Assembly (NCBI GenBank): GCA_947626195.1
Contig: CANQRF010000003.1
Coordinates: 1 to 64,000 of the forward strand
Length of the DNA: 64,000 nt
Reading direction: 5' to 3'
Source: an uncultured Eggerthellaceae bacterium
GTDB lineage: Bacteria > Actinomycetota > Coriobacteriia > Coriobacteriales > Eggerthellaceae
Positions within the stretch are counted from its first letter, which is position 1; every line of letters starts with the position of its first letter. Both the position numbers and the translations under genes were made by a program. The notes below the pieces were generated by a model, which had not been told where the DNA came from, did no database searches, and saw only the letters and a list, made by a program, of their open reading frames with translations. This document shows positions 1 to 64,000 of this stretch, one piece after another.

Positions 1-2
1 GC

Positions 3-53
3 AAAGCCTATGTCTTGTATAAGGGTATCGCAAACTTGGATGGGAGAATCTGA
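3..53 (+). CDS. Possible 3' end of an upstream gene
   Basis: One frame is open from the window edge to a TGA at 51-53 and ends KGIANLDGRI. The other two plus frames also give short readings, so this is only a possibility. About 140 bases without further coding signal follow before the next gene. No function can be named. Confidence 0.2.
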   Translation, partial: KAYVLYKGIANLDGRI

Positions 54-192
54 ACCCCCATCAACTTTACGCCGTCCCTTGCGCCCCTTGCGGGTTGCCT
101 TGGCGCAGCTGTTTCGATACCATCAAATAAAATAAGGCGAATTGCCGGATGGCCAGACGATGCCCAGGGAAAGCCCGAGCTGAAAGGAACCT

Positions 193-1938
193 GTGAACCA
201 AACCGCCCATAGCTCCCTGCACGATGAATCGCTAACGCGCCGACGCTTCATTTCCCTCGGCGCGCGGTTCGGCACAGGGTGCGTGCTTGCGGGTGGTTTG
301 GCGAGTCTGGCGGCTCTGTGCGGCTGTCAAGGCAGCCCGAGCGAGCCCTCGCCGCCGGCGGACAGCGATAGCACGGAGGCGCCCGAGACAGAGAAGGCCC
401 CGCCTGACCACATCATTCGAGCCGTCTTTGCGACCGATCGCTTCGAGCCCTTCCCCCCTTCGGCGACAAGCGCTCTTTCGGTGAGCTGGGGCTGGCATTG
501 CCTTGAGGGCCTTTACGACGTGGATCGGGTAACGTGGGAGACCTATCCCGCGCTCGCCGCCACCGCAGCGGAAAAGATCGATGAGCGCCAATGGCGCGTG
601 ACGCTTCGTGAAAATGCCGCATTCTCCGACGGAAGCCCCGTGCGGACAAGCGACGTCATCTCATGTTTCGATGCCTATCGCAGCGAACCGTCATTCAGCT
701 TTCTCTTGGATGCGATCGAGGAAATGAAGGCGCCGGACAGCACGCACATCGACATTACGACGAGTTCTTCCTTGGAAGACGGCATCGAAGACCTCCTCTC
801 TCTTGTGAAGGTCTTCTGCGAACGCGACGTCACAAAAGAGCCAGCGGACGAAACGGCATCCGACGCTCTCTGCGGAAGCGGCCCCTGGCGCCCCGCAACT
901 GCAGAAGAGCTCGCTTCGATTGCCGGCAAAGAAGACCTGAGCGGCTTCCTCTTCGCCGGAAGCACGGCGAACTCCTCCGCCGGCTCGCCGACGCCGTTCG
1001 GCTTCGTCCCCAACGAATACTACAACGGCCCCTATCCCGCGAAAGCACCCGCCATGGTCTGGGAGAACTCCGCTTTGCTTGAGAGGCGCGCAGAGCTTCT
1101 CATCGCGAAACGCGCAGACGTCGCGGCCGACCTCTCGCTTTCGAAGAGCTCTTCCCTTGCGAAGCGCCTCGATGAGACGAGAGCAACGCTCTCCCGTCTC
1201 GCCGGATGGTCCCCCACAGCCCTTGCCTTTCGTGGCGATAAGGCACCCTTTGACAGCACGGCGGTGCGGCAGGCGCTCTTCTCTGCGATCAATTACGATC
1301 GCATCATCGCGCGCACACTTTCGGGCAACGCCGAACCCGCCTCGTCGTTTCTCCCATCGAGCGCACCCGCCTTCCGTCGTGCCTCGACGGTCTATCGCTT
1401 CGATCTGGACAAGGCGCGCTACCTTCTCAACGAGGCAGCGCCCCTCTTAAGCCATGCGGGCATAAAGCTTGTGTACGAAAACGGCGACCTCATGGCCCTC
1501 GCCGAGGGCATCGCCGAATGCTGGAGGCTCCTTGAAATCGACGTCGAGCTCATCCCGCCAGAGCAACTTGGAGACGACGAACAAGGCAGCTCCTGCGACG
1601 TTCTGCTCTTCCGTGCCGGCTCGGCGCGATACAACGCGAATCCGCTGCTGACGCTTGCGTTGTTCTACGAGAATCCCGATTGGATGGATTTCTGCGCATG
1701 GCAGGAAACCCCCGCAGCACGGCAGATCTCACAACTGCTCAAGCAGGCCCGTCGGGCGAAGACGCGAAGCCACCGCGATGAGCTCTGCCAGGCTGCCATC
1801 GACGTCATGGCGGATGAGGCGATTCTCTATCCCCTCTTCTTCAACGACCAGCTGACCGGCTACGACGGTTCGGCGCTCGAAGGGTTCTCCCCGCTTCAAA
1901 CCGACGGTCTGTGGTTTCTCACCACCTCGGTAAGGTAG
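193..1938 (+). CDS. ABC transporter solute-binding protein, family 5 (oligopeptide type), Tat lipoprotein
   Basis: The protein has 581 residues and should be an extracytoplasmic lipoprotein that captures peptides or similar solutes for an ABC importer. The N terminus has a twin-arginine stretch TRRRFIS (about residues 15-21), a hydrophobic segment, and a lipobox ending LCGC (about residues 42-45), so it is probably exported folded by Tat and lipid-anchored. The body has the SBP_bac_5 pattern, including an ENAAFSDGSPVRTSDV stretch near residue 140 and C-terminal ILYPLFF. The start is GTG, preceded by AAAGGA about six bases upstream. No permease or ATPase genes lie beside it, so it is an orphan binding protein or pairs with genes outside the window. 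The substrate cannot be told from sequence. Confidence 0.85.
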   Translation: MNQTAHSSLHDESLTRRRFISLGARFGTGCVLAGGLASLAALCGCQGSPSEPSPPADSDSTEAPETEKAPPDHIIRAVFATDRFEPFPPSATSALSVSWGWHCLEGLYDVDRVTWETYPALAATAAEKIDERQWRVTLRENAAFSDGSPVRTSDVISCFDAYRSEPSFSFLLDAIEEMKAPDSTHIDITTSSSLEDGIEDLLSLVKVFCERDVTKEPADETASDALCGSGPWRPATAEELASIAGKEDLSGFLFAGSTANSSAGSPTPFGFVPNEYYNGPYPAKAPAMVWENSALLERRAELLIAKRADVAADLSLSKSSSLAKRLDETRATLSRLAGWSPTALAFRGDKAPFDSTAVRQALFSAINYDRIIARTLSGNAEPASSFLPSSAPAFRRASTVYRFDLDKARYLLNEAAPLLSHAGIKLVYENGDLMALAEGIAECWRLLEIDVELIPPEQLGDDEQGSSCDVLLFRAGSARYNANPLLTLALFYENPDWMDFCAWQETPAARQISQLLKQARRAKTRSHRDELCQAAIDVMADEAILYPLFFNDQLTGYDGSALEGFSPLQTDGLWFLTTSVR

Positions 1939-1994
1939 CGTGGCCGCCCGCCATACGTCGCCCCGTTGCACAATCATCTCGCCCCGCGCGACAA

Positions 1995-2029
1995 AAAGCC
2001 CCTCGCGTTTCAGCGGGAGGGGCTTTCAA
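1995..2029 (-). terminator. Rho-independent terminator after adk
   Basis: An inverted repeat, AAAGCCCCTC at 1995-2004 against GAGGGGCTTT at 2017-2026, lies between convergent genes. Read on the minus strand it is followed by TTTTTG, which fits termination of the long ribosomal-secY-adk transcript. It may also stop the plus-strand binding-protein transcript, although the plus-strand T run is only three bases. Confidence 0.8.
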
Positions 2030-2060
2030 CTTCAGCGATCAAATCGTGGAAGCGCGTAGG

Positions 2061-2690
2061 TTAAACGAGATGAAGCGCTTCTTTCACGTCCGCATACACC
2101 ACGTTGGGATCGCGGTCGCCATCGATCGTGACGAGGCGATCGCAGCCACGGTAGTAATCGATGAGCGGGCTCGTCTGCTTCTCGTACACGTCGAGGCGAT
2201 TGCGCACGGTCGCTTCATTGTCGTCGTCGCGCTGATACATCTCGCCTCCGCATACGGGGCATTTCTCGTCGGCGGCGGTGCCGATATGCCCGCATTCGCG
2301 GCAGATGCGACGGTTCGTCAGGCGCGCGATGATAACCTCAGGGTCGACATCGATGAGCAGCGCCGTGTCGAGCGGACGGGAAAGCTTCGAGAGCTCGGCG
2401 TCGAGCGCCACCGCCTGCGCCGTCGTGCGCGGAAAGCCATCGAGAATGAAGCCCGCCTCGGTATCGGGCTCATTGAGACGCTCCGACACGAGTCCGATGA
2501 TCACCTCATCGGGAACAAGTTCGCCCGCATCCATGAAGCTCTTTGCCTTCTGACCGAGCGGCGTGCCCGCGGCCACCGCCGCACGGAGCATGTCGCCGGT
2601 CGAGATGTGCGGCGTGCCGAATTCATCGACAAGTTTGTCTGCCTGTGTTCCTTTTCCGGCGCCCGGTGCGCCCAACAACACGATGTTCAT
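2061..2690 (-). CDS. adk: Adenylate kinase
   Basis: Adenylate kinase interconverts ATP + AMP and 2 ADP in the cytoplasm. The start at MNIVLLG gives 209 residues and puts the P-loop GAPGAGKGTQ at residues 7-16; a GAAGGGAAGGA stretch lies upstream. The AMP-binding signature DGFPRTTAQA is present. The LID domain carries a four-cysteine zinc site (CRECGH and CPVCGG), the long Gram-positive type. It sits 93 bases after secY, as in the classic spc operon, but here it is the last gene: map, infA and rpmJ do not follow, and a terminator comes next. Confidence 0.97.
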   Translation of the reverse strand: MNIVLLGAPGAGKGTQADKLVDEFGTPHISTGDMLRAAVAAGTPLGQKAKSFMDAGELVPDEVIIGLVSERLNEPDTEAGFILDGFPRTTAQAVALDAELSKLSRPLDTALLIDVDPEVIIARLTNRRICRECGHIGTAADEKCPVCGGEMYQRDDDNEATVRNRLDVYEKQTSPLIDYYRGCDRLVTIDGDRDPNVVYADVKEALHLV

Positions 2691-2783
2691 GAAGAATATC
2701 CTTCCCTTCAAACCAACCACATACGTGTTATGACTCTCCTGAGAACTCCCTGCGGTCTGAGCGCTCGGCGCCCAGACCGAAAC

Positions 2784-4064
2784 CTATTTAAAGAACCCGT
2801 CGTAGTTGTGCATCTTCAGCTGGCTCTCCACCTTGCTCATCGTGTCGAGCGCAACGCCGATCATGATGAGGATCGAGGTGCCGCCGAAAGCCTGCACAAG
2901 CTGATTTCCGGTAAAATAGAAGATGATCGTCGGGATGACGGCGATCAACGCGATGAACAGGCCGCCGGGCAACGTGACGTGGTTGATGACGTCTTTGATG
3001 TATTGCACCGTTGCGCTTCCCGGACGGATGCCCGGAATAAAGCCGCCCTGCTTGCGGATGTTGTCGGCCGTTTCCTCGGGGTTGAAGACCATCGACGTGT
3101 AGAAATACGCGAAGAACACGATGAGTATCACGGTCAGTATCCAGTTGAGCCAGCCCGTTGAGATCGTATTCGCGAACGCCGTCAGCCAATCGATGTTGAA
3201 GATCGCCGCCAGCTGCGCGGGAAAATAGATCAGGCAGCTTGCGAAGATGATCGGGATGACACCCGCCGCATTCACCTTCAAGGGGATGTAGGTGGTCTGT
3301 CCGCCCATCATGCGACGGCCCTGAACGCGTTTCGCGTAGTTCACCGGAATGCGGCGCTGAGCACGCTCGACGAAGATGATGAGCGGCACGCATGCCGCCA
3401 CGACGGCGACAATCAGGACGGTCATCGCGATGCCCATCCCCATGTCGGCAGTCAGGTTGACCGATGAGAAGAGGGCCGCGGGAACGCGCGAAACGATCGA
3501 GATGAAGATGATGAGCGACATGCCGTTGCCGATTCCTCGCTGGGTGATGAGCTCGCCCATCCACATGATGAGCGCGGTGCCCACGACGAGCGTGAACACG
3601 ATGATGACATCGGTCAGCCAGAGAGGCACCTCATCCGAGAAGGTGACGCCGTAGGCGGGCGACTGGAACAGCAACAGATAGCCGATGGCGTTGATGAGGC
3701 CGAGACCCAGCGTAAGATAGCGTGTGACCTGCGTGATCTTACGACGGCCCGCATCGCCTTCCTTCGCCCAACGACCCACTGCGGGAATGACGCCCTGCAT
3801 GAGCTGCATGATGATCGACGCGGTGATGTAGGGCATGATTCCGAGCGAGAACACGGAGAAATTCGAGAGCGCCCCGCCGGTGAAGAGGTCGAGCATCGTC
3901 ATCGCGACGCCCGTGTCAGCGAACGCGTTGGCGAATTCCGCAAAGGGGATGCCCGGCACCGGCACATAGGCGCCAAAGCGATATAACGCCAAGATCCCGA
4001 GCGTGAAGAGGATCTTCTTCCGAAGCTCGGGAACCTTGAATGCTTCTATGATAGAAGTCAGCAA
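2784..4064 (-). CDS. secY: Preprotein translocase subunit SecY
   Basis: This is the channel subunit of the SecYEG translocon: 426 residues with ten predicted membrane spans. Family landmarks include NFSVFSLGIMPYITASIIMQ in the second-span region, the cytoplasmic loop QGRRMMGGQTTYIPLKVN, and the C-terminal NYDGFFK. The start codon is TTG (read as Met in MLTSIIEAFKVPEL) and it overlaps the end of rplO by seven bases, which suggests translational coupling. GGAAAGG lies about 11 bases upstream inside rplO. The linkage rplO-secY-adk is the standard spc arrangement. Confidence 0.97.
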   Translation of the reverse strand: MLTSIIEAFKVPELRKKILFTLGILALYRFGAYVPVPGIPFAEFANAFADTGVAMTMLDLFTGGALSNFSVFSLGIMPYITASIIMQLMQGVIPAVGRWAKEGDAGRRKITQVTRYLTLGLGLINAIGYLLLFQSPAYGVTFSDEVPLWLTDVIIVFTLVVGTALIMWMGELITQRGIGNGMSLIIFISIVSRVPAALFSSVNLTADMGMGIAMTVLIVAVVAACVPLIIFVERAQRRIPVNYAKRVQGRRMMGGQTTYIPLKVNAAGVIPIIFASCLIYFPAQLAAIFNIDWLTAFANTISTGWLNWILTVILIVFFAYFYTSMVFNPEETADNIRKQGGFIPGIRPGSATVQYIKDVINHVTLPGGLFIALIAVIPTIIFYFTGNQLVQAFGGTSILIMIGVALDTMSKVESQLKMHNYDGFFK

Positions 4065-4492
4065 ACCGGCTCTACCTTTCCGCCTGCAGCCTCAATCTTT
4101 TCCTGCGCAGACTTCGACACCTTGTCGACGCGCACCGTAAGGGCGATCGAGATCTCGCCATTGCCAAGCACTTTGACGGGATCGGTGTCGTGCTTAATGA
4201 TACCCTTTTCCCGAAGCGTCGTGGCGTCGACCACATCGCCGTCGGAGAATTTCCTCTGAAGGCGATCGACGTTCACGGCAATGTATTCGATGCGGTTCGG
4301 GTTGCGGAAGCCCGGCAGCTTCGGCAAACGACGCGCCAAGGGGGTCTGGCCACCCTCGAAACCTGCTTTCTTGCCACCGCCGGCACGCGAGAGCTGGCCG
4401 TTCTGGCCACGGCCGGCGGTCTTGTCGCCGCGACCGACGCGCTTGCGCTTCTTGGTGGCACCCTCAGCGGGACGCAGATCTTTGATTTCCAT
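4058..4492 (-). CDS. rplO: 50S ribosomal protein L15
   Basis: This 144-residue large-subunit protein has the basic glycine-rich N-terminal tail typical of L15 (KRVGRGDKTAGRGQNGQ, about residues 18-34) that threads into 23S rRNA, followed by GFEGGQTPLARRLPKLPGF. Its TGA stop lies inside the beginning of secY. It follows rpmD with a 79-base gap, in the usual spc order. Confidence 0.97.
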   Translation of the reverse strand: MEIKDLRPAEGATKKRKRVGRGDKTAGRGQNGQLSRAGGGKKAGFEGGQTPLARRLPKLPGFRNPNRIEYIAVNVDRLQRKFSDGDVVDATTLREKGIIKHDTDPVKVLGNGEISIALTVRVDKVSKSAQEKIEAAGGKVEPVC

Positions 4493-4571
4493 ATTTATTG
4501 CTCCTTTTCGCTCAACGGGCCAAAGCGCCCGCGCTCGCAGCTCGCTGCCAGCTCACTTTCGATGTTTGGTC

Positions 4572-4760
4572 CTATTCCTCCACGCTCACAAGGTGCTTGA
4601 CCTTGAAAACCATGCCCCGTACCGAGGGGTTGTCCGGCAATTCCACCGTACGGCCGATTTTGCCGAGATGAAGCGCCTTGAGGGTCCTTCCCTGATCGGC
4701 AGGGCAGGAGTTCGCGCTCCTGACCTGAGTGATGCGCAAGGTCTTTTTCTCTTCCGCCAT
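4572..4760 (-). CDS. rpmD: 50S ribosomal protein L30
   Basis: A 62-residue L30 of the short bacterial type, a ferredoxin-like small protein of the large subunit. The pattern KTLRITQVRS, then QGRTLKALHLGKIGRTVELPDNPSVRGM, matches the family. It follows rpsE after three bases, so the two are probably translationally coupled. Confidence 0.95.
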   Translation of the reverse strand: MAEEKKTLRITQVRSANSCPADQGRTLKALHLGKIGRTVELPDNPSVRGMVFKVKHLVSVEE

Positions 4761-4763
4761 CGT

Positions 4764-5285
4764 TTATGCCTCCTTGCGACCGAAGATCTCTCCGACAGAC
4801 TTATCTCTGCGTGCGGCCACCTCGCGAGGGCTCTGCATCGATTTCAGCCCTTCAGCTGCCGCTTTGACGATGTTCATCGCATTGTTGGTGCCGAGCGACT
4901 TGGTGATGACATTCTGCACGCCCGCGAGCTCCATGATCGCACGCACCGGTCCGCCGGCCATGACGCCGGTGCCGGGAACGGCGGGCTTGATGAGCACGCG
5001 ACCCGCACCGTATTCGCCCATAGCCTCGTGGGGCACCGTTCCGTCGGCGGTCAGCGGAACCTCGAACATGTTCTTCTTCGCGTCCTCGACGCCCTTCTTG
5101 ATGGCGTTGGGAACCTCTTGGGACTTCCCCATGCCGACGCCGACATGGCCCAAGCCGTCTCCGACGACGACAAGCGCGGTCAGTGAGAAACGGCGACCGC
5201 CCTTGACGACCTTCGAGACGCGATTGATGTAGACGACGCGCTCCTGAAGCTCCGGAGCCGTGCTTTCTTGCTGTTTACGAGCCAT
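4764..5285 (-). CDS. rpsE: 30S ribosomal protein S5
   Basis: The protein has 173 residues and belongs to the small-subunit mRNA-entry and decoding-fidelity region. The N-terminal double-stranded RNA-binding part [20 protein letters not shown] and the glycine-rich [19 protein letters not shown] loop are intact, followed by the conserved [20 protein letters not shown]. It lies between rplR and rpmD, as usual. Confidence 0.97.
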
Positions 5286-5299
5286 TCGTCAGATCCCTT

Positions 5300-5668
5300 C
5301 TAGAATTTCAGTCCGGCTTTGCGGCATGCGTCGGCAAGCGCTTTGACGCGTCCGTGATAGAGATTGCCGCCGCGGTCGAAGACCACCTCGGTGATGCCTG
5401 CCTCGTTCGCCGCATGACCGACGATTTCGCCGAACGCCTCGGCGCCTTCCACATTCGCGCCGTTTTTGCCGGTCTTCTTGAAATCGGGACCGAGCGTCGA
5501 TATGCCGAACAACGTTTTACGGGCAACGTCGTCGACGAATTGGACGTAGATGTTCGAATTGCTTCGGGTGACGCAGAGCCGTGGACGCTGCGCCGTACCA
5601 CTCACCTTGCCGCGCACACGACGATGGCGACGGGCAAGGGCAGCTTGCTTTTTCTTCAGCCTCTTCAT
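5300..5668 (-). CDS. rplR: 50S ribosomal protein L18
   Basis: This 122-residue protein binds 5S rRNA with L5. It has the basic N terminus [17 protein letters not shown], the core [20 protein letters not shown] and the C-terminal [26 protein letters not shown] signature. It is 14 bases from rpsE, in standard order. Confidence 0.97.
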
Positions 5669-5691
5669 GATTTCCCTTCAATCAGCCCTGA

Positions 5692-6231
5692 TTAGTCTTT
5701 GCCTGCTTTGCCGACCTTGCGACGGACGTATTCGCCCTCGTAGCGGATGCCCTTGCCCTTGTAGGGCTCGGGTTTGCGCCATTCGCGGATGTTGGCGGCT
5801 ATCTGTCCGACCTGCTCTTTGGAAGGCCCGCTCACGATGATCTCGGTTTGCGACGGCACCTCAAAGGTGATGCTCTCGGGCGCCTTCACGAGCACCGGAT
5901 GGGAGTAACCGAGCTGCATTTCCAAATCGCGGCCCTTGAGCGCGGCACGATAGCCGACGCCGACGAGCTGCAGTTTCTTCGAAAATCCTGTCGAGACGCC
6001 GACGACCATGTTGTTGATGAGGGTGCGCGTGAGCCCATGGAGGCTCTTTGCCTGACGGGAGTCGTCGGGACGCGTCACCACGATGGTGTCCCCTTCCTGC
6101 GCGATGGAGATGAGGGGCGCGAAGGAGCGGGTAAGGGTTCCCTTCGGGCCTTTCACCGTGACCGTATGGCCATCGATCGTCACTTCGACGCCGGCGGGAA
6201 CGGTGATGGGCATTCTACCGATACGTGACAT
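5692..6231 (-). CDS. rplF: 50S ribosomal protein L6
   Basis: L6 sits near the factor-binding site of the large subunit. The 179 residues form two similar RNA-binding folds. The family C-terminal signature [19 protein letters not shown] is present, and the start [15 protein letters not shown] is typical. It begins 10 bases after rpsH ends. Confidence 0.97.
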
Positions 6232-6241
6232 CGCAACCTCC

Positions 6242-6640
6242 CTACCAGATATAGGCGATCACTTCGCCGCCGACGCCCTTGAGGCGTGCGTCGCGGTCGG
6301 CCATGACGCCAAGACTCGTGGATATGATTGCGGTGCCTAAGCCGCCCAACACGCGCGGAAGCTGATCCTTGCCAGCATAGACGCGCAGCCCGGGCTTCGA
6401 GATGCGCTTGATGCCGCGGATGGTCTTCGCCTTCTTCGGACCGTACTTCAGCGTGATCTCCAAAATTGCGCGCGGCTTGCTCTCGATGACGTCGTATCGC
6501 TGGATGTAGCCCTCTTCCTGCATGATACGAACGATCTCGACAAGCTTCTTGCTCGACGGCATGGAGACTTTCTCCTTGCCGGCAGACTGCCCGTTGCGCA
6601 CACGGGTCAACATGTCTGCTATGGGATCGGTCATGGTCAT
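6242..6640 (-). CDS. rpsH: 30S ribosomal protein S8
   Basis: This 132-residue protein is a central-domain 16S rRNA binder and, in E. coli, the translational repressor of the spc operon. It shows [14 protein letters not shown] at the N terminus and [11 protein letters not shown] at the C terminus. Two in-frame ATG codons (6640 and 6634) follow GGAGATTATGTAA; the first is used here. A 105-base gap separates it from rpsN, the longest in this part of the cluster, with no clear promoter or terminator. Confidence 0.96.
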
Positions 6641-6745
6641 TTACATAATCTCCTTTGGTCTATGATGAGCGCGGCATTCGGTTCACAGCCACCCATGGCG
6701 GTTGCGCCTGTCATGCCGGCACACACCTCTTCGCGCCTCAAACCC

Positions 6746-6931
6746 CTACCATGAGGATTTGGTGACGCCGGGCAGTTCGCCTTTGTTGGCAAGTTCGCGC
6801 ACGCATATACGGCACAGACCGAACTTGCGATAGTAGCCGCGAGGACGTCCGCAGCGGGCGCAGCGGTTATGCTGGCGCGTCGAGAACTTCGGCTCGCGTT
6901 TCGCCTTGGCGATCATCGATTTTTTTGCCAT
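6746..6931 (-). CDS. rpsN: 30S ribosomal protein S14, zinc-binding type
   Basis: This is the short 61-residue S14 (type Z). It keeps the zinc ribbon as two CxxC pairs (CARCG at about residues 24-28 and CRIC at about 39-42), so it is the zinc-dependent C+ form and not the longer zinc-free paralogue. It lies between rplE and rpsH in standard order. Confidence 0.96.
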
Positions 6932-6992
6932 TCAGTTCCTTCTTTCCTTACGGTAAGGCCCAAAGGCCCTTATTGCCAAAGTATGGGCGGTG

Positions 6993-7547
6993 CTATTCCT
7001 TCGTGCGCGCAAACGGGAAGCCGAGCGCGACGAAGAGCGCACGGGCCTGCTCATCGGTTTCCGCCGTGGTCACGAACGCGATGTCCATGCCGCGCGTCCG
7101 GTCGATCTTATCGTAATCGATCTCCGGAAAGATGAGCTGCTCGGTGATGCCGAGCGAATAGTTGCCGTGCCCGTCGAACGAATCGTTCGGAATGCCGCGG
7201 AAGTCGCGCACGCGCGGGATGGCGGTCGCCAGCAGGCGATCGAGGAATTCCCACATACGGTCGCCACGCAAGGTCACCTTGCAGCCGATGGCCTGTCCGG
7301 CGCGGATCTTGAAGCCGGCGATCGATTTCTTCGCGCGGCGAACGCACGGCTGCTGACCGGTGATGACGCGCATGTCGTTCATCGCACCGTCGAGCAGCTT
7401 GGCATCCTGAGCCGCACGCCCGACGCCCATGTTCACGACGATCTTCTCAAGGCGCGGAACTTGGTTGATGTTGGCGATGTTGAGCTCACGCTCGAGCTGA
7501 GGCACCAATTCGGTCTTGTACTTTTCCTTCAAGCGAGGTGTTGCCAT
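6993..7547 (-). CDS. rplE: 50S ribosomal protein L5
   Basis: This 184-residue protein of the central protuberance binds 5S rRNA and contacts the P-site tRNA. Family landmarks are [14 protein letters not shown] near residue 35, [20 protein letters not shown], and [13 protein letters not shown]. It follows rplX with a 13-base gap. Confidence 0.97.
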
Positions 7548-7560
7548 TATCCTATACCTC

Positions 7561-7896
7561 TCAGTCGATGTCTTTGCCGCACTTCTTGCACACGCGGACT
7601 TTCTTGCCCTCGACTACGCGATGGCCGATTCGCGTCGGCTTGTTGCAGCTGGGGCACACGAGCATCACGTTGGATGCATGCAGCGGCGCTTCCAGCGTGG
7701 AGATGCCACCTTGGGGGTTCGCCTGCGTGGGGCGCATGGCCTTCTTCACCATGTTCACCTTTTCCACAACGACCCGATTGTCTTGGGGAAGAGCGCGCCT
7801 CACTTCGCCCTGCTTGCCCTTGTCCTTGCCGGCGAGAACGACGACCGTATCGCCCTTCTTCACGTGCAACTTGTTCTTTTTCACATCTTTTTTCAT
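7561..7896 (-). CDS. rplX: 50S ribosomal protein L24
   Basis: L24 is an early assembly protein near the tunnel exit. The 111 residues have the KOW motif [20 protein letters not shown] at about 13-32. The C-terminal part carries two cysteine pairs (CPSC and CKKC) that could bind zinc, a feature of some but not all L24 proteins. It follows rplN closely. Confidence 0.96.
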
Positions 7897-7908
7897 GAAT
7901 ACGACCCC

Positions 7909-8277
7909 TTACAGCGTTTCCGGAGCCAACGAGACGATTCTCATGTAGCGCTTGTCACGCAGCTCACGCGCGACCGGCCCGAAGATACGGGTGCCGCGCG
8001 GCGTGCCGTCGTTGTTGATGAGAACGCAGGCGTTCTGGTCAAAGCGGATGTAGGATCCGTCGTTGCGGCGGATCTGCTTCTTCACGCGCACGATGACGCA
8101 ACGAACGACGTCGCCCTTCTTCACCGGCGCGTTCGGCACTGCCTCTTTCACGCTGCAGATGATCACATCGCCGAGCCCCGCATAGCGGCGCTTCGAGCCG
8201 CCGAGAACCTTGATGCACTGCACCTTGCGGGCGCCCGAGTTGTCCGCAACCGCGAGCATTGTCTGCATCTGAATCAT
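7909..8277 (-). CDS. rplN: 50S ribosomal protein L14
   Basis: The 122-residue protein sits at the subunit interface. It has the L14 signature [17 protein letters not shown] near the N terminus and [15 protein letters not shown] near the C terminus. It lies between rpsQ and rplX, in standard order. Confidence 0.97.
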
Positions 8278-8324
8278 TGTTCTAACCTAGCTTTCCGTAT
8301 GTCACTGCGACAAAGCGCTGCGCG

Positions 8325-8594
8325 CTATTTCGCTTTCTCCACGATCTTCACCAGACGCCAACGCTTCATCTTGGAAAGCGGGCGCGTTTCCATGATCTGC
8401 ACGGTATCGCCAATGCCCGCCTCGTTGTTTTCGTCGTGGGCGTGAAACTTCTTCGTCGTGGTGATCATCTTGCCATAGACCGGATGGGGCTTGCGCTCCT
8501 TGATCTGCACCACGATGGTCTTGTCGTTCACGTCGCTCACGACGACGCCCTGACGGACCTTGCGAGCGTTTCTTTTCTCTTCCATGTCGCTCAT
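8325..8594 (-). CDS. rpsQ: 30S ribosomal protein S17
   Basis: This 89-residue OB-fold protein binds 16S rRNA early in assembly. It has the family core [27 protein letters not shown] and the C-terminal [21 protein letters not shown]. It follows rpmC after 10 bases. Confidence 0.96.
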
Positions 8595-8604
8595 CCTTTC
8601 TCGC

Positions 8605-8799
8605 CTACGCGCTCAACTCGCGAGCACGCATCTCGGTCTGGATGCGCGCGATGTCTTTTTTCACTTGCTTGACACGGGCGGTGTTGTCGAGCTGGCTCGT
8701 CGCCATCTGGAAGCGCAGGTTGAACAACTCAGCACGCGCCTCCTTCAGCTTCGCCTGCAAGTCCTCGCCGGTCAGCTCTCGAATTTCAGCCGGTTTCAT
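8605..8799 (-). CDS. rpmC: 50S ribosomal protein L29
   Basis: A 64-residue two-helix protein at the tunnel exit, close to where trigger factor and SRP dock. The pattern [27 protein letters not shown] is typical. Its ATG overlaps the TAA stop of rplP by one base (TAATG), so the two are translationally coupled. Confidence 0.96.
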
Positions 8800-9221
8800 T
8801 ATGCCTGCCCCTCCGTCTCACGCGTTACGATCTTGCATTTGATGGGCAGCTTGTTGATAGCCAGACGCAGTGCCTCTTTTGCCGTCTCCTCGTCAACGCC
8901 GTCGATCTCGAACATGATGCGACCGGGTTTGACGACGGCAACCCATCCTTCGGGATTGCCTTTGCCGGATCCCATGCGGGTCTCGGCGGGTTTCTTCGTA
9001 ATGGGCTTGTCGGGGAAGATGTTGATCCACACCTTGCCGCCACGGCGCATACGACGGGTCATGGCAACACGAGCAGCCTCAATTTGACGGTTCGTGATCC
9101 AGTGCGCCTCGAGCGCCTGGATGCCGTAGGAGCCATAGTTCAGGCGCGTGCCGCCCTTGGCCTTCCCTTTCATCGAACCGCGTTGCACCTTGCGGTGCTT
9201 CACGCGCTTAGGAACTAACAT
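8799..9221 (-). CDS. rplP: 50S ribosomal protein L16
   Basis: This 140-residue protein lies near the A site and peptidyl-transferase centre. It has the family motifs [37 protein letters not shown], and the RMGSGKG loop. It is coupled to both neighbours by TAATG overlaps (rpsC upstream, rpmC downstream). Confidence 0.97.
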
Positions 9222-9934
9222 TATCGAGCACCTCTTTCGTTGCGGTCGTTACGACGCGGACGGCTGGGACGCGAAGCGCCCTCGAGAGCCGGTTGCGGGG
9301 GCTTCTGGCCGGGCAGCATGTCGCCGTGGTACACCCACACCTGCACGCCGATGGAGCCCATCGTCGTCGCAGCGGTAGTGAATCCGTAGTCGATCTTCGC
9401 GCGCAGGGTGTGCAGCGGCACACGGCCTTCGCGGTACCACTCGCGGCGGCTCATCTCTGCGCCGCCGAGGCGGCCGGAGCACTGGATGCGGATGCCCTTC
9501 GCGCCGCTCTTCATCGCCGACTGAACGGCCTTGCGCATCGCGCGGCGGAACGCCACGCGGCCCTCGATCTGCTCAGCCACCGATTGGGCGATGAGCTCCG
9601 CGTCGAGCTCGGGACGCTTGATCTCGACGACCTCGACGGACACGGTGCCGTTCGCCACGGTCTCGAGCTTTTTGCGAAGCGCGTCGATCTCGGCGCCCTT
9701 CTTGCCGATCACCACGCCCGGACGGGCCGTCGTGATGATGATTTTGATCTTATCGCCGGCACGCTCGATCTCGACCTTCGAGACCGCTGCATGGACGAGC
9801 TGCTTGTCAAGAAACTTCCTGATTGCCAGGTCGTTTTCCAACATCGCCGCATAGTCCTTGTCGGCATACCAACGGCTACGCCAATCTTCGGTGATCCCAA
9901 GGCGAAAACCGGTGGGGCTTACTTTTTGACCCAT
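9221..9934 (-). CDS. rpsC: 30S ribosomal protein S3
   Basis: S3 is part of the mRNA-entry helicase site. The 237 residues include the KH domain with [18 protein letters not shown] near residue 75 and the C-terminal domain with [22 protein letters not shown] basic tail ends the protein. Its stop overlaps the start of rplP. Confidence 0.97.
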
Positions 9935-9939
9935 AGAAC

Positions 9940-10281
9940 CTAGGCCTCCTCTCGCGGCGCGACAATAATGGTGATGTGGCTCGTGCGCTTGCGGATACGC
10001 GAGGCGGAACCCTTTGCCCGGGGGCGAATGCGCTTCATGATCGGGCCTTCATCCACGAAAGCGCGTTTGACATAGAGCGTATCGGCACGCAGATTGTTGT
10101 TGTTCTCCGCGTTTGCGACTGCCGAGTTCAGCGTCTTCTCCACCGTTTCGGCAATGCCCTTGTTCGTGAATGCGAGGATCTGGCGGGCCTCCTCGATGCC
10201 CTTGCCGCGAATGAGGTCGACGACGATGCGGGCCTTGCGGGGAGATACGCGCACGAAGCGCGTTTGGGCTTTCACTTCCAT
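9940..10281 (-). CDS. rplV: 50S ribosomal protein L22
   Basis: L22 lines the exit tunnel. The ATG at 10281 is chosen because AGGAGGT lies 11 bases upstream; a GTG at 10293 directly abuts that sequence and is too close to use it. The resulting 113-residue protein [20 protein letters not shown] has the L22 signature and the C-terminal [21 protein letters not shown] hairpin region. Confidence 0.95.
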
Positions 10282-10296
10282 GCTCTGCCACACCTC

Positions 10297-10569
10297 CTAT
10301 CGCTTGCCCTTGTCGGCCGAGTGCCCGCGGAAGGTGCGGGTGGGAGCGAATTCGCCCAGCTTGTGGCCGACCATCGACTCGGTGATGTAGACCGGCACGT
10401 GCTTGCGACCGTCATGCACCGCGATGGTGTGGCCCACCATGTCGGGGAAGATGGTGCTCGAACGTGACCATGTCTTGATGACGTTCTTCTCATTGGCGGC
10501 ATTCATTGCCTCAATGCGCCCTAAGAGCCGTGGCTCGATATAGGGACCTTTTTTCAGACTTCTGCTCAC
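10297..10569 (-). CDS. rpsS: 30S ribosomal protein S19
   Basis: This 90-residue protein of the small-subunit head has the family sequence [15 protein letters not shown] at the start and [20 protein letters not shown] at the end. It lies between rplB and rplV, in standard order. Confidence 0.97.
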
Positions 10570-10593
10570 TTAGCTCTCCTTCACGCCACAGCG

Positions 10594-11424
10594 CTACTTC
10601 TTACGACGACGGATAATGAGTCTGCTCGACGCCTTCTTGGCATTGCGCGTGCGATGTCCCTTGGTGGGAACGCCCCACGGCGTCACCGGATGACGGCCGG
10701 CCGACTTGTTCTTGCCTTCGCCGCCGCCATGCGGATGGTCGACCGGATTCATCGCCGTGCCGCGGACGGAGGGGCGAATGCCCTTCCAGCGGTTGCGGCC
10801 GGCCTTGCCGATCTTGATGTTGGAGTGCTCCGCATTGCCCACTTCGCCGACGGTGGCGCGGCAGGTGAGCAGCACGCGGCGCATCTCCGAGGAGGGCATG
10901 CGGAGGATGGCGTAGTTGCCTTCCTTGCCCATGAGCTGGATCGACGTTCCGGCAGAGCGTGCCATGGCAGCACCTTTGCCCGGCTGGAGCTCGACGGCAT
11001 GCACGAGCGTGCCGACGGGGATGTTCGCGAGCGGAAGCGCATTGCCCGGCTTGATGTCGACGTCCGCGCCGCTCTCGACGATGTCGCCGACGCGCAGGCC
11101 CTTCGGATGGATGATGTAGCGCTTCTCGCCATCAACATAGTGGAGAAGGGCGATGCGGGCGCTGCGGTTCGGATCGTATTCGATCGTTGCGACCTTCGCG
11201 GGCACGCCGTCCTTGTTGCGTTTGAAATCGATGATGCGGTAGCGCTGCTTGTTGCCGCCGCCCTGATGACGCGTCGTGATGCGGCCATTGTTGTTGCGGC
11301 CGGCCTTCTTCGGCTTCGGCGCAAGCAACGACTTCTCCGGCGTCGAGCGCGTGATCTCCTCGAAATCGGAGACCATCTGGAAGCGCCTACCGGGAGACGT
11401 TGGCTTGTATTGTTTGACTCCCAT
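10594..11424 (-). CDS. rplB: 50S ribosomal protein L2
   Basis: L2 is needed for subunit association and peptidyl-transferase centre assembly. The ATG at 11424 ([14 protein letters not shown]) follows GGAGGACAGGTAACA and gives 276 residues, the usual length. The conserved [13 protein letters not shown] loop is present near residue 220. Unusually, the gene before it on the minus strand is not rplW but a peptidoglycan hydrolase; rplW lies 9 kb away, and L2 seems to have its own promoter. Confidence 0.97.
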
Positions 11425-11562
11425 TGTTACCTGTCCTCCATTGAACATTACCTGTCTTGGCTCGATGAACGATTGCCGAGGCGATCGAGGAGGTTCGCAT
11501 CGCTTCGACGCCGTTCATCCACGCGCTCGGGCGTGTCCATACACCCGAAGACGCAAGTGAAC

Positions 11563-11592
11563 AGTTTAACCGAAGGAACAAGGCAATTTCAA
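11563..11592 (-). promoter_or_regulatory. Probable promoter for the rplB-adk segment
   Basis: Read on the minus strand, TTGAAA (11592-11587) and TAAACT (11568-11563) are separated by 18 bases. The -35 hexamer begins four bases after the stop codon of the NlpC/P60 gene. It would restart transcription of the second half of the ribosomal cluster, with a leader of about 130 bases before rplB. The leader contains a short imperfect hairpin around 11528-11548. Confidence 0.55.
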
Positions 11593-11595
11593 GAT

Positions 11596-13458
11596 TTATT
11601 TTGCGAGAAGAAACAACTCGTCCGGCATGAGAGGCGTGCTGCCTGCGAAGAGCGGCTCGTCTGCGATATTGTTGTCTTCGCTCAGCGTCACATGGATGAG
11701 CTTCGAGCCTTCGTCATCCAATGAGAGCCCATCGGGCAACGAGAGCTTTCCCTGACCCTGGGCGGCGGAGGCATCGGTCGGCTTGGTCGGCAGCACGCGC
11801 TTCGCGAAATCGGGCATCTTGTCTTCAAGGGCCGTCACGCGCACGACGTCACCCGAATGCGGCGCCTCGATATAGAACCCATCGGCGAGATACATGCCAA
11901 CATGGCCGACAACGCCATCGGCCTCGAAGAACAGCAGATCGCCCATCTGGAGATCGGCGAAATCGACGTCCTCGCCGAGCGTGCACTGGTAATAGGTCGT
12001 CCGCGGGATCTTCACGTTCAGCGCCTTGTCGAAGGAATACTGCACGAGGCCCGAGCAATCGAAGCCCTCCGGCGTCGTTCCTCCCCAAACATAGGGAACG
12101 CCCAGATGGGAGGTCGCCTCGGCGACAAGATCGGTCAGCGTGCGCTCCTCCATGATCGGCTGCCCCGTTTCGTCAAGCAGGGCATCGCCGGTTGCGGGAT
12201 CGACCGCCTCCACCATGATCGGATCGGCGAGCTCATAGGAGATCGGCTCATCGAAACGCGTGAGGTCGTAGGTCTCGATAAGGTCTTGCAGCTTCTCGGA
12301 ATAGGAGGTGTCGGTGGCGTAGCGACCCTCCAGATAGTTGCACGCCATCACAAACGTTTCGGCATTTTCCTTCCAGACGGGGGCATAGAACCCGTCAAGG
12401 CCGTTTTTCAGAAGATCGGCGTAGTCCTCGAGCGATTGCCTCATGCTTGGATAGGCGCGGAAATCAGCGCGGATATAGTAGTTGTTGCCCGTGCCGTCGT
12501 CCTCGCCCGTGATGAAGTTGATGCTCTGCCCGCGATACGAACCCTTGATGCCGAAGAGGTTGTTCCCCTCGCGGGCAAGCGCGGAATTGCCTGAGCCGGA
12601 TTCGAGGATGGCCTGCGCGACCATCACCGAGGCGTACAGGCCCTCATCTTGCCCGATCTCACGAGCTTGCTCGCCGATGACCGCGATGAACTCCTCGGTT
12701 TCAAGGTCTTCGGAGTAATGCTTGGGGGTATAGGAGGTGTCTCCCGCATACGACCATGCGGGATATGCCTCGGCGTCGTTTGCCTCCGGTGCGCTTGGCG
12801 CAGGTTCCTGAAGGCTCGGAGCAACGGCATCCTCGGCCGACGGATTGCCCGTCTCGGGAGCCGACGCGCCATCTGCCTGCGGCGCTTGCGTGCCGCTCGG
12901 CTCGCCCTCGTTCTCGGTGGCTGGCGCCTGAGGGGCAGAATCGGCATGCTCGTTTTCCGAACCTTGAGGGTCGGAGGTATTCGGATCAGCCGGCGCGATC
13001 CCATCGGGGTCGGCGGCGGCATCGTTGTCGGACGGGGACGCGGCGATGAGGCCATTCGCGTCGGGCGGTGCGCTCAGGAGCACCTCGATGCCTTTGGCAA
13101 TCGCCGGATCGATCTTCGCGAGAGCCTCCAAATCGACCGCGGCGAGCTCTTCATACTTCACCTTCTCGCCGAGAAGGTAGCGAATCACGATGTCGCTTCC
13201 CTCGAAGTCTGCGGCGTCGATGGCATCGAGGAGATCGTGGCCAAAGGTCGGCTCGGGCTGCGGTTCGGCGGTGATGGGGGCTTCGGTGGCACTTGCCACG
13301 GAAACCGAGGTGATCCCCACGCAGGGCGTGACGGCAAGCGCGAGGGCAAGCAAGGTGCAGGCGGGGCGCCTGAGCGGGCTTTTCCACGCACGGGAATCTC
13401 CCCAAGACAACGCTTGGATATCCTTCTCTTTCGTCGAAATGTCCGGTTGCTTCCTCAT
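11596..13458 (-). CDS. Secreted peptidoglycan hydrolase: glucosaminidase domain plus NlpC/P60 endopeptidase
   Basis: The protein has about 620 residues. A basic start and a hydrophobic segment (LLALALAVTPCVGITSVSVA) form a Sec signal. An acidic Ala/Pro-rich linker follows, then a glucosaminidase-type domain (VMVAQAILESGSGNSALAREGNNLFGIKG) and an NlpC/P60 domain with the catalytic cysteine in GFDCSGLVQY and histidines in GHVGMY and APHSG. It should cleave cell-wall glycan and stem peptide. The ATG at 13458 with AGGTGA upstream is chosen over a TTG at 13542 that has no ribosome-binding site. It sits inside the split ribosomal cluster and appears to have its own promoter. Confidence 0.9.
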   Translation of the reverse strand: MRKQPDISTKEKDIQALSWGDSRAWKSPLRRPACTLLALALAVTPCVGITSVSVASATEAPITAEPQPEPTFGHDLLDAIDAADFEGSDIVIRYLLGEKVKYEELAAVDLEALAKIDPAIAKGIEVLLSAPPDANGLIAASPSDNDAAADPDGIAPADPNTSDPQGSENEHADSAPQAPATENEGEPSGTQAPQADGASAPETGNPSAEDAVAPSLQEPAPSAPEANDAEAYPAWSYAGDTSYTPKHYSEDLETEEFIAVIGEQAREIGQDEGLYASVMVAQAILESGSGNSALAREGNNLFGIKGSYRGQSINFITGEDDGTGNNYYIRADFRAYPSMRQSLEDYADLLKNGLDGFYAPVWKENAETFVMACNYLEGRYATDTSYSEKLQDLIETYDLTRFDEPISYELADPIMVEAVDPATGDALLDETGQPIMEERTLTDLVAEATSHLGVPYVWGGTTPEGFDCSGLVQYSFDKALNVKIPRTTYYQCTLGEDVDFADLQMGDLLFFEADGVVGHVGMYLADGFYIEAPHSGDVVRVTALEDKMPDFAKRVLPTKPTDASAAQGQGKLSLPDGLSLDDEGSKLIHVTLSEDNNIADEPLFAGSTPLMPDELFLLAK

Positions 13459-13553
13459 GCATTCACCTGTTGGCCCATTCACGAGCGCATCTGGCGGAAA
13501 ACCGTCTGCGCATCCCTTGTCCAAAGAGCTTCTGCCCTCCAAACTTTATGTTC

Positions 13554-13581
13554 ATTCTAGACGGTTTCTCGGGCTTGTCCA
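13554..13581 (-). promoter_or_regulatory. Probable promoter of the NlpC/P60 gene
   Basis: On the minus strand TGGACA (13581-13576) and TAGAAT (13559-13554) lie 16 bases apart, each one mismatch from the sigma-70 consensus. The transcript would have a leader of about 90 bases before the ATG at 13458. No terminator was seen between this site and the upstream trigger-factor-like gene. Confidence 0.55.
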
Positions 13582-13711
13582 CATTCCCCACCGATTCATC
13601 GCAAAGCGTCAATGCCTCGTTGCCTCCCGTTCATCTCGTTTGCCAAACGGTAAGAAACAACAGGCATGCAGAACCAGCGGCTTCGCTCAAGGGTCTGGGC
13701 GCTGTTGCCGT

Positions 13712-14752
13712 TTAGGAAGCGGACTTTCTCGTCGAGGTCTTTTTGGCCGGTTTCTTCTCAGGCTTCCCGTCGCCGGGCGCCGAAGGCGCAAGGTCGAGCA
13801 GCTTCAGATTCGCATGGTCGAGCGCCCATTGGTTCGCCTTGATGCGCTCGGCGGTCTCACGCATCGCAAAGCCGCGGCCGGTCTGCTCGAAGTACATGCG
13901 GGACATCTTCGGATCGACGCCAGGGTTCATCTCGGCGCAAGCGCGTTCGATGTCCGCGTCGGTCAGGCTGAGCTTCTCATGGCGATAGATCGCATCGAGC
14001 GCATAGCTCTGCGAGAGCATCTGGCGCGCTTGGAGCATCACCATCGCGTTGAACTGCTGCTGCCCGCCGTTGTTGCGCACGATGTCGTCGAAGCGCACGC
14101 CGGCGCGCTGGGCGTCGAGGCGCATGTTGCCGACGATCGCCTCCTGCATCGCGTTGTTGACCTCTTCGGGAATCTTCCCCTCGAAGCGCAGGCCGAGCTG
14201 GGTCTGCACCATCGTGAGAAGCTCGCGTTGATAGGCGGCGTTCGCCTGTGCGAAAAGCGCCTCGCGGATGCTCTTGCGCACATCCTCGGTGTCCTTGAAT
14301 TCCTTGTCGTGCTCCTTCATCGCCTCGATCTGGCGGTCAACGACGCTCTCATCGAACATGAAGGGGGGCACCGAGAGTGAGACGGGATCGTAGGAACTGA
14401 GCTCGAAAGGCTGCTTGAGCGCCACCTCGATCGTGAAGCTAAAGGGCCTTCCCCGCTTCAGCTCTTCGGAATAGACCGGCTTTGGCAGGTAGGCGGGGGT
14501 GATGTTCGCCTTGTCGATGGCGAGCGGCACGAGCGCATCGACGGCGCTGCGTGCGACGAGCGGATCGAGGTCTTTGATTCCCATCTGCTCAAACGCGACC
14601 TGGGAAACGCTCTTGCTCGAATCGGGTTTCAGCCCCATGTTCTGGGCAAACGTCACCTTGGCGCCTTCAAGCGCCCGCCCTACTTCCTGGGCCGTCGCCA
14701 GCACGCTCAGGCGCACGGCATACGTTCCGGTCTTTTTCGAGGTTACCTTCAT
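13712..14752 (-). CDS. Trigger-factor-like protein lacking the PPIase domain
   Basis: The ATG at 14752 has AAAGGAG eight bases upstream and gives 346 residues. The N-terminal third resembles the trigger factor ribosome-docking domain (MKVTSKKTGTYAVRLSVLAT, then QVAFEQMG), and the rest resembles the helical C-terminal chaperone arms (FDESVVDRQIEAMKEHDKEF through LSLTDADIERACAEMNPG). There is no room for the FKBP-type PPIase domain of a normal factor of about 430 residues. Where trigger factors carry the GFRxGKxP ribosome-contact signature this protein has NMGLKPDSSKS, so docking at L23 is doubtful. The C terminus is Lys/Ser-rich. It may be a paralogue with another client set. Confidence 0.7.
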   Translation of the reverse strand: MKVTSKKTGTYAVRLSVLATAQEVGRALEGAKVTFAQNMGLKPDSSKSVSQVAFEQMGIKDLDPLVARSAVDALVPLAIDKANITPAYLPKPVYSEELKRGRPFSFTIEVALKQPFELSSYDPVSLSVPPFMFDESVVDRQIEAMKEHDKEFKDTEDVRKSIREALFAQANAAYQRELLTMVQTQLGLRFEGKIPEEVNNAMQEAIVGNMRLDAQRAGVRFDDIVRNNGGQQQFNAMVMLQARQMLSQSYALDAIYRHEKLSLTDADIERACAEMNPGVDPKMSRMYFEQTGRGFAMRETAERIKANQWALDHANLKLLDLAPSAPGDGKPEKKPAKKTSTRKSAS

Positions 14753-14839
14753 CCTTGTCGCTCCTTTAAGTTCTCGCGGCACGGCATGGGGCCATCCCGC
14801 CAATCGCTGCGTATTGTAGCTCAAGGAGCTCGCAACTTC

Positions 14840-17800
14840 CTATTCGTTCGATTTCAGGCTCTCCACCATATCGACATGCGAGAGCTTCGTCAGCATCGCC
14901 GCCATCACGAGCAGCGAGAACAACATCGTGAGCGCAAACGCCGCGATAAACGAGCTGAGATGGATGTCGCGGCCGAACATCACGTAGTCGACCTCAGCCG
15001 TGGAGACCACCGAGGTCTCGAGGAGCACGCCGAGGAAGAGCCCCAGCACGGCTCCGATGATCACCAGAAGGAGGATCTCGCGGAAGATGTAGAGCGCCAC
15101 TTCCCGTTTCGTGAAGCCAAGCACCTTGAGCGTCGCGATCTCGCGGATGCGCTCGGTGATGTTGATGTTCGTGAGATTGTAGAGCACGATGAACGCGAGA
15201 AGCGCTGCCGCCGCGACAAGCACGATGACCACGAGGTTCACGCTCGAGAGCAGCGTGCGATAGGTGTCGATGGTCTCGTCGGTGTAGGCGACCGTCTGCA
15301 CGCCGTCGATCTCCCGCGCAGCCGTTGCGAACTCATCGCGAAGCGCTTTGTCCTCGGCGATCGTCGCATAGATCGAGGTCTCCTCGGGGGTTTCTCCGAA
15401 GGTCTGCTCATAGAGCTTCGGCGAGATGAAGACATAGTTCGCCACGTAGTTCTCCATGAGGGCATCGACGGTGAACTCATACACCTCGCCGGTCACGTTG
15501 CCGCGCGCGTCGGGGACGGAGAGCCTCAGGGTGTCGCCCGGGTACACGTCGAGCGTATAGCTCATCTTCTCGGTGATGATGATACCGTCATCGGACAGGT
15601 GCAGGTCGTTTCCCGTTTTGCGATCGCGCATCTTCCAGAGCGCTTGAAACACCGCTTCGTCGGAGGGCACCATGAGCGTAATGGAAAGCTCCTGATCGTC
15701 GGAGCCGAGCGCCACCATCGATGAGGCGTGCGCGGTGGTGTGCATGGTGAGATAGCGCTCATCATCGATAAGGTCGCTGAGTTCCCGCTTGTCGCTTTCG
15801 CTGATGTCGTCTTCGGTGTTGATGACGACGTTATAGCGCACGAGCTCGCCGTATTGCTTGTTGATGATGTCGTCGAGCGAATTCTGCAGCCCGAGGCCCG
15901 TGAGCAACAGGGCGGTGCAGCCGGCGATGCCGATCACGGTCATGATGAAGCGCTTCTTGTAGCGGAAGAGGTTGCGCGCGCAGACCTTCCAGAGAAACGA
16001 CATGCGGCGCCACAGCGGCCTGATGTGCTCGAGGAGGATGCGCCGCCCCGCTTTCGGCGCGCGGGGAAGCATCAACGCGGCGGGCACGGTGCGCAAGGTC
16101 GCGGCGACCGCCGCCCACGTGGCGAAGAGCGTCACGCCGACGCCGAGGCCCGCGGCGAGCAGGGCGAGCGGCCAGTCGATGGGAAGCGCGCCGTGCGGCA
16201 CGTGGTAGATGATGCTATAGGCGTACATGATGACCCAGGGGAGCACCTGGGAGAGGATCGCGATGCCGACGACGCTCCCCACACCTGAGGCGAGAAGCGC
16301 GTAGAGCAGGTATTTCGAGGCGATGCGCCCCTGCGAATAGCCGAGCGCCTTATAGGTGCCGATCAGCGTGCGCTCATCCTCCACCATGCGCGTCATCGTC
16401 GTGAGCGCGACAAGGGCGGCGACGAGGAAGAAGATGAAGGGAAAGACGCGGGCGATATTGTCGATGCGCTCCGCATCCGAAGAGAACATGACGACGCCGT
16501 TGTTCTTCGTGCGATCCATGACGAGCCATTCGGGCTCTTCGAGCTCATCGATCTGCGCCTGCACCTCCGCGATGTCGGCCTCCGCATCGGCGAATTGCTC
16601 GGATGCCTCGCGGGAGGCGCTTTCGTAATCGGCAAGACCGTCGTCATAGTCCGTCCGCGCCTGCTCGAGGCGAGACCGTGCATCCGCGAGCTGGGCCGCC
16701 GAGCTCGCGAGCGTGCGCTGCGCCGCGGCGAACTGGCGGGAAGCTTCGTCCCGTTGGGCGGCGAGCTGGTTGCGCGCCTGCTCGATTTGGGCCACGGCCT
16801 CCGGATAGGCCGCATCGAAGGCGGCCTTGTTCTCATCATAGGTCTGCTGCGAGGAAACGAGCTGCTCGATATCCGCTGCCTGCGCCTCAAGCTGGGCGAG
16901 CTGCTGTCTCGCGGCTTCCACCTGGGCGAGGAGCTCGGGGTTCTCGGGATCGGACGCGAGGGCCCCTTCGAGCTGATCGAGGGCTGAGGCGGCCTGATCG
17001 ATTCCCGCGCGCACCTGCTCAAGCGCTGCGGGCGCCTCCTCGGGGGTGAGGCCCGCCTGCTGCCATGAGGCGGCAAGCTGCGACGCCGCCTGCTCAAGCG
17101 AGGTTTGCTGCTGGTCGAGCTCGCGTTCGCTCGCGGCGATCTGGGCCTCGGCCTGGGCGAATTGCCCATCGGCCTGCGCACGCTGCGCGCGCAGCTCGGC
17201 GATGCCCGCGTCGTAGGCGCGCTGCCCGTCGGCAAGCGACTGCTCGCTCTCCGTGATTGTGGCGAGAGCCTCGTCAAGCTGCCCCTTCGCATCGGCGAGC
17301 TCGGCTTCCGCGTCGGCGCGCTCGGCATGGTAATCGCTTTGCGCGTCATCGACCTCGGATTGCGCCTCCCCCTTCACCTCGCTGAAGCGTATCTCCTCCC
17401 GAGAGGGCGCGATGGCACTGATGGCCTCCATCACCTCGGCGATCCGGTCGTCATAGGCTTCGCTCGCCGAGTTGAGCTCCTTCGCACCCCCAACGAGCAA
17501 GAATGCCTCGGTATAGGGAAGGTCGGAGGAAAACGCCTCGGGCATCACATACATATACTGGGTGATCGTGCCCGTGCCGAGCGAGGTCGTGCCCATGCTC
17601 GAGGAGGCCACGTAATAGGGCGAGTGCGCGAAGCCGACGATGGTGTATTCGGTCACCTCGAGCACATCGTCGAGCGCCGACGTCGCCTCGCTCACCAAGA
17701 TGGCGTCCCCCACCTCCACGTCGGTGTTCATCACGCGGTCGGCCGAGATGACGCATTCCCTCGCGCTCTCCGGCCATCTCCCGCGATCAAGGACGAGGCG

Positions 17801-18202
17801 ATTGAGGTAGTCTCCGTCATCCGACATGACGACGATGCCGTCGGAGGAGGCCGTCGAGGCGCTTGCCGCCTCGGGAAGCGAATGCATGCGCACCGCGTAT
17901 TGCTCGCCGTCGATGATCGCAAGCACGTCGGATTCATAGGCCCCCATGACCTCAGAAACGCCCTCGACCTCGGAAAGCGCCTCGAGATCGCCGTCGGTGA
18001 GTCCCATCGTCGAGATGACACGGATGTCCATCATGTTCGTGCCGTCGTAATAGGCATCGGCGGCGGCATCCATGTCGGGAGAGGTCATGCGAAGCCCCGC
18101 ATAGAAACCGCAGCCAAGTGCGACGATCGCCATGATCGCGAGAAACCTCCCGATCGAGTGCGTGATCGATCGGCGGAAGTCTTTTGCGAACGCGCTCGCC
18201 AC
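14840..18202 (-). CDS. Large FtsX-type ABC transporter permease with long coiled coil
   Basis: About 1,120 residues. A GTG at 18202 with AAGGGG seven bases upstream is preferred to a TTG at 18208. One N-terminal membrane span is followed by an extracytoplasmic region of several hundred residues, including a long Gln/Ala/Glu-rich coiled coil (roughly residues 270-550). Next come an FtsX block (MVEDERTLIGTYKALGYSQGRIASKYLLYA), a second extracytoplasmic part, and a C-terminal FtsX block (ITERIREIATLKVLGFTKREVALYI). This is the layout of MacB-like permeases that drive extracytoplasmic work, not import. The matching ATPase lies just upstream. Confidence 0.9.
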   Translation of the reverse strand: MASAFAKDFRRSITHSIGRFLAIMAIVALGCGFYAGLRMTSPDMDAAADAYYDGTNMMDIRVISTMGLTDGDLEALSEVEGVSEVMGAYESDVLAIIDGEQYAVRMHSLPEAASASTASSDGIVVMSDDGDYLNRLVLDRGRWPESARECVISADRVMNTDVEVGDAILVSEATSALDDVLEVTEYTIVGFAHSPYYVASSSMGTTSLGTGTITQYMYVMPEAFSSDLPYTEAFLLVGGAKELNSASEAYDDRIAEVMEAISAIAPSREEIRFSEVKGEAQSEVDDAQSDYHAERADAEAELADAKGQLDEALATITESEQSLADGQRAYDAGIAELRAQRAQADGQFAQAEAQIAASERELDQQQTSLEQAASQLAASWQQAGLTPEEAPAALEQVRAGIDQAASALDQLEGALASDPENPELLAQVEAARQQLAQLEAQAADIEQLVSSQQTYDENKAAFDAAYPEAVAQIEQARNQLAAQRDEASRQFAAAQRTLASSAAQLADARSRLEQARTDYDDGLADYESASREASEQFADAEADIAEVQAQIDELEEPEWLVMDRTKNNGVVMFSSDAERIDNIARVFPFIFFLVAALVALTTMTRMVEDERTLIGTYKALGYSQGRIASKYLLYALLASGVGSVVGIAILSQVLPWVIMYAYSIIYHVPHGALPIDWPLALLAAGLGVGVTLFATWAAVAATLRTVPAALMLPRAPKAGRRILLEHIRPLWRRMSFLWKVCARNLFRYKKRFIMTVIGIAGCTALLLTGLGLQNSLDDIINKQYGELVRYNVVINTEDDISESDKRELSDLIDDERYLTMHTTAHASSMVALGSDDQELSITLMVPSDEAVFQALWKMRDRKTGNDLHLSDDGIIITEKMSYTLDVYPGDTLRLSVPDARGNVTGEVYEFTVDALMENYVANYVFISPKLYEQTFGETPEETSIYATIAEDKALRDEFATAAREIDGVQTVAYTDETIDTYRTLLSSVNLVVIVLVAAAALLAFIVLYNLTNINITERIREIATLKVLGFTKREVALYIFREILLLVIIGAVLGLFLGVLLETSVVSTAEVDYVMFGRDIHLSSFIAAFALTMLFSLLVMAAMLTKLSHVDMVESLKSNE

Positions 18203-18220
18203 GGTCAAGCCCCTTGCGCG

Positions 18221-18922
18221 CTACCACTCTAAGACGCTGGCGGGCGCGGGATGCTCGTTGAGAACGATGTCGGCGACCTTGCCCTCGCGGATCGTGATCA
18301 CGCGATCGGCGATCGCCGTGAAGGCGAGATTGTGGGTGACAAGAACGACGGTCTTGCCCGTCTGGCGGCAGGTCTGCTGCAGGAGCTCGAGGATGCTCTT
18401 GCCTGTTTGGTAGTCAAGCGCACCCGTCGGCTCATCGCAGAGCAGGAGCTTCGGGTTCTTCGCCAACGCACGGGCGATGGCGACGCGCTGCTGCTCGCCG
18501 CCGGAAAGCTGGCTCGGAAAATTCGCCGCACGGTCGGCCAGGCCCACCTGCGCGAGCATCTCATCGGCAGGAAGCGGATCCTTGCATATCTGGGAAGCGA
18601 GCTCGACGTTCTCCAAGGCCGTGAGGTTGGGCACGAGGTTGTAGAACTGGAAGACGAAGCCCACATCGAAACGGCGGTACATCGTCAATTCGCGCTGGGT
18701 CGCCGCGCTGATATTGTTGCCGTCGAGCACGATGGTTCCCGACGTGCAGACGTCCATGCCGCCGAGCATGTTGAGAAGCGTCGTCTTGCCGGCGCCCGAT
18801 GGGCCGACGACCACGGCGAGCTCGCCCTGCTCGACGGTAAACGTCATCCCGTCGGCAGCGGCGACTTCCACCTCGCCCATTTGATAGATTTTCCTCACAT
18901 CGCGAAACTCGACAAACGACAT
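18221..18922 (-). CDS. ABC transporter ATP-binding protein, MacB/LolD type
   Basis: The ATG at 18922 ([16 protein letters not shown]) follows GAGGCG and gives 233 residues. Walker [13 protein letters not shown], signature [15 protein letters not shown], Walker [13 protein letters not shown] and the H-loop VTHN are intact. The [11 protein letters not shown] form and the adjacent permease place it with MacB/LolD/FtsE ATPases. It lies between the MFS gene and the permease with small gaps and is probably co-transcribed with both. Confidence 0.93.
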
Positions 18923-18938
18923 AGGCGCCTCGGAAGGA

Positions 18939-20414
18939 TCAGCTGTGCGGATTGAAGCGATTCGGATCGCCCGTCGCCTGCGCATGCGCCTTATGCTTGC
19001 GCATCTTCCATGAATAGGCAAACGCCAAGATGAGCGCCGCGACGGCGATGACGATCGAGATGATGAGCGCATGGGAGAACCCGACGCCATAGGCGGAGGC
19101 ACGGCTCATGCCCTGAGCGGTCTCACGCAGCACATCGGCGGAAAGCACGCCGACAAACAGCGATGCGCCGATCGAGTTCGCTATCTGGACGAAGATCGAG
19201 TTGATCGCGGCGCCATACGAGTACAGATCCTTTGAAAGGAGGTTCAGGGCCATCGTCTTCGAGGGCGCCACAATGAAGCTGTTCCCCACATAGATGCCGA
19301 ACGAGAACGCGAGCACCGCATAGGGAAGCACGTGCTGAGCCGTGAAGAAGATCCCGAAGAACCCGATGACGGCGAGCAGATAGCCGAACGGCACGACGGG
19401 AAAGATCCCCTTCTTATCGAATATCTTGCCGCCGACCACCGCGAGCAAGCCATAGGCAACAAGCGGGATGGAGATGAGGATGCCGGCCTCAAACGGGGTG
19501 TCTCCCGTCGTCCCCTCGTAGAAGAGCGGCAGGAGCAGGCTCATGGCCGCTGTGCCCATCATGCCGAACATCACGAGCACGACGCCGATCGTGAAGCCGC
19601 TGTGGCGAAGCGGGGAAAGGTTGAGCAGCGGGGCCTTGATCTTCAGCTGCCGCACGACGAAGACCGCCAAAACGACCGCTCCGATGACGAGCCCCACCAC
19701 TGCGGGGAGCGTATCGTGCGTGAGCTCGCCGAGGCCGTACATCAGGGCGGCGAGGCCGACGAAGGCCAGCGCCACGCTCAAAAGGTCGATCGGCGTACGG
19801 CTGCGATCCTCCACATTGTAGAGCACGAAAACGCCCGCCGCGAAAAGCGCTATGCCGAGAACGAGCGTCGGAATGAACATGATATGCAGATCGAAATAGG
19901 TGAGCAGAAGGCCCGAGATCAAAGGACCTACCGCCTGGCCGATGCCGATGATGCCGCTGTTGAGGGCGAGCACCGCCCCGCGGCGGTCGGTGCCGACGAG
20001 GATGGCGATGACGCCGGTCACCACCGGAAAGAGCATGCCCGTCGCTATTGCCTGCACCAAGCGGGCGGCGACAAGCACCGGAAAGCTGAACGACAGAACG
20101 CCGATGAGGCTTCCCACGGCAAGGCAGCCCGCGGAGAAGGCAAAGAGCTTGCGCAGCCCCATCCGGCTCATGAGGGCGGCGGCCATCGTGATGGAAGTGG
20201 CCGCCACGATGGTAAAGCCGATGACCACCCAGTTCGCAATCGAGAGCGTGACGCCGAACTTATCGGCGATATGCGGCAGCGCGATGTTCATCATCGATTG
20301 CGAATAGGACGCAGAAAACGTACTGGCCATCAAAATGGCCAGTACGAGCGTTACATTCTTTGGACTTTTCTGCGAAGCCCGTTCATTCGATGTTGTTTTC
20401 TTGGCAAAACACAT
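18939..20414 (-). CDS. MFS transporter, 14-span DHA2-type exporter
   Basis: About 491 residues with around 14 hydrophobic spans. The pattern of span 1 and loop (FSASYSQSMMNIALPHIADKFGVTLSIANWVVIGFTI) and the motif LMSRMGLRKLFAFSAG match drug:H+ antiporter family 2. The substrate is unknown. An ATG at 20414 has GAGG nine bases upstream; a GTG at 20420 is the alternative. It begins 30 bases after rplW and so may be co-transcribed from the ribosomal promoter, followed by the ABC genes. Confidence 0.88.
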   Translation of the reverse strand: MCFAKKTTSNERASQKSPKNVTLVLAILMASTFSASYSQSMMNIALPHIADKFGVTLSIANWVVIGFTIVAATSITMAAALMSRMGLRKLFAFSAGCLAVGSLIGVLSFSFPVLVAARLVQAIATGMLFPVVTGVIAILVGTDRRGAVLALNSGIIGIGQAVGPLISGLLLTYFDLHIMFIPTLVLGIALFAAGVFVLYNVEDRSRTPIDLLSVALAFVGLAALMYGLGELTHDTLPAVVGLVIGAVVLAVFVVRQLKIKAPLLNLSPLRHSGFTIGVVLVMFGMMGTAAMSLLLPLFYEGTTGDTPFEAGILISIPLVAYGLLAVVGGKIFDKKGIFPVVPFGYLLAVIGFFGIFFTAQHVLPYAVLAFSFGIYVGNSFIVAPSKTMALNLLSKDLYSYGAAINSIFVQIANSIGASLFVGVLSADVLRETAQGMSRASAYGVGFSHALIISIVIAVAALILAFAYSWKMRKHKAHAQATGDPNRFNPHS

Positions 20415-20443
20415 CTTCACTCGCCTCGAAAACCGTAAGCGCC

Positions 20444-20728
20444 TTAGGACGCGAACAATTCGATGGTGTCGCCTTCCCTCAACGTGACCATAGCCTTTTT
20501 CCAGGTGCGGGTGTAGCCCTTCTGATAGCGAACACGCTTGGGCTTCGCCTTCACATTAAGGGTGTTCACCTTTACCACTTGAACGCCGAAGATGTCGGAA
20601 ACCGCCTGAGCGATCTCCACCTTGTTCGCCGTTTTCGCCACTTCGAAGGTGTAGGTGTTCTTCTCCATCATATCGAAGCTGTGCTCGGTGATGATCGGGC
20701 GCAAAATGATCTCACGAGGATCCTTCAT
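20444..20728 (-). CDS. rplW: 50S ribosomal protein L23
   Basis: The 94-residue protein at the tunnel exit is the docking site of trigger factor. It begins KDPREIILRPIITEHSF and has the L23 core NTYTFEVAKTANKVEIAQAVSDIFGVQVVKVNT. Its start overlaps the end of rplD (TAATG). In most bacteria rplB follows; here an MFS exporter does. Confidence 0.96.
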   Translation of the reverse strand: MKDPREIILRPIITEHSFDMMEKNTYTFEVAKTANKVEIAQAVSDIFGVQVVKVNTLNVKAKPKRVRYQKGYTRTWKKAMVTLREGDTIELFAS

Positions 20729-21354
20729 TATGCAAGCACCTCCTCAATGCGCTCAAGACAGGATTTCGAAATGATCAAAACCTTGTTGTCGATAAAATCA
20801 TACGTGTTGATATCGGTAACGGGAAGCAGCGTCACCTTGGGAATATTGCGGAACGACAGATACGTGTTCGCATCGTCGGCAGGAAGCACGATCGTCACGC
20901 GCTTTCCGTCTACGCCGAGCGCCTTCAAAGCCGCAACCGCATCCTTGGTGTGGGGCTTCTCGAAAGAGAAGTCTTCGACGATCATAAGTTGATCATCGGC
21001 GAGCTTCGCAGAGAGCGCCGAGCGCATCGCGAGCTTCACTTCCTTGCGGTTCACCTTCAGATGGTAATCACGCGGATGCGGTCCGAATACCGCCCCGCCT
21101 CCACGCCATTGAGGCGCACGAATCGTGCCTTGGCGCGCACGACCGGTGTCCTTTTGGCGCCACGGCTTCCGACCGCCGCCAGAGACCATGCCGCGGGTTT
21201 TCGTGGCATGGGTGCCCTGCCGCCATGAGGCTTGCTGGGCGCGCACCACCTGATGCATCACGTGGACATTCGGCGTGACGCCGAAGACGGAAGGCGCAAG
21301 CTCTGCCTTGCCGGCTGCCTTGCCCTCCGCGTTCTTGATCTCGATTGAAGTCAT
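20728..21354 (-). CDS. rplD: 50S ribosomal protein L4
   Basis: The 208-residue protein has the tunnel-loop sequence HATKTRGMVSGGGRKPWRQKDTGRARQGT near residues 50-80, the L4 hallmark. In E. coli L4 is the S10 operon autoregulator; whether that holds here is not shown. Coupled to rplW by a one-base overlap. Confidence 0.97.
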   Translation of the reverse strand: MTSIEIKNAEGKAAGKAELAPSVFGVTPNVHVMHQVVRAQQASWRQGTHATKTRGMVSGGGRKPWRQKDTGRARQGTIRAPQWRGGGAVFGPHPRDYHLKVNRKEVKLAMRSALSAKLADDQLMIVEDFSFEKPHTKDAVAALKALGVDGKRVTIVLPADDANTYLSFRNIPKVTLLPVTDINTYDFIDNKVLIISKSCLERIEEVLA

Positions 21355-21389
21355 CTTCTACAGCTCCTTGTTTCTTAAGTCGCGAGGTT

Positions 21390-22010
21390 TTAAGCCATGC
21401 GCACGCGCACGATGCCATTCTTGCCGCCAGGAACTGCGCCCTTCACGAGGATGAGGTTTTGATCCTCGTCGATGCGGACAACCTCAAGGTTTTTAACCGT
21501 CACGGTGTTGCAACCCATTTGACCGGGAAGACGAACGCCCTTGAAGACGCGGGAAGGGGTGGCGCACTGGCCGATCGAACCCGGCGCGCGATGGAAGTGC
21601 GCACCGTGTCCACCTGGGCCACCGCCGAAGCCATGGCGACGCATGACGCCCTGGAAGCCCTTGCCCTTCGAGGTACCGGTCACGTCGACCTTTTTCACCT
21701 CGGCGAAAGCGGCAACCGTCTGCGTGTCGCCCACCGTGTACTCCGCGGCGTTTTCAACGCGCACTTCGCGGAGATAGCGCTTCGGGTCGGTGCCCTGCTT
21801 CGCGAAATGTCCGGCCATCGGCTTGTTCACCTTCTGAGGCTTGATAGCCCCAAAGCCAAGCTGCACCGCCTCATAGCCGTCGGTGTCTTTTGTCTTGATT
21901 TGGCAGACCGTGTTCGGTTCCGCCTGAATGACGGTAATGGGAATCACCTTATCGTCTTCGGAAAAGATCTGCGTCATGCCGATCTTTTTTCCGTAGATCG
22001 CGTTAATCAC
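21390..22010 (-). CDS. rplC: 50S ribosomal protein L3
   Basis: The 206-residue protein reaches the peptidyl-transferase centre. The signature FHRAPGSIGQCATPSRVFKG and the region KGKGFQGVMRRHGFGGGPGGHG (in two stretches) are present. The start codon is GTG (GTG ATT AAC), preceded by GAGGTG. Confidence 0.97.
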   Translation of the reverse strand: MINAIYGKKIGMTQIFSEDDKVIPITVIQAEPNTVCQIKTKDTDGYEAVQLGFGAIKPQKVNKPMAGHFAKQGTDPKRYLREVRVENAAEYTVGDTQTVAAFAEVKKVDVTGTSKGKGFQGVMRRHGFGGGPGGHGAHFHRAPGSIGQCATPSRVFKGVRLPGQMGCNTVTVKNLEVVRIDEDQNLILVKGAVPGGKNGIVRVRMA

Positions 22011-22023
22011 AGCACCTCACCCC

Positions 22024-22332
22024 TTACAGCTTGATCTCGATGTCGACGCCGGCAGGAAGATCGAGACGCATGAGGGAATCGACCGTGTTCGGAGTCGGTT
22101 CCAGAATGTCGATGAGACGCTTGTGCGTACGCATCTCGAACTGCTCGCGCGAGTCCTTGTTCATATGCGGCGAGCGGATGACGCAATACATGTTGCGCTC
22201 CGTCGGTAACGGAATGGGACCCGAAACCTTGGCACCGGTCTTTTGGGCGGTGTCAACGATGAGGCGGGTCGATTGATCGACGATTTCGTGATCGTAGCCC
22301 TTGAGGCGGATGCGAATCTTTTGATTTGCCAC
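22024..22332 (-). CDS. rpsJ: 30S ribosomal protein S10
   Basis: The 102-residue protein (NusE) has the family core [20 protein letters not shown] and the start [15 protein letters not shown]. The start is GTG with GGAGGT nine bases upstream. It follows fusA with a 58-base gap; tuf, which often lies between them in actinobacteria, is absent, and no separate promoter was recognised. Confidence 0.97.
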
Positions 22333-22390
22333 TTTCTATTACCTCCAACATAGCCCGGGCGCACCCTTCTGAGCACGCCTCAATGCTTCT

Positions 22391-24505
22391 TTAGGCGTTG
22401 CCGCCCGCTTTACTGATGATCTCCTCCGCAACGCTCTTCGGAACCGGCTCGTAATCGGAGAACTGCATCGTGTAGACAGCCCTTCCCTGCGTGCCGGAAC
22501 GCAAATCGGTCGCATATCCGAACATCTGGGAGAGCGGCACCTTCGCAGAGACGACGGTGGCGTTCTTCCTCTTTTCCTGACCGATGATCATGCCGCGACG
22601 TGAGGGGATGTCGCCCATCACAAAGCCCGTGTACTCGTCGGGAGTTTCCACCTCGACGTCCATGACGGGCTCGAGCAGCGTCGGGTTCGATTTCTTCAAG
22701 GCATCCTTGATGGCCATCGAGCCCGCGATCTTGAAGGCCGCCTCCGAGGAGTCCACCTCGTGATACGAGCCGTCGACCAGCTCGACGCGGATGTCCTCGA
22801 CGGGATAGCCCGCCAGAACGCCGCTGTTGAGCGCCTCCTGGATGCCCTTATCGACTGCCGGAATGTATTCCTTCGGAACGACGCCGCCGACGATCTTGTT
22901 CTCGAACAGATAGCCCTCGCCGGCCTCGCGCGGATACATGTTGATGACGGCATGGCCGTACTGGCCGCGACCGCCGGATTGGCGGACGAACTTGCCCTCG
23001 GCGCCCATGACCTCTTTGGTCGGGGCCTCGCGATAGGCCACGCGCGGTTTGCCGACGTTGGCCTCCACCTTGAACTCGCGCAGCAGGCGGTCGATGATGA
23101 TCTCCAAATGGAGCTCGCCCATGCCCGCGATGATCGTCTGGCCCGTCTCGTGGTTCGTCGAGACGCGGAAGGTCGGGTCTTCCTCGGCGAGCTTCTGGAG
23201 GGCGATCGCCATCTTGTCCTGCTCGGCCTTGGTCTTCGGCTCCACCGCGATGTCGATGACCGGCTCGGCGAATTCCATCGACTCGAGGATGATCGGATGC
23301 TTCTCGTCGCTCAAGGTGTCGCCCGTGGTCGTGTCCTTCAGGCCGACGACGGCGACAATGTCGCCTGCGGAGCAGCTGTCCATATCGAGGCGCTGGTTGG
23401 AGTGCATCTGCAGCAGACGGCCGACGCGCTCCTTCTTGCCCTTGACGACGTTCATGACGTAGCTTCCCGCCTCAAGCGAGCCGGAATAGACGCGCATGTA
23501 GGTAAGCTTGCCAACGAAGGGATCAGTCATGATCTTGAACGCCAGCGCGGCGAAGGGCGCCTTCGGATCGGCGGGGCGTTCCTCCTCCTCGTCGTTCTTC
23601 GGATTCGTGCCCTTTATAGGCGGCACATCCACCGGAGAGGGCAGGTAGTCGACGACGGCGTCGAGGAGCTCTTGCACGCCCTTGTTCTTATAGGCGGAGC
23701 CGACGAAGACGGGATTGAGCTTGCAGGCGATGACGCCGGAGCGAATCGCCGCCTTGATCTCCTCGACCGTCACCTCTTCCTCCATGAGGACCTTCTCCAT
23801 GAGGTCGTCGTCGCAGTCGGCGGCGGCCTCCAAAAGCTCCTGATGGTAGAGGGCGGCCTCTTCGGCGAATTCCTCGGGGATCGCATCCATCGGCTCGGGG
23901 TAGGTCATGCCCTTCTCGTCGGCCTTGAAGTCCCAGGCCGTCATCGTCACGAGATCGATGACCCCCCAGAACTGATCCTCCGCGCCCATGGGAAGCTGCG
24001 CGGCGACCGCCGGCGCATCAAGGCGCTCTTTCATGGTCTCGATCGCATGGAAGAAATCGGCTCCCACACGGTCGTATTTGTTGATGAAGGCGATGCGGGG
24101 AACGCCGTAGCGCTCCGCTTGGCGCCACACGGTCTCGGATTGCGGCTGAACGCCGGCCACCGCATCGAAGACCGCCACGGCTCCGTCGAGCACGCGCAGC
24201 GAGCGCTCCACCTCGGCGGTGAAGTCCACGTGGCCGGGCGTGTCGATGATTTGGAAACGGTACGGCTTGCCGTTTTCCGCACCGCCCGGATACTTCCAGA
24301 AGCAGGTGGTCGCAGCGGCCGTGATGGTCACGCCCCGCTCCTGTTCCTGAATCATCCAGTCCATCGTCGCAGCACCATCATGCACCTCGCCGATTTTGTG
24401 CGTCTTCCCCGTGTAATAGAGAATGCGCTCGGTCGTGGTCGTCTTGCCCGCATCGATGTGGGCCATGATGCCGATGTTGCGTGTATCTCTCAGATCGGTT
24501 GCCAT
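22391..24505 (-). CDS. fusA: Elongation factor G
   Basis: EF-G, 704 residues, drives ribosomal translocation with GTP. G1 is [15 protein letters not shown]3 DTPGHVDFT, and G4 is NKYD where NKMD is the commoner form; the aspartate that selects guanine is kept. The C-terminal domain has [18 protein letters not shown] and RGQYGHAVI. An AGGAGG stretch precedes the ATG. Confidence 0.98.
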
Positions 24506-24520
24506 TGAGTCGAGACCCTC

Positions 24521-24991
24521 CTAGAAGCGATAGTGCGAGAACGCACGGTTCGACTCGGCCATTTTGTAAAGATCCTCGCGGCGCTTCACCGAAGAACCGG
24601 TGCCCTCGGAAGCTTCGAGGATCTCGGCGGCAAGGCGGTCTTTCATCGTGTGCTCGCGGCGCTTACGCGAAAAGTCGACGATCCAGCGGATGGCAAGCGT
24701 CGTCGCACGGCGCGAGTTCACTTCCATCGGCACCTGATAGGTGGCGCCGCCGACGCGCTTCGGCTTCACCTCAAGCGTGGGGCGAACGTTGTCCATTGCC
24801 TTCTTGAAGACCGAAAGGGGGTCTTGCGAGGTTTTCTTCTCGATGATGTCGAAGGCCCCGTAGACGATGTTCTCGGCCAACGACTTCTTCCCGTCGCGCA
24901 ACACCTTGTTGATGAGTTGCGTGACGAGGCGGTTGTTGTAGCGTGCGTCTGGTAAGACCTCACGCCTGCTTGCTGCTGCACGACGCGGCAT
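24521..24991 (-). CDS. rpsG: 30S ribosomal protein S7
   Basis: The ATG at 24991 ([15 protein letters not shown]) follows AAAGGAG and gives 156 residues, the normal length. The family core [20 protein letters not shown] and the end [19 protein letters not shown] match. S7 organises the 3' domain of 16S rRNA and, in E. coli, represses the str operon. Confidence 0.97.
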
Positions 24992-25146
24992 GTTCTCTCC
25001 TTTATCTCCTGCGTGCTTTGGGGTCTCTTGGAACCTTGGCCCATTAGACCGCGGCTTCACCTTCTCGCCGCTGCCCGCACGACTTAACGGCTCATCGGGG
25101 CTGGCTCTTCCTTCCCCGTACGTGGTTTGCTTTGCGTGAACGCAAC

Positions 25147-25518
25147 CTACTTCGGGCGCTTCGCGCCGTAGCGGCTGCGTGCCTGCTTGCGCGAGTCGAC
25201 CGGCGCGCAGTCGAGGGCCGCGCGGATGACCTTGTAACGAACGCCAGGCAGGTCCTTCACACGACCGCCGCGGATGAGCACCATCGAGTGCTCTTGAAGG
25301 TTATGGCCGATTCCCGGGATATAGGCGGTGACCTCCATGCCGTTCACGAGACGGACACGGCAGACCTTGCGCAGAGCGGAATTCGGCTTCTTCGGCGTCG
25401 TCGTGTAGACACGGGTGCATACGCCGCGCTTTTGCGGGTTGCCCTTGAGCGCCGGCGTCTTTTTCTTTACGACCTGCTTTTGGCGACCTTTTCTCACCAG
25501 TTGGTTAATGGTTGGCAC
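25147..25518 (-). CDS. rpsL: 30S ribosomal protein S12
   Basis: The GTG at 25518 (read [13 protein letters not shown]) has AAAGGAA about nine bases upstream and gives 123 residues. An upstream in-frame ATG would add nine residues that S12 does not have. The decoding-site loops [11 protein letters not shown] and [14 protein letters not shown] are of wild-type form. It opens the str-S10 transcript. Confidence 0.97.
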
Positions 25519-25568
25519 AACATGTTCCTTTCGTAAAATCATCAATGCGCCGAAAGGCGCAAGCGAGC

Positions 25569-25597
25569 ATATTATCCTTCTTACGGGAGCGTGTCAA
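25569..25597 (-). promoter_or_regulatory. Strong promoter of the str-S10 ribosomal cluster
   Basis: On the minus strand a perfect TTGACA (25597-25592) and TAATAT (25574-25569) are separated by 17 bases, giving a start near 25562 and a leader of about 44 bases to the rpsL GTG. The -35 is embedded in an inverted repeat (25584-25611), described separately. Confidence 0.8.
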
Positions 25598-25611
25598 ACG
25601 CCACGCTCCCG
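25584..25611 (-). promoter_or_regulatory. 10-bp inverted repeat spanning the rpsL -35 element
   Basis: CGGGAGCGTG at 25584-25593 is perfectly complementary to CACGCTCCCG at 25602-25611, with an eight-base loop. No T run follows on either strand, so it does not look like a terminator for the upstream peptidase gene. Its overlap with the -35 and spacer suggests an operator or a DNA structure acting on the promoter. Confidence 0.5.
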
Positions 25612-25665
25612 GGCGTGTCCATAGTTTTGCGAACGGCTGATTTATGCGCCGATTCATATGCCGAT

Positions 25666-26814
25666 TCATGCGTATTCTTCGATGAGCGCATAGGCGAGGC
25701 GGGCGGTGTTTTCAAGGTCGTCGACAAGGATGTGCTCATCGAGGGAATGATAGTCCTCCATCCCGATGCCGAGCGTGAGCGGCGCAAGGCCGACGCGGGG
25801 AAACACGTTGGTGTCCGCCCCTCCGCCCGAGACCGCATAGCGAACCGGAAGGCCCGCGGCCGCGGCGGCACGTGCGGCAGAGACCACCAGCGGATCATCG
25901 CGCCCGTAGAGCACGCCCGGGTAATCGAGAACCCAAGATATTTCCACGCTGTCGCCGAGCTCTGCGGCACCTGCCCGAAGGGCGGTCTCCATCGCACGCT
26001 TCTGCTCTTCGGCGCGGTCTTGATAAAGCGAGCGGCACTCCCCTTCCACGCGGCAATGCGCGGCCACGATGTTCTTCGCCTCTCCGCCGTCGATGACGCC
26101 GACGTTGGCGGTCGTATGCTCATCGATCCTCCCGCACGGCATGCCCGCAATCGCGCGGGCGGCCATCTCGATCGCCGAGAGGCCCTTCTCGGGCTCGACG
26201 CCCGCATGGGCGGCGCGCCCTGAGAAGTCGGCGACGAAGGAATAGTGATAGGGCGCACCGAGGATGATCGTACCGGGCGCTCCGTCGGCATCGAACACAT
26301 AGCAGGGCAGGCCCTCAAACGAGGGGTCGGGCGTGAGATTTCGGGCGCCCAAGAGGCTCTTCTCCTCGCCGATCGTCAAGATCACCGTGATCTCGGGGTG
26401 CGGCTTCCCGTCCTCAACGATGGCCTCGAGCGCCTCGAAGATCGCGGCGACACCCGCCTTGTCATCGGCTGAAAGAATGGTATCGCCCGCAGAGCAAAGC
26501 ACGTCGACTTGTGCACGTTCACCATCCACGATGCGCTCCTCGGAAACCCGCTTCACCTCAATGCCCTCGCAGGGAACCACGGTGTCCATATGCGCCGAGA
26601 GCGCAAGCCTCCCCGACGTCGTTCCCTGAAGCGTGGCGATGAGGTTTCCCGTGTCGGATCCGGTCTGCGCGGCGGAATCGTCAAAACGGACGGCAAAGCC
26701 GAGCCCGCGAAGAAACGCGGTGCAATACGCGGCAAACACGCCCTCATGGCGCGAGGTGCTCGCGATCGCGACCATTTCCGCAAATTGTGCGACGATGCGC
26801 TCCCTGTCAATCAT
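25666..26814 (-). CDS. M20 family metallopeptidase, PepT-like
   Basis: About 382 residues. The ATG at 26814 (MIDRERIVAQFAEMVAI) is chosen. Di-zinc ligands are seen in ALSAHMDTVVP, LSADDKAGVA, TIGEEKSLLGA and VFDADGAPG; a small dimerisation domain follows (AAHAGVEPEKGLSAIEMAARAI). The overall pattern fits the PepT-like branch of M20, which removes N-terminal residues from tripeptides or related substrates in the cytoplasm. It is the last gene before the rpsL promoter. Confidence 0.88.
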   Translation of the reverse strand: MIDRERIVAQFAEMVAIASTSRHEGVFAAYCTAFLRGLGFAVRFDDSAAQTGSDTGNLIATLQGTTSGRLALSAHMDTVVPCEGIEVKRVSEERIVDGERAQVDVLCSAGDTILSADDKAGVAAIFEALEAIVEDGKPHPEITVILTIGEEKSLLGARNLTPDPSFEGLPCYVFDADGAPGTIILGAPYHYSFVADFSGRAAHAGVEPEKGLSAIEMAARAIAGMPCGRIDEHTTANVGVIDGGEAKNIVAAHCRVEGECRSLYQDRAEEQKRAMETALRAGAAELGDSVEISWVLDYPGVLYGRDDPLVVSAARAAAAAGLPVRYAVSGGGADTNVFPRVGLAPLTLGIGMEDYHSLDEHILVDDLENTARLAYALIEEYA

Positions 26815-26904
26815 AGGCGTTGCTTCCCTTTTCCCTTGTCGACTCTGCTTCCTTGGCCGGTTCACCGAGAACCGAACATGCCCGCCATGCGGTGCTTCGG
26901 CTCC

Positions 26905-28266
26905 CTACGAGCCCAAGACCCGCGCCGCCACCTGCTTCTTGCGCGACAGGATGCCCGGCATCCACACGCCGCCCGGCTGGGAGAGGTCGACGCCGAAGAC
27001 GCGATTGACCTGCCGGCAGTCTCCCACGCAGAGAAGCTGGCTTCCTTCGGCGAGGATGTCGGTAACCATGAGGAGCACGTATTCGTAATTGTTCGCCCTG
27101 CGAATCGCCTCCATGTGCTCGAGGATCTCCTCCTCACGCGACAAAACGGCGGAGAGGTCGACCGTCTCATGTTGGGCGATGAGCACCGTGGCATCCCCCA
27201 CCATGAACTCCTTCGAGTCTGCCTCAACGAGCTCATCGACCGGCATATGGTCCTCGGCGCCGCGCGTCTTGAAGACGGAGAGACCGAAGGCGGTCACATC
27301 GCATCCGATGATGTTCGCCAGATAGTCGGCGACCTCCCGATCGACATCGGTGGTCGTCGGCGACTTGAGGATGATCGTGTCGGTCATGACCGCGGAAAGC
27401 AGCACCGCGGCGATCTCCGGCGGGATCTCCACGCCGTAGTTGCGGAATTCCTGCGTGACGATCGTCGCCGTCGAGCCGACGGGGATGTTGAGGAACTTGA
27501 TGGGACGTGTTGTGGACACGTCGGCGATGCGATGGTGATCGATGATCTCCACGACGTCGGCCTCCTCGATGCCCATGGCCGCCTGGCTCATCTCGTTATG
27601 GTCCACGAGGATAACCTTGCGGCGCGGGCTCGTCGCCACGTCCGAGCGCGTGAGGATCCCGATGGCAAAGCCGTCCTCATCGAGCACGATCGCCTCGCGC
27701 AAGGGCGAGTTCATCATATCTTCCGATGCCTCTTTCAGCAGGTCGTCCTTGTGGAGCGTGAGAACATCGGTGTCCATGAGGTCGCCGACCTTCTCGTCAA
27801 GCGATTCGATCAGATCGGCCGCCACCTTCATCATCGAGGCGTTGTCGCCGCGCATGAGATCGGTCGCTGCAATATAGCGGTTCGCGATGTTGCGTGTCGA
27901 GATGATGCCCGCATAGGTGCCATCGTCGTTGGTCACCACGATGGCGCGCACGTTCGCGGTGCGCAGCAGCCTGCCGGCCTCGAGCACGGTCGCCGTGGTG
28001 GCGATCGAAATCGGATCCGCCGTCATCGCGTCGGAGACGCGCACATGCACATGGGGGATTGCCTGCGGAATCGGCAGCTTGTTTGCCTTCAAGACCCATG
28101 CGCTCTCGGGCGGAAGAGGCCCGAGCCTCATGGGCACATATACCTCGTTTTCGGCGGTGCCGAGGCGACGTGCCATTTCGTTTTTCAGATAGGCATATCC
28201 GACGGCCGACGAGATGGAGTCGTTGTCGGGATTGCGATGACCCACGACGATGATGGGAGCTGCCAT
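26905..28266 (-). CDS. ppaC: Manganese-dependent family II inorganic pyrophosphatase with CBS domains
   Basis: About 453 residues. The catalytic DHH part has GHRNPDNDSISSAVGYA at the N terminus and EIIDHHRIADVSTTRPI in the middle, and the DHHA2 part ends the protein. Two CBS domains are inserted between (TADPISIATTATVLEAGRLL and TDVLTLHKDDLLKEASEDMM), the arrangement of nucleotide-regulated CBS-pyrophosphatases, in which AMP/ADP inhibit and ATP or diadenosine polyphosphates activate. The ATG at 28266 follows AAGGGG; a GTG at 28275 touches that sequence and is less likely. Confidence 0.92.
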   Translation of the reverse strand: MAAPIIVVGHRNPDNDSISSAVGYAYLKNEMARRLGTAENEVYVPMRLGPLPPESAWVLKANKLPIPQAIPHVHVRVSDAMTADPISIATTATVLEAGRLLRTANVRAIVVTNDDGTYAGIISTRNIANRYIAATDLMRGDNASMMKVAADLIESLDEKVGDLMDTDVLTLHKDDLLKEASEDMMNSPLREAIVLDEDGFAIGILTRSDVATSPRRKVILVDHNEMSQAAMGIEEADVVEIIDHHRIADVSTTRPIKFLNIPVGSTATIVTQEFRNYGVEIPPEIAAVLLSAVMTDTIILKSPTTTDVDREVADYLANIIGCDVTAFGLSVFKTRGAEDHMPVDELVEADSKEFMVGDATVLIAQHETVDLSAVLSREEEILEHMEAIRRANNYEYVLLMVTDILAEGSQLLCVGDCRQVNRVFGVDLSQPGGVWMPGILSRKKQVAARVLGS

Positions 28267-28278
28267 GTTTCTCACCCC

Positions 28279-30618
28279 TTACGGTTGCGCTATTTTCACG
28301 ATCGGGGCGAAATCCTTCAAAAGGCGTTTCGTCTGACCGCTCTTTGAGAAGTGTATGCTGAGTGTATCGCCATCCACGTCGACGACAACCCCACGACCGA
28401 AGGTTTTGTGGTCAACGGCGTCGCCAACGGCAAATGTCATCGATGCCGCTTCCTTCTTGTAGGAGGCCGAGCTGAAGGAGCGCTCGGCGGAATCTCCCGA
28501 CCCATAGGCTGCCCTCCCCGCCTTGCCGTGGAGGGCGCGGCCCGCCCCCGCCTCGGTTCCCGAGCCGGAGATGCCACGGCGGCTCCCCCGCTTCTCCCAG
28601 CCGGTGCCGGAGAAGCCCGCCGAGCCGACACCGGTCGTGCGTCGCAGCTCCTCGGGGATCTCCATGATGAAGCGCGACGCCGGATTCGCCGAGGTCTGCC
28701 CGAAGATCTGGCGCTGCTGGGCGCAGGCGAGATAGAGCTTTTTCCGCGCCCGCGTGATCGCCACATAGGCAAGGCGGCGCTCCTCCTCGATGCCCTCGAT
28801 GTCGGCGACGGAGGTGAGATGCGGAAAGAGGGACTCCTCCATGCCGGCGACGAACACGCAGTCGAACTCGAGGCCCTTCGCCGCATGGATCGTCATGAGC
28901 GTCACCGCATGGCCATCTTCGCCGATCGCGTCGAGGTCGGTGCGGAGCCTCACCCACTCGATGAAATCGGCGAGCGAGTTTCCCCGCAAGACGCGGACGG
29001 GCTCCCTCCCGTAGTCTTCATCGCCCTCGGGTGCGGCAAACGGCGCCTCGTCCTCGTCGTGCGACTGGGTGAATTCGATGACGACACTCAAAAACTCGCG
29101 GATGTTCTCCACGCGGGCGCGCGCCTCTTCGGTCTTCTCCGCTTCGAGCGCCTCGATGAGCCCCGCCTCATCGATGATCGCCGAGACCACGCGCTGCAGC
29201 TCGCCTTCGTAGGTCTGGCCGTTCTTGATGACGGCGAGAAACGAGGCGATCGCCTTCCTCACGCCCGCGCGCAAGTCCTCGTCGACGATCGCGAGCTCGG
29301 CGGCCTCCATGAACGAGAGCGCGTTCTTGCGGGCGATTTCCTCGATGTGCTCGACGGTGGCCTTGCCGATTCCGCGCTTCGGCGTGTTGATCACCCGATG
29401 AGCGGCGATGTCGTCGGCGGGGTTCACCACCAACGTGAGATAGGCCATCACGTCGCGGATCTCCGCGCGATCGAAGAAGCGCGTGCCACCGACGATGCGG
29501 TAGGGCACGCCGGCACGCAGCAGCATGTCCTCGAGCACGCGGCTCTGGGCGTTCGTCCGATAGAACACCGCGAACGCCTCGTAGGGCATCCCCGCCGCAT
29601 GCATCCGCTCGATCTCGCCAGCGACCCAGCGCCCCTCGTCGCGCTCGTCGGTCGCCACGTAGAGGGAGATCGGGTCGCCCTTTTCGGCGGCGGTGAACAA
29701 CCGTTTGCTCTTGCGGTGCTCATTGTTCGCGATGACGGCGTTCGCCGCCTCGAGGATCGTGCCGACGCTTCGGTAGTTTTGCTCGAGCTTCACCACGCGC
29801 GCCTCGGGATAGTCGTTCTCAAATTCGAGGATGTTGCGGATGTCAGCGCCACGCCAAGAATAGATGGACTGGTCGTCATCGCCGACCACCATGATATTGC
29901 GGTGCGCCTTCGCCAAGAGGCGGCATATCTCATACTGGGCGTGGTTCGTGTCCTGATACTCATCGATGAGCAGATAGCGGAACCGCTCCTGATATGCCGA
30001 GAGCACATCCTCGTGGTTCTTCAGCAACAGCCAGGCGAACAGCAGCAGATCGTCGAAGTCGAAGGCGTTTGCCGCACGAAGGCGTTCTTGGAGGCGCACA
30101 TAGACGCGTGCGGCGGTCTTGTCGAGGAAATCGGTCGCCGTCTCGGCGAAATCTCCCGGCACGACGAGGTCGTTTTTCGCCTTCGAGATGCGGTTCGCGA
30201 CCGCATTGACGGGAAAGCGCCGCTCATCGATGTCGAGCTCGCGGTAGATCTCCTTGTAGAGCCGCTTCTCGTCGTCGGTGTCGTAGATGGTGAAGTTCTT
30301 CGTGAAGCCCAGGCGTTCGGCGTCGGCGCGGAGGATGCGCACGCACATGCTGTGGAACGTCGAGATCCACATGCCGCGCGACCGTGCGCCGAGCAGCCCT
30401 CCCAAGCGTTCGCGCATCTCGTTCGCCGCCTTGTTCGTGAACGTGATGGCGAGCACCTCCCACGGCGCGACGCCGCAGTTCTCCAGCAGATACGCGATCC
30501 GATAGGTGAGGACGCGCGTTTTCCCCGACCCCGCCCCCGCGAGGACGAGGAGGGGCCCTTCCGTGGTCTGCACCGCCTCGCGTTGCGGCTCGTTAAGCGA
30601 ACTTAAATCAATCGTCAT
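28279..30618 (-). CDS. pcrA: ATP-dependent DNA helicase PcrA/UvrD
   Basis: A superfamily 1A 3'-5' helicase of about 779 residues for nucleotide excision repair, conflict resolution and removal of RecA. Motif I AGAGSGKTRVLTYRIAYL, motif II LLIDEYQDTNH, motif III GDDDQSIYSWRGA and motif VI YVAITRARKKLYL are intact. A Gly/Ser/Arg-rich linker leads to a C-terminal Tudor-like domain (VGDAVDHKTFGRGVVVDVDGD) that binds RNA polymerase in PcrA. The start is either this ATG or a GTG at 30657 that has AGG about nine bases upstream; the ATG fits the family length. Confidence 0.95.
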   Translation of the reverse strand: MTIDLSSLNEPQREAVQTTEGPLLVLAGAGSGKTRVLTYRIAYLLENCGVAPWEVLAITFTNKAANEMRERLGGLLGARSRGMWISTFHSMCVRILRADAERLGFTKNFTIYDTDDEKRLYKEIYRELDIDERRFPVNAVANRISKAKNDLVVPGDFAETATDFLDKTAARVYVRLQERLRAANAFDFDDLLLFAWLLLKNHEDVLSAYQERFRYLLIDEYQDTNHAQYEICRLLAKAHRNIMVVGDDDQSIYSWRGADIRNILEFENDYPEARVVKLEQNYRSVGTILEAANAVIANNEHRKSKRLFTAAEKGDPISLYVATDERDEGRWVAGEIERMHAAGMPYEAFAVFYRTNAQSRVLEDMLLRAGVPYRIVGGTRFFDRAEIRDVMAYLTLVVNPADDIAAHRVINTPKRGIGKATVEHIEEIARKNALSFMEAAELAIVDEDLRAGVRKAIASFLAVIKNGQTYEGELQRVVSAIIDEAGLIEALEAEKTEEARARVENIREFLSVVIEFTQSHDEDEAPFAAPEGDEDYGREPVRVLRGNSLADFIEWVRLRTDLDAIGEDGHAVTLMTIHAAKGLEFDCVFVAGMEESLFPHLTSVADIEGIEEERRLAYVAITRARKKLYLACAQQRQIFGQTSANPASRFIMEIPEELRRTTGVGSAGFSGTGWEKRGSRRGISGSGTEAGAGRALHGKAGRAAYGSGDSAERSFSSASYKKEAASMTFAVGDAVDHKTFGRGVVVDVDGDTLSIHFSKSGQTKRLLKDFAPIVKIAQP

Positions 30619-30663
30619 ACGTTTTCCCGAAACAGTCTCAATCAGTTTTCTCACCACTATAGA

Positions 30664-30765
30664 TTACCTGAAGAAACCACGGTAATCGGGAGATATTTTC
30701 GCCAGTTTGGTGAACGCTTCGCCAAACTTCTCGGGAATATCACGTGTCGTCAAAACGACGATCAT
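30664..30765 (-). CDS. Small ORF of 33 codons between the permease and pcrA
   Basis: The ATG overlaps the TGA of the permease gene (ATGA), and the frame runs to a TAA two codons before the alternative pcrA GTG. It would encode MIVVLTTRDIPEKF and then 19 residues ending RGFFR. The exact fit of the gap and the coupled start argue for translation; no family is recognised and there is no independent evidence of a product. Confidence 0.35.
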   Translation of the reverse strand: MIVVLTTRDIPEKFGEAFTKLAKISPDYRGFFR

Positions 30766-32252
30766 TCCTCTTCCATGGTGATCTGGCGCTTGAAGCCATA
30801 GCGGGCGATCAGGTAATAGGCGAGGCCGATGGCGAACCAGATGCCGCCGAGCATCTTCGCATCGTTGCTCAGGCTGACCCACGCGAAGCCGATGACGAAC
30901 ATGCCGAGGATCGGGAAGATCAGGTAGCGCACGGGGTGGCAGTGCTCGCGCTGCTTCACCCAGAAGTACCACACCACGCAGACGTTGATGAGGAAATACG
31001 CCGTCAGGGCGCCGAAGTTCACGAACACCGAGATGCCATCGGTGCCGAGCGGCATCATGACGAATACGAGCACGAGCGTGAGGATCGCCATGAAGATCGT
31101 CGCCACATACGGCGTGTTGTATTTCGGATGCAACTTCGAGAGCGCCGAGGGAAGCGCGTGCGAACGGCCCATGGCGAAGAGCACACGGGTGACGGCCGTT
31201 TGCGCCGCGAGTGCAGTGAACACGCCCCATGAGAGCGCCAGCCCGATCGCGCACATATCCTGCATCCACTGGCCGCCGACGATGTTGGCAAGGATGTAGA
31301 AGGCGTTCGACTCGTCGCCTTTGAACGCCGCACCATCGGGGCTGATGCAGCCGGCGATCCACGACTGGATGAAGAACATGACGCTCACGAGGAAAAGCGA
31401 CCAAAGCATCGCCTTGCCGGGGCCCTTGCGGCCGTCCTTCGCCTCTTCGGAGAGGGTGGCGATGCCGTCGAACCCAATGAAGGAGAGCACCGCAATCGAT
31501 ACGCCGTTCATGATGAGCAGCGGCGCGTTCTGGACGGCGGGGTTGAATACGGGCGTGAAGGTGAGGCCGTGGGAATCGGGGTTTGTGAAGATCCACGCGA
31601 GACCGAAGGCGATGAAGAGCCCGAGGATAATTATCTCGGCGACGAGGGCGATGATGTTCACGACCTTCGTGACGGTGACGCCGCGGAAGTTCACGATGGT
31701 GACGAACGCGAGGAAGATGAGGCACCAGGCCCACAGCGGGATGACGCCGCTCACCTCTTCAAGGGCAGAGCCGGCGGTGACGAACAGCAGCACGGGGTTC
31801 AAGGCATAGTCCAAGAGGAAGAGCCATCCGGCGAGAAAGCCGATGCCCTTGCCCATGCCGTGGCTCACATAGGAATAGACCGATCCCGAATAGGGGAAGC
31901 GGTTCACGCAGATGCCGTAGGAGAGCGCCGTGAACAGCATGCCGATGCAGCCGACGACATACACCATCGCCGGCATCCCGCCCGAGGCGTTGAAGAGCTC
32001 GCCATAGATGGCGAAGGGCGAGATCGGCACCATGAACACAAGGCCGTACACCGCCATGTCGAACACGGTCATACGGCGCTGGAACTGGCCTTCCACCTGC
32101 TGAGGTGTTTCGCCCTGCTGCTCTTCCTCAACCGCTACGGGATTGGGGGCGTCTAAGAGCGAGGATGACGATTCGGCAGCAACGGCAGGGTCTACTGGGC
32201 CGCCGGTCGTTGGAGTGGTTGCGCAATCTTGTGCTTTTCTGTGTAACGCCAT
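30762..32252 (-). CDS. APC-superfamily amino-acid permease
   Basis: About 496 residues. An N-terminal cytoplasmic tail is followed by about 12 membrane spans, beginning TVFDMAVYGLVFMVPISPFAIYG. The stretches GFDGIATLSEEAKDGRKGPGKAM (in two parts) and FAMGRSHALPSALSKLHPKYNTPY are typical of APC permeases; the first is the span-6/loop region that binds the amino-acid backbone. The specific substrate is not clear. ATG 32252 with GAGGGG 11 bases upstream is preferred to a GTG at 32261. Its end is coupled to a small ORF before pcrA. Confidence 0.88.
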   Translation of the reverse strand: MALHRKAQDCATTPTTGGPVDPAVAAESSSSLLDAPNPVAVEEEQQGETPQQVEGQFQRRMTVFDMAVYGLVFMVPISPFAIYGELFNASGGMPAMVYVVGCIGMLFTALSYGICVNRFPYSGSVYSYVSHGMGKGIGFLAGWLFLLDYALNPVLLFVTAGSALEEVSGVIPLWAWCLIFLAFVTIVNFRGVTVTKVVNIIALVAEIIILGLFIAFGLAWIFTNPDSHGLTFTPVFNPAVQNAPLLIMNGVSIAVLSFIGFDGIATLSEEAKDGRKGPGKAMLWSLFLVSVMFFIQSWIAGCISPDGAAFKGDESNAFYILANIVGGQWMQDMCAIGLALSWGVFTALAAQTAVTRVLFAMGRSHALPSALSKLHPKYNTPYVATIFMAILTLVLVFVMMPLGTDGISVFVNFGALTAYFLINVCVVWYFWVKQREHCHPVRYLIFPILGMFVIGFAWVSLSNDAKMLGGIWFAIGLAYYLIARYGFKRQITMEEE

Positions 32253-32261
32253 CGGATCCAC

Positions 32262-32673
32262 TTCCCCTCAGATTCGCCAGAACCTGTTCGTGCGTCTCTC
32301 CGTTGCCACCCGCACACAACGTAAGTTTGCTCCATCGTAGATATTTCTTCGGGTGCAGCTGCCGGAAGCGGGGGGATTTGGCATAAAGCGTTGCCATCAG
32401 TTTCCGAACCTGTAACCTAGAGGCCCAGAGGCGATTACCGCATATGGTTCCCGCATTTTTTCGACCGCCGACGTTCGGAAGAATGCATGGCGCAACTGCT
32501 TGAATCCGATTTCCGAACGGCATACCATGTGCCAACACCAACAGCTGTTTGATGTTCGCTTGTGCAAATCGGCTGTCAATCGGTTGTCAATCGGTTGCAA
32601 ATCGAGGTGCAAAGCGAGCAGACCCTATGCCCCTCAAAGGGCCCGAAACTTACCTATGATTGGAGGACCATAC
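32262..32673. other. 412-bp divergent intergenic region between permease and metQ
   Basis: This region should hold the permease promoter and the metQ promoter. It was inspected for SAM, cobalamin, glycine and T-box leader signatures and none was convincing. The most notable content is an array of 11-bp direct repeats at 32561-32615 before metQ, listed separately. No gene is supported here. Confidence 0.5.
32561..32615 (+). repeat. 11-bp tandem direct repeats upstream of metQ
   Basis: Four units follow each other with exact 11-base period: TGTGCAAATCG (32561-32571), GCTGTCAATCG (72-82), GTTGTCAATCG (83-93) and GTTGCAAATCG (94-104), then a weaker AGGTGCAAAGC. The shared core is TGYCAATCG or TGCAAATCG. 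One unit is about one helical turn, so bound proteins would sit on one face of the DNA about 60-110 bases before the metQ start. Confidence 0.6.
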
Positions 32674-33516
32674 ATGGAAAACGCGAAGAGAAACCTCAAT
32701 TTGAAATTGCCCATTGTCGCCTTGGCGGGCGTTCTGCTTGCGCTCACCCTGGCGCTGACGGCCTGCTCGTCCGCCGGCTCCGAGGAAAACAAGGTGACCG
32801 TTGCGGCAAGCCCCACCCCCCATGCCCAGATCCTCAACGAGGCGGTCGCCCCGATTCTCGAGGAAGAGGGCATCACGCTCGAGGTCGTCGAATTCAACGA
32901 CTATGTGCTTCCCAACACCGCCACCGAGGAAGGAGATGTGGATGCGAACTATTTCCAGCACATCACCTACCTGAACCAGTTCAATGAGGATCGTGGCACG
33001 CATCTCACCGATGTCGTCGCCGTGCACTTCGAACCGTTAGGGCTTTACAGCGATAAGCTCGATAGCCTGGCTGACCTCCCCGATGGTGCGAAGATCGCCG
33101 TTCCGAACGACCCGACCAATGAAGCGCGCGCACTCCTGCTCCTTGAGCAGGAAGGGCTCATCGAGGTCGATGATGCGGCGGGCATCAACGCCACCGAGCT
33201 GGATGTAACGAGCAATCCGAAGAACCTTGAGTTCATCCCCACGGAAGCGGCGAACATCCCCAACGTTTTGCCTGATGTGGACCTTGCCGCCATCAACGGG
33301 AACTACGCCATCGGCGCCGGCCTCGATACCAATGCGGCCCTCGCCGTGGAAGAGACAAGCGGTCTTGCCGCACAGAACTACGCGAACGTGCTCGTCGTGA
33401 AGGAAGGCAACGAAAACAACGAGAACATCCAGGCGTTGGCTAAAGCGCTCACCTCCGATCAGGTGCGGGCGTACCTTGAAGAGAACTATCCCGGCGCTGT
33501 CGTTGCGGTGTTCTAA
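32674..33516 (+). CDS. metQ: MetQ/NlpA-family lipoprotein, methionine-type ABC binding protein
   Basis: 280 residues. The ATG at 32674 has TGGAGGA 8 bases upstream. A signal peptide with lipobox LTACSS (cysteine at about residue 31) is followed by the NlpA family body (VAASPTPHAQILNEAVAPIL, VDANYFQHITYLNQF, KIAVPNDPTNEARALLLLE, NYAIGAGLD). It should bind methionine or a related amino acid outside the membrane. No MetN ATPase or MetI permease gene is adjacent, so it is an orphan here. larE starts 25 bases later. Confidence 0.9.
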   Translation: MENAKRNLNLKLPIVALAGVLLALTLALTACSSAGSEENKVTVAASPTPHAQILNEAVAPILEEEGITLEVVEFNDYVLPNTATEEGDVDANYFQHITYLNQFNEDRGTHLTDVVAVHFEPLGLYSDKLDSLADLPDGAKIAVPNDPTNEARALLLLEQEGLIEVDDAAGINATELDVTSNPKNLEFIPTEAANIPNVLPDVDLAAINGNYAIGAGLDTNAALAVEETSGLAAQNYANVLVVKEGNENNENIQALAKALTSDQVRAYLEENYPGAVVAVF

Positions 33517-33541
33517 GGTGCGCAGGGAGCATGCAGAGAAC

Positions 33542-34438
33542 ATGACCTCCGCTAACACGAAACCCCTCTTTCAACAAGGCGGCGCTCCTGAATTGGAGGC
33601 CGCCTTGCGCGGGAGATATGAGCGCCTCATCGCCTTGCTTGAAGAGCTCGAAAGCGTTGCCGTCGCGTTCTCCGGCGGGGTGGATTCCACGTTTCTCTTG
33701 AGTGTCGCGCACGAAACGTTGGGAGAGCGCGCCGTCGCCTACACCGCACGTTCTCCGCTCGTTCCCGAAAGCGAGATCGCGGCGGCGCAAGAATTCTGCG
33801 AATCGCAAGGCATACGACAAGTTATGGTGGATTTCGACCCCTTCGCCGTCGAGGGCTTTAGCGCGAATCCGCCCGACCGCTGCTATGTGTGCAAGCGGGC
33901 GCTTTTCAGCGAGCTTCTACGGCAGGCGAAAGAAGCCGGCTTCGCCCATGTCATCGATGGCTCGAATGTTGACGATATGGGCGATTACCGCCCCGGAATG
34001 CGGGCCCTCGCCGAATTGGGAATAGAAAGCCCTCTTCGCGCTGCGGGGCTCACGAAAGCCGACATCCGCGCCCTCTCCCGCTATCGCGATCTTCCCACTT
34101 GGGACATGCCCTCGTACGCTTGCCTCGCCTCACGCATCCCCTACGGCGAGCAAATCGACAGCGCGAAGCTCGCGCGCATCGAGGCGGCGGAAGGCATCCT
34201 TCATGAGGCGGGATTTCGCCAGGCGCGCGTGCGCTCACACGGCGACATCGCTCGCATTGAGGTGCCGCCCGCCGCTATTGAAAGGATCGCGCAAGAACCT
34301 TTGCGAAACGACCTCAGCACAGCGCTGCGCAACCTCGGCTTTTCCTTTGTGACGCTTGATTTGGAAGGCTACCGCACCGGCTCGATGAACGAGGTGCTTG
34401 AAAAGCCATCGCCGTCTTCGGAATCGCTCGATTCGTAG
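33542..34438 (+). CDS. larE: LarE-family ATP-dependent sulfur-transferase (PP-loop)
   Basis: 298 residues. The PP-loop SGGVDS is at about residue 42. The middle has RCYVCKRALF, and the conserved stretch YACLASRIPYGEQI contains the cysteine that acts as sacrificial sulfur donor in LarE of Lactobacillus. LarE makes the nickel-pincer cofactor from a pyridinium precursor made by LarB, and LarC adds nickel; none of larA, larB or larC is in the window. The family also has members with unknown targets. ATG 33542 is chosen; a GTG at 33518 lacks a binding site. It follows metQ as a likely two-gene operon. Confidence 0.82.
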   Translation: MTSANTKPLFQQGGAPELEAALRGRYERLIALLEELESVAVAFSGGVDSTFLLSVAHETLGERAVAYTARSPLVPESEIAAAQEFCESQGIRQVMVDFDPFAVEGFSANPPDRCYVCKRALFSELLRQAKEAGFAHVIDGSNVDDMGDYRPGMRALAELGIESPLRAAGLTKADIRALSRYRDLPTWDMPSYACLASRIPYGEQIDSAKLARIEAAEGILHEAGFRQARVRSHGDIARIEVPPAAIERIAQEPLRNDLSTALRNLGFSFVTLDLEGYRTGSMNEVLEKPSPSSESLDS

Positions 34439-34483
34439 ATCGTCAGAGCCCGCGGGCGCAAATGCTATATATATGATAGAGCG

Positions 34484-36991
34484 CTAATAGGGCTCGTCCA
34501 ACGAGGCGTGGGCATATGCGTCGGCGTCCCAGCCGAAGAACTTGCCCTGCCGGAAGCGATCGAGCGCTACGAGCGCGATCATGCCCGCGTTGTCCCCGCA
34601 TGAGGAAAGCGGCGGCATTACGAGCTTCACATGGCGTTTCGCGCAAAGCTCCTCATAGGCGCGCCGCAGGGCCGGATTCGCGGCAACTCCCCCGCCGAGG
34701 CAAAACGTCTTCGCGCCCGTTTGGGAGAGCGCACGCGCCGCCTTCGCGATCTGCACATCGATGACCGCCTGCTGAAAGCTCGCCGCGATGTCGGGAAGGT
34801 TCAGCTCGTTTCCCACCGCCTTCTGCTGTTGGATGTAGGTGATGACCGCGGTCTTCAGCCCCGAGAGGGAAAACCGCAGATCGCCGGAGTGCAACATCGC
34901 GCGCGGGAAGTCGATGGCAGAGGGATCGCCCTTTTCGGCAAGGCGCGAGATCACCGGACCTCCGGGATAGCCGAGACCAAGCGCTTTTGCAACCTTGTCG
35001 AATGCCTCGCCCACCGCATCGTCGATCGTCGAGCCGAGCGTTTCGTAATCGCCCCAATCCTTCATAAAGACAAGCATCGTGTTGCCGCCCGAAACGAGCG
35101 ATACCACGGCGGGAGGCGCGAAGCCCTCATCGCCGAGCTTGTTCGCATAGAGATGGCCTTCCAAATGGTTGACGCCGATCAGAGGGATGTCGAGCGCCCA
35201 AGCCGCCCCCTTCGCGAAGGCGACACCGACGACGAGCGCTCCCACGAGGCCGGGCGCGTAGGTGACGGCGATGGCGTTGAGGTCATTGTAGGAAACATGC
35301 GCCTGAGCCAGCCCTTCTTCGCAGACGCCGCTTATCGCCTCGATGTGCTTCCTGCTCGCAATCTCGGGAACGACGCCGCCAAACCGCGCATGGAAGTCGA
35401 TTTGGGAAGCCACCACATCGGAAAGCAGGCGCCCTTCGCCGTCGATCACCGCAGCAGCGGTCTCGTCGCATGAGGTCTCAATGGCTAGAATGAGCGGCGA
35501 ATGCACCTGAGAATCTTTCTGCAAGCCATTTTTTGAGCGAATATCCATTCCCGCTATTTGCGTGCGCTCAGCAAGAAGCGTCCCTTGCATGATGCAGGCG
35601 TCTTCCCCGTCGGAATAGTAGCGCGGACGCACGCCGAGCGCAGACATCCCGACATTTTCGTAGAATTTCTGCGCACCCTCGTTCCCCCTGCGCACTTCGA
35701 GCGTCATCCGCTCGGCGCCGAGGTTGCGTGCATCGTCGCTCACGCGGGCAAGCAGCTCGCGGGCAATACCGCGCCGACGCCATGCGGGAGCAACGCCAAC
35801 TTTGAGGATCTGCAGCTCGCCATCAACCACCCAGCCTCCGGCATAGCCGATCACCTCATCGCCGGAAGGTGTGTGGGAAAGTGCGCACCACCATATGCGA
35901 TCTTTTCTTCCCAATTCGTCGGCAACCAAATTCTCGCTCCACGCATCCGTCCCCATGACCGCACTCTCGAGGGCTGCGACTTCAGGGCACATCTCACGCG
36001 AAAGCGGTCGGCAGACGATACCGCCGTCAACGCCCGTTGCGAGATTTTGCGCCCCTTCTTTCGCGATGCGCGTCCGTTCGTTCTCCTCAGCGTCAGAGAG
36101 CCGCGTGTAGGCAGGAAGTGCGCGCATCGGATGGAAACGATCGAAATCGAAAGGATCCGCCGACCCCTCGCGCCACGCGTTCTCGAAGGCGAGCATAAGG
36201 CCCCGCGCGGTCGGTGCGCGGTAGGCATCGGGAAGAATCACCGCGGCAGACCCGTCGGAGAGCGCTGCGGATGCCTCTTCAGATGCACCTTCAAATGCGT
36301 CCCCAAGGCCCTGCCCCGAGCCCTGCCCTGACGCTTGCTCTGGGGCGTGCTCTTGCCCCCGCTCAAGCTCTGAAAAAAGCTCTCCGTATTTGGCGAGGGC
36401 ATCGCCGGCAATAGCGGAAGGCGCCATCAGACGGGCCTCATCGAATGCTTCCTCCGCCTTCACGACACGATCGGCGCTTTCGCGATGCGCATCCGCTTCA
36501 TCAAGCGCAAACCATGCCGGGTATATCTCATGGCGCATGGCGTCAGCCACAACGAAGAGCCTCCCACGAACGCCCCGCGCCCATGCCTCCCACGCGACCG
36601 CGTCAAGCGACGAGACGGGAACGAGGGGACGCGCAAGCGCCGAGGCGACGCCTTTCGCCGTGGCCATGGCGATGCGCACGCCGGTGAACGAGCCGGGGCC
36701 TTTGCCGCAGACCACGCATGCAATGTTTTCGCGCGAGGCCCCCATCGTGTGCAAGAGGTCATCGATTATCGGAATGAGCTGGGTGTTTGACGCACGGTGG
36801 GCCATCTTTTGGGCGGAGGCGACAAGATGGGCCTTTTTCTCCCGCCGATCCAACCGTGCGATTCCGCAGGCGATCGTCTCGTTTGCCGTATCGAAAAGAA
36901 GCGCGAGCGGTTCACCGCCGTGGCGGCTCGGCGGCTGGGCTTTCTCCAAAACATCAGCTTCAGCCGAAGCTTTTTTCTCCGTTGCGACCAC
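34484..36991 (-). CDS. tsaD: Three-domain fusion TsaB-RimI-TsaD (tRNA t6A synthesis and protein acetyltransferase)
   Basis: The GTG at 36991 overlaps the end of tsaE and has GGAG ten bases upstream, giving about 835 residues. Residues 1-290 are TsaB (LALLFDTANETIACGIA, GKGPGSFTGVRIAMATAKGVA), with a Gly/Gln/Glu-rich insert. Residues about 310-470 are a GNAT acetyltransferase like RimI (LKVGVAPAWRRRGIARELLARV, GNEGAQKFYENVGM). Residues about 500-835 are TsaD (LAIETSCDETAAAVID, HLEGHLYAN with metal histidines, CLGGGVAANPALR). TsaB and TsaD transfer the threonylcarbamoyl group to A37 of ANN-decoding tRNAs; TsaC is not in the window. Fusion fixes subunit ratio. Confidence 0.93.
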   Translation of the reverse strand: MVATEKKASAEADVLEKAQPPSRHGGEPLALLFDTANETIACGIARLDRREKKAHLVASAQKMAHRASNTQLIPIIDDLLHTMGASRENIACVVCGKGPGSFTGVRIAMATAKGVASALARPLVPVSSLDAVAWEAWARGVRGRLFVVADAMRHEIYPAWFALDEADAHRESADRVVKAEEAFDEARLMAPSAIAGDALAKYGELFSELERGQEHAPEQASGQGSGQGLGDAFEGASEEASAALSDGSAAVILPDAYRAPTARGLMLAFENAWREGSADPFDFDRFHPMRALPAYTRLSDAEENERTRIAKEGAQNLATGVDGGIVCRPLSREMCPEVAALESAVMGTDAWSENLVADELGRKDRIWWCALSHTPSGDEVIGYAGGWVVDGELQILKVGVAPAWRRRGIARELLARVSDDARNLGAERMTLEVRRGNEGAQKFYENVGMSALGVRPRYYSDGEDACIMQGTLLAERTQIAGMDIRSKNGLQKDSQVHSPLILAIETSCDETAAAVIDGEGRLLSDVVASQIDFHARFGGVVPEIASRKHIEAISGVCEEGLAQAHVSYNDLNAIAVTYAPGLVGALVVGVAFAKGAAWALDIPLIGVNHLEGHLYANKLGDEGFAPPAVVSLVSGGNTMLVFMKDWGDYETLGSTIDDAVGEAFDKVAKALGLGYPGGPVISRLAEKGDPSAIDFPRAMLHSGDLRFSLSGLKTAVITYIQQQKAVGNELNLPDIAASFQQAVIDVQIAKAARALSQTGAKTFCLGGGVAANPALRRAYEELCAKRHVKLVMPPLSSCGDNAGMIALVALDRFRQGKFFGWDADAYAHASLDEPY

Positions 36992-36993
36992 GG

Positions 36994-37506
36994 CTATTCG
37001 GCTCCGCTGCTTTTCATGAGCCGCGATTTCGAATCGTTTGCCCACACGCAGAGCAGCTGGCGCGCCCGATCGCCGACCGAGCGGACGCTCACCTGCCGCT
37101 TGCCTTCCTCGGGCACGTTGAGCGTGATGCGAAGATAGCTGTAGGGCATCGCATCGGCGAAACGGCTCCCCCATTCAATGAAGGTGACGCCGTCGGCGTC
37201 GATCGTCTCATAGAAGCCGATGTCTTCAAGCTGAGCCGCTTCTTCCAAGCGGTAAAGATCGAAATGATAGAGCGGGAAGCGCTCTCCCCGATAGGTGAGC
37301 AGAAGGTTGAACGTCGGGCTGACGATCTGCTCAAGCACGCCGAAAGCATGTGCGAAGCCTTGGACGAACTGCGTCTTTCCCGCACCAAGGTCGCCATCGA
37401 GCACGATGACATCGCCCGCATGGACATACGGCGCCAACGTGGCGGCAAGCTGCTTGGTGCCATCGGGTGAATTCGTTGTTCGTGTGTAGCAGAGTCCGCT
37501 TCCCAT
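36994..37506 (-). CDS. tsaE: TsaE ATPase of the t6A complex
   Basis: 170 residues. The ATG at 37506 follows GAGGGAGA. The P-loop is DGDLGAGKTQFVQGFA near residue 40, and SPTFNLLLTY and LYHFDLYRL follow as in TsaE (YjeE). TsaE hydrolyses ATP to reset the TsaB-TsaD complex. Its stop codon overlaps the beginning of the fusion gene, so all members of the complex are made from one coupled message. Confidence 0.95.
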   Translation of the reverse strand: MGSGLCYTRTTNSPDGTKQLAATLAPYVHAGDVIVLDGDLGAGKTQFVQGFAHAFGVLEQIVSPTFNLLLTYRGERFPLYHFDLYRLEEAAQLEDIGFYETIDADGVTFIEWGSRFADAMPYSYLRITLNVPEEGKRQVSVRSVGDRARQLLCVWANDSKSRLMKSSGAE

Positions 37507-37596
37507 ACGGCTATTCTCCCTCAACGCTGCGTCAGGGCAGGCCCTCTCGGGATTTTCCTCAAAAACCCCGCATCCTTCGCCGAGGCGCCTTTTCGG

Positions 37597-38211
37597 CTAT
37601 GAGATCACCGAGACGACCTTTTGGTAGACCTCATCGGCCTGCGCACCGTAGGAGGCGATGCAACGATCAACGTCCTCGAGGTAGTGCCTCGCACGCGCCT
37701 CGTCCTTCATCGTCTGGCAGTTGATGCGCACGTTCAAGCTTGCGCCGAACAGAGCCGCCTTGGCGAAAAGCACACCGACGCCCGCATCGGAAACGGCGAT
37801 CTTCCTCCCATGCTCGGCCATGAAATCGCAGATCTCAACGACTTCGGCAGAGAGCTTCATGATCTCAAGCGGCGGTTCGCAGGCGCCGACCTGGGCCTTG
37901 AGAAGGGCATCGTCGCGCGACGCTTTCTCCTCGTCGGTCTCGTGGGGCATCGCCCAGGCTTCCACAAGCGGGCGAAACGCATCGGCGTCGGCGTCGATAA
38001 GCGCGACGAGCGCATCGCGGATGACGAGCAAGCGACCGCTCATCTCGTGCATCTTGGCATCAACCACCTCGTCTTCCACCTTGCCCATGCTCAAATTCGC
38101 CACCATCGACGCGAGAGCAGCCGCGAGCGCACCGCCATAGGCCGACGCCCCGCCGCCGCCCGGCGTGGGATCCTTGCTTGCAAGACCATTGAGGAAAACG
38201 GTGTCAACCAT
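37597..38211 (-). CDS. fchA: Cyclodeaminase/cyclohydrolase family protein (FchA-like)
   Basis: 204 residues of the FTCD_C fold, with the nucleotide/folate-contacting GGGGASAYGGALAAALASMV near the N terminus and helical remainder. Family members are formiminotetrahydrofolate cyclodeaminase and methenyl-tetrahydrofolate cyclohydrolase (FchA). The short single-domain form, with no transferase domain, favours FchA, which interconverts methenyl- and formyl-THF. It sits between coaX and tsaE on one strand. Confidence 0.8.
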   Translation of the reverse strand: MVDTVFLNGLASKDPTPGGGGASAYGGALAAALASMVANLSMGKVEDEVVDAKMHEMSGRLLVIRDALVALIDADADAFRPLVEAWAMPHETDEEKASRDDALLKAQVGACEPPLEIMKLSAEVVEICDFMAEHGRKIAVSDAGVGVLFAKAALFGASLNVRINCQTMKDEARARHYLEDVDRCIASYGAQADEVYQKVVSVIS

Positions 38212-38228
38212 GTTTCATTCCTTCCACT

Positions 38229-39023
38229 CTACGGCTTCATCGCTTTGACCGCCTGCGCAAACAGGTTCAGACCGGCGAGCGTCAGGCTCGGATCGATCGT
38301 CGCCTCGTGATGCAAATACGGCGCTATCGTCGGCGCGAGGCCCCCCGTTGCGACAACATGCGCCTTCTGCCCCAGCTCGCGGAAGATTCCCTCCAAAAGG
38401 CCATCGACACGACCAGCTTCGCCAAAGACTATTCCCGATTGAATCGCATGTTCCGTCGAACGCCCGATAAATGTCGGAGGTGTTGCCAAATCGATAGCTG
38501 CAAGACGCGTCGCCTTTGAAAACAGCGCATCGGCCGAGGTGTGGACGCCCGGCGCAATGATGCCGCCGACAAAAGCGCCATCCCCCCTGATCACCTCGAT
38601 GTTGGTCGCCGTGCCGAAATCCACCACGACGACGGGCGGCTCATAGACGAAGCGTGCCGCGATGGCATCTGCCACGCGATCGGCGCCGATCTCGCGGGGG
38701 TTCGGGTAATCCGTCGTGAAAACGCCTACGCTCATCGCCAATTCCACCGTGCAGAAGAGCGTTTCGATCGACAAGGTTTTCCCAATCGCCTCCGCCCATG
38801 CCAGCGACAAAGCAGGCACCACCGAGGCAATGGCGGCGGCATCGATGTCCTCGACGCGCACGTCTTCATAGGAGAAGAGCGAAAGCAGCTCGATGCGTAC
38901 GTTGTCGGCAGCCGCGTTTCGGTTCGTCGCGATCCGCCAGGTGTGCGACGGCTCCTCGGATTTCGCGTCGGAATACAAGCCGATAACCGTCTGCGTGTTG
39001 CCAATATCCAGAGCAAGTAACAT
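38229..39023 (-). CDS. coaX: Type III pantothenate kinase
   Basis: CoaX phosphorylates pantothenate in the first step of coenzyme A synthesis and is not feedback-inhibited by CoA. The 264 residues have the ASKHA-fold motifs LLALDIGNTQTVIGLY, NPREIGADRVADA, VVVDFGTATNIEVI and GGIIAPGVHTSADALF in family order. It appears to be the first gene of a minus-strand operon leading to fchA and the t6A genes. Confidence 0.96.
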   Translation of the reverse strand: MLLALDIGNTQTVIGLYSDAKSEEPSHTWRIATNRNAAADNVRIELLSLFSYEDVRVEDIDAAAIASVVPALSLAWAEAIGKTLSIETLFCTVELAMSVGVFTTDYPNPREIGADRVADAIAARFVYEPPVVVVDFGTATNIEVIRGDGAFVGGIIAPGVHTSADALFSKATRLAAIDLATPPTFIGRSTEHAIQSGIVFGEAGRVDGLLEGIFRELGQKAHVVATGGLAPTIAPYLHHEATIDPSLTLAGLNLFAQAVKAMKP

Positions 39024-39070
39024 CGTGATTACAACACCCCCTCTAGGTGGTGGTTCTAGCGTTATACTAG

Positions 39071-39091
39071 CATCGTTTTATTATAACGATG
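39071..39091. promoter_or_regulatory. Palindrome in the coaX / response-regulator divergent region
   Basis: CATCGTT (39071-39077) and AACGATG (39085-39091) form a 7-bp inverted repeat around TTATTAT. The AT-rich centre has TATAAT-like sequence on both strands, so the palindrome overlaps likely -10 elements of one or both divergent genes. It is a candidate operator, possibly for the response regulator itself. Confidence 0.45.
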
Positions 39092-39131
39092 GAAGCGGGA
39101 AGAGGCTCTGAAGGAGCTGAGAGGATTTAAG

Positions 39132-39830
39132 ATGACCGACACACCCAGCCGCATTCTCGTGGTAGATGACGAGCCTTCCATCACCGACTTTGTCAGCTAT
39201 GCCTTGAAGAAGGAAGGCTATTCAGCTGATGTTGTCAACAATGGCGAGGACGCGTTCGCCTACGCGAGCAAGAACAACTACGATCTGTTCATTCTCGACA
39301 TCATGCTGCCCGGCATCGATGGCTATGAGCTTTGCCGAAGACTGAGAGCGAAAACGAACGCACCCGTGCTTTTCCTTTCCGCGCGCGATACCGAGCTCGA
39401 CAAGGTGGTCGGGCTTGAGATCGGCGGCGACGACTACCTCGCGAAGCCCTTCGGCATCCGCGAGCTTATCGCCCGCGTCCGCGCGCTGCTGCGCCGTGGG
39501 CAAGGGGCTGAATACCCTGGCGCCAGCAACGCGATCACCGCGAGCGGCATCACGCTCGACGAGGATGCGCACACCGCCTCCGGCGACAAGGGCGACATCG
39601 ATCTCACGCCGCGCGAGTTCGAACTGCTCGCCTGCCTCATGAAGAGTGCCGGCAAGGTGGTTTCCCGCGAGGATCTCCTGCGCGACGCGTGGGGCTGGGA
39701 GTATCTCACCGAGACGAAGACCGTCGACACGCACGTCAAGCGCCTGCGCGACAAGATCGCCGCCGCGGGCTACGACCCTTCGCTCGTTGAGACCGTCCGC
39801 GGATATGGTTACCGCTTCAAAGCGTAACAC
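39132..39830 (+). CDS. OmpR/PhoB-family response regulator
   Basis: 232 codons with a receiver domain (VVDDEPSITDFVSYALKKEGY, phosphorylatable Asp in LFILDIMLPGIDGYELC, Lys in DDYLAKPFGIRELIARV) and a C-terminal winged helix (LTPREFELLACLMKSAGKVVSREDLL and VDTHVKRLRDKI). It is a PhoB/RegX3-like DNA-binding regulator. No histidine kinase follows; after 95 bases comes a terminator and then an unrelated ATPase gene, so it is an orphan in this window. Confidence 0.93.
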
Positions 39831-39925
39831 TGGCTGAGAGGCGAAGGGCGAAGCGGTGCTCGTTTAGAAGGGCGCGCTTCTCAAGATGTCTTAAGACGGC
39901 ACGTTTTGTCCCCTCTGTGTTTGAG

Positions 39926-39956
39926 CAAGCCGGAATGCCCTTCCGGCTTGTTTTTT
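39926..39956 (+). terminator. Terminator after the response regulator
   Basis: CAAGCCGGAA (39926-39935) pairs with TTCCGGCTTG (39941-39950) around TGCCC, and TTTTTT follows. It is a textbook intrinsic terminator. A near copy lies at 41493-41521, beyond the following ATPase gene. Confidence 0.9.
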
Positions 39957-40010
39957 GTGACTATACAAACCGCCCTTGTTGGCGCAAGACGTTCGCCAGA
40001 ACACCGCAAC

Positions 40011-40082
40011 TTTTAAAAATCTTGACTTCTGTGACGACAAGTTTTTAAAAATCTTGTCTTCTACGAAGTCAAGATTTATTAT
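40011..40082 (+). promoter_or_regulatory. Repeat-rich promoter of the AAA ATPase gene
   Basis: TTGTCT (40054-40059) and TATTAT (40077-40082) form a promoter with 17-base spacing. Around it, TTTTAAAAATCTTGACTTCT (40011-40030) is repeated with one change at 40043-40062, and GAAGTCAAGATT (40065-40076) is the inverted complement of AATCTTGACTTC (40018-40029). The repeats cover the -35 and spacer, so a repressor site, perhaps autoregulatory, is likely. Confidence 0.65.
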
Positions 40083-40118
40083 GTTCTCACAAAAAATCCC
40101 CTATAACGGAGGTCGTTG

Positions 40119-41486
40119 ATGAGATCACGCTATCGCAGCATCATCGATGAGAAGCTCGCCGAGTTTTACGAACAGGGCATTCCTGCGGTGTTTGAGCGAG
40201 ATGTGTCTTTGGGCGATGTCCTCGAGCCCGCACGTTCAAACCTCGTGAAGGTGCTGGTAGGCGTTCGCCGCTGCGGAAAAACCTATCGCCTCTATCAAGA
40301 GATGCATCGCATCCTCAATAAGGGCTACGATCTCAAATCCATCCTCTATTTCAACTTTGACGACGAACGCTTAAAGCCCTATGAGACAGAAGTGCTGAAC
40401 GATGTGATCGAGAGCTACTTTGCCATGCGCCCGCAGGCGAAATCAGAAGGCGCCTTCTTCTTTTTCGATGAGATCCAAGAGATTCCCGATTGGGGAACCT
40501 TCATGCGGAGGATGGTGGACACCCAAAAGGCCACCATCTATATCACCGGCTCGTCGTCGAAGATGCTCTCCGCTCAGCTTTCGAGCGAGTTTCGTGGTCG
40601 ATCATTGCCCCGCGAGATATTCCCTATGAGCTTCAGCGAATTTTTGCGATTTCACCGTCTGCCCATATCGGAGGATCTTCTCACGGGAAAGATGGGCGCC
40701 GTCACGGCAGCCCAAAAAGCGCAACTGCGAAATTCTTTCGATCGTTATCTCGACCGCGGAGGGTTCATCCCCGTCCAAAATCTCGAATTGCTCGATGCGA
40801 TACAGCTGTTGCAAGAATACGCCAACCGCACGGTCAATTACGATGTGATTGAGCGCTATAGCTTCGGCAACCCTTATGCCGCCTCCCTCTTCCTCGCGCG
40901 GTGCATCGCCTCATCGGGAAGGGAATTGTCCATCAACAAAACCTTTAACGAATTTAAGAGCCGCCAAGTCTCCGTCGGCAGGGAATCGCTTTCCAAGCTC
41001 CTTGCCTATTATGAGGAATCGTATCTCCTGTTCAGCGTTCGCAATTATTCTTCCTCGCTCTCGGATAACGCGCGTTCGTCGGTAAAGGTCTACGCGGCAG
41101 ACCCAGCACTGTTCTCCGCCTTCTCACCTGCCCCTGCCCTCGATACAGGACAGCGACTCGAGACGGCGGTGTTCAACAAGCTGAGAAGGGATAAAGCGAC
41201 TTCTCGGATAGGCGGGATCTCGAAAGCCATCGTGAACAACGGCGGACGCCACGAGATCGATTTTGTGGTCGGAGATGCGCTGGCTTTGGAACAACCCAAG
41301 ATCGTTCAAGTTTGCGTGGACATTGGCGACGGCAAAACCAGAGAGCGCGAGATCTCATCTCTTGAGACCGCGATGAGGCAATTTCAGGTCAATGAGTCAT
41401 GGCTCGTGACCATCGACGACGAAGAAGACGTAGAATCAGGCGATGGCATCGTCCACATCGTTCCCGCATGGAAATGGCTGCTCTAA
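40119..41486 (+). CDS. AAA ATPase, AAA_14 plus DUF4143 family
   Basis: 455 residues. The ATG at 40119 has GGAGGT six bases upstream. Walker A is LVGVRRCGKTYRLYQEM (about residue 45), Walker B is FFFFDEIQEIPDWG (about residue 112), and sensor-like ITGSSSKMLS follows. The C-terminal DUF4143 part has HEIDFVVGD then VQVCVDIG, resembling the core of restriction-endonuclease-like folds. The family is common and sporadic in gut bacteria; its role is unknown. The gene stands alone between two near-identical terminators with its own regulated promoter, which fits an acquired cassette. Confidence 0.85.
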   Translation: MRSRYRSIIDEKLAEFYEQGIPAVFERDVSLGDVLEPARSNLVKVLVGVRRCGKTYRLYQEMHRILNKGYDLKSILYFNFDDERLKPYETEVLNDVIESYFAMRPQAKSEGAFFFFDEIQEIPDWGTFMRRMVDTQKATIYITGSSSKMLSAQLSSEFRGRSLPREIFPMSFSEFLRFHRLPISEDLLTGKMGAVTAAQKAQLRNSFDRYLDRGGFIPVQNLELLDAIQLLQEYANRTVNYDVIERYSFGNPYAASLFLARCIASSGRELSINKTFNEFKSRQVSVGRESLSKLLAYYEESYLLFSVRNYSSSLSDNARSSVKVYAADPALFSAFSPAPALDTGQRLETAVFNKLRRDKATSRIGGISKAIVNNGGRHEIDFVVGDALALEQPKIVQVCVDIGDGKTREREISSLETAMRQFQVNESWLVTIDDEEDVESGDGIVHIVPAWKWLL

Positions 41487-41492
41487 GATTTC

Positions 41493-41525
41493 AAACAAGC
41501 CGGATGCCCTCCGGCTTGTTTGCTT
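41493..41525 (+). terminator. Terminator after the ATPase gene
   Basis: AAACAAGCCGGA (41493-41504) pairs perfectly with TCCGGCTTGTTT (41510-41521) around TGCCC, followed by GCTTT. The core matches the terminator at 39926-39956. As the arms end in A and T runs, it can work on both strands. Confidence 0.85.
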
Positions 41526-41685
41526 TATAGAAAAAGGCCACCTCCCTCTGCCAAACCGCGAACCGCACATTGCCGACAAAGAGCATCGTTCACTTCCCTT
41601 CGATGAAGCGATCGGCGAAGAAGCCTATGCAGCATTCAGGGCCATCGATCCCGATGCCATTTCCGATGATGAGCTATTCGAATGA
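41526..41685 (+). pseudogene. Possible 3' remnant of a small gene
   Basis: A frame with protein-like composition ends in EAYAAFRAIDPDAISDDELFE before a TGA at 41683-41685, but has no usable start codon after the terminator. An acidic, helix-rich end like this is common in small regulators or antitoxins. It may be the tail of a gene removed when the ATPase cassette was inserted. No family is recognised. Confidence 0.25.
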
Positions 41686-41741
41686 GCGCTACGCAAAGCC
41701 GCAGCTATTATCGTATGCACTGTTCGTAAGAGCAGCGGAGA

Positions 41742-43244
41742 TCAGTACTTCGCTTCGATTTCGCCCGCTTCGAGCTTTTTCAGGCGCTTTATCTCGAACA
41801 CCGCGAAGATGGCGGTCGTGAAAATCGCGAGGAAATCCGAGATCGGCGCCGCGAAATAGAGGGCATCGAGGCCCGTGAGGCCAGGGGCGATTGAGGGTAG
41901 GATGCCGGGAAGCACCATGATGAGCGGCACAAGGAAAAGAATTTGCCGCGTCAGCGAGAGGAAGATGGACTTCGCCGGCTGGCCGGTGGCCTGGAAGTAG
42001 TTCGACGTCACGATCTGGAATCCCACGAAGGGAAGCATGAGGAACTGGACTTGCAGGGCGAAGATCGTGAAGTTCAGAAGCTGATCGTGGGTGATGCCGA
42101 ACGCTTGGATGATCTGCGTGTCGAAAATCCGCAGAATGAGCCACATGACCACGCTGAACACGGTCGCGCCAGCCACACCGAGCCACCACGTCTTCCGTAC
42201 GCGCGCGATGAGGCGTGCGCCGTAGTTGTAGCCGAGAAGCGGCTGGAGCGCCACGGCGATGCCGATGAGCGGCATGACCGTGAAAGCGCCGATGCGGTTG
42301 ATCACGCCGATGGAGGCAAGCGCATCGTCGGCGCCGATCACGCTCTGGGCGCCATAGATGACCAGCTGGTAGTTCAGCACGAAATTCACGATGGCCATCC
42401 CGATCTGGATGGCGAAGCTCGGCAGGCCGAACACGACGATGCGCCAAACGACCTGCGCGTTCAGCTTCATATAGCGCACATGGAGCTTCAGCGGCACGTT
42501 CTTCGTGAAGATGAAATACCAGAGCACCGCGCCGCACGAGCACGCCTGACCCCCGAGGGTGGCAAGCGCGCTGCCCGCGACGCCCCAGCCGAGCACAATG
42601 ACGAACCAATAGTTGAAGAGCGTCGCCGCGGCAAGGCCGAACACCATCGTCGCGAGCGCGCGGTTCGGAGCGCCTGCGGTGCGGATGAAGTTGTTCACGC
42701 CGAAACCGATCTGCTGCAGGATGAAGCCGAAGCAGAGTATCTGGATGAAGATGCGCGCATAGGGTCGCACGTCATCGGTGGCGCTCGAGATCGTCAGGAG
42801 CCAATCGAGGATGGCTGGGTTCGCTGCGAGAAGCGCGATCGCCGCCGAGAGGATGATGCTCGTCGTGACGACGTTTCCCAGGCTGATCTCGGCGCCGATG
42901 CGGTCGCCCTCGCCCAAGCGGAGGGCTGCAAGCGCATTGCCGCCGTTGCCGAGCAGCATCGCGAGCGCCATGAACACGATCATGATGGGATTCGCCACGG
43001 TGACGGCGGAAAGCCCCAGCTCGCCCATGGCGTTGCCCAAAAAGATCGAATCGATGATGTTGTAGGAGCCGTTGACGAGCATGCCGACAACGGAGGGAAT
43101 AGCGAACTCGGTGATAAGGCGCGGAATGGACGCCGTGCCCATGCGCGTGACTTTTGCGTCGCGCGCCCCGCCGGAAAGGCCGCGATGCGGCTCATTGCTT
43201 GAAGGCGTCATTTTCTCTTGTTCGTTTCCGTCTGACATATGCAT
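41742..43244 (-). CDS. MATE-family efflux transporter
   Basis: About 500 residues with 12 predicted membrane spans in two similar halves. The N-terminal half begins IPRLITEFAIPSVVGMLVNGSYNIIDSIFLGN and the second half has FGLPSFAIQIGMAIVNFVLNYQLV, both typical of MATE antiporters, which export drugs or metabolites with Na+ or H+. ATG 43244 and ATG 43238 are both possible; GAAGAAG lies just before them. It is divergent from the LysR gene, which may control it. Confidence 0.9.
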   Translation of the reverse strand: MHMSDGNEQEKMTPSSNEPHRGLSGGARDAKVTRMGTASIPRLITEFAIPSVVGMLVNGSYNIIDSIFLGNAMGELGLSAVTVANPIMIVFMALAMLLGNGGNALAALRLGEGDRIGAEISLGNVVTTSIILSAAIALLAANPAILDWLLTISSATDDVRPYARIFIQILCFGFILQQIGFGVNNFIRTAGAPNRALATMVFGLAAATLFNYWFVIVLGWGVAGSALATLGGQACSCGAVLWYFIFTKNVPLKLHVRYMKLNAQVVWRIVVFGLPSFAIQIGMAIVNFVLNYQLVIYGAQSVIGADDALASIGVINRIGAFTVMPLIGIAVALQPLLGYNYGARLIARVRKTWWLGVAGATVFSVVMWLILRIFDTQIIQAFGITHDQLLNFTIFALQVQFLMLPFVGFQIVTSNYFQATGQPAKSIFLSLTRQILFLVPLIMVLPGILPSIAPGLTGLDALYFAAPISDFLAIFTTAIFAVFEIKRLKKLEAGEIEAKY

Positions 43245-43311
43245 GCTTCTTCGTGATTATCGTCATTTTCCTATCGTCGTACGCCCCATCCATTGAAAAG
43301 CGCAATTTTTC

Positions 43312-43339
43312 ATTGTAGTCCTTTCAGTGCGGGCTTCAA
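43312..43339 (-). promoter_or_regulatory. Promoter of the MATE gene
   Basis: On the minus strand TTGAAG (43339-43334) and TACAAT (43317-43312) are spaced by 16 bases. The transcript would have a leader of about 60 bases. Confidence 0.55.
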
Positions 43340-43348
43340 CACATATAA

Positions 43349-43361
43349 CGATTGTTTATCG
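43349..43361. promoter_or_regulatory. Candidate LysR operator
   Basis: CGAT-TGTTT-ATCG is a short palindrome in an AT-rich stretch between the divergent MATE and LysR genes, just upstream of the MATE -35. LysR proteins commonly bind such interrupted palindromes near their own gene. Confidence 0.4.
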
Positions 43362-43382
43362 CGTACTAAATAATTACACGAA

Positions 43383-43413
43383 TTGCAAAATGGCCGCACG
43401 CATTCCCTACAAT
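43383..43413 (+). promoter_or_regulatory. Possible promoter of the LysR gene
   Basis: TTGCAA (43383-43388) and TACAAT (43408-43413) are separated by 19 bases, longer than ideal, as is common for promoters that need an activator or are weak. Confidence 0.4.
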
Positions 43414-43486
43414 AAGAGCGAGCACGAGGGCAGCCCATCGGCAGGCCCTCGGGTTCAGAGGCGCTTAGCGGTGTCGAGGAGGGAAT

Positions 43487-44362
43487 ATGAGAATTGAGCA
43501 ACTTGCCTGCTTTGAGGCGGTGGCACGCCACTTAAGCTACACGAGGGCAGCTGATGAGCTGCACATCACCCAGCCCAATGCGAGCCAACAGGTTCATGCG
43601 CTTGAAAAGGAGCTCGGATTCCCCCTTCTCAAATGGAACGGCGCGAACGTGGCGCTCACCGAGGCCGGCAAGGCATATTATTCCGAAGCGGCGAAGGTGC
43701 TCGAAACGCTCGTGCAGGCCCAAGTGCGCGGACGAGAGATCGACGAAGGATCATTCGGCACGCTGACCGTCGGTGTGTTCGGCTCCTCTCAAAGCGAGGA
43801 CCTGTTACCGCTCATGGCGTTCAAAAAGCGCCACCCGCAGGTGCGGCTCTTCTTCCAACGAGCGAGCTCGGATCTCTCAACCCGGCAGATGCTCGAAGGG
43901 AAATACGACCTGTGCTTCATGCGCATCGATCCCTATCTCGATGATCGGCTGGAGGCCCACGGAAAACGCACCGATCGTTGCTATCTCATCGTTCATTCCA
44001 CCGACCCGCATGCCAGCCAAGGGAGCATCACGCGCGCAGAGCTCGCATCCTATCGACTGATCTTCGCATCTCCCGACCGCAGCTTCACCGTTCCTTCCGC
44101 CCAACCGCACGATGCGGCGATGTCCGAGCTCAGTGAAAACATCATCTTCGCTGAAGATCAGGACATGGCGTGGTTTCTCATGCGCATGGGCTTCGGCGCC
44201 CAAGTAGTTCCCAAAAGCGTCCTTCATTTCGTGCAAAGCGATCTTCGCGCGCTGGAAATAGTCGAGCCACCGTATGAGGCGACGCTTGCCTGGGTGTGTT
44301 CGAAGGAGAACGGCAATCCGACGCTTGGGCTTTTCCTCGCTGAATTGGACAAGCGCTCGTAG
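43487..44362 (+). CDS. LysR-family transcriptional regulator
   Basis: 291 residues. The N-terminal winged helix is typical (MRIEQLACFEAVARHLSYTRAADELHITQPNASQQVHALEKELGFPLL), and the effector domain has two lobes joined by a hinge. The ligand is unknown. It is divergent from the MATE exporter and upstream of an exported FAD oxidoreductase in the same direction, so either or both may be targets. Confidence 0.92.
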   Translation: MRIEQLACFEAVARHLSYTRAADELHITQPNASQQVHALEKELGFPLLKWNGANVALTEAGKAYYSEAAKVLETLVQAQVRGREIDEGSFGTLTVGVFGSSQSEDLLPLMAFKKRHPQVRLFFQRASSDLSTRQMLEGKYDLCFMRIDPYLDDRLEAHGKRTDRCYLIVHSTDPHASQGSITRAELASYRLIFASPDRSFTVPSAQPHDAAMSELSENIIFAEDQDMAWFLMRMGFGAQVVPKSVLHFVQSDLRALEIVEPPYEATLAWVCSKENGNPTLGLFLAELDKRS

Positions 44363-44476
44363 TTTTAAGCGTCCTTGTGTATGAAGATTCAGTCAGCATG
44401 CAAGCATCTTATGCCGTTTCTTTATAGGCTCCCATGAAAGCTTTATCACAATTTCTCCATAATTCGTCTACCATAA

Positions 44477-44503
44477 CCTTATCCCTTTCAAAGATAAGGA
44501 GGT
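44477..44503 (+). promoter_or_regulatory. Hairpin that would mask the ribosome-binding site of the flavoprotein gene
   Basis: CCTTATC (44477-44483) is complementary to GATAAGG (44493-44499). The 3' arm overlaps the strong Shine-Dalgarno AAGGAGGT (44496-44503) that serves the ATG at 44509. Folding would hide the site, so translation may be conditional. Confidence 0.4.
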
Positions 44504-44508
44504 AACGA

Positions 44509-46143
44509 ATGGGGAATCTATCAGTATCTCGTCGGCAATTCCTTGAGGGCGGTGCCCTCTCGGCAGCAGGGCTTGCGGCTGCGGGGCTGCTCGCCTCATG
44601 CGCTTCCAACCAGAGCGCCGGCACGGGAAATGCCAGCACCGAAAGCGCAGGCAACACCGCAGCGGAGAGCAACGCTCCTGAGCTGCAGACGGCCTCGGAA
44701 ACCGTCGAGAGCGACATCCTGATCGTCGGCTGCGGCGGCGCAGGGCTTATGGCCGCCTATGCCGCCGGCAAGGCAGGCGCAAAGAACGTCCTTGTCATCG
44801 GCAACTGCCCCTCGATCACCGACAACAACGGCAATATGGTGAGCGGCACCTGCGCTGTCGAGACCCCCGAGCTAAACGAGCTCGGCCAAGAGTTCTCGAT
44901 CGAGGATCTGTTCGCCCGCATGATCGACTTCGCGCACTGGTCAGTGAACGCGCTGCTTCTGCGCAACTGCGTGAGCATCATGCCCGAAACCATCCAGATC
45001 TTCAAGGACATGGGCGTGGAGTTCACGCTCGGCGCCGACCGCTATAGCATCGGCTTTATGGACGTGCATCTGTTTGCCACTCCCGACAAGAGCCAAATCT
45101 TCCAGAAGTATCTGGAAGACAACTTCGGGACGCAGTTCCGCTTCGGCGTTGAGGCCCATCACGCCATCATGGATGGCGAGAAGTTCGCGGGCGTTCAGGC
45201 TGAAGACGAAGACGGCAACATCATCGATTTCAAGGCGAAGGCCACCTGCCTCGCCTGCGGCGGCTACATTGCCAACCCCGATATGCTCGCGCAGGTTTAC
45301 GGCGACATGCCGATCGTCGCTTCCTCAACTCCCTATCAGACCGGCTACGGCATCAAGATCGGTCAAGAAGCAGGCGGCTTCTGGGAGAACTCCCACGGCA
45401 TGGGCATGAACGACATCTTCGGATCCACCACCGAGCTCGGCTTCAACCTTGGCGAGCCGCTTCTCGGCTGCGCCTTCTATGGCGGCCTGATCGTGAACCA
45501 GATCGGCAAGCGCTTCGTGAACGAATACATGCTTGCAAATGCCTCAATGGCTGGCGGCGGCGAGGCAACGCTGCACGCCGAGCGCTACTACGCGATCTTC
45601 GGCAACGACATCATCGAGGGCCTCAAGACCCAAGGCTACTACCAGCTCATCGGCAGCCCTGAGTTCTGGGTATCCGGCATGCTGCTCTACAGCACGCCGA
45701 TCGAAGACCTCGACACCAAGTTGCAAGACGCGATCGATCTCGGCTGGGTGCACAAGGCCGACACCATCCAAGAGTTGGCGGATGAGCTCGGCCTTCCCGA
45801 ACTCGTTGAGACCGTGAAGACCTATGACGGCTATTGCGCCGATGGCTACGACCCCGTCTTCAACAAGCAGAAGGAAATGCTCGTCCCCGTGGAGACCGGA
45901 GGCCCGTACTACATCTTCAAGTACAACCCCGGTGCCTTCAACACCTTCGGCGGCTGCCGCACCGACGAGTACACCCGCGCCCTGCATTCCGACTTCACCG
46001 TCATCGAGGGGCTCTACATTGCGGGCGTGGAGAACGGAAGCCTCTACAGCCGTCCGTACTACGACGTGGGAGGAACCTGCTCCGGCCTCGCTTATGCCTC
46101 CGGCCGCTTGGCTGGCCAGGCCATGGCGGATTACATCAAGTAA
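44509..46143 (+). CDS. Tat-exported FAD-dependent oxidoreductase, fumarate reductase flavoprotein family (1)
   Basis: 544 residues. A Tat signal (SRRQFLEGG) with lipobox LASC (cysteine at about residue 31) targets it to the outer face of the membrane. The Rossmann FAD site is DILIVGCGGAGLMAAYAAGKAGA, and the C-terminal FAD region has GLYIAGVENGS and GGTCSGLAYASGRLAGQ. It lacks an FMN-binding domain and haem motifs. After the conserved KRFVNE the residue expected to be the catalytic arginine of characterised fumarate reductases appears not to be Arg, so another acceptor is likely. LysR lies upstream. Electron partners are not in the window. Confidence 0.85.
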   Translation: MGNLSVSRRQFLEGGALSAAGLAAAGLLASCASNQSAGTGNASTESAGNTAAESNAPELQTASETVESDILIVGCGGAGLMAAYAAGKAGAKNVLVIGNCPSITDNNGNMVSGTCAVETPELNELGQEFSIEDLFARMIDFAHWSVNALLLRNCVSIMPETIQIFKDMGVEFTLGADRYSIGFMDVHLFATPDKSQIFQKYLEDNFGTQFRFGVEAHHAIMDGEKFAGVQAEDEDGNIIDFKAKATCLACGGYIANPDMLAQVYGDMPIVASSTPYQTGYGIKIGQEAGGFWENSHGMGMNDIFGSTTELGFNLGEPLLGCAFYGGLIVNQIGKRFVNEYMLANASMAGGGEATLHAERYYAIFGNDIIEGLKTQGYYQLIGSPEFWVSGMLLYSTPIEDLDTKLQDAIDLGWVHKADTIQELADELGLPELVETVKTYDGYCADGYDPVFNKQKEMLVPVETGGPYYIFKYNPGAFNTFGGCRTDEYTRALHSDFTVIEGLYIAGVENGSLYSRPYYDVGGTCSGLAYASGRLAGQAMADYIK

Positions 46144-46247
46144 GCGACGGTTGCGGCTGCGACAACGACGTCGGCCGCTACGGCAACGACGGCGACAGGC
46201 GTAGCGGCAGCGGCAACAGCGGTAAATCATTCCGCCGCTCAACGCAT

Positions 46248-46280
46248 GGGAGCTGGGTCATTTTGGCCCAGCCCCCCTTT
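46248..46280 (+). terminator. Terminator between flavoprotein 1 and the LuxR pseudogene
   Basis: GCTGGG (46252-46257) pairs with CCCAGC (46267-46272), extended by GGG and CCC with a bulged A; TTT follows. The 20 bases from ATGGGAGCTGGG onward recur in the terminator of flavoprotein 2 at 49795-49815. Confidence 0.6.
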
Positions 46281-47803
46281 CATCGTTTCGAGTTCACGGA
46301 AGATCCTGACGTCAGTAGCTGCTCTACGAAATCGCGCAATTCCTCTTTGCTGTGAACCCCGAGTTTTTTATGGATGCTTTTAAGATGAGTTCGAACTGTT
46401 TCCTTTGAAAGAAAGAGGGCATCTGCAATTGATGACGCATTGCGTCCGGTGAACGCAAGAATTAAAACATCCATTTCGCGATCTGAAAGAAGATACACCT
46501 CAGTGAGCTGCTTATTGGATCGTATATCATTCTCCGACATTGAAACAACAATCGGCATTCTGCTTACTTCTTTATCTCCAAAATCAAAGATACGCGATGC
46601 GGGTCTTTGCTCTTTTTGATCTTTCCTCTTCCCTCTTACTTGAGGAATGTTCATTACAATAATGACCATGATGATGGCATAGAGTGTCACAACGGCGACG
46701 ATCCAAGGAATTTCATTTTCGTTTGAAATGTGTCGGCCGATCATCACGAAAACGAGAAAGCCTACAGTCGTGAAGAAAGTGGGAATACCCTGGCCAAGGC
46801 CCATGGAGAGAATCGGAGCTCTGGTGCGACAACCAACAATAAGGCTCAGTATTGCGAGGAGCATCCCAGCAAATAGATAAACAACATCAATGATGAGAGC
46901 CGATATAATGCGATAGGAAATTCCAACTACCGGTAACAGCAAAAATGCCGAAGAAGCGAGCACCAATAAGATCAGGGAGAGCAGATTGCTCTTAAAGCTC
47001 AAATGCTTACGTATGAAAACAATACTGAGAAGGAAAATCATCGCAGAACAAATCAAACGCACGAGAGATAAGGTAAAGGCATCAACACCTCCAGCAGCAT
47101 TAAACGCTCGAAGAATACCGCTGGAAAAACCGAGGACACCCACAACGATAATAGGCTGCCAAATATCCGCGCTTACAAGTCGAATGAGCGCGAGCCCTCG
47201 TGCTGCTGGTTCAACATCCTGCTCTAAATAGGATTCCTCTTTCTCACTTCCCTTCTTTTCGCGAAAGAAGGATTTTCGCAACAGCGGATCTTTTCCAATA
47301 GCGACGAAAAGAAACACAGAGTCAATGGCAAGCAAAACGAGAAGAGCCATCATTCGATGAGCATAGCTGTCCTATAGCGTCAGCAAGGAACTTGCGATAC
47401 CCCACAACAAGTATGCAAGCGCGATTGAGAATGTGATCTCTTGCGAAGACATTCGCGAAATGATATATCCCCAAGCAAGGTAGCCGCACCCCAAGCCCCA
47501 TCCCATGAGAAACGATCCCACGCCCATGAGTTGAGATCCCTCCAAAGCAATGAGAACAAAGCCGAGAGCCGTGAAGTATACAAACGTAAGCGCAGAAGGC
47601 TTAAACACAGATCTCCGAGAAATTGAGCTTAAGAAACCAATGACGAAACAGCTGACGAAAGAGGCAAACATACCGAGAGCAATATTGAGTGAAAACGAAT
47701 AGTCGGAACCACTTAACGATGTCACGCGACTACCCGTCACCATCGTCATAAGCAATCCCCAACTGCAAGCAGCGAAGACCCTCCGCTTTATCCCCTGACT
47801 CAT
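46280..47803 (-). pseudogene. Membrane-anchored LuxR-family regulator interrupted by one in-frame amber codon
   Basis: The reading frame starts with ATG at 47803 after AGGGGA. It encodes about 143 residues of membrane spans (VTSLSGSDYSFSLNIALGMFASFVSC), hits TAG at 47374-47372, and continues in the same frame as DSYAHRMMALLVLLAIDSVF to a C-terminal LuxR helix-turn-helix (LSDREMDVLILAFTGRNASS, SKETVRTHLKSIHKKLGVHS). The whole would be about 507 residues, close to the intact homologue at 61741-63219. The downstream ATG at 47353 has no ribosome-binding site. It is therefore a recent nonsense allele, a readthrough case, or a sequencing error. Confidence 0.8.
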
Positions 47804-48026
47804 ACATTCCCCTAAAAAACGCTTTTCTCATCAATATGGAAATGTCCCATGAAATCTTTCAATTAACCCCCATGGAACTCTCGTCTATTGTCTCCCTTAC
47901 CTGGCGATCCTGAAGCAAGAATTTTCAAAATACCCCATTTGATGGGAGCCAATTTGACGTGTGCTTTCTATCATGGTGCAAGCTTGTCAAAGCAGTGGAA
48001 GGCAAATCCGAAAAGAGGAGGAGACT

Positions 48027-49769
48027 ATGGAGCTATCACGTCGTAAATTTTTACAAGGCGCATTGGCGACAGGAGCAGTAGCCGCAAGCGCAGGCGCACT
48101 CGCCGCATGCAGCCCGTCTTCCAGCAATTCTGGGTCTGCGACAAGTACATCTGCGGGAGCTAGCGGCTCCCCAGCAAACGAAGGGCTGACAGCAGAATCC
48201 GTGAAACAGAAATGGGCATTCGAGATCGCACCAGAGCCAATTTCCGAGGATCAGATCACTGATACGAAAGAAGCCGAGATTATCATTGTTGGCGCTGGCA
48301 CTTCGGGGCTTTGCACGGCAGTCGCCGCCGCAGAAGCAGGTGCCGATGTCATCGTGTTCGCCATGGGATCTGGCCCTATGGCGCGCGGGGGCTCAAATTT
48401 CGCTTTCCATAGTAAATACCGTGAGAGCCTCGGGCTTGAACCAGTGAAGCCCGACACCTTTATCCAAGAGCATATGGGTCAAAACGGTTTCAATATCGAT
48501 CAAGATAAATGGTACAAGTGGTATCAGCATAGCGAAGAGACGATGAACTGGCTCATCGATATTATGGATGAGGCCGGCGGATACGAGCTTTGGCTGGAAC
48601 AAGTCGTCCATGGCGCACAGCTTGACGATCCAACAAGAATGGACTGGGACCCGCTTGCAACGCACGGTTGGATCGACGATGAGATGCGCCGTTGCGGCGA
48701 CGGTCAGCCCTTTGTCGTCAAGGAGCTTGCAAACCGAGCGGAAAGCCTCGGCGTCGAAATCTATTACAACACCACCGCCCAGCAATTAGTTCGCGGCGGC
48801 GTGCCCAACGGCACCGAAGGTCGCGTTGACGCAGTTATCGCAACCGACCCTGATGGCAATTATGTGAAATTCGTCGGTACAAAAGCGATTGTTCTGGCAA
48901 CCGGAGACTTCTCGGTCGATCGCGACATGATGACACGCTATTGCCCCCAAGCAGCTGAATTCATCACGAATTACGACGTCGAAAACTTCAACCCCGAAGA
49001 CGGTAAAGTTTATGGCGGCCTTTATACCGGCATGGGACAGAAAATGGGACTCTGGGTCGGCGCCGCATGGCAGAAGACCTTCCCGAATGCCGCCATGGCA
49101 AGCTGCTCAAGCCCTGGTGCAGACTCAATGGGATGCTTGTTGGATTACAAAGGAAAGCGCTTCTACAACGAGTCATTGACCGGCGGTTCCAACTTCCTTC
49201 AGCTAGCTTTCCACTCTCATAAGAACAAGGTTTTCCAAATTTGGGACTCCGCTTATGGCGAGACTGGACAGCCTTGGCCTGGAACCAAAACCGGCTATGG
49301 CATGCCTTTCCTTACCGCCGAAGAAAAGATCGCCGAGTGGGATGATATGGTTGACGGCAAAAACTACGTGAAAGCCGACACGATCGAAGAGGTAATCGAG
49401 CTCCTGGGGCTTCCTGAAGAGACGATCGATGAGATCAACAAGTATAACGGGTTCTGTGCGACCGGCGTCGACACCGATTTCTACAAACGTGCCGATCTCC
49501 TCGTTCCGATTACCACTCCTCCGTTCTATGGCGCAGTTGGCGAGATGAGCCCTCGTGTTTTGACGGTACTCGGCGGGCTTCGCACCGATCTTGATATGAA
49601 GGTTTGCGACGCAAACGACGACCCGATTCCTGGTCTCTACAATGTTGGCACAATGATCGGCGACTCTTATTTCGGAACATACACCTTTAAGATTCCTGGG
49701 CAGAATTACGGTATGAACTGCATCACGTTTGGCTATTTGACAGGTAAGTACATCGCTGAGAACGAATAG
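48027..49769 (+). CDS. Tat-exported FAD-dependent oxidoreductase (2)
   Basis: 580 residues. The ATG at 48027 follows AGAGGAGGAG. The Tat signal LSRRKFLQGALATGAVAASA and lipobox LAACS mark an exported lipoprotein. The FAD site is EIIIVGAGTSGLCTAVAAAEAGADV, and the C terminus has GLYNVGTMIGDSYFGTYTFK and NYGMNCITFGYLTGKYIAENE. After GKRFYNE the sequence is SLTGG, without the catalytic arginine seen in fumarate reductases. It is divergent from the interrupted LuxR gene, the usual pairing in this group. Codon use is more A/T-rich than in the neighbours on either side. Confidence 0.85.
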   Translation: MELSRRKFLQGALATGAVAASAGALAACSPSSSNSGSATSTSAGASGSPANEGLTAESVKQKWAFEIAPEPISEDQITDTKEAEIIIVGAGTSGLCTAVAAAEAGADVIVFAMGSGPMARGGSNFAFHSKYRESLGLEPVKPDTFIQEHMGQNGFNIDQDKWYKWYQHSEETMNWLIDIMDEAGGYELWLEQVVHGAQLDDPTRMDWDPLATHGWIDDEMRRCGDGQPFVVKELANRAESLGVEIYYNTTAQQLVRGGVPNGTEGRVDAVIATDPDGNYVKFVGTKAIVLATGDFSVDRDMMTRYCPQAAEFITNYDVENFNPEDGKVYGGLYTGMGQKMGLWVGAAWQKTFPNAAMASCSSPGADSMGCLLDYKGKRFYNESLTGGSNFLQLAFHSHKNKVFQIWDSAYGETGQPWPGTKTGYGMPFLTAEEKIAEWDDMVDGKNYVKADTIEEVIELLGLPEETIDEINKYNGFCATGVDTDFYKRADLLVPITTPPFYGAVGEMSPRVLTVLGGLRTDLDMKVCDANDDPIPGLYNVGTMIGDSYFGTYTFKIPGQNYGMNCITFGYLTGKYIAENE

Positions 49770-49797
49770 CAACAAGTACTTCGTCGTTCGGCACATG

Positions 49798-49829
49798 GGA
49801 GCTGGGTCATTTTGATTCAGCTCCTTTTT
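49798..49829 (+). terminator. Terminator after flavoprotein 2
   Basis: GGAGCTG (49798-49804) pairs with CAGCTCC (49818-49824), followed by TTTTT. The left arm and loop are the same as in the terminator of flavoprotein 1. Confidence 0.85.
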
Positions 49830-49928
49830 CGTTACATCGAGAACCTTATCAAGCAAGACCAGATAATCAGCTTTGCTCAATTGTTCTTCGCGTTAGTTTC
49901 TCCTGAAGAGCTCACCATAGGTGCTCGT

Positions 49929-49954
49929 TCGCCCAAAAGGGCGAGGTGTTTTTT
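49929..49954 (+). terminator. Second hairpin with T run downstream of flavoprotein 2
   Basis: TCGCCC (49929-49934) and GGGCGA (49939-49944) enclose AAAA; four bases later comes TTTTTT (49949-49954). It could back up the first terminator. On the minus strand it is not followed by T residues, so it does not obviously stop the birA transcript. Confidence 0.5.
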
Positions 49955-49968
49955 CTCAAACGCTTGAA

Positions 49969-50088
49969 TTGTACGCACACATCGCGGGTTGTATGCGTAC
50001 ATCGAAGATTGTTCGCATACAAACTCAGTTGTATTCGTACCAACATGATTGTTCGCGTACATCCAAGGATGTATCAATACAAACTTTT
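49969..50088. repeat. Six tandem 20-bp repeats with a palindromic core
   Basis: Units begin at 49969, 49989, 50009, 50029, 50049 and 50069 with exact 20-base period. Each starts TTGT (the last ATGT) and has the core TTGTWYGCRTACA, for example TTGTATGCGTACA in unit 2; TGTA-N4-TACA makes the core an imperfect palindrome. The remaining seven bases differ between units. The array lies between the ends of two convergent genes, so it is not a simple promoter operator. Twenty is not a multiple of three, which speaks against a coding repeat. Confidence 0.85.
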
Positions 50089-50106
50089 AATCCCGAATGC
50101 GGCGAG

Positions 50107-50874
50107 TCATTTGAGAAGGGAGACCTCGCCTGAGGAGATGGCGTTCAACGTGCCGTTGGCGGCTTCGATGAGAAGGCAGCCGTTTTCATTGATGCCGACG
50201 ACGTGCCCTTGCGCGGTCAGCCCTCCCCTTTCGTTATGCACCTGCACGAGCTCGCCATCAAGCAAGGAGAGGTCTTGGTAGGCCGAGACGAACGACGTGA
50301 ACCCTTCGGATCGCCATGATTCGTAAAGCGGGGAAAACGCCGAGAGAACAGCCTGCAAGATTTTGTTGCAGGCATGATCAACGTCCGTATCCTGAAAACC
50401 GAGATCGCCCAGATAGATTGGAAGATTTTTCCCCAAAACCTCGGGCCTTCCAGCAGGCGCGATGACGTTTACGCCGATGCCGACGCACACGCCGTCCGCA
50501 GAACCATCCAGCGAGATGCCGCAAAGCTTATGGAAGGGCTCAGATGCAGGGCCCCACACGATGTCGTTTGGCCATTTGATGCGGATGAGCGCACGGTTTG
50601 CAGGGGAAACGAACTCCCGCAGCACACGCGCCATCGCAATCGCTGTCACCAAGCTCAGTGAACCAAGTTGCTCGGAACTCACCTGAGGCCTCAAGCCAAC
50701 TGAAAAATACAAGCCTCCGGCCGGGCTTTCCCAAACGCGCCCCATGCGCCCGCGTCCTGCGGTTTGACGTCGCGCGGTGACCACCAACCCCTCGGGCACA
50801 CCCTCACGCAAACGCCGACGCACGACCTCGTTCGTTGACTTCAGCTCCTCATAGGTCTCAATACGAAAGTCCAC
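50107..50874 (-). CDS. birA: Biotin-[acetyl-CoA-carboxylase] ligase, no DNA-binding domain
   Basis: 255 residues from the GTG at 50874, which has GAGG about seven bases upstream and overlaps the end of folP by 17 bases. Motifs RQTAGRGRMGRVWESPAGGLYFS and KWPNDIVW are those of BPL, which activates biotin with ATP and attaches it to carboxylase carrier proteins. The N-terminal helix-turn-helix of repressor-type BirA is missing, so it is the class I enzyme-only form. It is the last gene of a seven-gene operon. Confidence 0.94.
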   Translation of the reverse strand: MDFRIETYEELKSTNEVVRRRLREGVPEGLVVTARRQTAGRGRMGRVWESPAGGLYFSVGLRPQVSSEQLGSLSLVTAIAMARVLREFVSPANRALIRIKWPNDIVWGPASEPFHKLCGISLDGSADGVCVGIGVNVIAPAGRPEVLGKNLPIYLGDLGFQDTDVDHACNKILQAVLSAFSPLYESWRSEGFTSFVSAYQDLSLLDGELVQVHNERGGLTAQGHVVGINENGCLLIEAANGTLNAISSGEVSLLK

Positions 50875-51685
50875 CAAACGCCTCTTCCAACGCCTGTTTT
50901 GTGAGCGCCACGTTGTGCGCACGGACGATGCGGGCTCCGAGGCGGCATGCCATGACCGCCTCCTTGGCCGATACGTGATCGCGCTCATCAAACGTTTGCG
51001 GGTCGTACACGCTCTTCAAAAAGCTCTTCCGCGAAACGGCCGCCATCACCGGATAGCCGAGCGTAGCGATTTCATCGATATGACGCATGAGCTGAAGCGT
51101 TTGCTCGGCGGTCTTTCCGAAACCTGGGCCCGGATCGAAGCAGATGCGCTCCCTTGCGATCCCCTCACGCTCAAGCAGCACGGCCTGCGAGGCGAGCCAA
51201 GCACGTACCTCGGCAACCACATCGCCATAGGAAGGATTCTCCTGCATCGTGGCGGGCTCGCCCTGCATGTGCATCACCACGAGTCCCGCGTCGCCTTGCC
51301 GCGCGACCGCGCGCATCGCCGGATCGCGAAACCCCGACACATCGTTGATGATCGCCGCACCGGCCTCAACCGCACGCTGAGCCACCTCGGCATGGCGCGT
51401 ATCGACGCTCACGCAAAAGCCCTCATCGGCAAGCCGCCTTACGACGCTTCCGATGCGAAGCCATTCCTCGTCAGGCGGAACCTCCCGAGAGCCGGGGCGC
51501 GTCGATTCTCCCCCGACGTCGATGATGGCAGCGCCCTCATCACGCATCTCATGAGCACGGCGAAGCGCCGCCTCTTCTATCGGATAGGAGCCGCCATCCG
51601 AGAAGGAGTCGGGCGTGAGGTTGAGTATCCCCATGATGAGGGGCTTCTCAAGTTCAAAGGAAAAGGACGAGCATGTCCATGTCAT
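50858..51685 (-). CDS. folP: Dihydropteroate synthase
   Basis: About 275 residues from the ATG at 51685; the ribosome-binding site is weak (GAAAG), and a TTG further up is possible. Signatures KPLIMGILNLTPDSFSDGG and IIDVGGESTRPGS, then ISWDTR-like FCVSVDTRHAEVA, GAAIINDVSGF and FDPGPGFGKT are in order. It joins dihydropterin pyrophosphate to p-aminobenzoate in folate synthesis, the sulfonamide target. Other folate genes are not adjacent. Confidence 0.95.
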   Translation of the reverse strand: MTWTCSSFSFELEKPLIMGILNLTPDSFSDGGSYPIEEAALRRAHEMRDEGAAIIDVGGESTRPGSREVPPDEEWLRIGSVVRRLADEGFCVSVDTRHAEVAQRAVEAGAAIINDVSGFRDPAMRAVARQGDAGLVVMHMQGEPATMQENPSYGDVVAEVRAWLASQAVLLEREGIARERICFDPGPGFGKTAEQTLQLMRHIDEIATLGYPVMAAVSRKSFLKSVYDPQTFDERDHVSAKEAVMACRLGARIVRAHNVALTKQALEEAFGGLSY

Positions 51686-51818
51686 GGGCAAATGCTTTCT
51701 CGTAAGGTTCGTTTCAAAAGTGCCGAACAAGCTGAGCAGGCCGAGCAGGCGCTCAGCTACGGCAAGCCACTACTCTGCTGACGCTCACGGCCACAGCTCA
51801 GCTGCATTTCTCCAGCAC

Positions 51819-54275
<2,457 letters not shown>

Positions 54276-54284
54276 TGATATGCC

Positions 54285-54833
54285 TTATCGATAAACGTCC
54301 GCTTTAAGAACGCCCACATAGGGAAGGTTGCGATAGCGCTCCGCATAATCGAGGCCATAGCCGACGATAAACTCGTCGGGGCACTCGAAGCCGATGTACT
54401 TGCAGGCGATTTCCGCCTGATCGCTCGTACGTTTCCGCAAAAACGTCGCGACCTCGAGCGATGCGGGATTGCGGGAGGCGAGGTATCTCAACAGGTATTT
54501 CAACGTCAGCCCTGTATCGAGAATATCCTCGGCGATGATCACATGCCGCCCCGCGATGTCGGTGGAGATGTCCTTCAAAACGCGCACGACACCCGAGCTC
54601 TTCGAGCCGTCGCCATAGGAGGAAATCGCCATGTAATCCATCTCGACGGGCAGGCGGACCGCACGCGCCAAGTCGGCCATAAAGATGGCGGCGCCGCGCA
54701 AAACGGAAATCATCACGAGCCCTCGATTGCCCGCCACTTCCGCATAGTCGCCCGTGATGGCGGCACCTATCTCATCCACCCGCTTCGCGATCTCGTCTTC
54801 CGTAAACAGAACCTGCGCTATATCCTCATGCAC
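54285..54833 (-). CDS. hpt: Hypoxanthine phosphoribosyltransferase
   Basis: 182 residues. The PRPP-binding loop is HVIIAEDILDTGLTLKYLL, and the flexible loop and base-binding region LRGAAIFMADLARAV and YIGFECPDEFIVGYGLDYAE match HPRT. It salvages hypoxanthine and guanine. The tilS-hpt-ftsH order is conserved in many Gram-positive bacteria; here maf stands between tilS and hpt. Confidence 0.95.
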   Translation of the reverse strand: MHEDIAQVLFTEDEIAKRVDEIGAAITGDYAEVAGNRGLVMISVLRGAAIFMADLARAVRLPVEMDYMAISSYGDGSKSSGVVRVLKDISTDIAGRHVIIAEDILDTGLTLKYLLRYLASRNPASLEVATFLRKRTSDQAEIACKYIGFECPDEFIVGYGLDYAERYRNLPYVGVLKADVYR

Positions 54834-54945
54834 GTCGATGCTCTCATTCCCACTGGTCGTTCTTAAATCCCCTTTGTATTACATGCTCAGAGTGAAGTTT
54901 ACCAAACAGGCCGCGAAGAACGCCAACAATACGGAAACAGCTGGG

Positions 54946-55743
54946 TCACGCCACGCGAAATCCACGGAAGAACTCGGGGAAATCCCTCAAAAGGCGCGTA
55001 ACGGGGAGCCCGATCACCGTGTCGAGATCGCCATCGACGCGCTCGATGAGCGCGGCGCCCTTTCCCTGCGCGGCATAAGCCCCCGCCTTGTCGAACGATT
55101 CCCCCTCGTGCAGATAGGCGTCGATTTCCCCATCGGAAAGCGCCTTGAACGTCACCGCGCTTGCGTCGGTGAAGCTGCGAAAACCCACCGATACTTTGTC
55201 GGGAGCGGTGATCTCCACGAGCCAAAGCGAGACGGCGGTGATCACCTCATGCGTCCTTCCCGAAAGCTTGCGCAACATGCCCTTCGCATGCGAATAATTG
55301 CGCGGCTTGCCGAACACCTCACCGTCGAGGACGACGATGGTGTCGGCGCCGACGACAAGCGTGAGCCCTTTGCTGGCTTCGACGTTCTCTGCGGCAAGCA
55401 GCTCCTGAACGACCGCGCCCGCCTTCTTCTCGGCAAGCTTCTTCGACGCCTCGGCAGGGTCGGCCCATTCGTCATCGTCAAGCGCCTCGTCAACCGGCGT
55501 TTCGGGAAGCCTCACGCTGAAGGCGATCCCCGCATCCTCCAAGAGCTGCTTGCGGCGGGGGCTTTTGCTCGCGAGCAATATCGTGAGGGAAACGGTTTCG
55601 TTTGCTTCCGTTTGTTGCTTGTTCGCTTCAGTTTGTTGCTTGTTCGCTTTCGCCTCTCGGTCATCTCCATGTGGTTGGTCGTTCGCTTCCGCTTGGGCGA
55701 CTTCTTTTATTCGATTGTCTTTGATGTGATTACCGTCCGCCAT
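54946..55743 (-). CDS. maf: Maf-family nucleotide pyrophosphatase with repetitive N-terminal extension
   Basis: 265 residues. The Maf domain starts at about residue 52 with LTILLASKSPRRKQLLEDAG and holds the catalytic region VVGADTIVVLDGEVFGKP. Members hydrolyse modified or canonical nucleoside triphosphates and affect septation. The first 50 residues are hydrophilic and include NKQQTEA twice, encoded by two copies of a 21-base unit (55604-55645). No start codon lies close to the domain, so the extension is probably translated. Confidence 0.9.
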   Translation of the reverse strand: MADGNHIKDNRIKEVAQAEANDQPHGDDREAKANKQQTEANKQQTEANETVSLTILLASKSPRRKQLLEDAGIAFSVRLPETPVDEALDDDEWADPAEASKKLAEKKAGAVVQELLAAENVEASKGLTLVVGADTIVVLDGEVFGKPRNYSHAKGMLRKLSGRTHEVITAVSLWLVEITAPDKVSVGFRSFTDASAVTFKALSDGEIDAYLHEGESFDKAGAYAAQGKGAALIERVDGDLDTVIGLPVTRLLRDFPEFFRGFRVA

Positions 55744-55793
55744 GAGGGCGATTCCCTTTCCCGTTTATGGATTTGCGCGCTTCATCGCATATC

Positions 55794-57155
55794 TTAGCTC
55801 GAAGGCCGGTCGCCATCTGCCCGCTTTCGCCGCACGCGAAAATCCTCCATCGGCTCCACGAGCACGCCGCGCTTGTTCGCGCTCACCGCGATGTTGCTTT
55901 GGATGTTTTTGACGTAGCCGCCTTGAGGCATGCCTTTGTCGTCGAATGCGCCGAGAACGGCGTCTATTGAAGCGGTTTCAACGCGCGCATCAGGGCCGAT
56001 CATCGATTGGAGCGCGCGAAAAACCACGCGCTTCTGCAACGGCTGCGGCGCCTTTCCGAACGCGGGAAGCAGGCGAAAGCCCTTCTGCGTCACACCGGAC
56101 ATGCCGAAATCGCCGAGGCTTTCGGAGGCGGCACGATCGTTTTCCCCTCGGAGATTTTCGTCTTTGCGCTCGATGCCATTCTGCGTTTGACGTTCTTCGT
56201 GCTCACTTTGTCCCTGAAGGGCATCCTCCCCTTGCGTCCGATGGGCAGATTCTTCCGAACCGCTCGGCTCCCCCACCGCAACGAGCGTTTCATGCGCAAG
56301 GCGCGCCGCTTCTGCGGTCAAATAGTCGTCTTCGTCGGCAATGAGGTTCATCGTCCGCGCAAGCGTTTCGGCAAAACGGGGGTTCCACTCTTTCGCCACG
56401 GGAACCATGCGATGGCGCACATACGCGCGGAATCGATCCGTATGGGCGTTCGTGGCATCCTCGCGCCAAAGTGCTCCGCCCTCATCGCGCACGACCCGCG
56501 CACTTTCGCTCCGAGCCGCATCGTGCTCACGCGCCTTCTCCCCCTTTTCTTCGGCACGCCGCGCCCGCTCGCGGATATAATCGCGAAGCTCCTCTCTCCC
56601 AATGTCGAGCAAGGGCCGCGCGATGGCGTTGTTTCGATAGCGCATTGCGCGAAAGCCGCCCGGTCCGGTGCCGACGATTGAACGCATATAGAAGTTCTCG
56701 ATGCGATCATCCACCGTATGAGCCGTGAAGATGCGTCCGTCGCGAACGGGGCATCCCGCACGAAGGCAAAGCTGCTCCAGAGCCTCGTGGGCGGCAAGAT
56801 AGCGCTGCTGGCGCCCGACGGCTTCCACGTTCTTCCCGCTTTTATGGGCCTCATCGGCCACGTTTACGTCATAGGAGTAGAACGGCATGCCAAGAAGGTG
56901 GGCAAGGGCCGATACGAATTCCGCATCACCATCCGATTCCCCGCCGCGAAGGTGATGGTTCACATGAACGATGCCGCACAGCCCGAGCTTGCCCTTTCGA
57001 TGAAGGCTTTCGCACACATAGGCAAGAGCCGTGGAATCCGAACCGCCGGACACCATGAGCAGCACGGCGGTTTCCCCGTCCGCCAACCCGTGGAGCTCGA
57101 TGGTTTCGAGGGCCTTTCGCTCAATTCCGTCCAGCGCAGAAGGATCAATCGGCAT
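55794..57155 (-). CDS. tilS: tRNA(Ile)-lysidine synthase
   Basis: 453 residues. The PP-loop SGGSDS is at about residue 36 and GLCGIVHVNHHLRGGESDGD follows, as in TilS, which modifies C34 of tRNA(Ile2) to lysidine so that it reads AUA. The C-terminal part has a Ser/Glu/Gln-rich low-complexity stretch (around residues 280-330) longer than usual. The genes downstream are maf, hpt and ftsH. Confidence 0.93.
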   Translation of the reverse strand: MPIDPSALDGIERKALETIELHGLADGETAVLLMVSGGSDSTALAYVCESLHRKGKLGLCGIVHVNHHLRGGESDGDAEFVSALAHLLGMPFYSYDVNVADEAHKSGKNVEAVGRQQRYLAAHEALEQLCLRAGCPVRDGRIFTAHTVDDRIENFYMRSIVGTGPGGFRAMRYRNNAIARPLLDIGREELRDYIRERARRAEEKGEKAREHDAARSESARVVRDEGGALWREDATNAHTDRFRAYVRHRMVPVAKEWNPRFAETLARTMNLIADEDDYLTAEAARLAHETLVAVGEPSGSEESAHRTQGEDALQGQSEHEERQTQNGIERKDENLRGENDRAASESLGDFGMSGVTQKGFRLLPAFGKAPQPLQKRVVFRALQSMIGPDARVETASIDAVLGAFDDKGMPQGGYVKNIQSNIAVSANKRGVLVEPMEDFRVRRKRADGDRPSS

Positions 57156-57191
57156 CGCACAGCTCCTTTCCCAAGCTGGGGCGAGGCCCGC

Positions 57192-57650
57192 CTATCGGTC
57201 TTTCTTCGAGCAGAGGAGCAGGATGCCACCGATGAGGCTCAAAAAGATAAGGTCGCAGACGCCGAAAGCCACCGTGTTCGCCCGTTTGCCCTTATAGATG
57301 CCCCACGAGATCACGGACATGGGAATCGTCCAGGCAAGCGGGATGATGGCTGGCGCCGAGGCGGCCAAGGATATGATGTTGAAGATGAACGCGACGAGGC
57401 GAAGCGTTCTGTCGGTGCTCGTCATCTCAAAGGTGGGCGTCCCTGCGGCGGAGGCGTTGTATCCAGCGCCATGCTGCTGTCCTTGCGAGTAGGTCGGCTG
57501 CTGCCCATACGGCTGGTTCGCCCCCTGACCCGTGGGCTGGTAGTATCCCTGATATGCCGTCTGGTTCCCGTATGCGGGATCGGTGTACGATTCGGGATAC
57601 GATTGCGCGGAAGTATACGCTTGATTCGGCTGAGAGGGCTGTTCTGACAC
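57192..57650 (-). CDS. Small membrane protein with Gln/Tyr/Pro-rich N terminus
   Basis: 152 residues. The first 75 are a disordered Gln/Tyr/Pro/Ser/Gly-rich tail (for example YGNQTAYQGYYQPTGQGANQ), and the rest has two or three membrane spans (LVAFIFNIISLAASAPAIIPLAWTI, GVCDLIFLSLIGGILLL). This layout is common in uncharacterised actinobacterial membrane proteins. It starts the tilS operon with a 36-base gap. Confidence 0.75.
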   Translation of the reverse strand: MSEQPSQPNQAYTSAQSYPESYTDPAYGNQTAYQGYYQPTGQGANQPYGQQPTYSQGQQHGAGYNASAAGTPTFEMTSTDRTLRLVAFIFNIISLAASAPAIIPLAWTIPMSVISWGIYKGKRANTVAFGVCDLIFLSLIGGILLLCSKKDR

Positions 57651-57951
57651 GACGTGCTCCTTTGCTATAAAAACAGTTTATCCGCTGCATCATTATACGC
57701 TTCACCGTGAGGGAACGAATGACTTGCTGGACGAGTGACGCCTCTTTGCCGCCGCGCTGGCGAAAATGACGTAGTAAACCAGCATGGATCCTCGCGATGT
57801 GCGCAGCGGGTTTGTTTTAACGAGATAGGTAGAATCAGACTATGGCTCAAAGAATATTGCTTCTGTCCGAAATGTGGTACTCGGTAAAATGCGGGAAGAC
57901 ATAGAATAGCTCGACAAGGTTAAATGATTTGTTCGGAGGGGAGGTCGTATA
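57651..57951. other. 301-bp divergent region before the ImmA-type gene
   Basis: On the minus strand a TATAAT (57697-57692) lies about 35 bases before the membrane-protein start, with no good -35. For the plus-strand ImmA-type gene the strong ribosome-binding site GGGAGG precedes the ATG; a TAGAAT at 57903-57908 may be its -10. GC content drops toward the right. Confidence 0.4.
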
Positions 57952-59100
57952 ATGGCACAATTGAACTCACAAGTGCTTAAGTGGGCCGTACGCCGGAGCG
58001 GTCTCAGCGAAGAGCAAATTCTCAAGGCTTTCCCGAAGTATCCATGCTGGCTCGATGGTTCTTGGACACCTACTGTTAAACAGCTTCGTAGCTTCGCAGG
58101 CAAAATGCATGTGAGCGTAAGTGAGCTCTTCGCAGATGATCTTCCCAACTATGCACTGCAAATCACCGATTTTCGTACCGTCGATGATACACCTGCGCAA
58201 GATCCGAGCCCAGAGCTATTTGATACCATCGATGCGATGCTCAGCAGGCAAGATTGGATGAAAGGCTATTTCCTCCACGAAGGATTTGCTCCGATCGACT
58301 TTGTCGGCTCTTATAGTAATGCGCCGCTGAGCGATGGGGTAAAGTCTCAAATCGTCAATGATCTACATGCATTGCTCAAACTTGAAGATGATTGGGCAGC
58401 TTCTTGCAAAAGCGTTGCGGAGGCTCTCAAGATGCTCAAAGACAGCATAGAGGCAGTAGGCATTTCCGTCGTAATTAATGGCGTTGTGAATGACAACACC
58501 CATCGTGTGCTTGACGTCTCCGAATTCCGTGGTTTTGCACTGTCCGATAGAATCGCGCCGATCATTTTCATCAACGGGCGGGACACGAAAACCGCACAGA
58601 TTTTCACGCTTATGCACGAGCTTTGCCATCTTGCCTTCTTCCAGACCGGCGTGAGCAATGCCCCAGACGATGAGGATACAGACATCGCCATGGAGCGTTT
58701 CTGCAACTCTGTCGCAGCAGACTTCCTTGTCCCGACAAACACCTTGGTGACTTACTGGGAGAACAGCGATCTCGATCCGTACGCCAAAGTTCAGGTCATC
58801 TCTCGTTACTGCAAGGTCAGCTTCATGGTTGTTGCCCGCAAAGCGAAGGACACCGGACTCATCACGGAAAGAACGTTTTATTTCCTGTATCGACGCTACA
58901 AAAGCGAAGCACTAACGGAGACTAAGTCCGGTAAAGGCGGCGGGAACTATTTTTATAACAAGCAATACAAGTTGGGCACCGTCTTTTCTAACGCTATTCG
59001 TACGGCTGTTCACTCCGATTATCTAAGCTACAGGGATGCCTACTATCTTACAGGAATGAACGCGCCGAGCTTCAAGCGGTATTTCGAGGAGGTTGCCTGA
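57952..59100 (+). CDS. ImmA/IrrE-type metallopeptidase with helix-turn-helix-like N terminus
   Basis: 382 residues. The N-terminal 70 residues resemble an Xre-type domain that has lost some helix-turn-helix consensus (VLKWAVRRSGLSEEQILKAF). The C-terminal half has the zinc-peptidase motif in TLMHELCHLAFF with a downstream glutamate in MERFCNSVAADFLVP. Such COG2856 proteins are often paired with a DUF4411 PIN-like toxin, as here, where the next gene starts one base after the stop. The base composition is clearly A/T-richer than the operon before it, which suggests transfer. Confidence 0.85.
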   Translation: MAQLNSQVLKWAVRRSGLSEEQILKAFPKYPCWLDGSWTPTVKQLRSFAGKMHVSVSELFADDLPNYALQITDFRTVDDTPAQDPSPELFDTIDAMLSRQDWMKGYFLHEGFAPIDFVGSYSNAPLSDGVKSQIVNDLHALLKLEDDWAASCKSVAEALKMLKDSIEAVGISVVINGVVNDNTHRVLDVSEFRGFALSDRIAPIIFINGRDTKTAQIFTLMHELCHLAFFQTGVSNAPDDEDTDIAMERFCNSVAADFLVPTNTLVTYWENSDLDPYAKVQVISRYCKVSFMVVARKAKDTGLITERTFYFLYRRYKSEALTETKSGKGGGNYFYNKQYKLGTVFSNAIRTAVHSDYLSYRDAYYLTGMNAPSFKRYFEEVA

Positions 59101-59101
59101 T

Positions 59102-59584
59102 ATGGAACACTACCTCCTCGACTCAAATATCTTCATTACAAGCGAAAACCACATACCGCAAGACATCTTCGAAAGCTTTTGGTATGAACTCGGCAAACTA
59201 CTCATATCAGGTACGGCGATTCTCCATCAAACTGTCCTCGATGAGCTGAAACGCTACAAAGACCCACTCGTAGAATGGGTGGAGGGTCTTGTAGGAGTTC
59301 AGGTGATGCCGACTACCGACGAAACGCTTGAGAGATATCTCGCGGTGTGCGATTGGGCTGATCACCAGAATTATAGCGCCCGCGCTCTTCGTGAGTTCAA
59401 GGCTGAATCGCATGCCGATGCTTGGCTATGTGCCGAAGCATTGGCCTCCGGCTTAACTTTAGTAACTTACGAGGTCGCATCGAACAGTCCGAATAAGGTC
59501 AAGATCCCGAACGTATGCGCGGGATTGGGCATCAGTTGCATAGGCGGTTTCGATTTCATGCGCATACAGGGCTTCCATTTCTAG
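59102..59584 (+). CDS. PIN-like DUF4411 protein, probable toxin
   Basis: 160 residues. It begins MEHYLLDSNIFITSEN, giving the first PIN acidic residue (LLDSN), and has further acidic positions in LDELKRY and ESHADAWLCAEALA, as expected for a metal-dependent RNase fold. The ATG at 59102 has AGGAGG ten bases upstream, inside the preceding gene, so the two are coupled. Together with the ImmA-type gene it fits a predicted toxin-antitoxin family; activity has not been seen from sequence alone. Confidence 0.8.
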   Translation: MEHYLLDSNIFITSENHIPQDIFESFWYELGKLLISGTAILHQTVLDELKRYKDPLVEWVEGLVGVQVMPTTDETLERYLAVCDWADHQNYSARALREFKAESHADAWLCAEALASGLTLVTYEVASNSPNKVKIPNVCAGLGISCIGGFDFMRIQGFHF

Positions 59585-59904
59585 ACACAACGATCTTTTT
59601 ATGGCCTTGGCACTCTGAAGTATGGACGTGATGCACGCTAAGCTATCCTTCTTGGCTCCAATAGATTATCGCCAGTGGAGGCTTTTCAGAATGAGCTCCA
59701 TGCTCGCACTATCGAATTCGAAAAGCCAAGCTATGATGCCTTGTTTCTACAACTTTTGTCGGCCACAAACGATCAACCCTCTCAACAGAACTCATGAAAA
59801 CTATAGTGGATTAAACAACTGCACGGTATTGCACATGCGAAAGCGCATGCTCCGCTCAGTTATCCGAAGCATGCGCCATATCTACAAGATATGTTTTTGA
59901 TGTT
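59585..59904. other. 320-bp region with a possible transposase remnant
   Basis: A plus-strand frame at 59622-59690 reads AKLSFLAPIDYRQW, which resembles the C-terminal end of IS3-type transposases (…LSPxEYR), but nothing else of such a gene is present. A hairpin follows near the flavoprotein stop. Otherwise the region is A/T-rich with no supported gene. Confidence 0.3.
59843..59876 (-). terminator. Possible terminator after flavoprotein 3
   Basis: GCGCATGCT (59843-59851) is complementary to AGCATGCGC (59868-59876), a 9-bp perfect stem. On the minus strand it is followed only by TTT, so termination may be weak. Confidence 0.45.
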
Positions 59905-61596
59905 TTATGAGTTGATCTTGGTTCCTTCAGCAACTGCTTTGCCTACTAGCTGCCCGAAAGTAAGACAACGACCATGGCTGATGCCAGGGCAAGTTACTGG
60001 ATAAGAGAACGCAAAGAAGTCGCCTTGAACATTTCCGACTGCGTATAGACCTTCAATTGGCTGATCATCGTCAGTACACACTTGAGAGTTTCGATCGACG
60101 TGAAGACCAAATGGAACGCAAAGCATATTCGTCGGAACAAGTCCCGCATAGAAAGGCGGCTCTTTGATGGAAGCGAGGAAGCGTTCCGGCGTGCTGAACT
60201 CTAAGTCAACGCCCGTATCGCAATAACCGTTATAACGCTCAACGGTTTTCACAAACGTATCGGCCGGAATTCCCAGCGATTCGGCAAGTTCTTCGAGTGT
60301 GTTGCCCATATGAAGCTCTCCGGAATCGAGTGCTGGCTGCATCAACGGCTCGGAGACCGCCATAACATCCTCCCATGAATCAGGATGCTGTCTCTTTACA
60401 TGCTCAAGATAGTTTGAATCGAAGATAGACCAACCGAGACCATCTGGTTGCACGATACGAGCGTTCGTGATGAAAGGTTCATAGGGAGTCTCGCATCCAT
60501 ATCGTTCACCATTTTTGTTCACGGCAAGCCATGACTGATCGAGCGCGGTTAACGGGAGCGTAAGCGAATAGGGATGGATCATCGGCGCGGCGGGAGCTTT
60601 CGAGAGACCGGCGCCAATCCATTTACCCATAAGGATTCCATCGCCATGGTTGCCACCCTCAGGGAAATAGAAACAAACATCCGAACCATTTGCGATGGGT
60701 GCCCAAACATCCAACATTTCCTGATTCCCTGAGATGTCGCCGGTCGCTAAAATGACGCCTTTCGAGGCATTATATTGAACATAGCTGCCATCCTCGGTCT
60801 TTGCAATAACGCCAGTAACGCCGGAAGCCGCATCGCCGACAAGTTGTTCGGCTTTCGTGTTATAAAGAATCGTGCCGCCCTTCTCTACGCCGATTTCACC
60901 AAGTGCGTTGAGAAGATACGTCTCAGGGTAATCTCCGTTTTCGTCTGCGTTGCCAAGATTTCCGGTCGAATTGAAAAAGATAGAGGTTCTGAATTCCCGC
61001 CAGGGCTCGGGATTGGTATCCCAGTCGCCCTTTGCTGTTTGGCCAACGGCTATAGCCGCATCGATCCCCTTGCTAGCAGCAAGCTCAACGACATGATCCA
61101 TCACTTCACCAGAACGATATGCCCACGTGCGAAGAAGGTCAAGATTGACGATTTGCTGAGCAAAGCGATACATAAGCTTCACTGCTTCATCGGGATCGGG
61201 AATGTTTATGCCTGCATCGCGTTGAATCTTTGCGTTGATGCATCCATTATAGGCGCCATGCGCGGTGATCTTATCCGATTGCTCAATAAGGAGCGTTTTT
61301 GCTCCAGCTTCCGATGCTGCTTCGAAGGCGTTAACACCAGCAATACCGGCCCCAACAACCACCACGTCATAATCTTCGGTCGCCGCAATATCGGTAATGG
61401 GCTCCGGCTTGATGTCCCATGTATGGCCGGTAAATTCAGTTGCTACTGCTTTTGTGCTACCTGCCGCCTCTGTTGCTGCCGTCGAATTCTCGTTCGACTG
61501 ATTACTTGCGGGAGCACACCCTACTGCACCAGTTGCAGTAACGAACAAACCGGAAGCGGCCGCTACCTTTAAGAAATTCCTCCTGCTTACATCCAT
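59905..61596 (-). CDS. Tat-exported FAD-dependent oxidoreductase (3)
   Basis: 563 residues from the ATG at 61596, after AAAGGGGAAG. The Tat motif is VSRRNFLKVAAASG and a lipobox-like AVGC follows. The FAD site is DVVVVGAGIAGVNAFEAASEAGAKT, and the C-terminal part GLYAVGNVQGDFFAFSYPV, then HGRCLTFGQLVGKAVAEG. The segment after GERYG has no arginine where fumarate reductases have the proton-donating one. It is more like flavoprotein 2 than 1 at the C terminus. An intact LuxR gene lies directly upstream on the same strand. Confidence 0.85.
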   Translation of the reverse strand: MDVSRRNFLKVAAASGLFVTATGAVGCAPASNQSNENSTAATEAAGSTKAVATEFTGHTWDIKPEPITDIAATEDYDVVVVGAGIAGVNAFEAASEAGAKTLLIEQSDKITAHGAYNGCINAKIQRDAGINIPDPDEAVKLMYRFAQQIVNLDLLRTWAYRSGEVMDHVVELAASKGIDAAIAVGQTAKGDWDTNPEPWREFRTSIFFNSTGNLGNADENGDYPETYLLNALGEIGVEKGGTILYNTKAEQLVGDAASGVTGVIAKTEDGSYVQYNASKGVILATGDISGNQEMLDVWAPIANGSDVCFYFPEGGNHGDGILMGKWIGAGLSKAPAAPMIHPYSLTLPLTALDQSWLAVNKNGERYGCETPYEPFITNARIVQPDGLGWSIFDSNYLEHVKRQHPDSWEDVMAVSEPLMQPALDSGELHMGNTLEELAESLGIPADTFVKTVERYNGYCDTGVDLEFSTPERFLASIKEPPFYAGLVPTNMLCVPFGLHVDRNSQVCTDDDQPIEGLYAVGNVQGDFFAFSYPVTCPGISHGRCLTFGQLVGKAVAEGTKINS

Positions 61597-61740
61597 GACT
61601 TCCCCTTTCGTGGGCAAATGTTTGAAACTGCTTACTGCAGCTTGATGCTTTACCCTAGAGAAATCCTCGAAAAAGCGAAATCCCCCTTAAGACAGTCTTT
61701 TTCAAGATCATAGTTGCTCAACCCCTTTGGGGGACACACA

Positions 61741-63219
61741 TCAGTTGTCATTAACCAAATCTTCCTTCTTCTCAACGATGGTGAGAAGCTCTTGTTTCGA
61801 ATGGATCTTCAGTTTGCCGTAGATACGGTTGATGTGAGTCTTTACCGTCTCCGCCGATATCGAGCATTCTTCTGCTATATAAGAACGGCTTCGACCTTTC
61901 ACAATCAAGCACATGATCTCTGTCTCACGCGGAGTAAGGCCGTATTGATGGGCTATTTCTTGACAAAGAGAAAGTATATCTTTGGCACGGTTTGTTGGAC
62001 TAAAGCTCAACGAACGACTCATATTGAGCAAAACTGCAGTTGCAATGACAAGCAAAATGTACGCCATTGCGGCTGCCATTATGGTGTATGCTGTTTGGCT
62101 TGTCAGGTCGAACAGCTGCCAATTTCCAAATGATGTTCCAAGAAGTTGACCTACTTGATTTGCCGAATAAACGGTCATGAACATTTTTGAGATTGTGCCG
62201 CTTTTTTGAGCATACGTAGACGCCAAAGCCCAGATAAGATAATCGAAAAAATAAAAACCAAGGCTGTGAACGGTAATCGTGACATTCACATTTATGTCAG
62301 GAAGAATAAATGTAAGAAACCCCGCAGCCACAATAATCGTTGAAAGGAAAAGTGGAAAAATCGATTTTTTGACTGTGAATCTATTGATGATCGTTAACAA
62401 CAAGAGACCTGAAATAAAAACCGCTAAGAGAAGATAAAGATATTTCTCAAATGACCAAGCCGAATCAACAAAAGTGACATAGTGAACCACGCCCAATGAA
62501 AACCCTATGACGAACGTTAATATTACGAGAGGAATAAGAAACTGTTTAATACTGAGTCCGTTTGCGGCACCGAGGTTTTCGGAAGATTGCACCGAGCTGC
62601 CCTGATCTTGATCGTCGCAGATTGTTTTCCATGCCCTTTGAATAAGCCCAACGATAGCCCAAGGCAAAAGCGCCAAGATAAGATAAAGAAGCCACTGATC
62701 TACTGCCGTTAGGATAAAGCATGCTATTGGGTTTCCGATAGCAGATACGGCAAGGCAAAATAGAGTGTCTTTTGTAGAATTTCTGCTAAGGAGAAAACCG
62801 AGATACATCGTGACAAAACCAAGCCCAATTCCCGTACAAGCGGTTCCGGTAAAACAAAGAACTTCCCAAAAATAGACAACGGGAATCGAGCTAATCAAAA
62901 TAATGCAAATCCCAACAAACATAACCAGCGGCCCACAGAGGATGAACCGCGACTCGAAAGAAATCGAGTCCTTTCGCCATAAACGTATAGTGATGCAAAG
63001 CACTGTAATGACGTTAAACGATAGAGAAACCGTCCACAGCCAATCGGCAAATGCAAAATCTCGCGTAGGCGTCATGATCATGGGATCAAGCTCGCCGCTA
63101 TAAAGTAAAACATGTATATAAGTCCAATACAAAACGAGAGAAGCTATGAGGAATCTCAGTTTAAAAAAAGACGCATAGAGCTGCCTGAAATGGTTTTGAG
63201 CCTGACTCATGTATTGCAT
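61741..63219 (-). CDS. Membrane-anchored LuxR-family transcriptional regulator
   Basis: 492 residues. About 12 hydrophobic segments (for example FVTMYLGFLLSRNSTKDTLF and ILTFVIGFSLGVVHYVTFV) fill the first 410 residues. The C terminus has a LuxR helix-turn-helix (YGLTPRETEIMCLIVKGRSR, ETVKTHINRIYGKLKIHS). The membrane part resembles a transporter and may sense a substrate or the redox state. Such regulators are common next to exported flavoproteins in Eggerthellaceae. GGAGGGG lies just before the ATG at 63219. A/T-rich. Confidence 0.88.
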   Translation of the reverse strand: MQYMSQAQNHFRQLYASFFKLRFLIASLVLYWTYIHVLLYSGELDPMIMTPTRDFAFADWLWTVSLSFNVITVLCITIRLWRKDSISFESRFILCGPLVMFVGICIILISSIPVVYFWEVLCFTGTACTGIGLGFVTMYLGFLLSRNSTKDTLFCLAVSAIGNPIACFILTAVDQWLLYLILALLPWAIVGLIQRAWKTICDDQDQGSSVQSSENLGAANGLSIKQFLIPLVILTFVIGFSLGVVHYVTFVDSAWSFEKYLYLLLAVFISGLLLLTIINRFTVKKSIFPLFLSTIIVAAGFLTFILPDINVNVTITVHSLGFYFFDYLIWALASTYAQKSGTISKMFMTVYSANQVGQLLGTSFGNWQLFDLTSQTAYTIMAAAMAYILLVIATAVLLNMSRSLSFSPTNRAKDILSLCQEIAHQYGLTPRETEIMCLIVKGRSRSYIAEECSISAETVKTHINRIYGKLKIHSKQELLTIVEKKEDLVNDN

Positions 63220-63627
63220 TTCCCCTCCGACGATTACCCCTTACGACAATGTTTTGCGAGCAAGCGTCAACATGCAGAAGGCGCATCTTTCAATACGCAC
63301 TATTGTATAGTAGCCAAAGGCTTCGATTGAACAATCCCCCACAAGGTTCGCAATCGTAAAACCAAGCATCAACCTTTATGGGGGACTCATGCCATGCGTG
63401 ACAGAACAGCTCGTCATTAAGCAGATGTATTATGAATAAGTCCCCCTGTTATCGCGATTCACTGCATTGAGCTCAATCAAAGCCCTTTTTGCAGCAAAAG
63501 TGTCCGCCGCGTGACATTGTGGCTTTTATGAAGGGCAAAAATTGCGCTGTGCTACCATAGAGCACGATTCATTCAACAAGCCGGTCAGTTGACCATATTG
63601 ACCGGCAACTGAAGATAGGAGCAGGCC
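63220..63627. other. 408-bp divergent region with GGGGGA motifs and a nested palindrome
   Basis: This region holds the LuxR promoter (possible -10 TACAAT near 63303) and that of the last gene. GGGGGA occurs at 63380-63385, and its complement TCCCCC at 63335-63340 and 63441-63446. A palindrome lies at 63580-63606. No gene is supported here. Confidence 0.45.
63580..63611 (+). promoter_or_regulatory. Nested inverted repeats before the last gene
   Basis: GCCGGTCA (63580-63587) is complementary to TGACCGGC (63599-63606). Inside, GGTCA-GT-TGACC (63583-63594) is a perfect short palindrome, and CAGTTG (63586-63591) with CAACTG (63606-63611) gives a competing hairpin just before the ribosome-binding site AGGAGC. 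Confidence 0.5.
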
Positions 63628-64000
63628 ATGAATCAGTATTCGAACACGTTACGGGGTCTCAGCATCGCCGTGATCGTTTTGAGCATCCTGAGCCTTTGCG
63701 GCGTTCTTTTTGGATTTATCGCCCTCGCGCTCGGGCACCAAGTGATCGGTGCTGCGATAATCCAGCAGATTCAGAGCGATCCCGAGCTGTCGTATAACCT
63801 CAGCATGTCCGGCGTGACACCGAGCCAAGTCATCGACATGGTTTCGCTCATATTCTCCGTGGGGTGGATCGCCTTGGTCTGCGAACTTATCACGTCCGTC
63901 GTCACCCTGATCGCTGGTATCTTCGGCATGACGGGAGCGCGCGATTCCAGCCGCTATGGCCGCATTTTCGGGTGGTCCCTCGCTGGCTCCATCGTCTCGT
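63628..64000 (+). CDS. Membrane protein of unknown function, cut by the window edge
   Basis: The ATG at 63628 follows ATAGGAGC and opens a frame of 124 codons to the edge. It has an N-terminal span (LSIAVIVLSILSLCGVLFGFIALAL), an extracytoplasmic segment of about 35 residues, a second span (MVSLIFSVGWIALVCELITSVVTLIAGIFGM), and a third beginning at the edge. The base composition returns to that of the housekeeping genes. No family is recognised. Confidence 0.8.
   Translation, partial: MNQYSNTLRGLSIAVIVLSILSLCGVLFGFIALALGHQVIGAAIIQQIQSDPELSYNLSMSGVTPSQVIDMVSLIFSVGWIALVCELITSVVTLIAGIFGMTGARDSSRYGRIFGWSLAGSIVS

Follow-up and report, generated by a model that had tools for sequence, protein, structure and literature searches.

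A trigger-factor paralogue without PPIase domain and canonical docking motif in the split S10 operon of Eggerthellaceae

Trigger factor (TF) is encoded by a single gene in nearly all bacteria, and extra copies are mostly short of the N-domain, according to the consulted part of PMC11559001. The same part states that extra TFs tend to lose the docking motif, a loss that its authors link to a dosage limit. Extra homologues in Myxococcus xanthus and elsewhere sit beside one docking TF; those of M. xanthus keep the PPIase and the C-domain (same part of PMC11559001). The strings Actinobacteri, Coriobacteri and Eggerthell do not occur in the main text of that paper. Plastids contain a truncated TF paralogue, Tig2, which the consulted part of PMC11731035 links to large-subunit biogenesis and not to nascent-chain folding. 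It consists of the N-domain alone, with the GFR motif kept (same part).

The protein described here is likewise a second TF beside one docking TF, and it too has lost the motif. In contrast to the M. xanthus copies, it keeps the N-domain fold, with the docking loop rewritten, and has lost the PPIase; unlike Tig2, it has the chaperone domain but not the motif. Compared with canonical TF, it has no FKBP (PPIase) domain and no GFRxGKxP motif, its loop is near-neutral, its arm helix is rich in methionine, and its gene is not beside clpP. These parts are already known. Searches of the open-licence PMC literature did not turn up this combination, a TF copy placed family-wide in the S10 operon, or a PPIase loss that goes both ways. 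Among the papers listed there, no title or abstract start dealt with a TF paralogue in Eggerthellaceae or with an S10 operon that is split, which is weak evidence of absence.

The window is a stretch of 64,000 nucleotides from an uncultured Eggerthellaceae bacterium. Two names are coined in this analysis: TF1 for the docking tig copy and TF2 for the paralogue subfamily. The following genes of the window are arranged on one strand, with the insert order MFS transporter, ABC ATPase, permease, TF2 and hydrolase.

20444 to 20728, minus strand: rplW, encoding ribosomal protein L23 with the docking Glu retained; it bounds the split upstream
18939 to 20420, minus strand: MFS transporter of DHA2 type, with which the insert begins
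18221 to 18925, minus strand: LolD/MacB-type ABC ATPase
14840 to 18208, minus strand: giant FtsX/LolC-like permease of 1122 residues, upstream neighbour of TF2
13712 to 14752, minus strand: TF2, PPIase-less TF paralogue of 346 residues (translation; Pfam Trigger_N and Trigger_C; AlphaFold2 pLDDT 94.6)
11596 to 13458, minus strand: wall hydrolase with glucosaminidase-like and NlpC/P60 parts, start codon uncertain
10594 to 11427, minus strand: rplB (L2), downstream edge of the split

TF2 itself can be divided into the following parts.

14318 to 14752, minus strand: TF N-terminal domain, residues 1-145 (Pfam PF05697, 36.9 bits)
14609 to 14641, minus strand: rewritten docking loop NMGLKPDSSKS in place of GFRxGKxP, residues 38-48 (alignment with 29 docking TF1s)
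14290 to 14300, minus strand: junction near residue 152/153, where most relatives have an FKBP domain of about 100 residues (alignment)
13820 to 14287, minus strand: TF C-terminal (chaperone arm) domain, residues 156-311, including the Met-rich helix (Pfam PF05698; composition)
13715 to 13780, minus strand: basic tail (..EKKPAKKTSTRKSAS) that the model leaves poorly ordered (sequence, charge, pLDDT)

The TF2 reading frame begins with an ATG at 14752, preceded by AAAGGAG 8 nt upstream, and its stop ends at 13712. Trigger_N passes its Pfam cut-off of 22.2, so the N-domain is neither lost nor replaced as it is in extra TF homologues, and Trigger_C reaches 40.3 bits against a cut-off of 22.7. FKBP_C gives no Pfam match at E up to 1, and the domain is missing in the alignment too. 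The sequence-only reading, which had called this protein a PPIase-less TF paralogue without the canonical docking motif, is borne out by these results.

On the NCBIfam model TIGR00115 for full-length tig, the window protein scores 68.1 bits, below the cut-off of 180.2 and thus outside the equivalog, while TF1 of the same genome scores 259.5. The gene of this TF1 (G000:C2) encodes the whole protein, including GFRPGKAP, and precedes a clpP-like gene. Because a normal tig-clpP locus is present elsewhere in the genome, the window gene is a paralogue; the full-length copy that the earlier reading proposed to look for exists, and TF2 is not the sole tig.

TF2 is not a chance reading frame and is under purifying selection. 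Simple counts of the Nei-Gojobori type over 346 codons, against the sole congeneric genome, give dN 0.159, dS 0.851 and a ratio of 0.187 (TF1 0.128, rplB 0.017). Codon bias gives no sign of high TF2 expression, and it is uninformative about expression level, as background genes score like ribosomal proteins. An origin in a mobile element was rejected: there was no plasmid match (tblastn, E 1e-5) and none in viral contigs (patterns of P0001 only). Rfam found nothing in the window at gathering score. TF1 and TF2 of the window genome have an EKKPAKK-STRK tail in common; an exchange between them was rejected on account of many synonymous DNA differences, and the tail is treated as low-complexity similarity.

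The window TF2 was modelled with AlphaFold2 from an alignment of 47 rows. The mean pLDDT is 94.6 and the pTM 0.86, and only the last 25 residues or so are poor. The top Foldseek match is E. coli TF (1w26, E 9e-9), and the next ranks include T. maritima TF (3gty, E 1e-7), plastid TIG1 and MPN555; the two bacterial TFs, which share the N- and C-domain fold with TF2, are thus the top solved matches. VIA-align gives Z scores of 12.2 for 1w26, 12.1 for T. maritima TF, 8.3 for Mycoplasma MPN555 (1zxj) and 5.6 for SurA (1m5y). The comparison with TF and SurA suggested in the earlier reading therefore comes out in favour of a TF-like fold. MPN555 and SurA resemble the arm part (model residues 115-326) but leave the TF N-domain uncovered. 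The whole-chain rmsd is large, at 12.6 A, which we put down to differing domain orientation in the model; N-domain and C-domain matches alone (1oms, 2nsa) have an rmsd near 4 A.

A family profile searched against the PDB leads to the same fold, as all 14 sequences at E < 0.01 are TFs, TF fragments or fusions, or plastid TF. A full-length relative (L123), modelled with a pLDDT of 89.3 and a pTM of 0.71, has extra strands at residues from about 150 to 250. No parvulin domain was matched in TF2 by Pfam (E up to 1), and no export signal was evident by eye.

The docking loop separates the two kinds of TF. GxRxG is found in none of 41 TF2s and in 29 of 29 TF1s, the latter by construction since TF1s were recognised by a stricter motif. 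The mean net charge of the loop is +5.2 in TF1 (n=29) and +0.4 in TF2 (n=41). The GxR part is kept in 20 of the 41, and a G..P..GK pattern is still present in most TF2 loops; residual or altered docking is therefore possible from sequence. The loop is conserved inside the subfamily, and the arm motifs are conserved across Eggerthellaceae. On the ribosomal side, a Glu of L23, which we take from E. coli work to be the TF docking residue and which was located in the alignment by eye, is retained in 44 of 44 rplW-bearing loci, some genomes being counted twice.

A second trait of the subfamily lies in the arm. Methionine makes up 13.0% of the arm helix in TF2 against 1.4% in docking TFs; every TF1 has 0-1 Met there (n=29), and 39 of 41 TF2s have at least three. 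Few stretches of TF2 are as conserved as this helix, GGEQQFxMMxMxQxRxMLVQGYALDA.

Net charge distinguishes the window genus. TF2 carries +2 in the window and +1 in the congener, whereas other TF2s range from -16 to -50, except for L048 (+4), whose reading frame runs into an odd tail. That frame, in Enteroscipio rubneri (L101/L048, G027), is 528 residues long and its tail is unrelated. TF1 charges range from -14 to -51, and those of the window genus are very acidic (-51, -47). The lost FKBP segment is acidic, -12 on average, and accounts for part of the TF2 shift; the remainder comes from the tail and the N-domain.

Absence of the docking motif is a trait of the TF2 subfamily as a whole, as judged from the aligned sequences, and absence of the FKBP domain is a trait of the window genus and a second lineage. 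When 22 TF2s were aligned, the docking motif was present in none and the middle domain in 20. Among the 41 TF2s, 38 keep the FKBP domain and three lack it: the window protein, that of its congener, and L135 of another lineage. L135 retains a linker that is missing from the window protein, so these losses look separate. Where the domain is kept, it has diverged in both TF1 and TF2, because most scanned copies score below the cut-off: FKBP_C is above its own cut-off in only two of seven full-length TF2s scanned, and the TF1 of the window genome reaches only 13.4 bits, under the cut-off.

According to known work, TF can lose the PPIase and still perform its main chaperone function. On a tree of 87 TF-like proteins, 14 have no FKBP domain. 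Besides the three TF2s there are four docking TF1s with GFR[KP]GKAP intact: L170 (G085), L171 (G017) and L173 (G058), all of genus g17, and L180 (G133). The further seven are more divergent paralogues. TF2 of genus g17 keeps the domain, as observed in L073 for G017; in G058 and G085 its presence is inferred from the spacing of two match pieces. In both Eggerthellaceae genera in which loss of the FKBP domain from one main TF copy was observed, the other main copy retains it.

The position of TF2 was compared across 149 genomes, the window's included, with 89 from Eggerthellaceae and 60 from nine other families. In the window, 5.7 kb separate TF2 from rplW upstream and 2.3 kb separate it from rplB downstream. 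In the other families rplW and rplB are adjacent in 54 of 54 scorable genomes, 8-237 bp apart; the remaining six of the 60 are short of one gene. In Eggerthellaceae they are adjacent in none of the 46 genomes with both genes on one contig. In a further 34 they lie on separate contigs, consistent with a split but also with contig ends, and nine have at least one gene unplaced. The split is no assembly effect, because single-contig genomes show it (G004, G041, G065, G069, G074 and others). Where the usual gene order is kept, the gap ranges from 1.75 kb to 160 kb. At 160 kb (G040), 151 kb (G073) and 114 kb (G041), there are in effect two distant operons.

TF2 stands between rplW and rplB, on the same strand, in 33 of the 46. 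Among the other 13, ten have no TF2 among the matches listed, in two TF2 follows rplW at about 5 kb and rplB is located elsewhere, and in one TF2 stands just ahead of rplB and rplW is located elsewhere. Two genomes (G042, G075) show a plain rplW-TF2-rplB order, with no permease or hydrolase relatives and no other same-strand reading frame of at least 150 residues. The sequence-only reading had the L23 gene reached only across an inserted block. This is true of the window, but in several relatives TF2 is the gene immediately after rplW.

Members of Eggerthellaceae with no TF2 among the matches listed are split too, so the split is independent of TF2 and may predate it. TF2 may have made the break, as a candidate only; a break that came first also fits.

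A protein search with TF2 finds matches in 148 of the 149 genomes, many of them TF1. TF2 itself is present in at least 67 of 89 Eggerthellaceae genomes, and 22 have none, in both cases among the matches listed. Named relatives occur in Adlercreutzia, Gordonibacter, Eggerthella sinensis, Paraeggerthella, Slackia, Raoultibacter, Senegalimassilia and others, and it is by these that the family of 89 genomes is assigned to Eggerthellaceae. Among the places listed, most TF2 matches are broken into two by a stretch of about 100 residues, owing to the middle domain that the relatives have retained, and single-piece matches at high identity are limited to the window genome and its congener (78% identity). 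One divergent single-piece match has 30% identity (G083:C127). A single-sequence scan of a genome contig collection found no TF2 relative; an alignment-based scan did find relatives. The tig model gives four full-length TF2s scores of 141-190 bits, which exceed the cut-off in one case, so the model will name some TF2s trigger factor and not others. Annotation may thus hide TF2.

Two trees were built. The TF tree, from the 87 proteins with FKBP columns excluded, is a quick search without bootstrap in which 24 of 83 inner branches are open. TF1 forms one side of a branch with an SH-aLRT of 99, and the TF2 clade has 98, with L116 and L120 as sister to the remainder. On this tree the docking motif requires one change and the FKBP domain seven. 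The second tree, also a quick search (19 of 61 inner branches open), uses five ribosomal proteins of 64 genomes; within the family, 36 have TF2 and 17 do not. Eggerthellaceae form one side of a branch (support 98), and the first split inside the family sets apart eight genomes, all with TF2 (support 88). TF2 presence needs four changes inside Eggerthellaceae.

From the trees and the universal split, the simple story is that TF2 probably sat in the gap of the Eggerthellaceae ancestor and was later lost several times, while the operon was never rejoined. Three genomes of family f6 (G093, G102, G119) have TF2 elsewhere, with the rplW-rplB junction intact. The TF2s of G093 and G102 nest inside the TF2 clade, which suggests a transfer between f6 and Eggerthellaceae. 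In G102 a tandem pair of TF2 genes was observed (L051/L104).

The other genes of the insert are close to TF2. The intergenic gaps from rplW to TF2 are 23, 13, 12 and 87 bp, the ATPase and permease directly precede TF2 in many relatives, and the permease and TF2 matches are about 50 nt apart in L094, L096, L098, L106 and L109. Permease relatives occur in 104 of 149 genomes (E 1e-100), including other families and genomes without a listed TF2, and for this reason the association is not strict. TF2 as a permease-specific partner is rejected as a general rule, since TF2 stands without the pair in G042, G075 and G028, and permease relatives occur in genomes with no listed TF2. The proposal that TF2 is a chaperone for its neighbours is not supported by these observations.

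A single transcript across the whole insert is not assured, because promoter-like sites precede the NlpC gene (13554-13581, minus strand) and rplB (11563-11592, minus strand). Their number in the region, 5, barely exceeds the 3.1 expected by chance, and terminator-like sites number 11 against 13.5 expected. One 12-pair stem followed by TTTT lies within the first part of the MFS gene, some 100 bp beyond rplW (20319-20346, minus strand); it is a possible attenuator of the insert, or a chance product of coding sequence.

These findings can be explained if TF2 is a TF-type holdase that does not dock and is synthesised in parallel with ribosomal proteins, a reading to which we give a probability of about 55%. 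TF2 has exchanged the positively charged L23-docking loop for a near-neutral, conserved loop, and its arm helix is rich in methionine, unlike that of docking TFs. Together these features suggest that canonical L23 docking is absent and that TF2 acts as a holdase that is untethered and needs no ATP. A cradle would be formed by the N-domain and both arms, with clients held on the arm surfaces and released passively. The location of TF2 in the S10 gap, read in the same direction as the flanking genes, makes coordinated synthesis with ribosomal proteins probable. Preferred clients might then be newly made ribosomal proteins or assembly intermediates, which is a guess. In the window genus the PPIase was lost and the protein became near-neutral, with a basic tail; prolyl isomerisation would fall to TF1. 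A bolder version is doubtful: TF2 would be an assembly chaperone for ribosomal proteins, whose insertion behind the L23 gene split the S10 operon once at the family root, never to be closed, and TF1 and TF2 would share out the ancestral domains, with the PPIase lost from either.

Other explanations fit parts of the evidence. TF2 could serve exported or membrane proteins, such as the giant permease or the secreted wall hydrolase, and its Met-rich helix would then bind hydrophobic segments. The transporters and the hydrolase of the insert fit this role as well, as does the ATPase-permease pair so often found just before TF2. But TF2 stands without that pair in three genomes, the permease has relatives in other families and where no TF2 is listed, and inspection by eye shows no export signal in the protein; we consider this role unlikely. 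Alternatively, TF2 could still use its altered loop to dock at the tunnel exit, or pair with TF1 as a heterodimer and so modulate it. The N-domain fold is kept, the loop is conserved within TF2, the gene lies behind that for L23, and in the window genus an acidic TF1 and a near-neutral TF2 could favour pairing. The absence of GxRxG from all 41 TF2s and the lost loop charge speak against docking, and the charge contrast is peculiar to this genus, as other TF2s are acidic, which leaves this explanation quite improbable. The absence of TF2 from part of the family and the domain loss in the window genus might also indicate a relic, a decaying duplicate retained only through its location. This is very unlikely given the low dN/dS, the loop and arm motifs conserved family-wide, and a split that persists without TF2, so that nothing holds the gene in place.

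The family-wide break is at a junction that is intact in sister families, a position hard to call random, and it offers a testable link between a chaperone and the making of ribosomes. Loss of docking by loop rewriting, together with PPIase loss from either copy, amounts to a set of natural domain-swap experiments on docking and prolyl isomerisation.

TF-like proteins are also found beyond these two copies. At least two Trigger_C matches were found in 80 of 89 Eggerthellaceae genomes. Five genomes (G073, G036, G041, G062, G075) have 7-9 each, an expansion in which some matches may be one gene spread over several contigs. At another locus (L141:9902-10951, plus strand), a divergent FKBP-less TF-like protein is encoded directly 5' of an EF-G-like gene (11102-13171), about 0.9 kb after an IF3-like gene that was read by eye.
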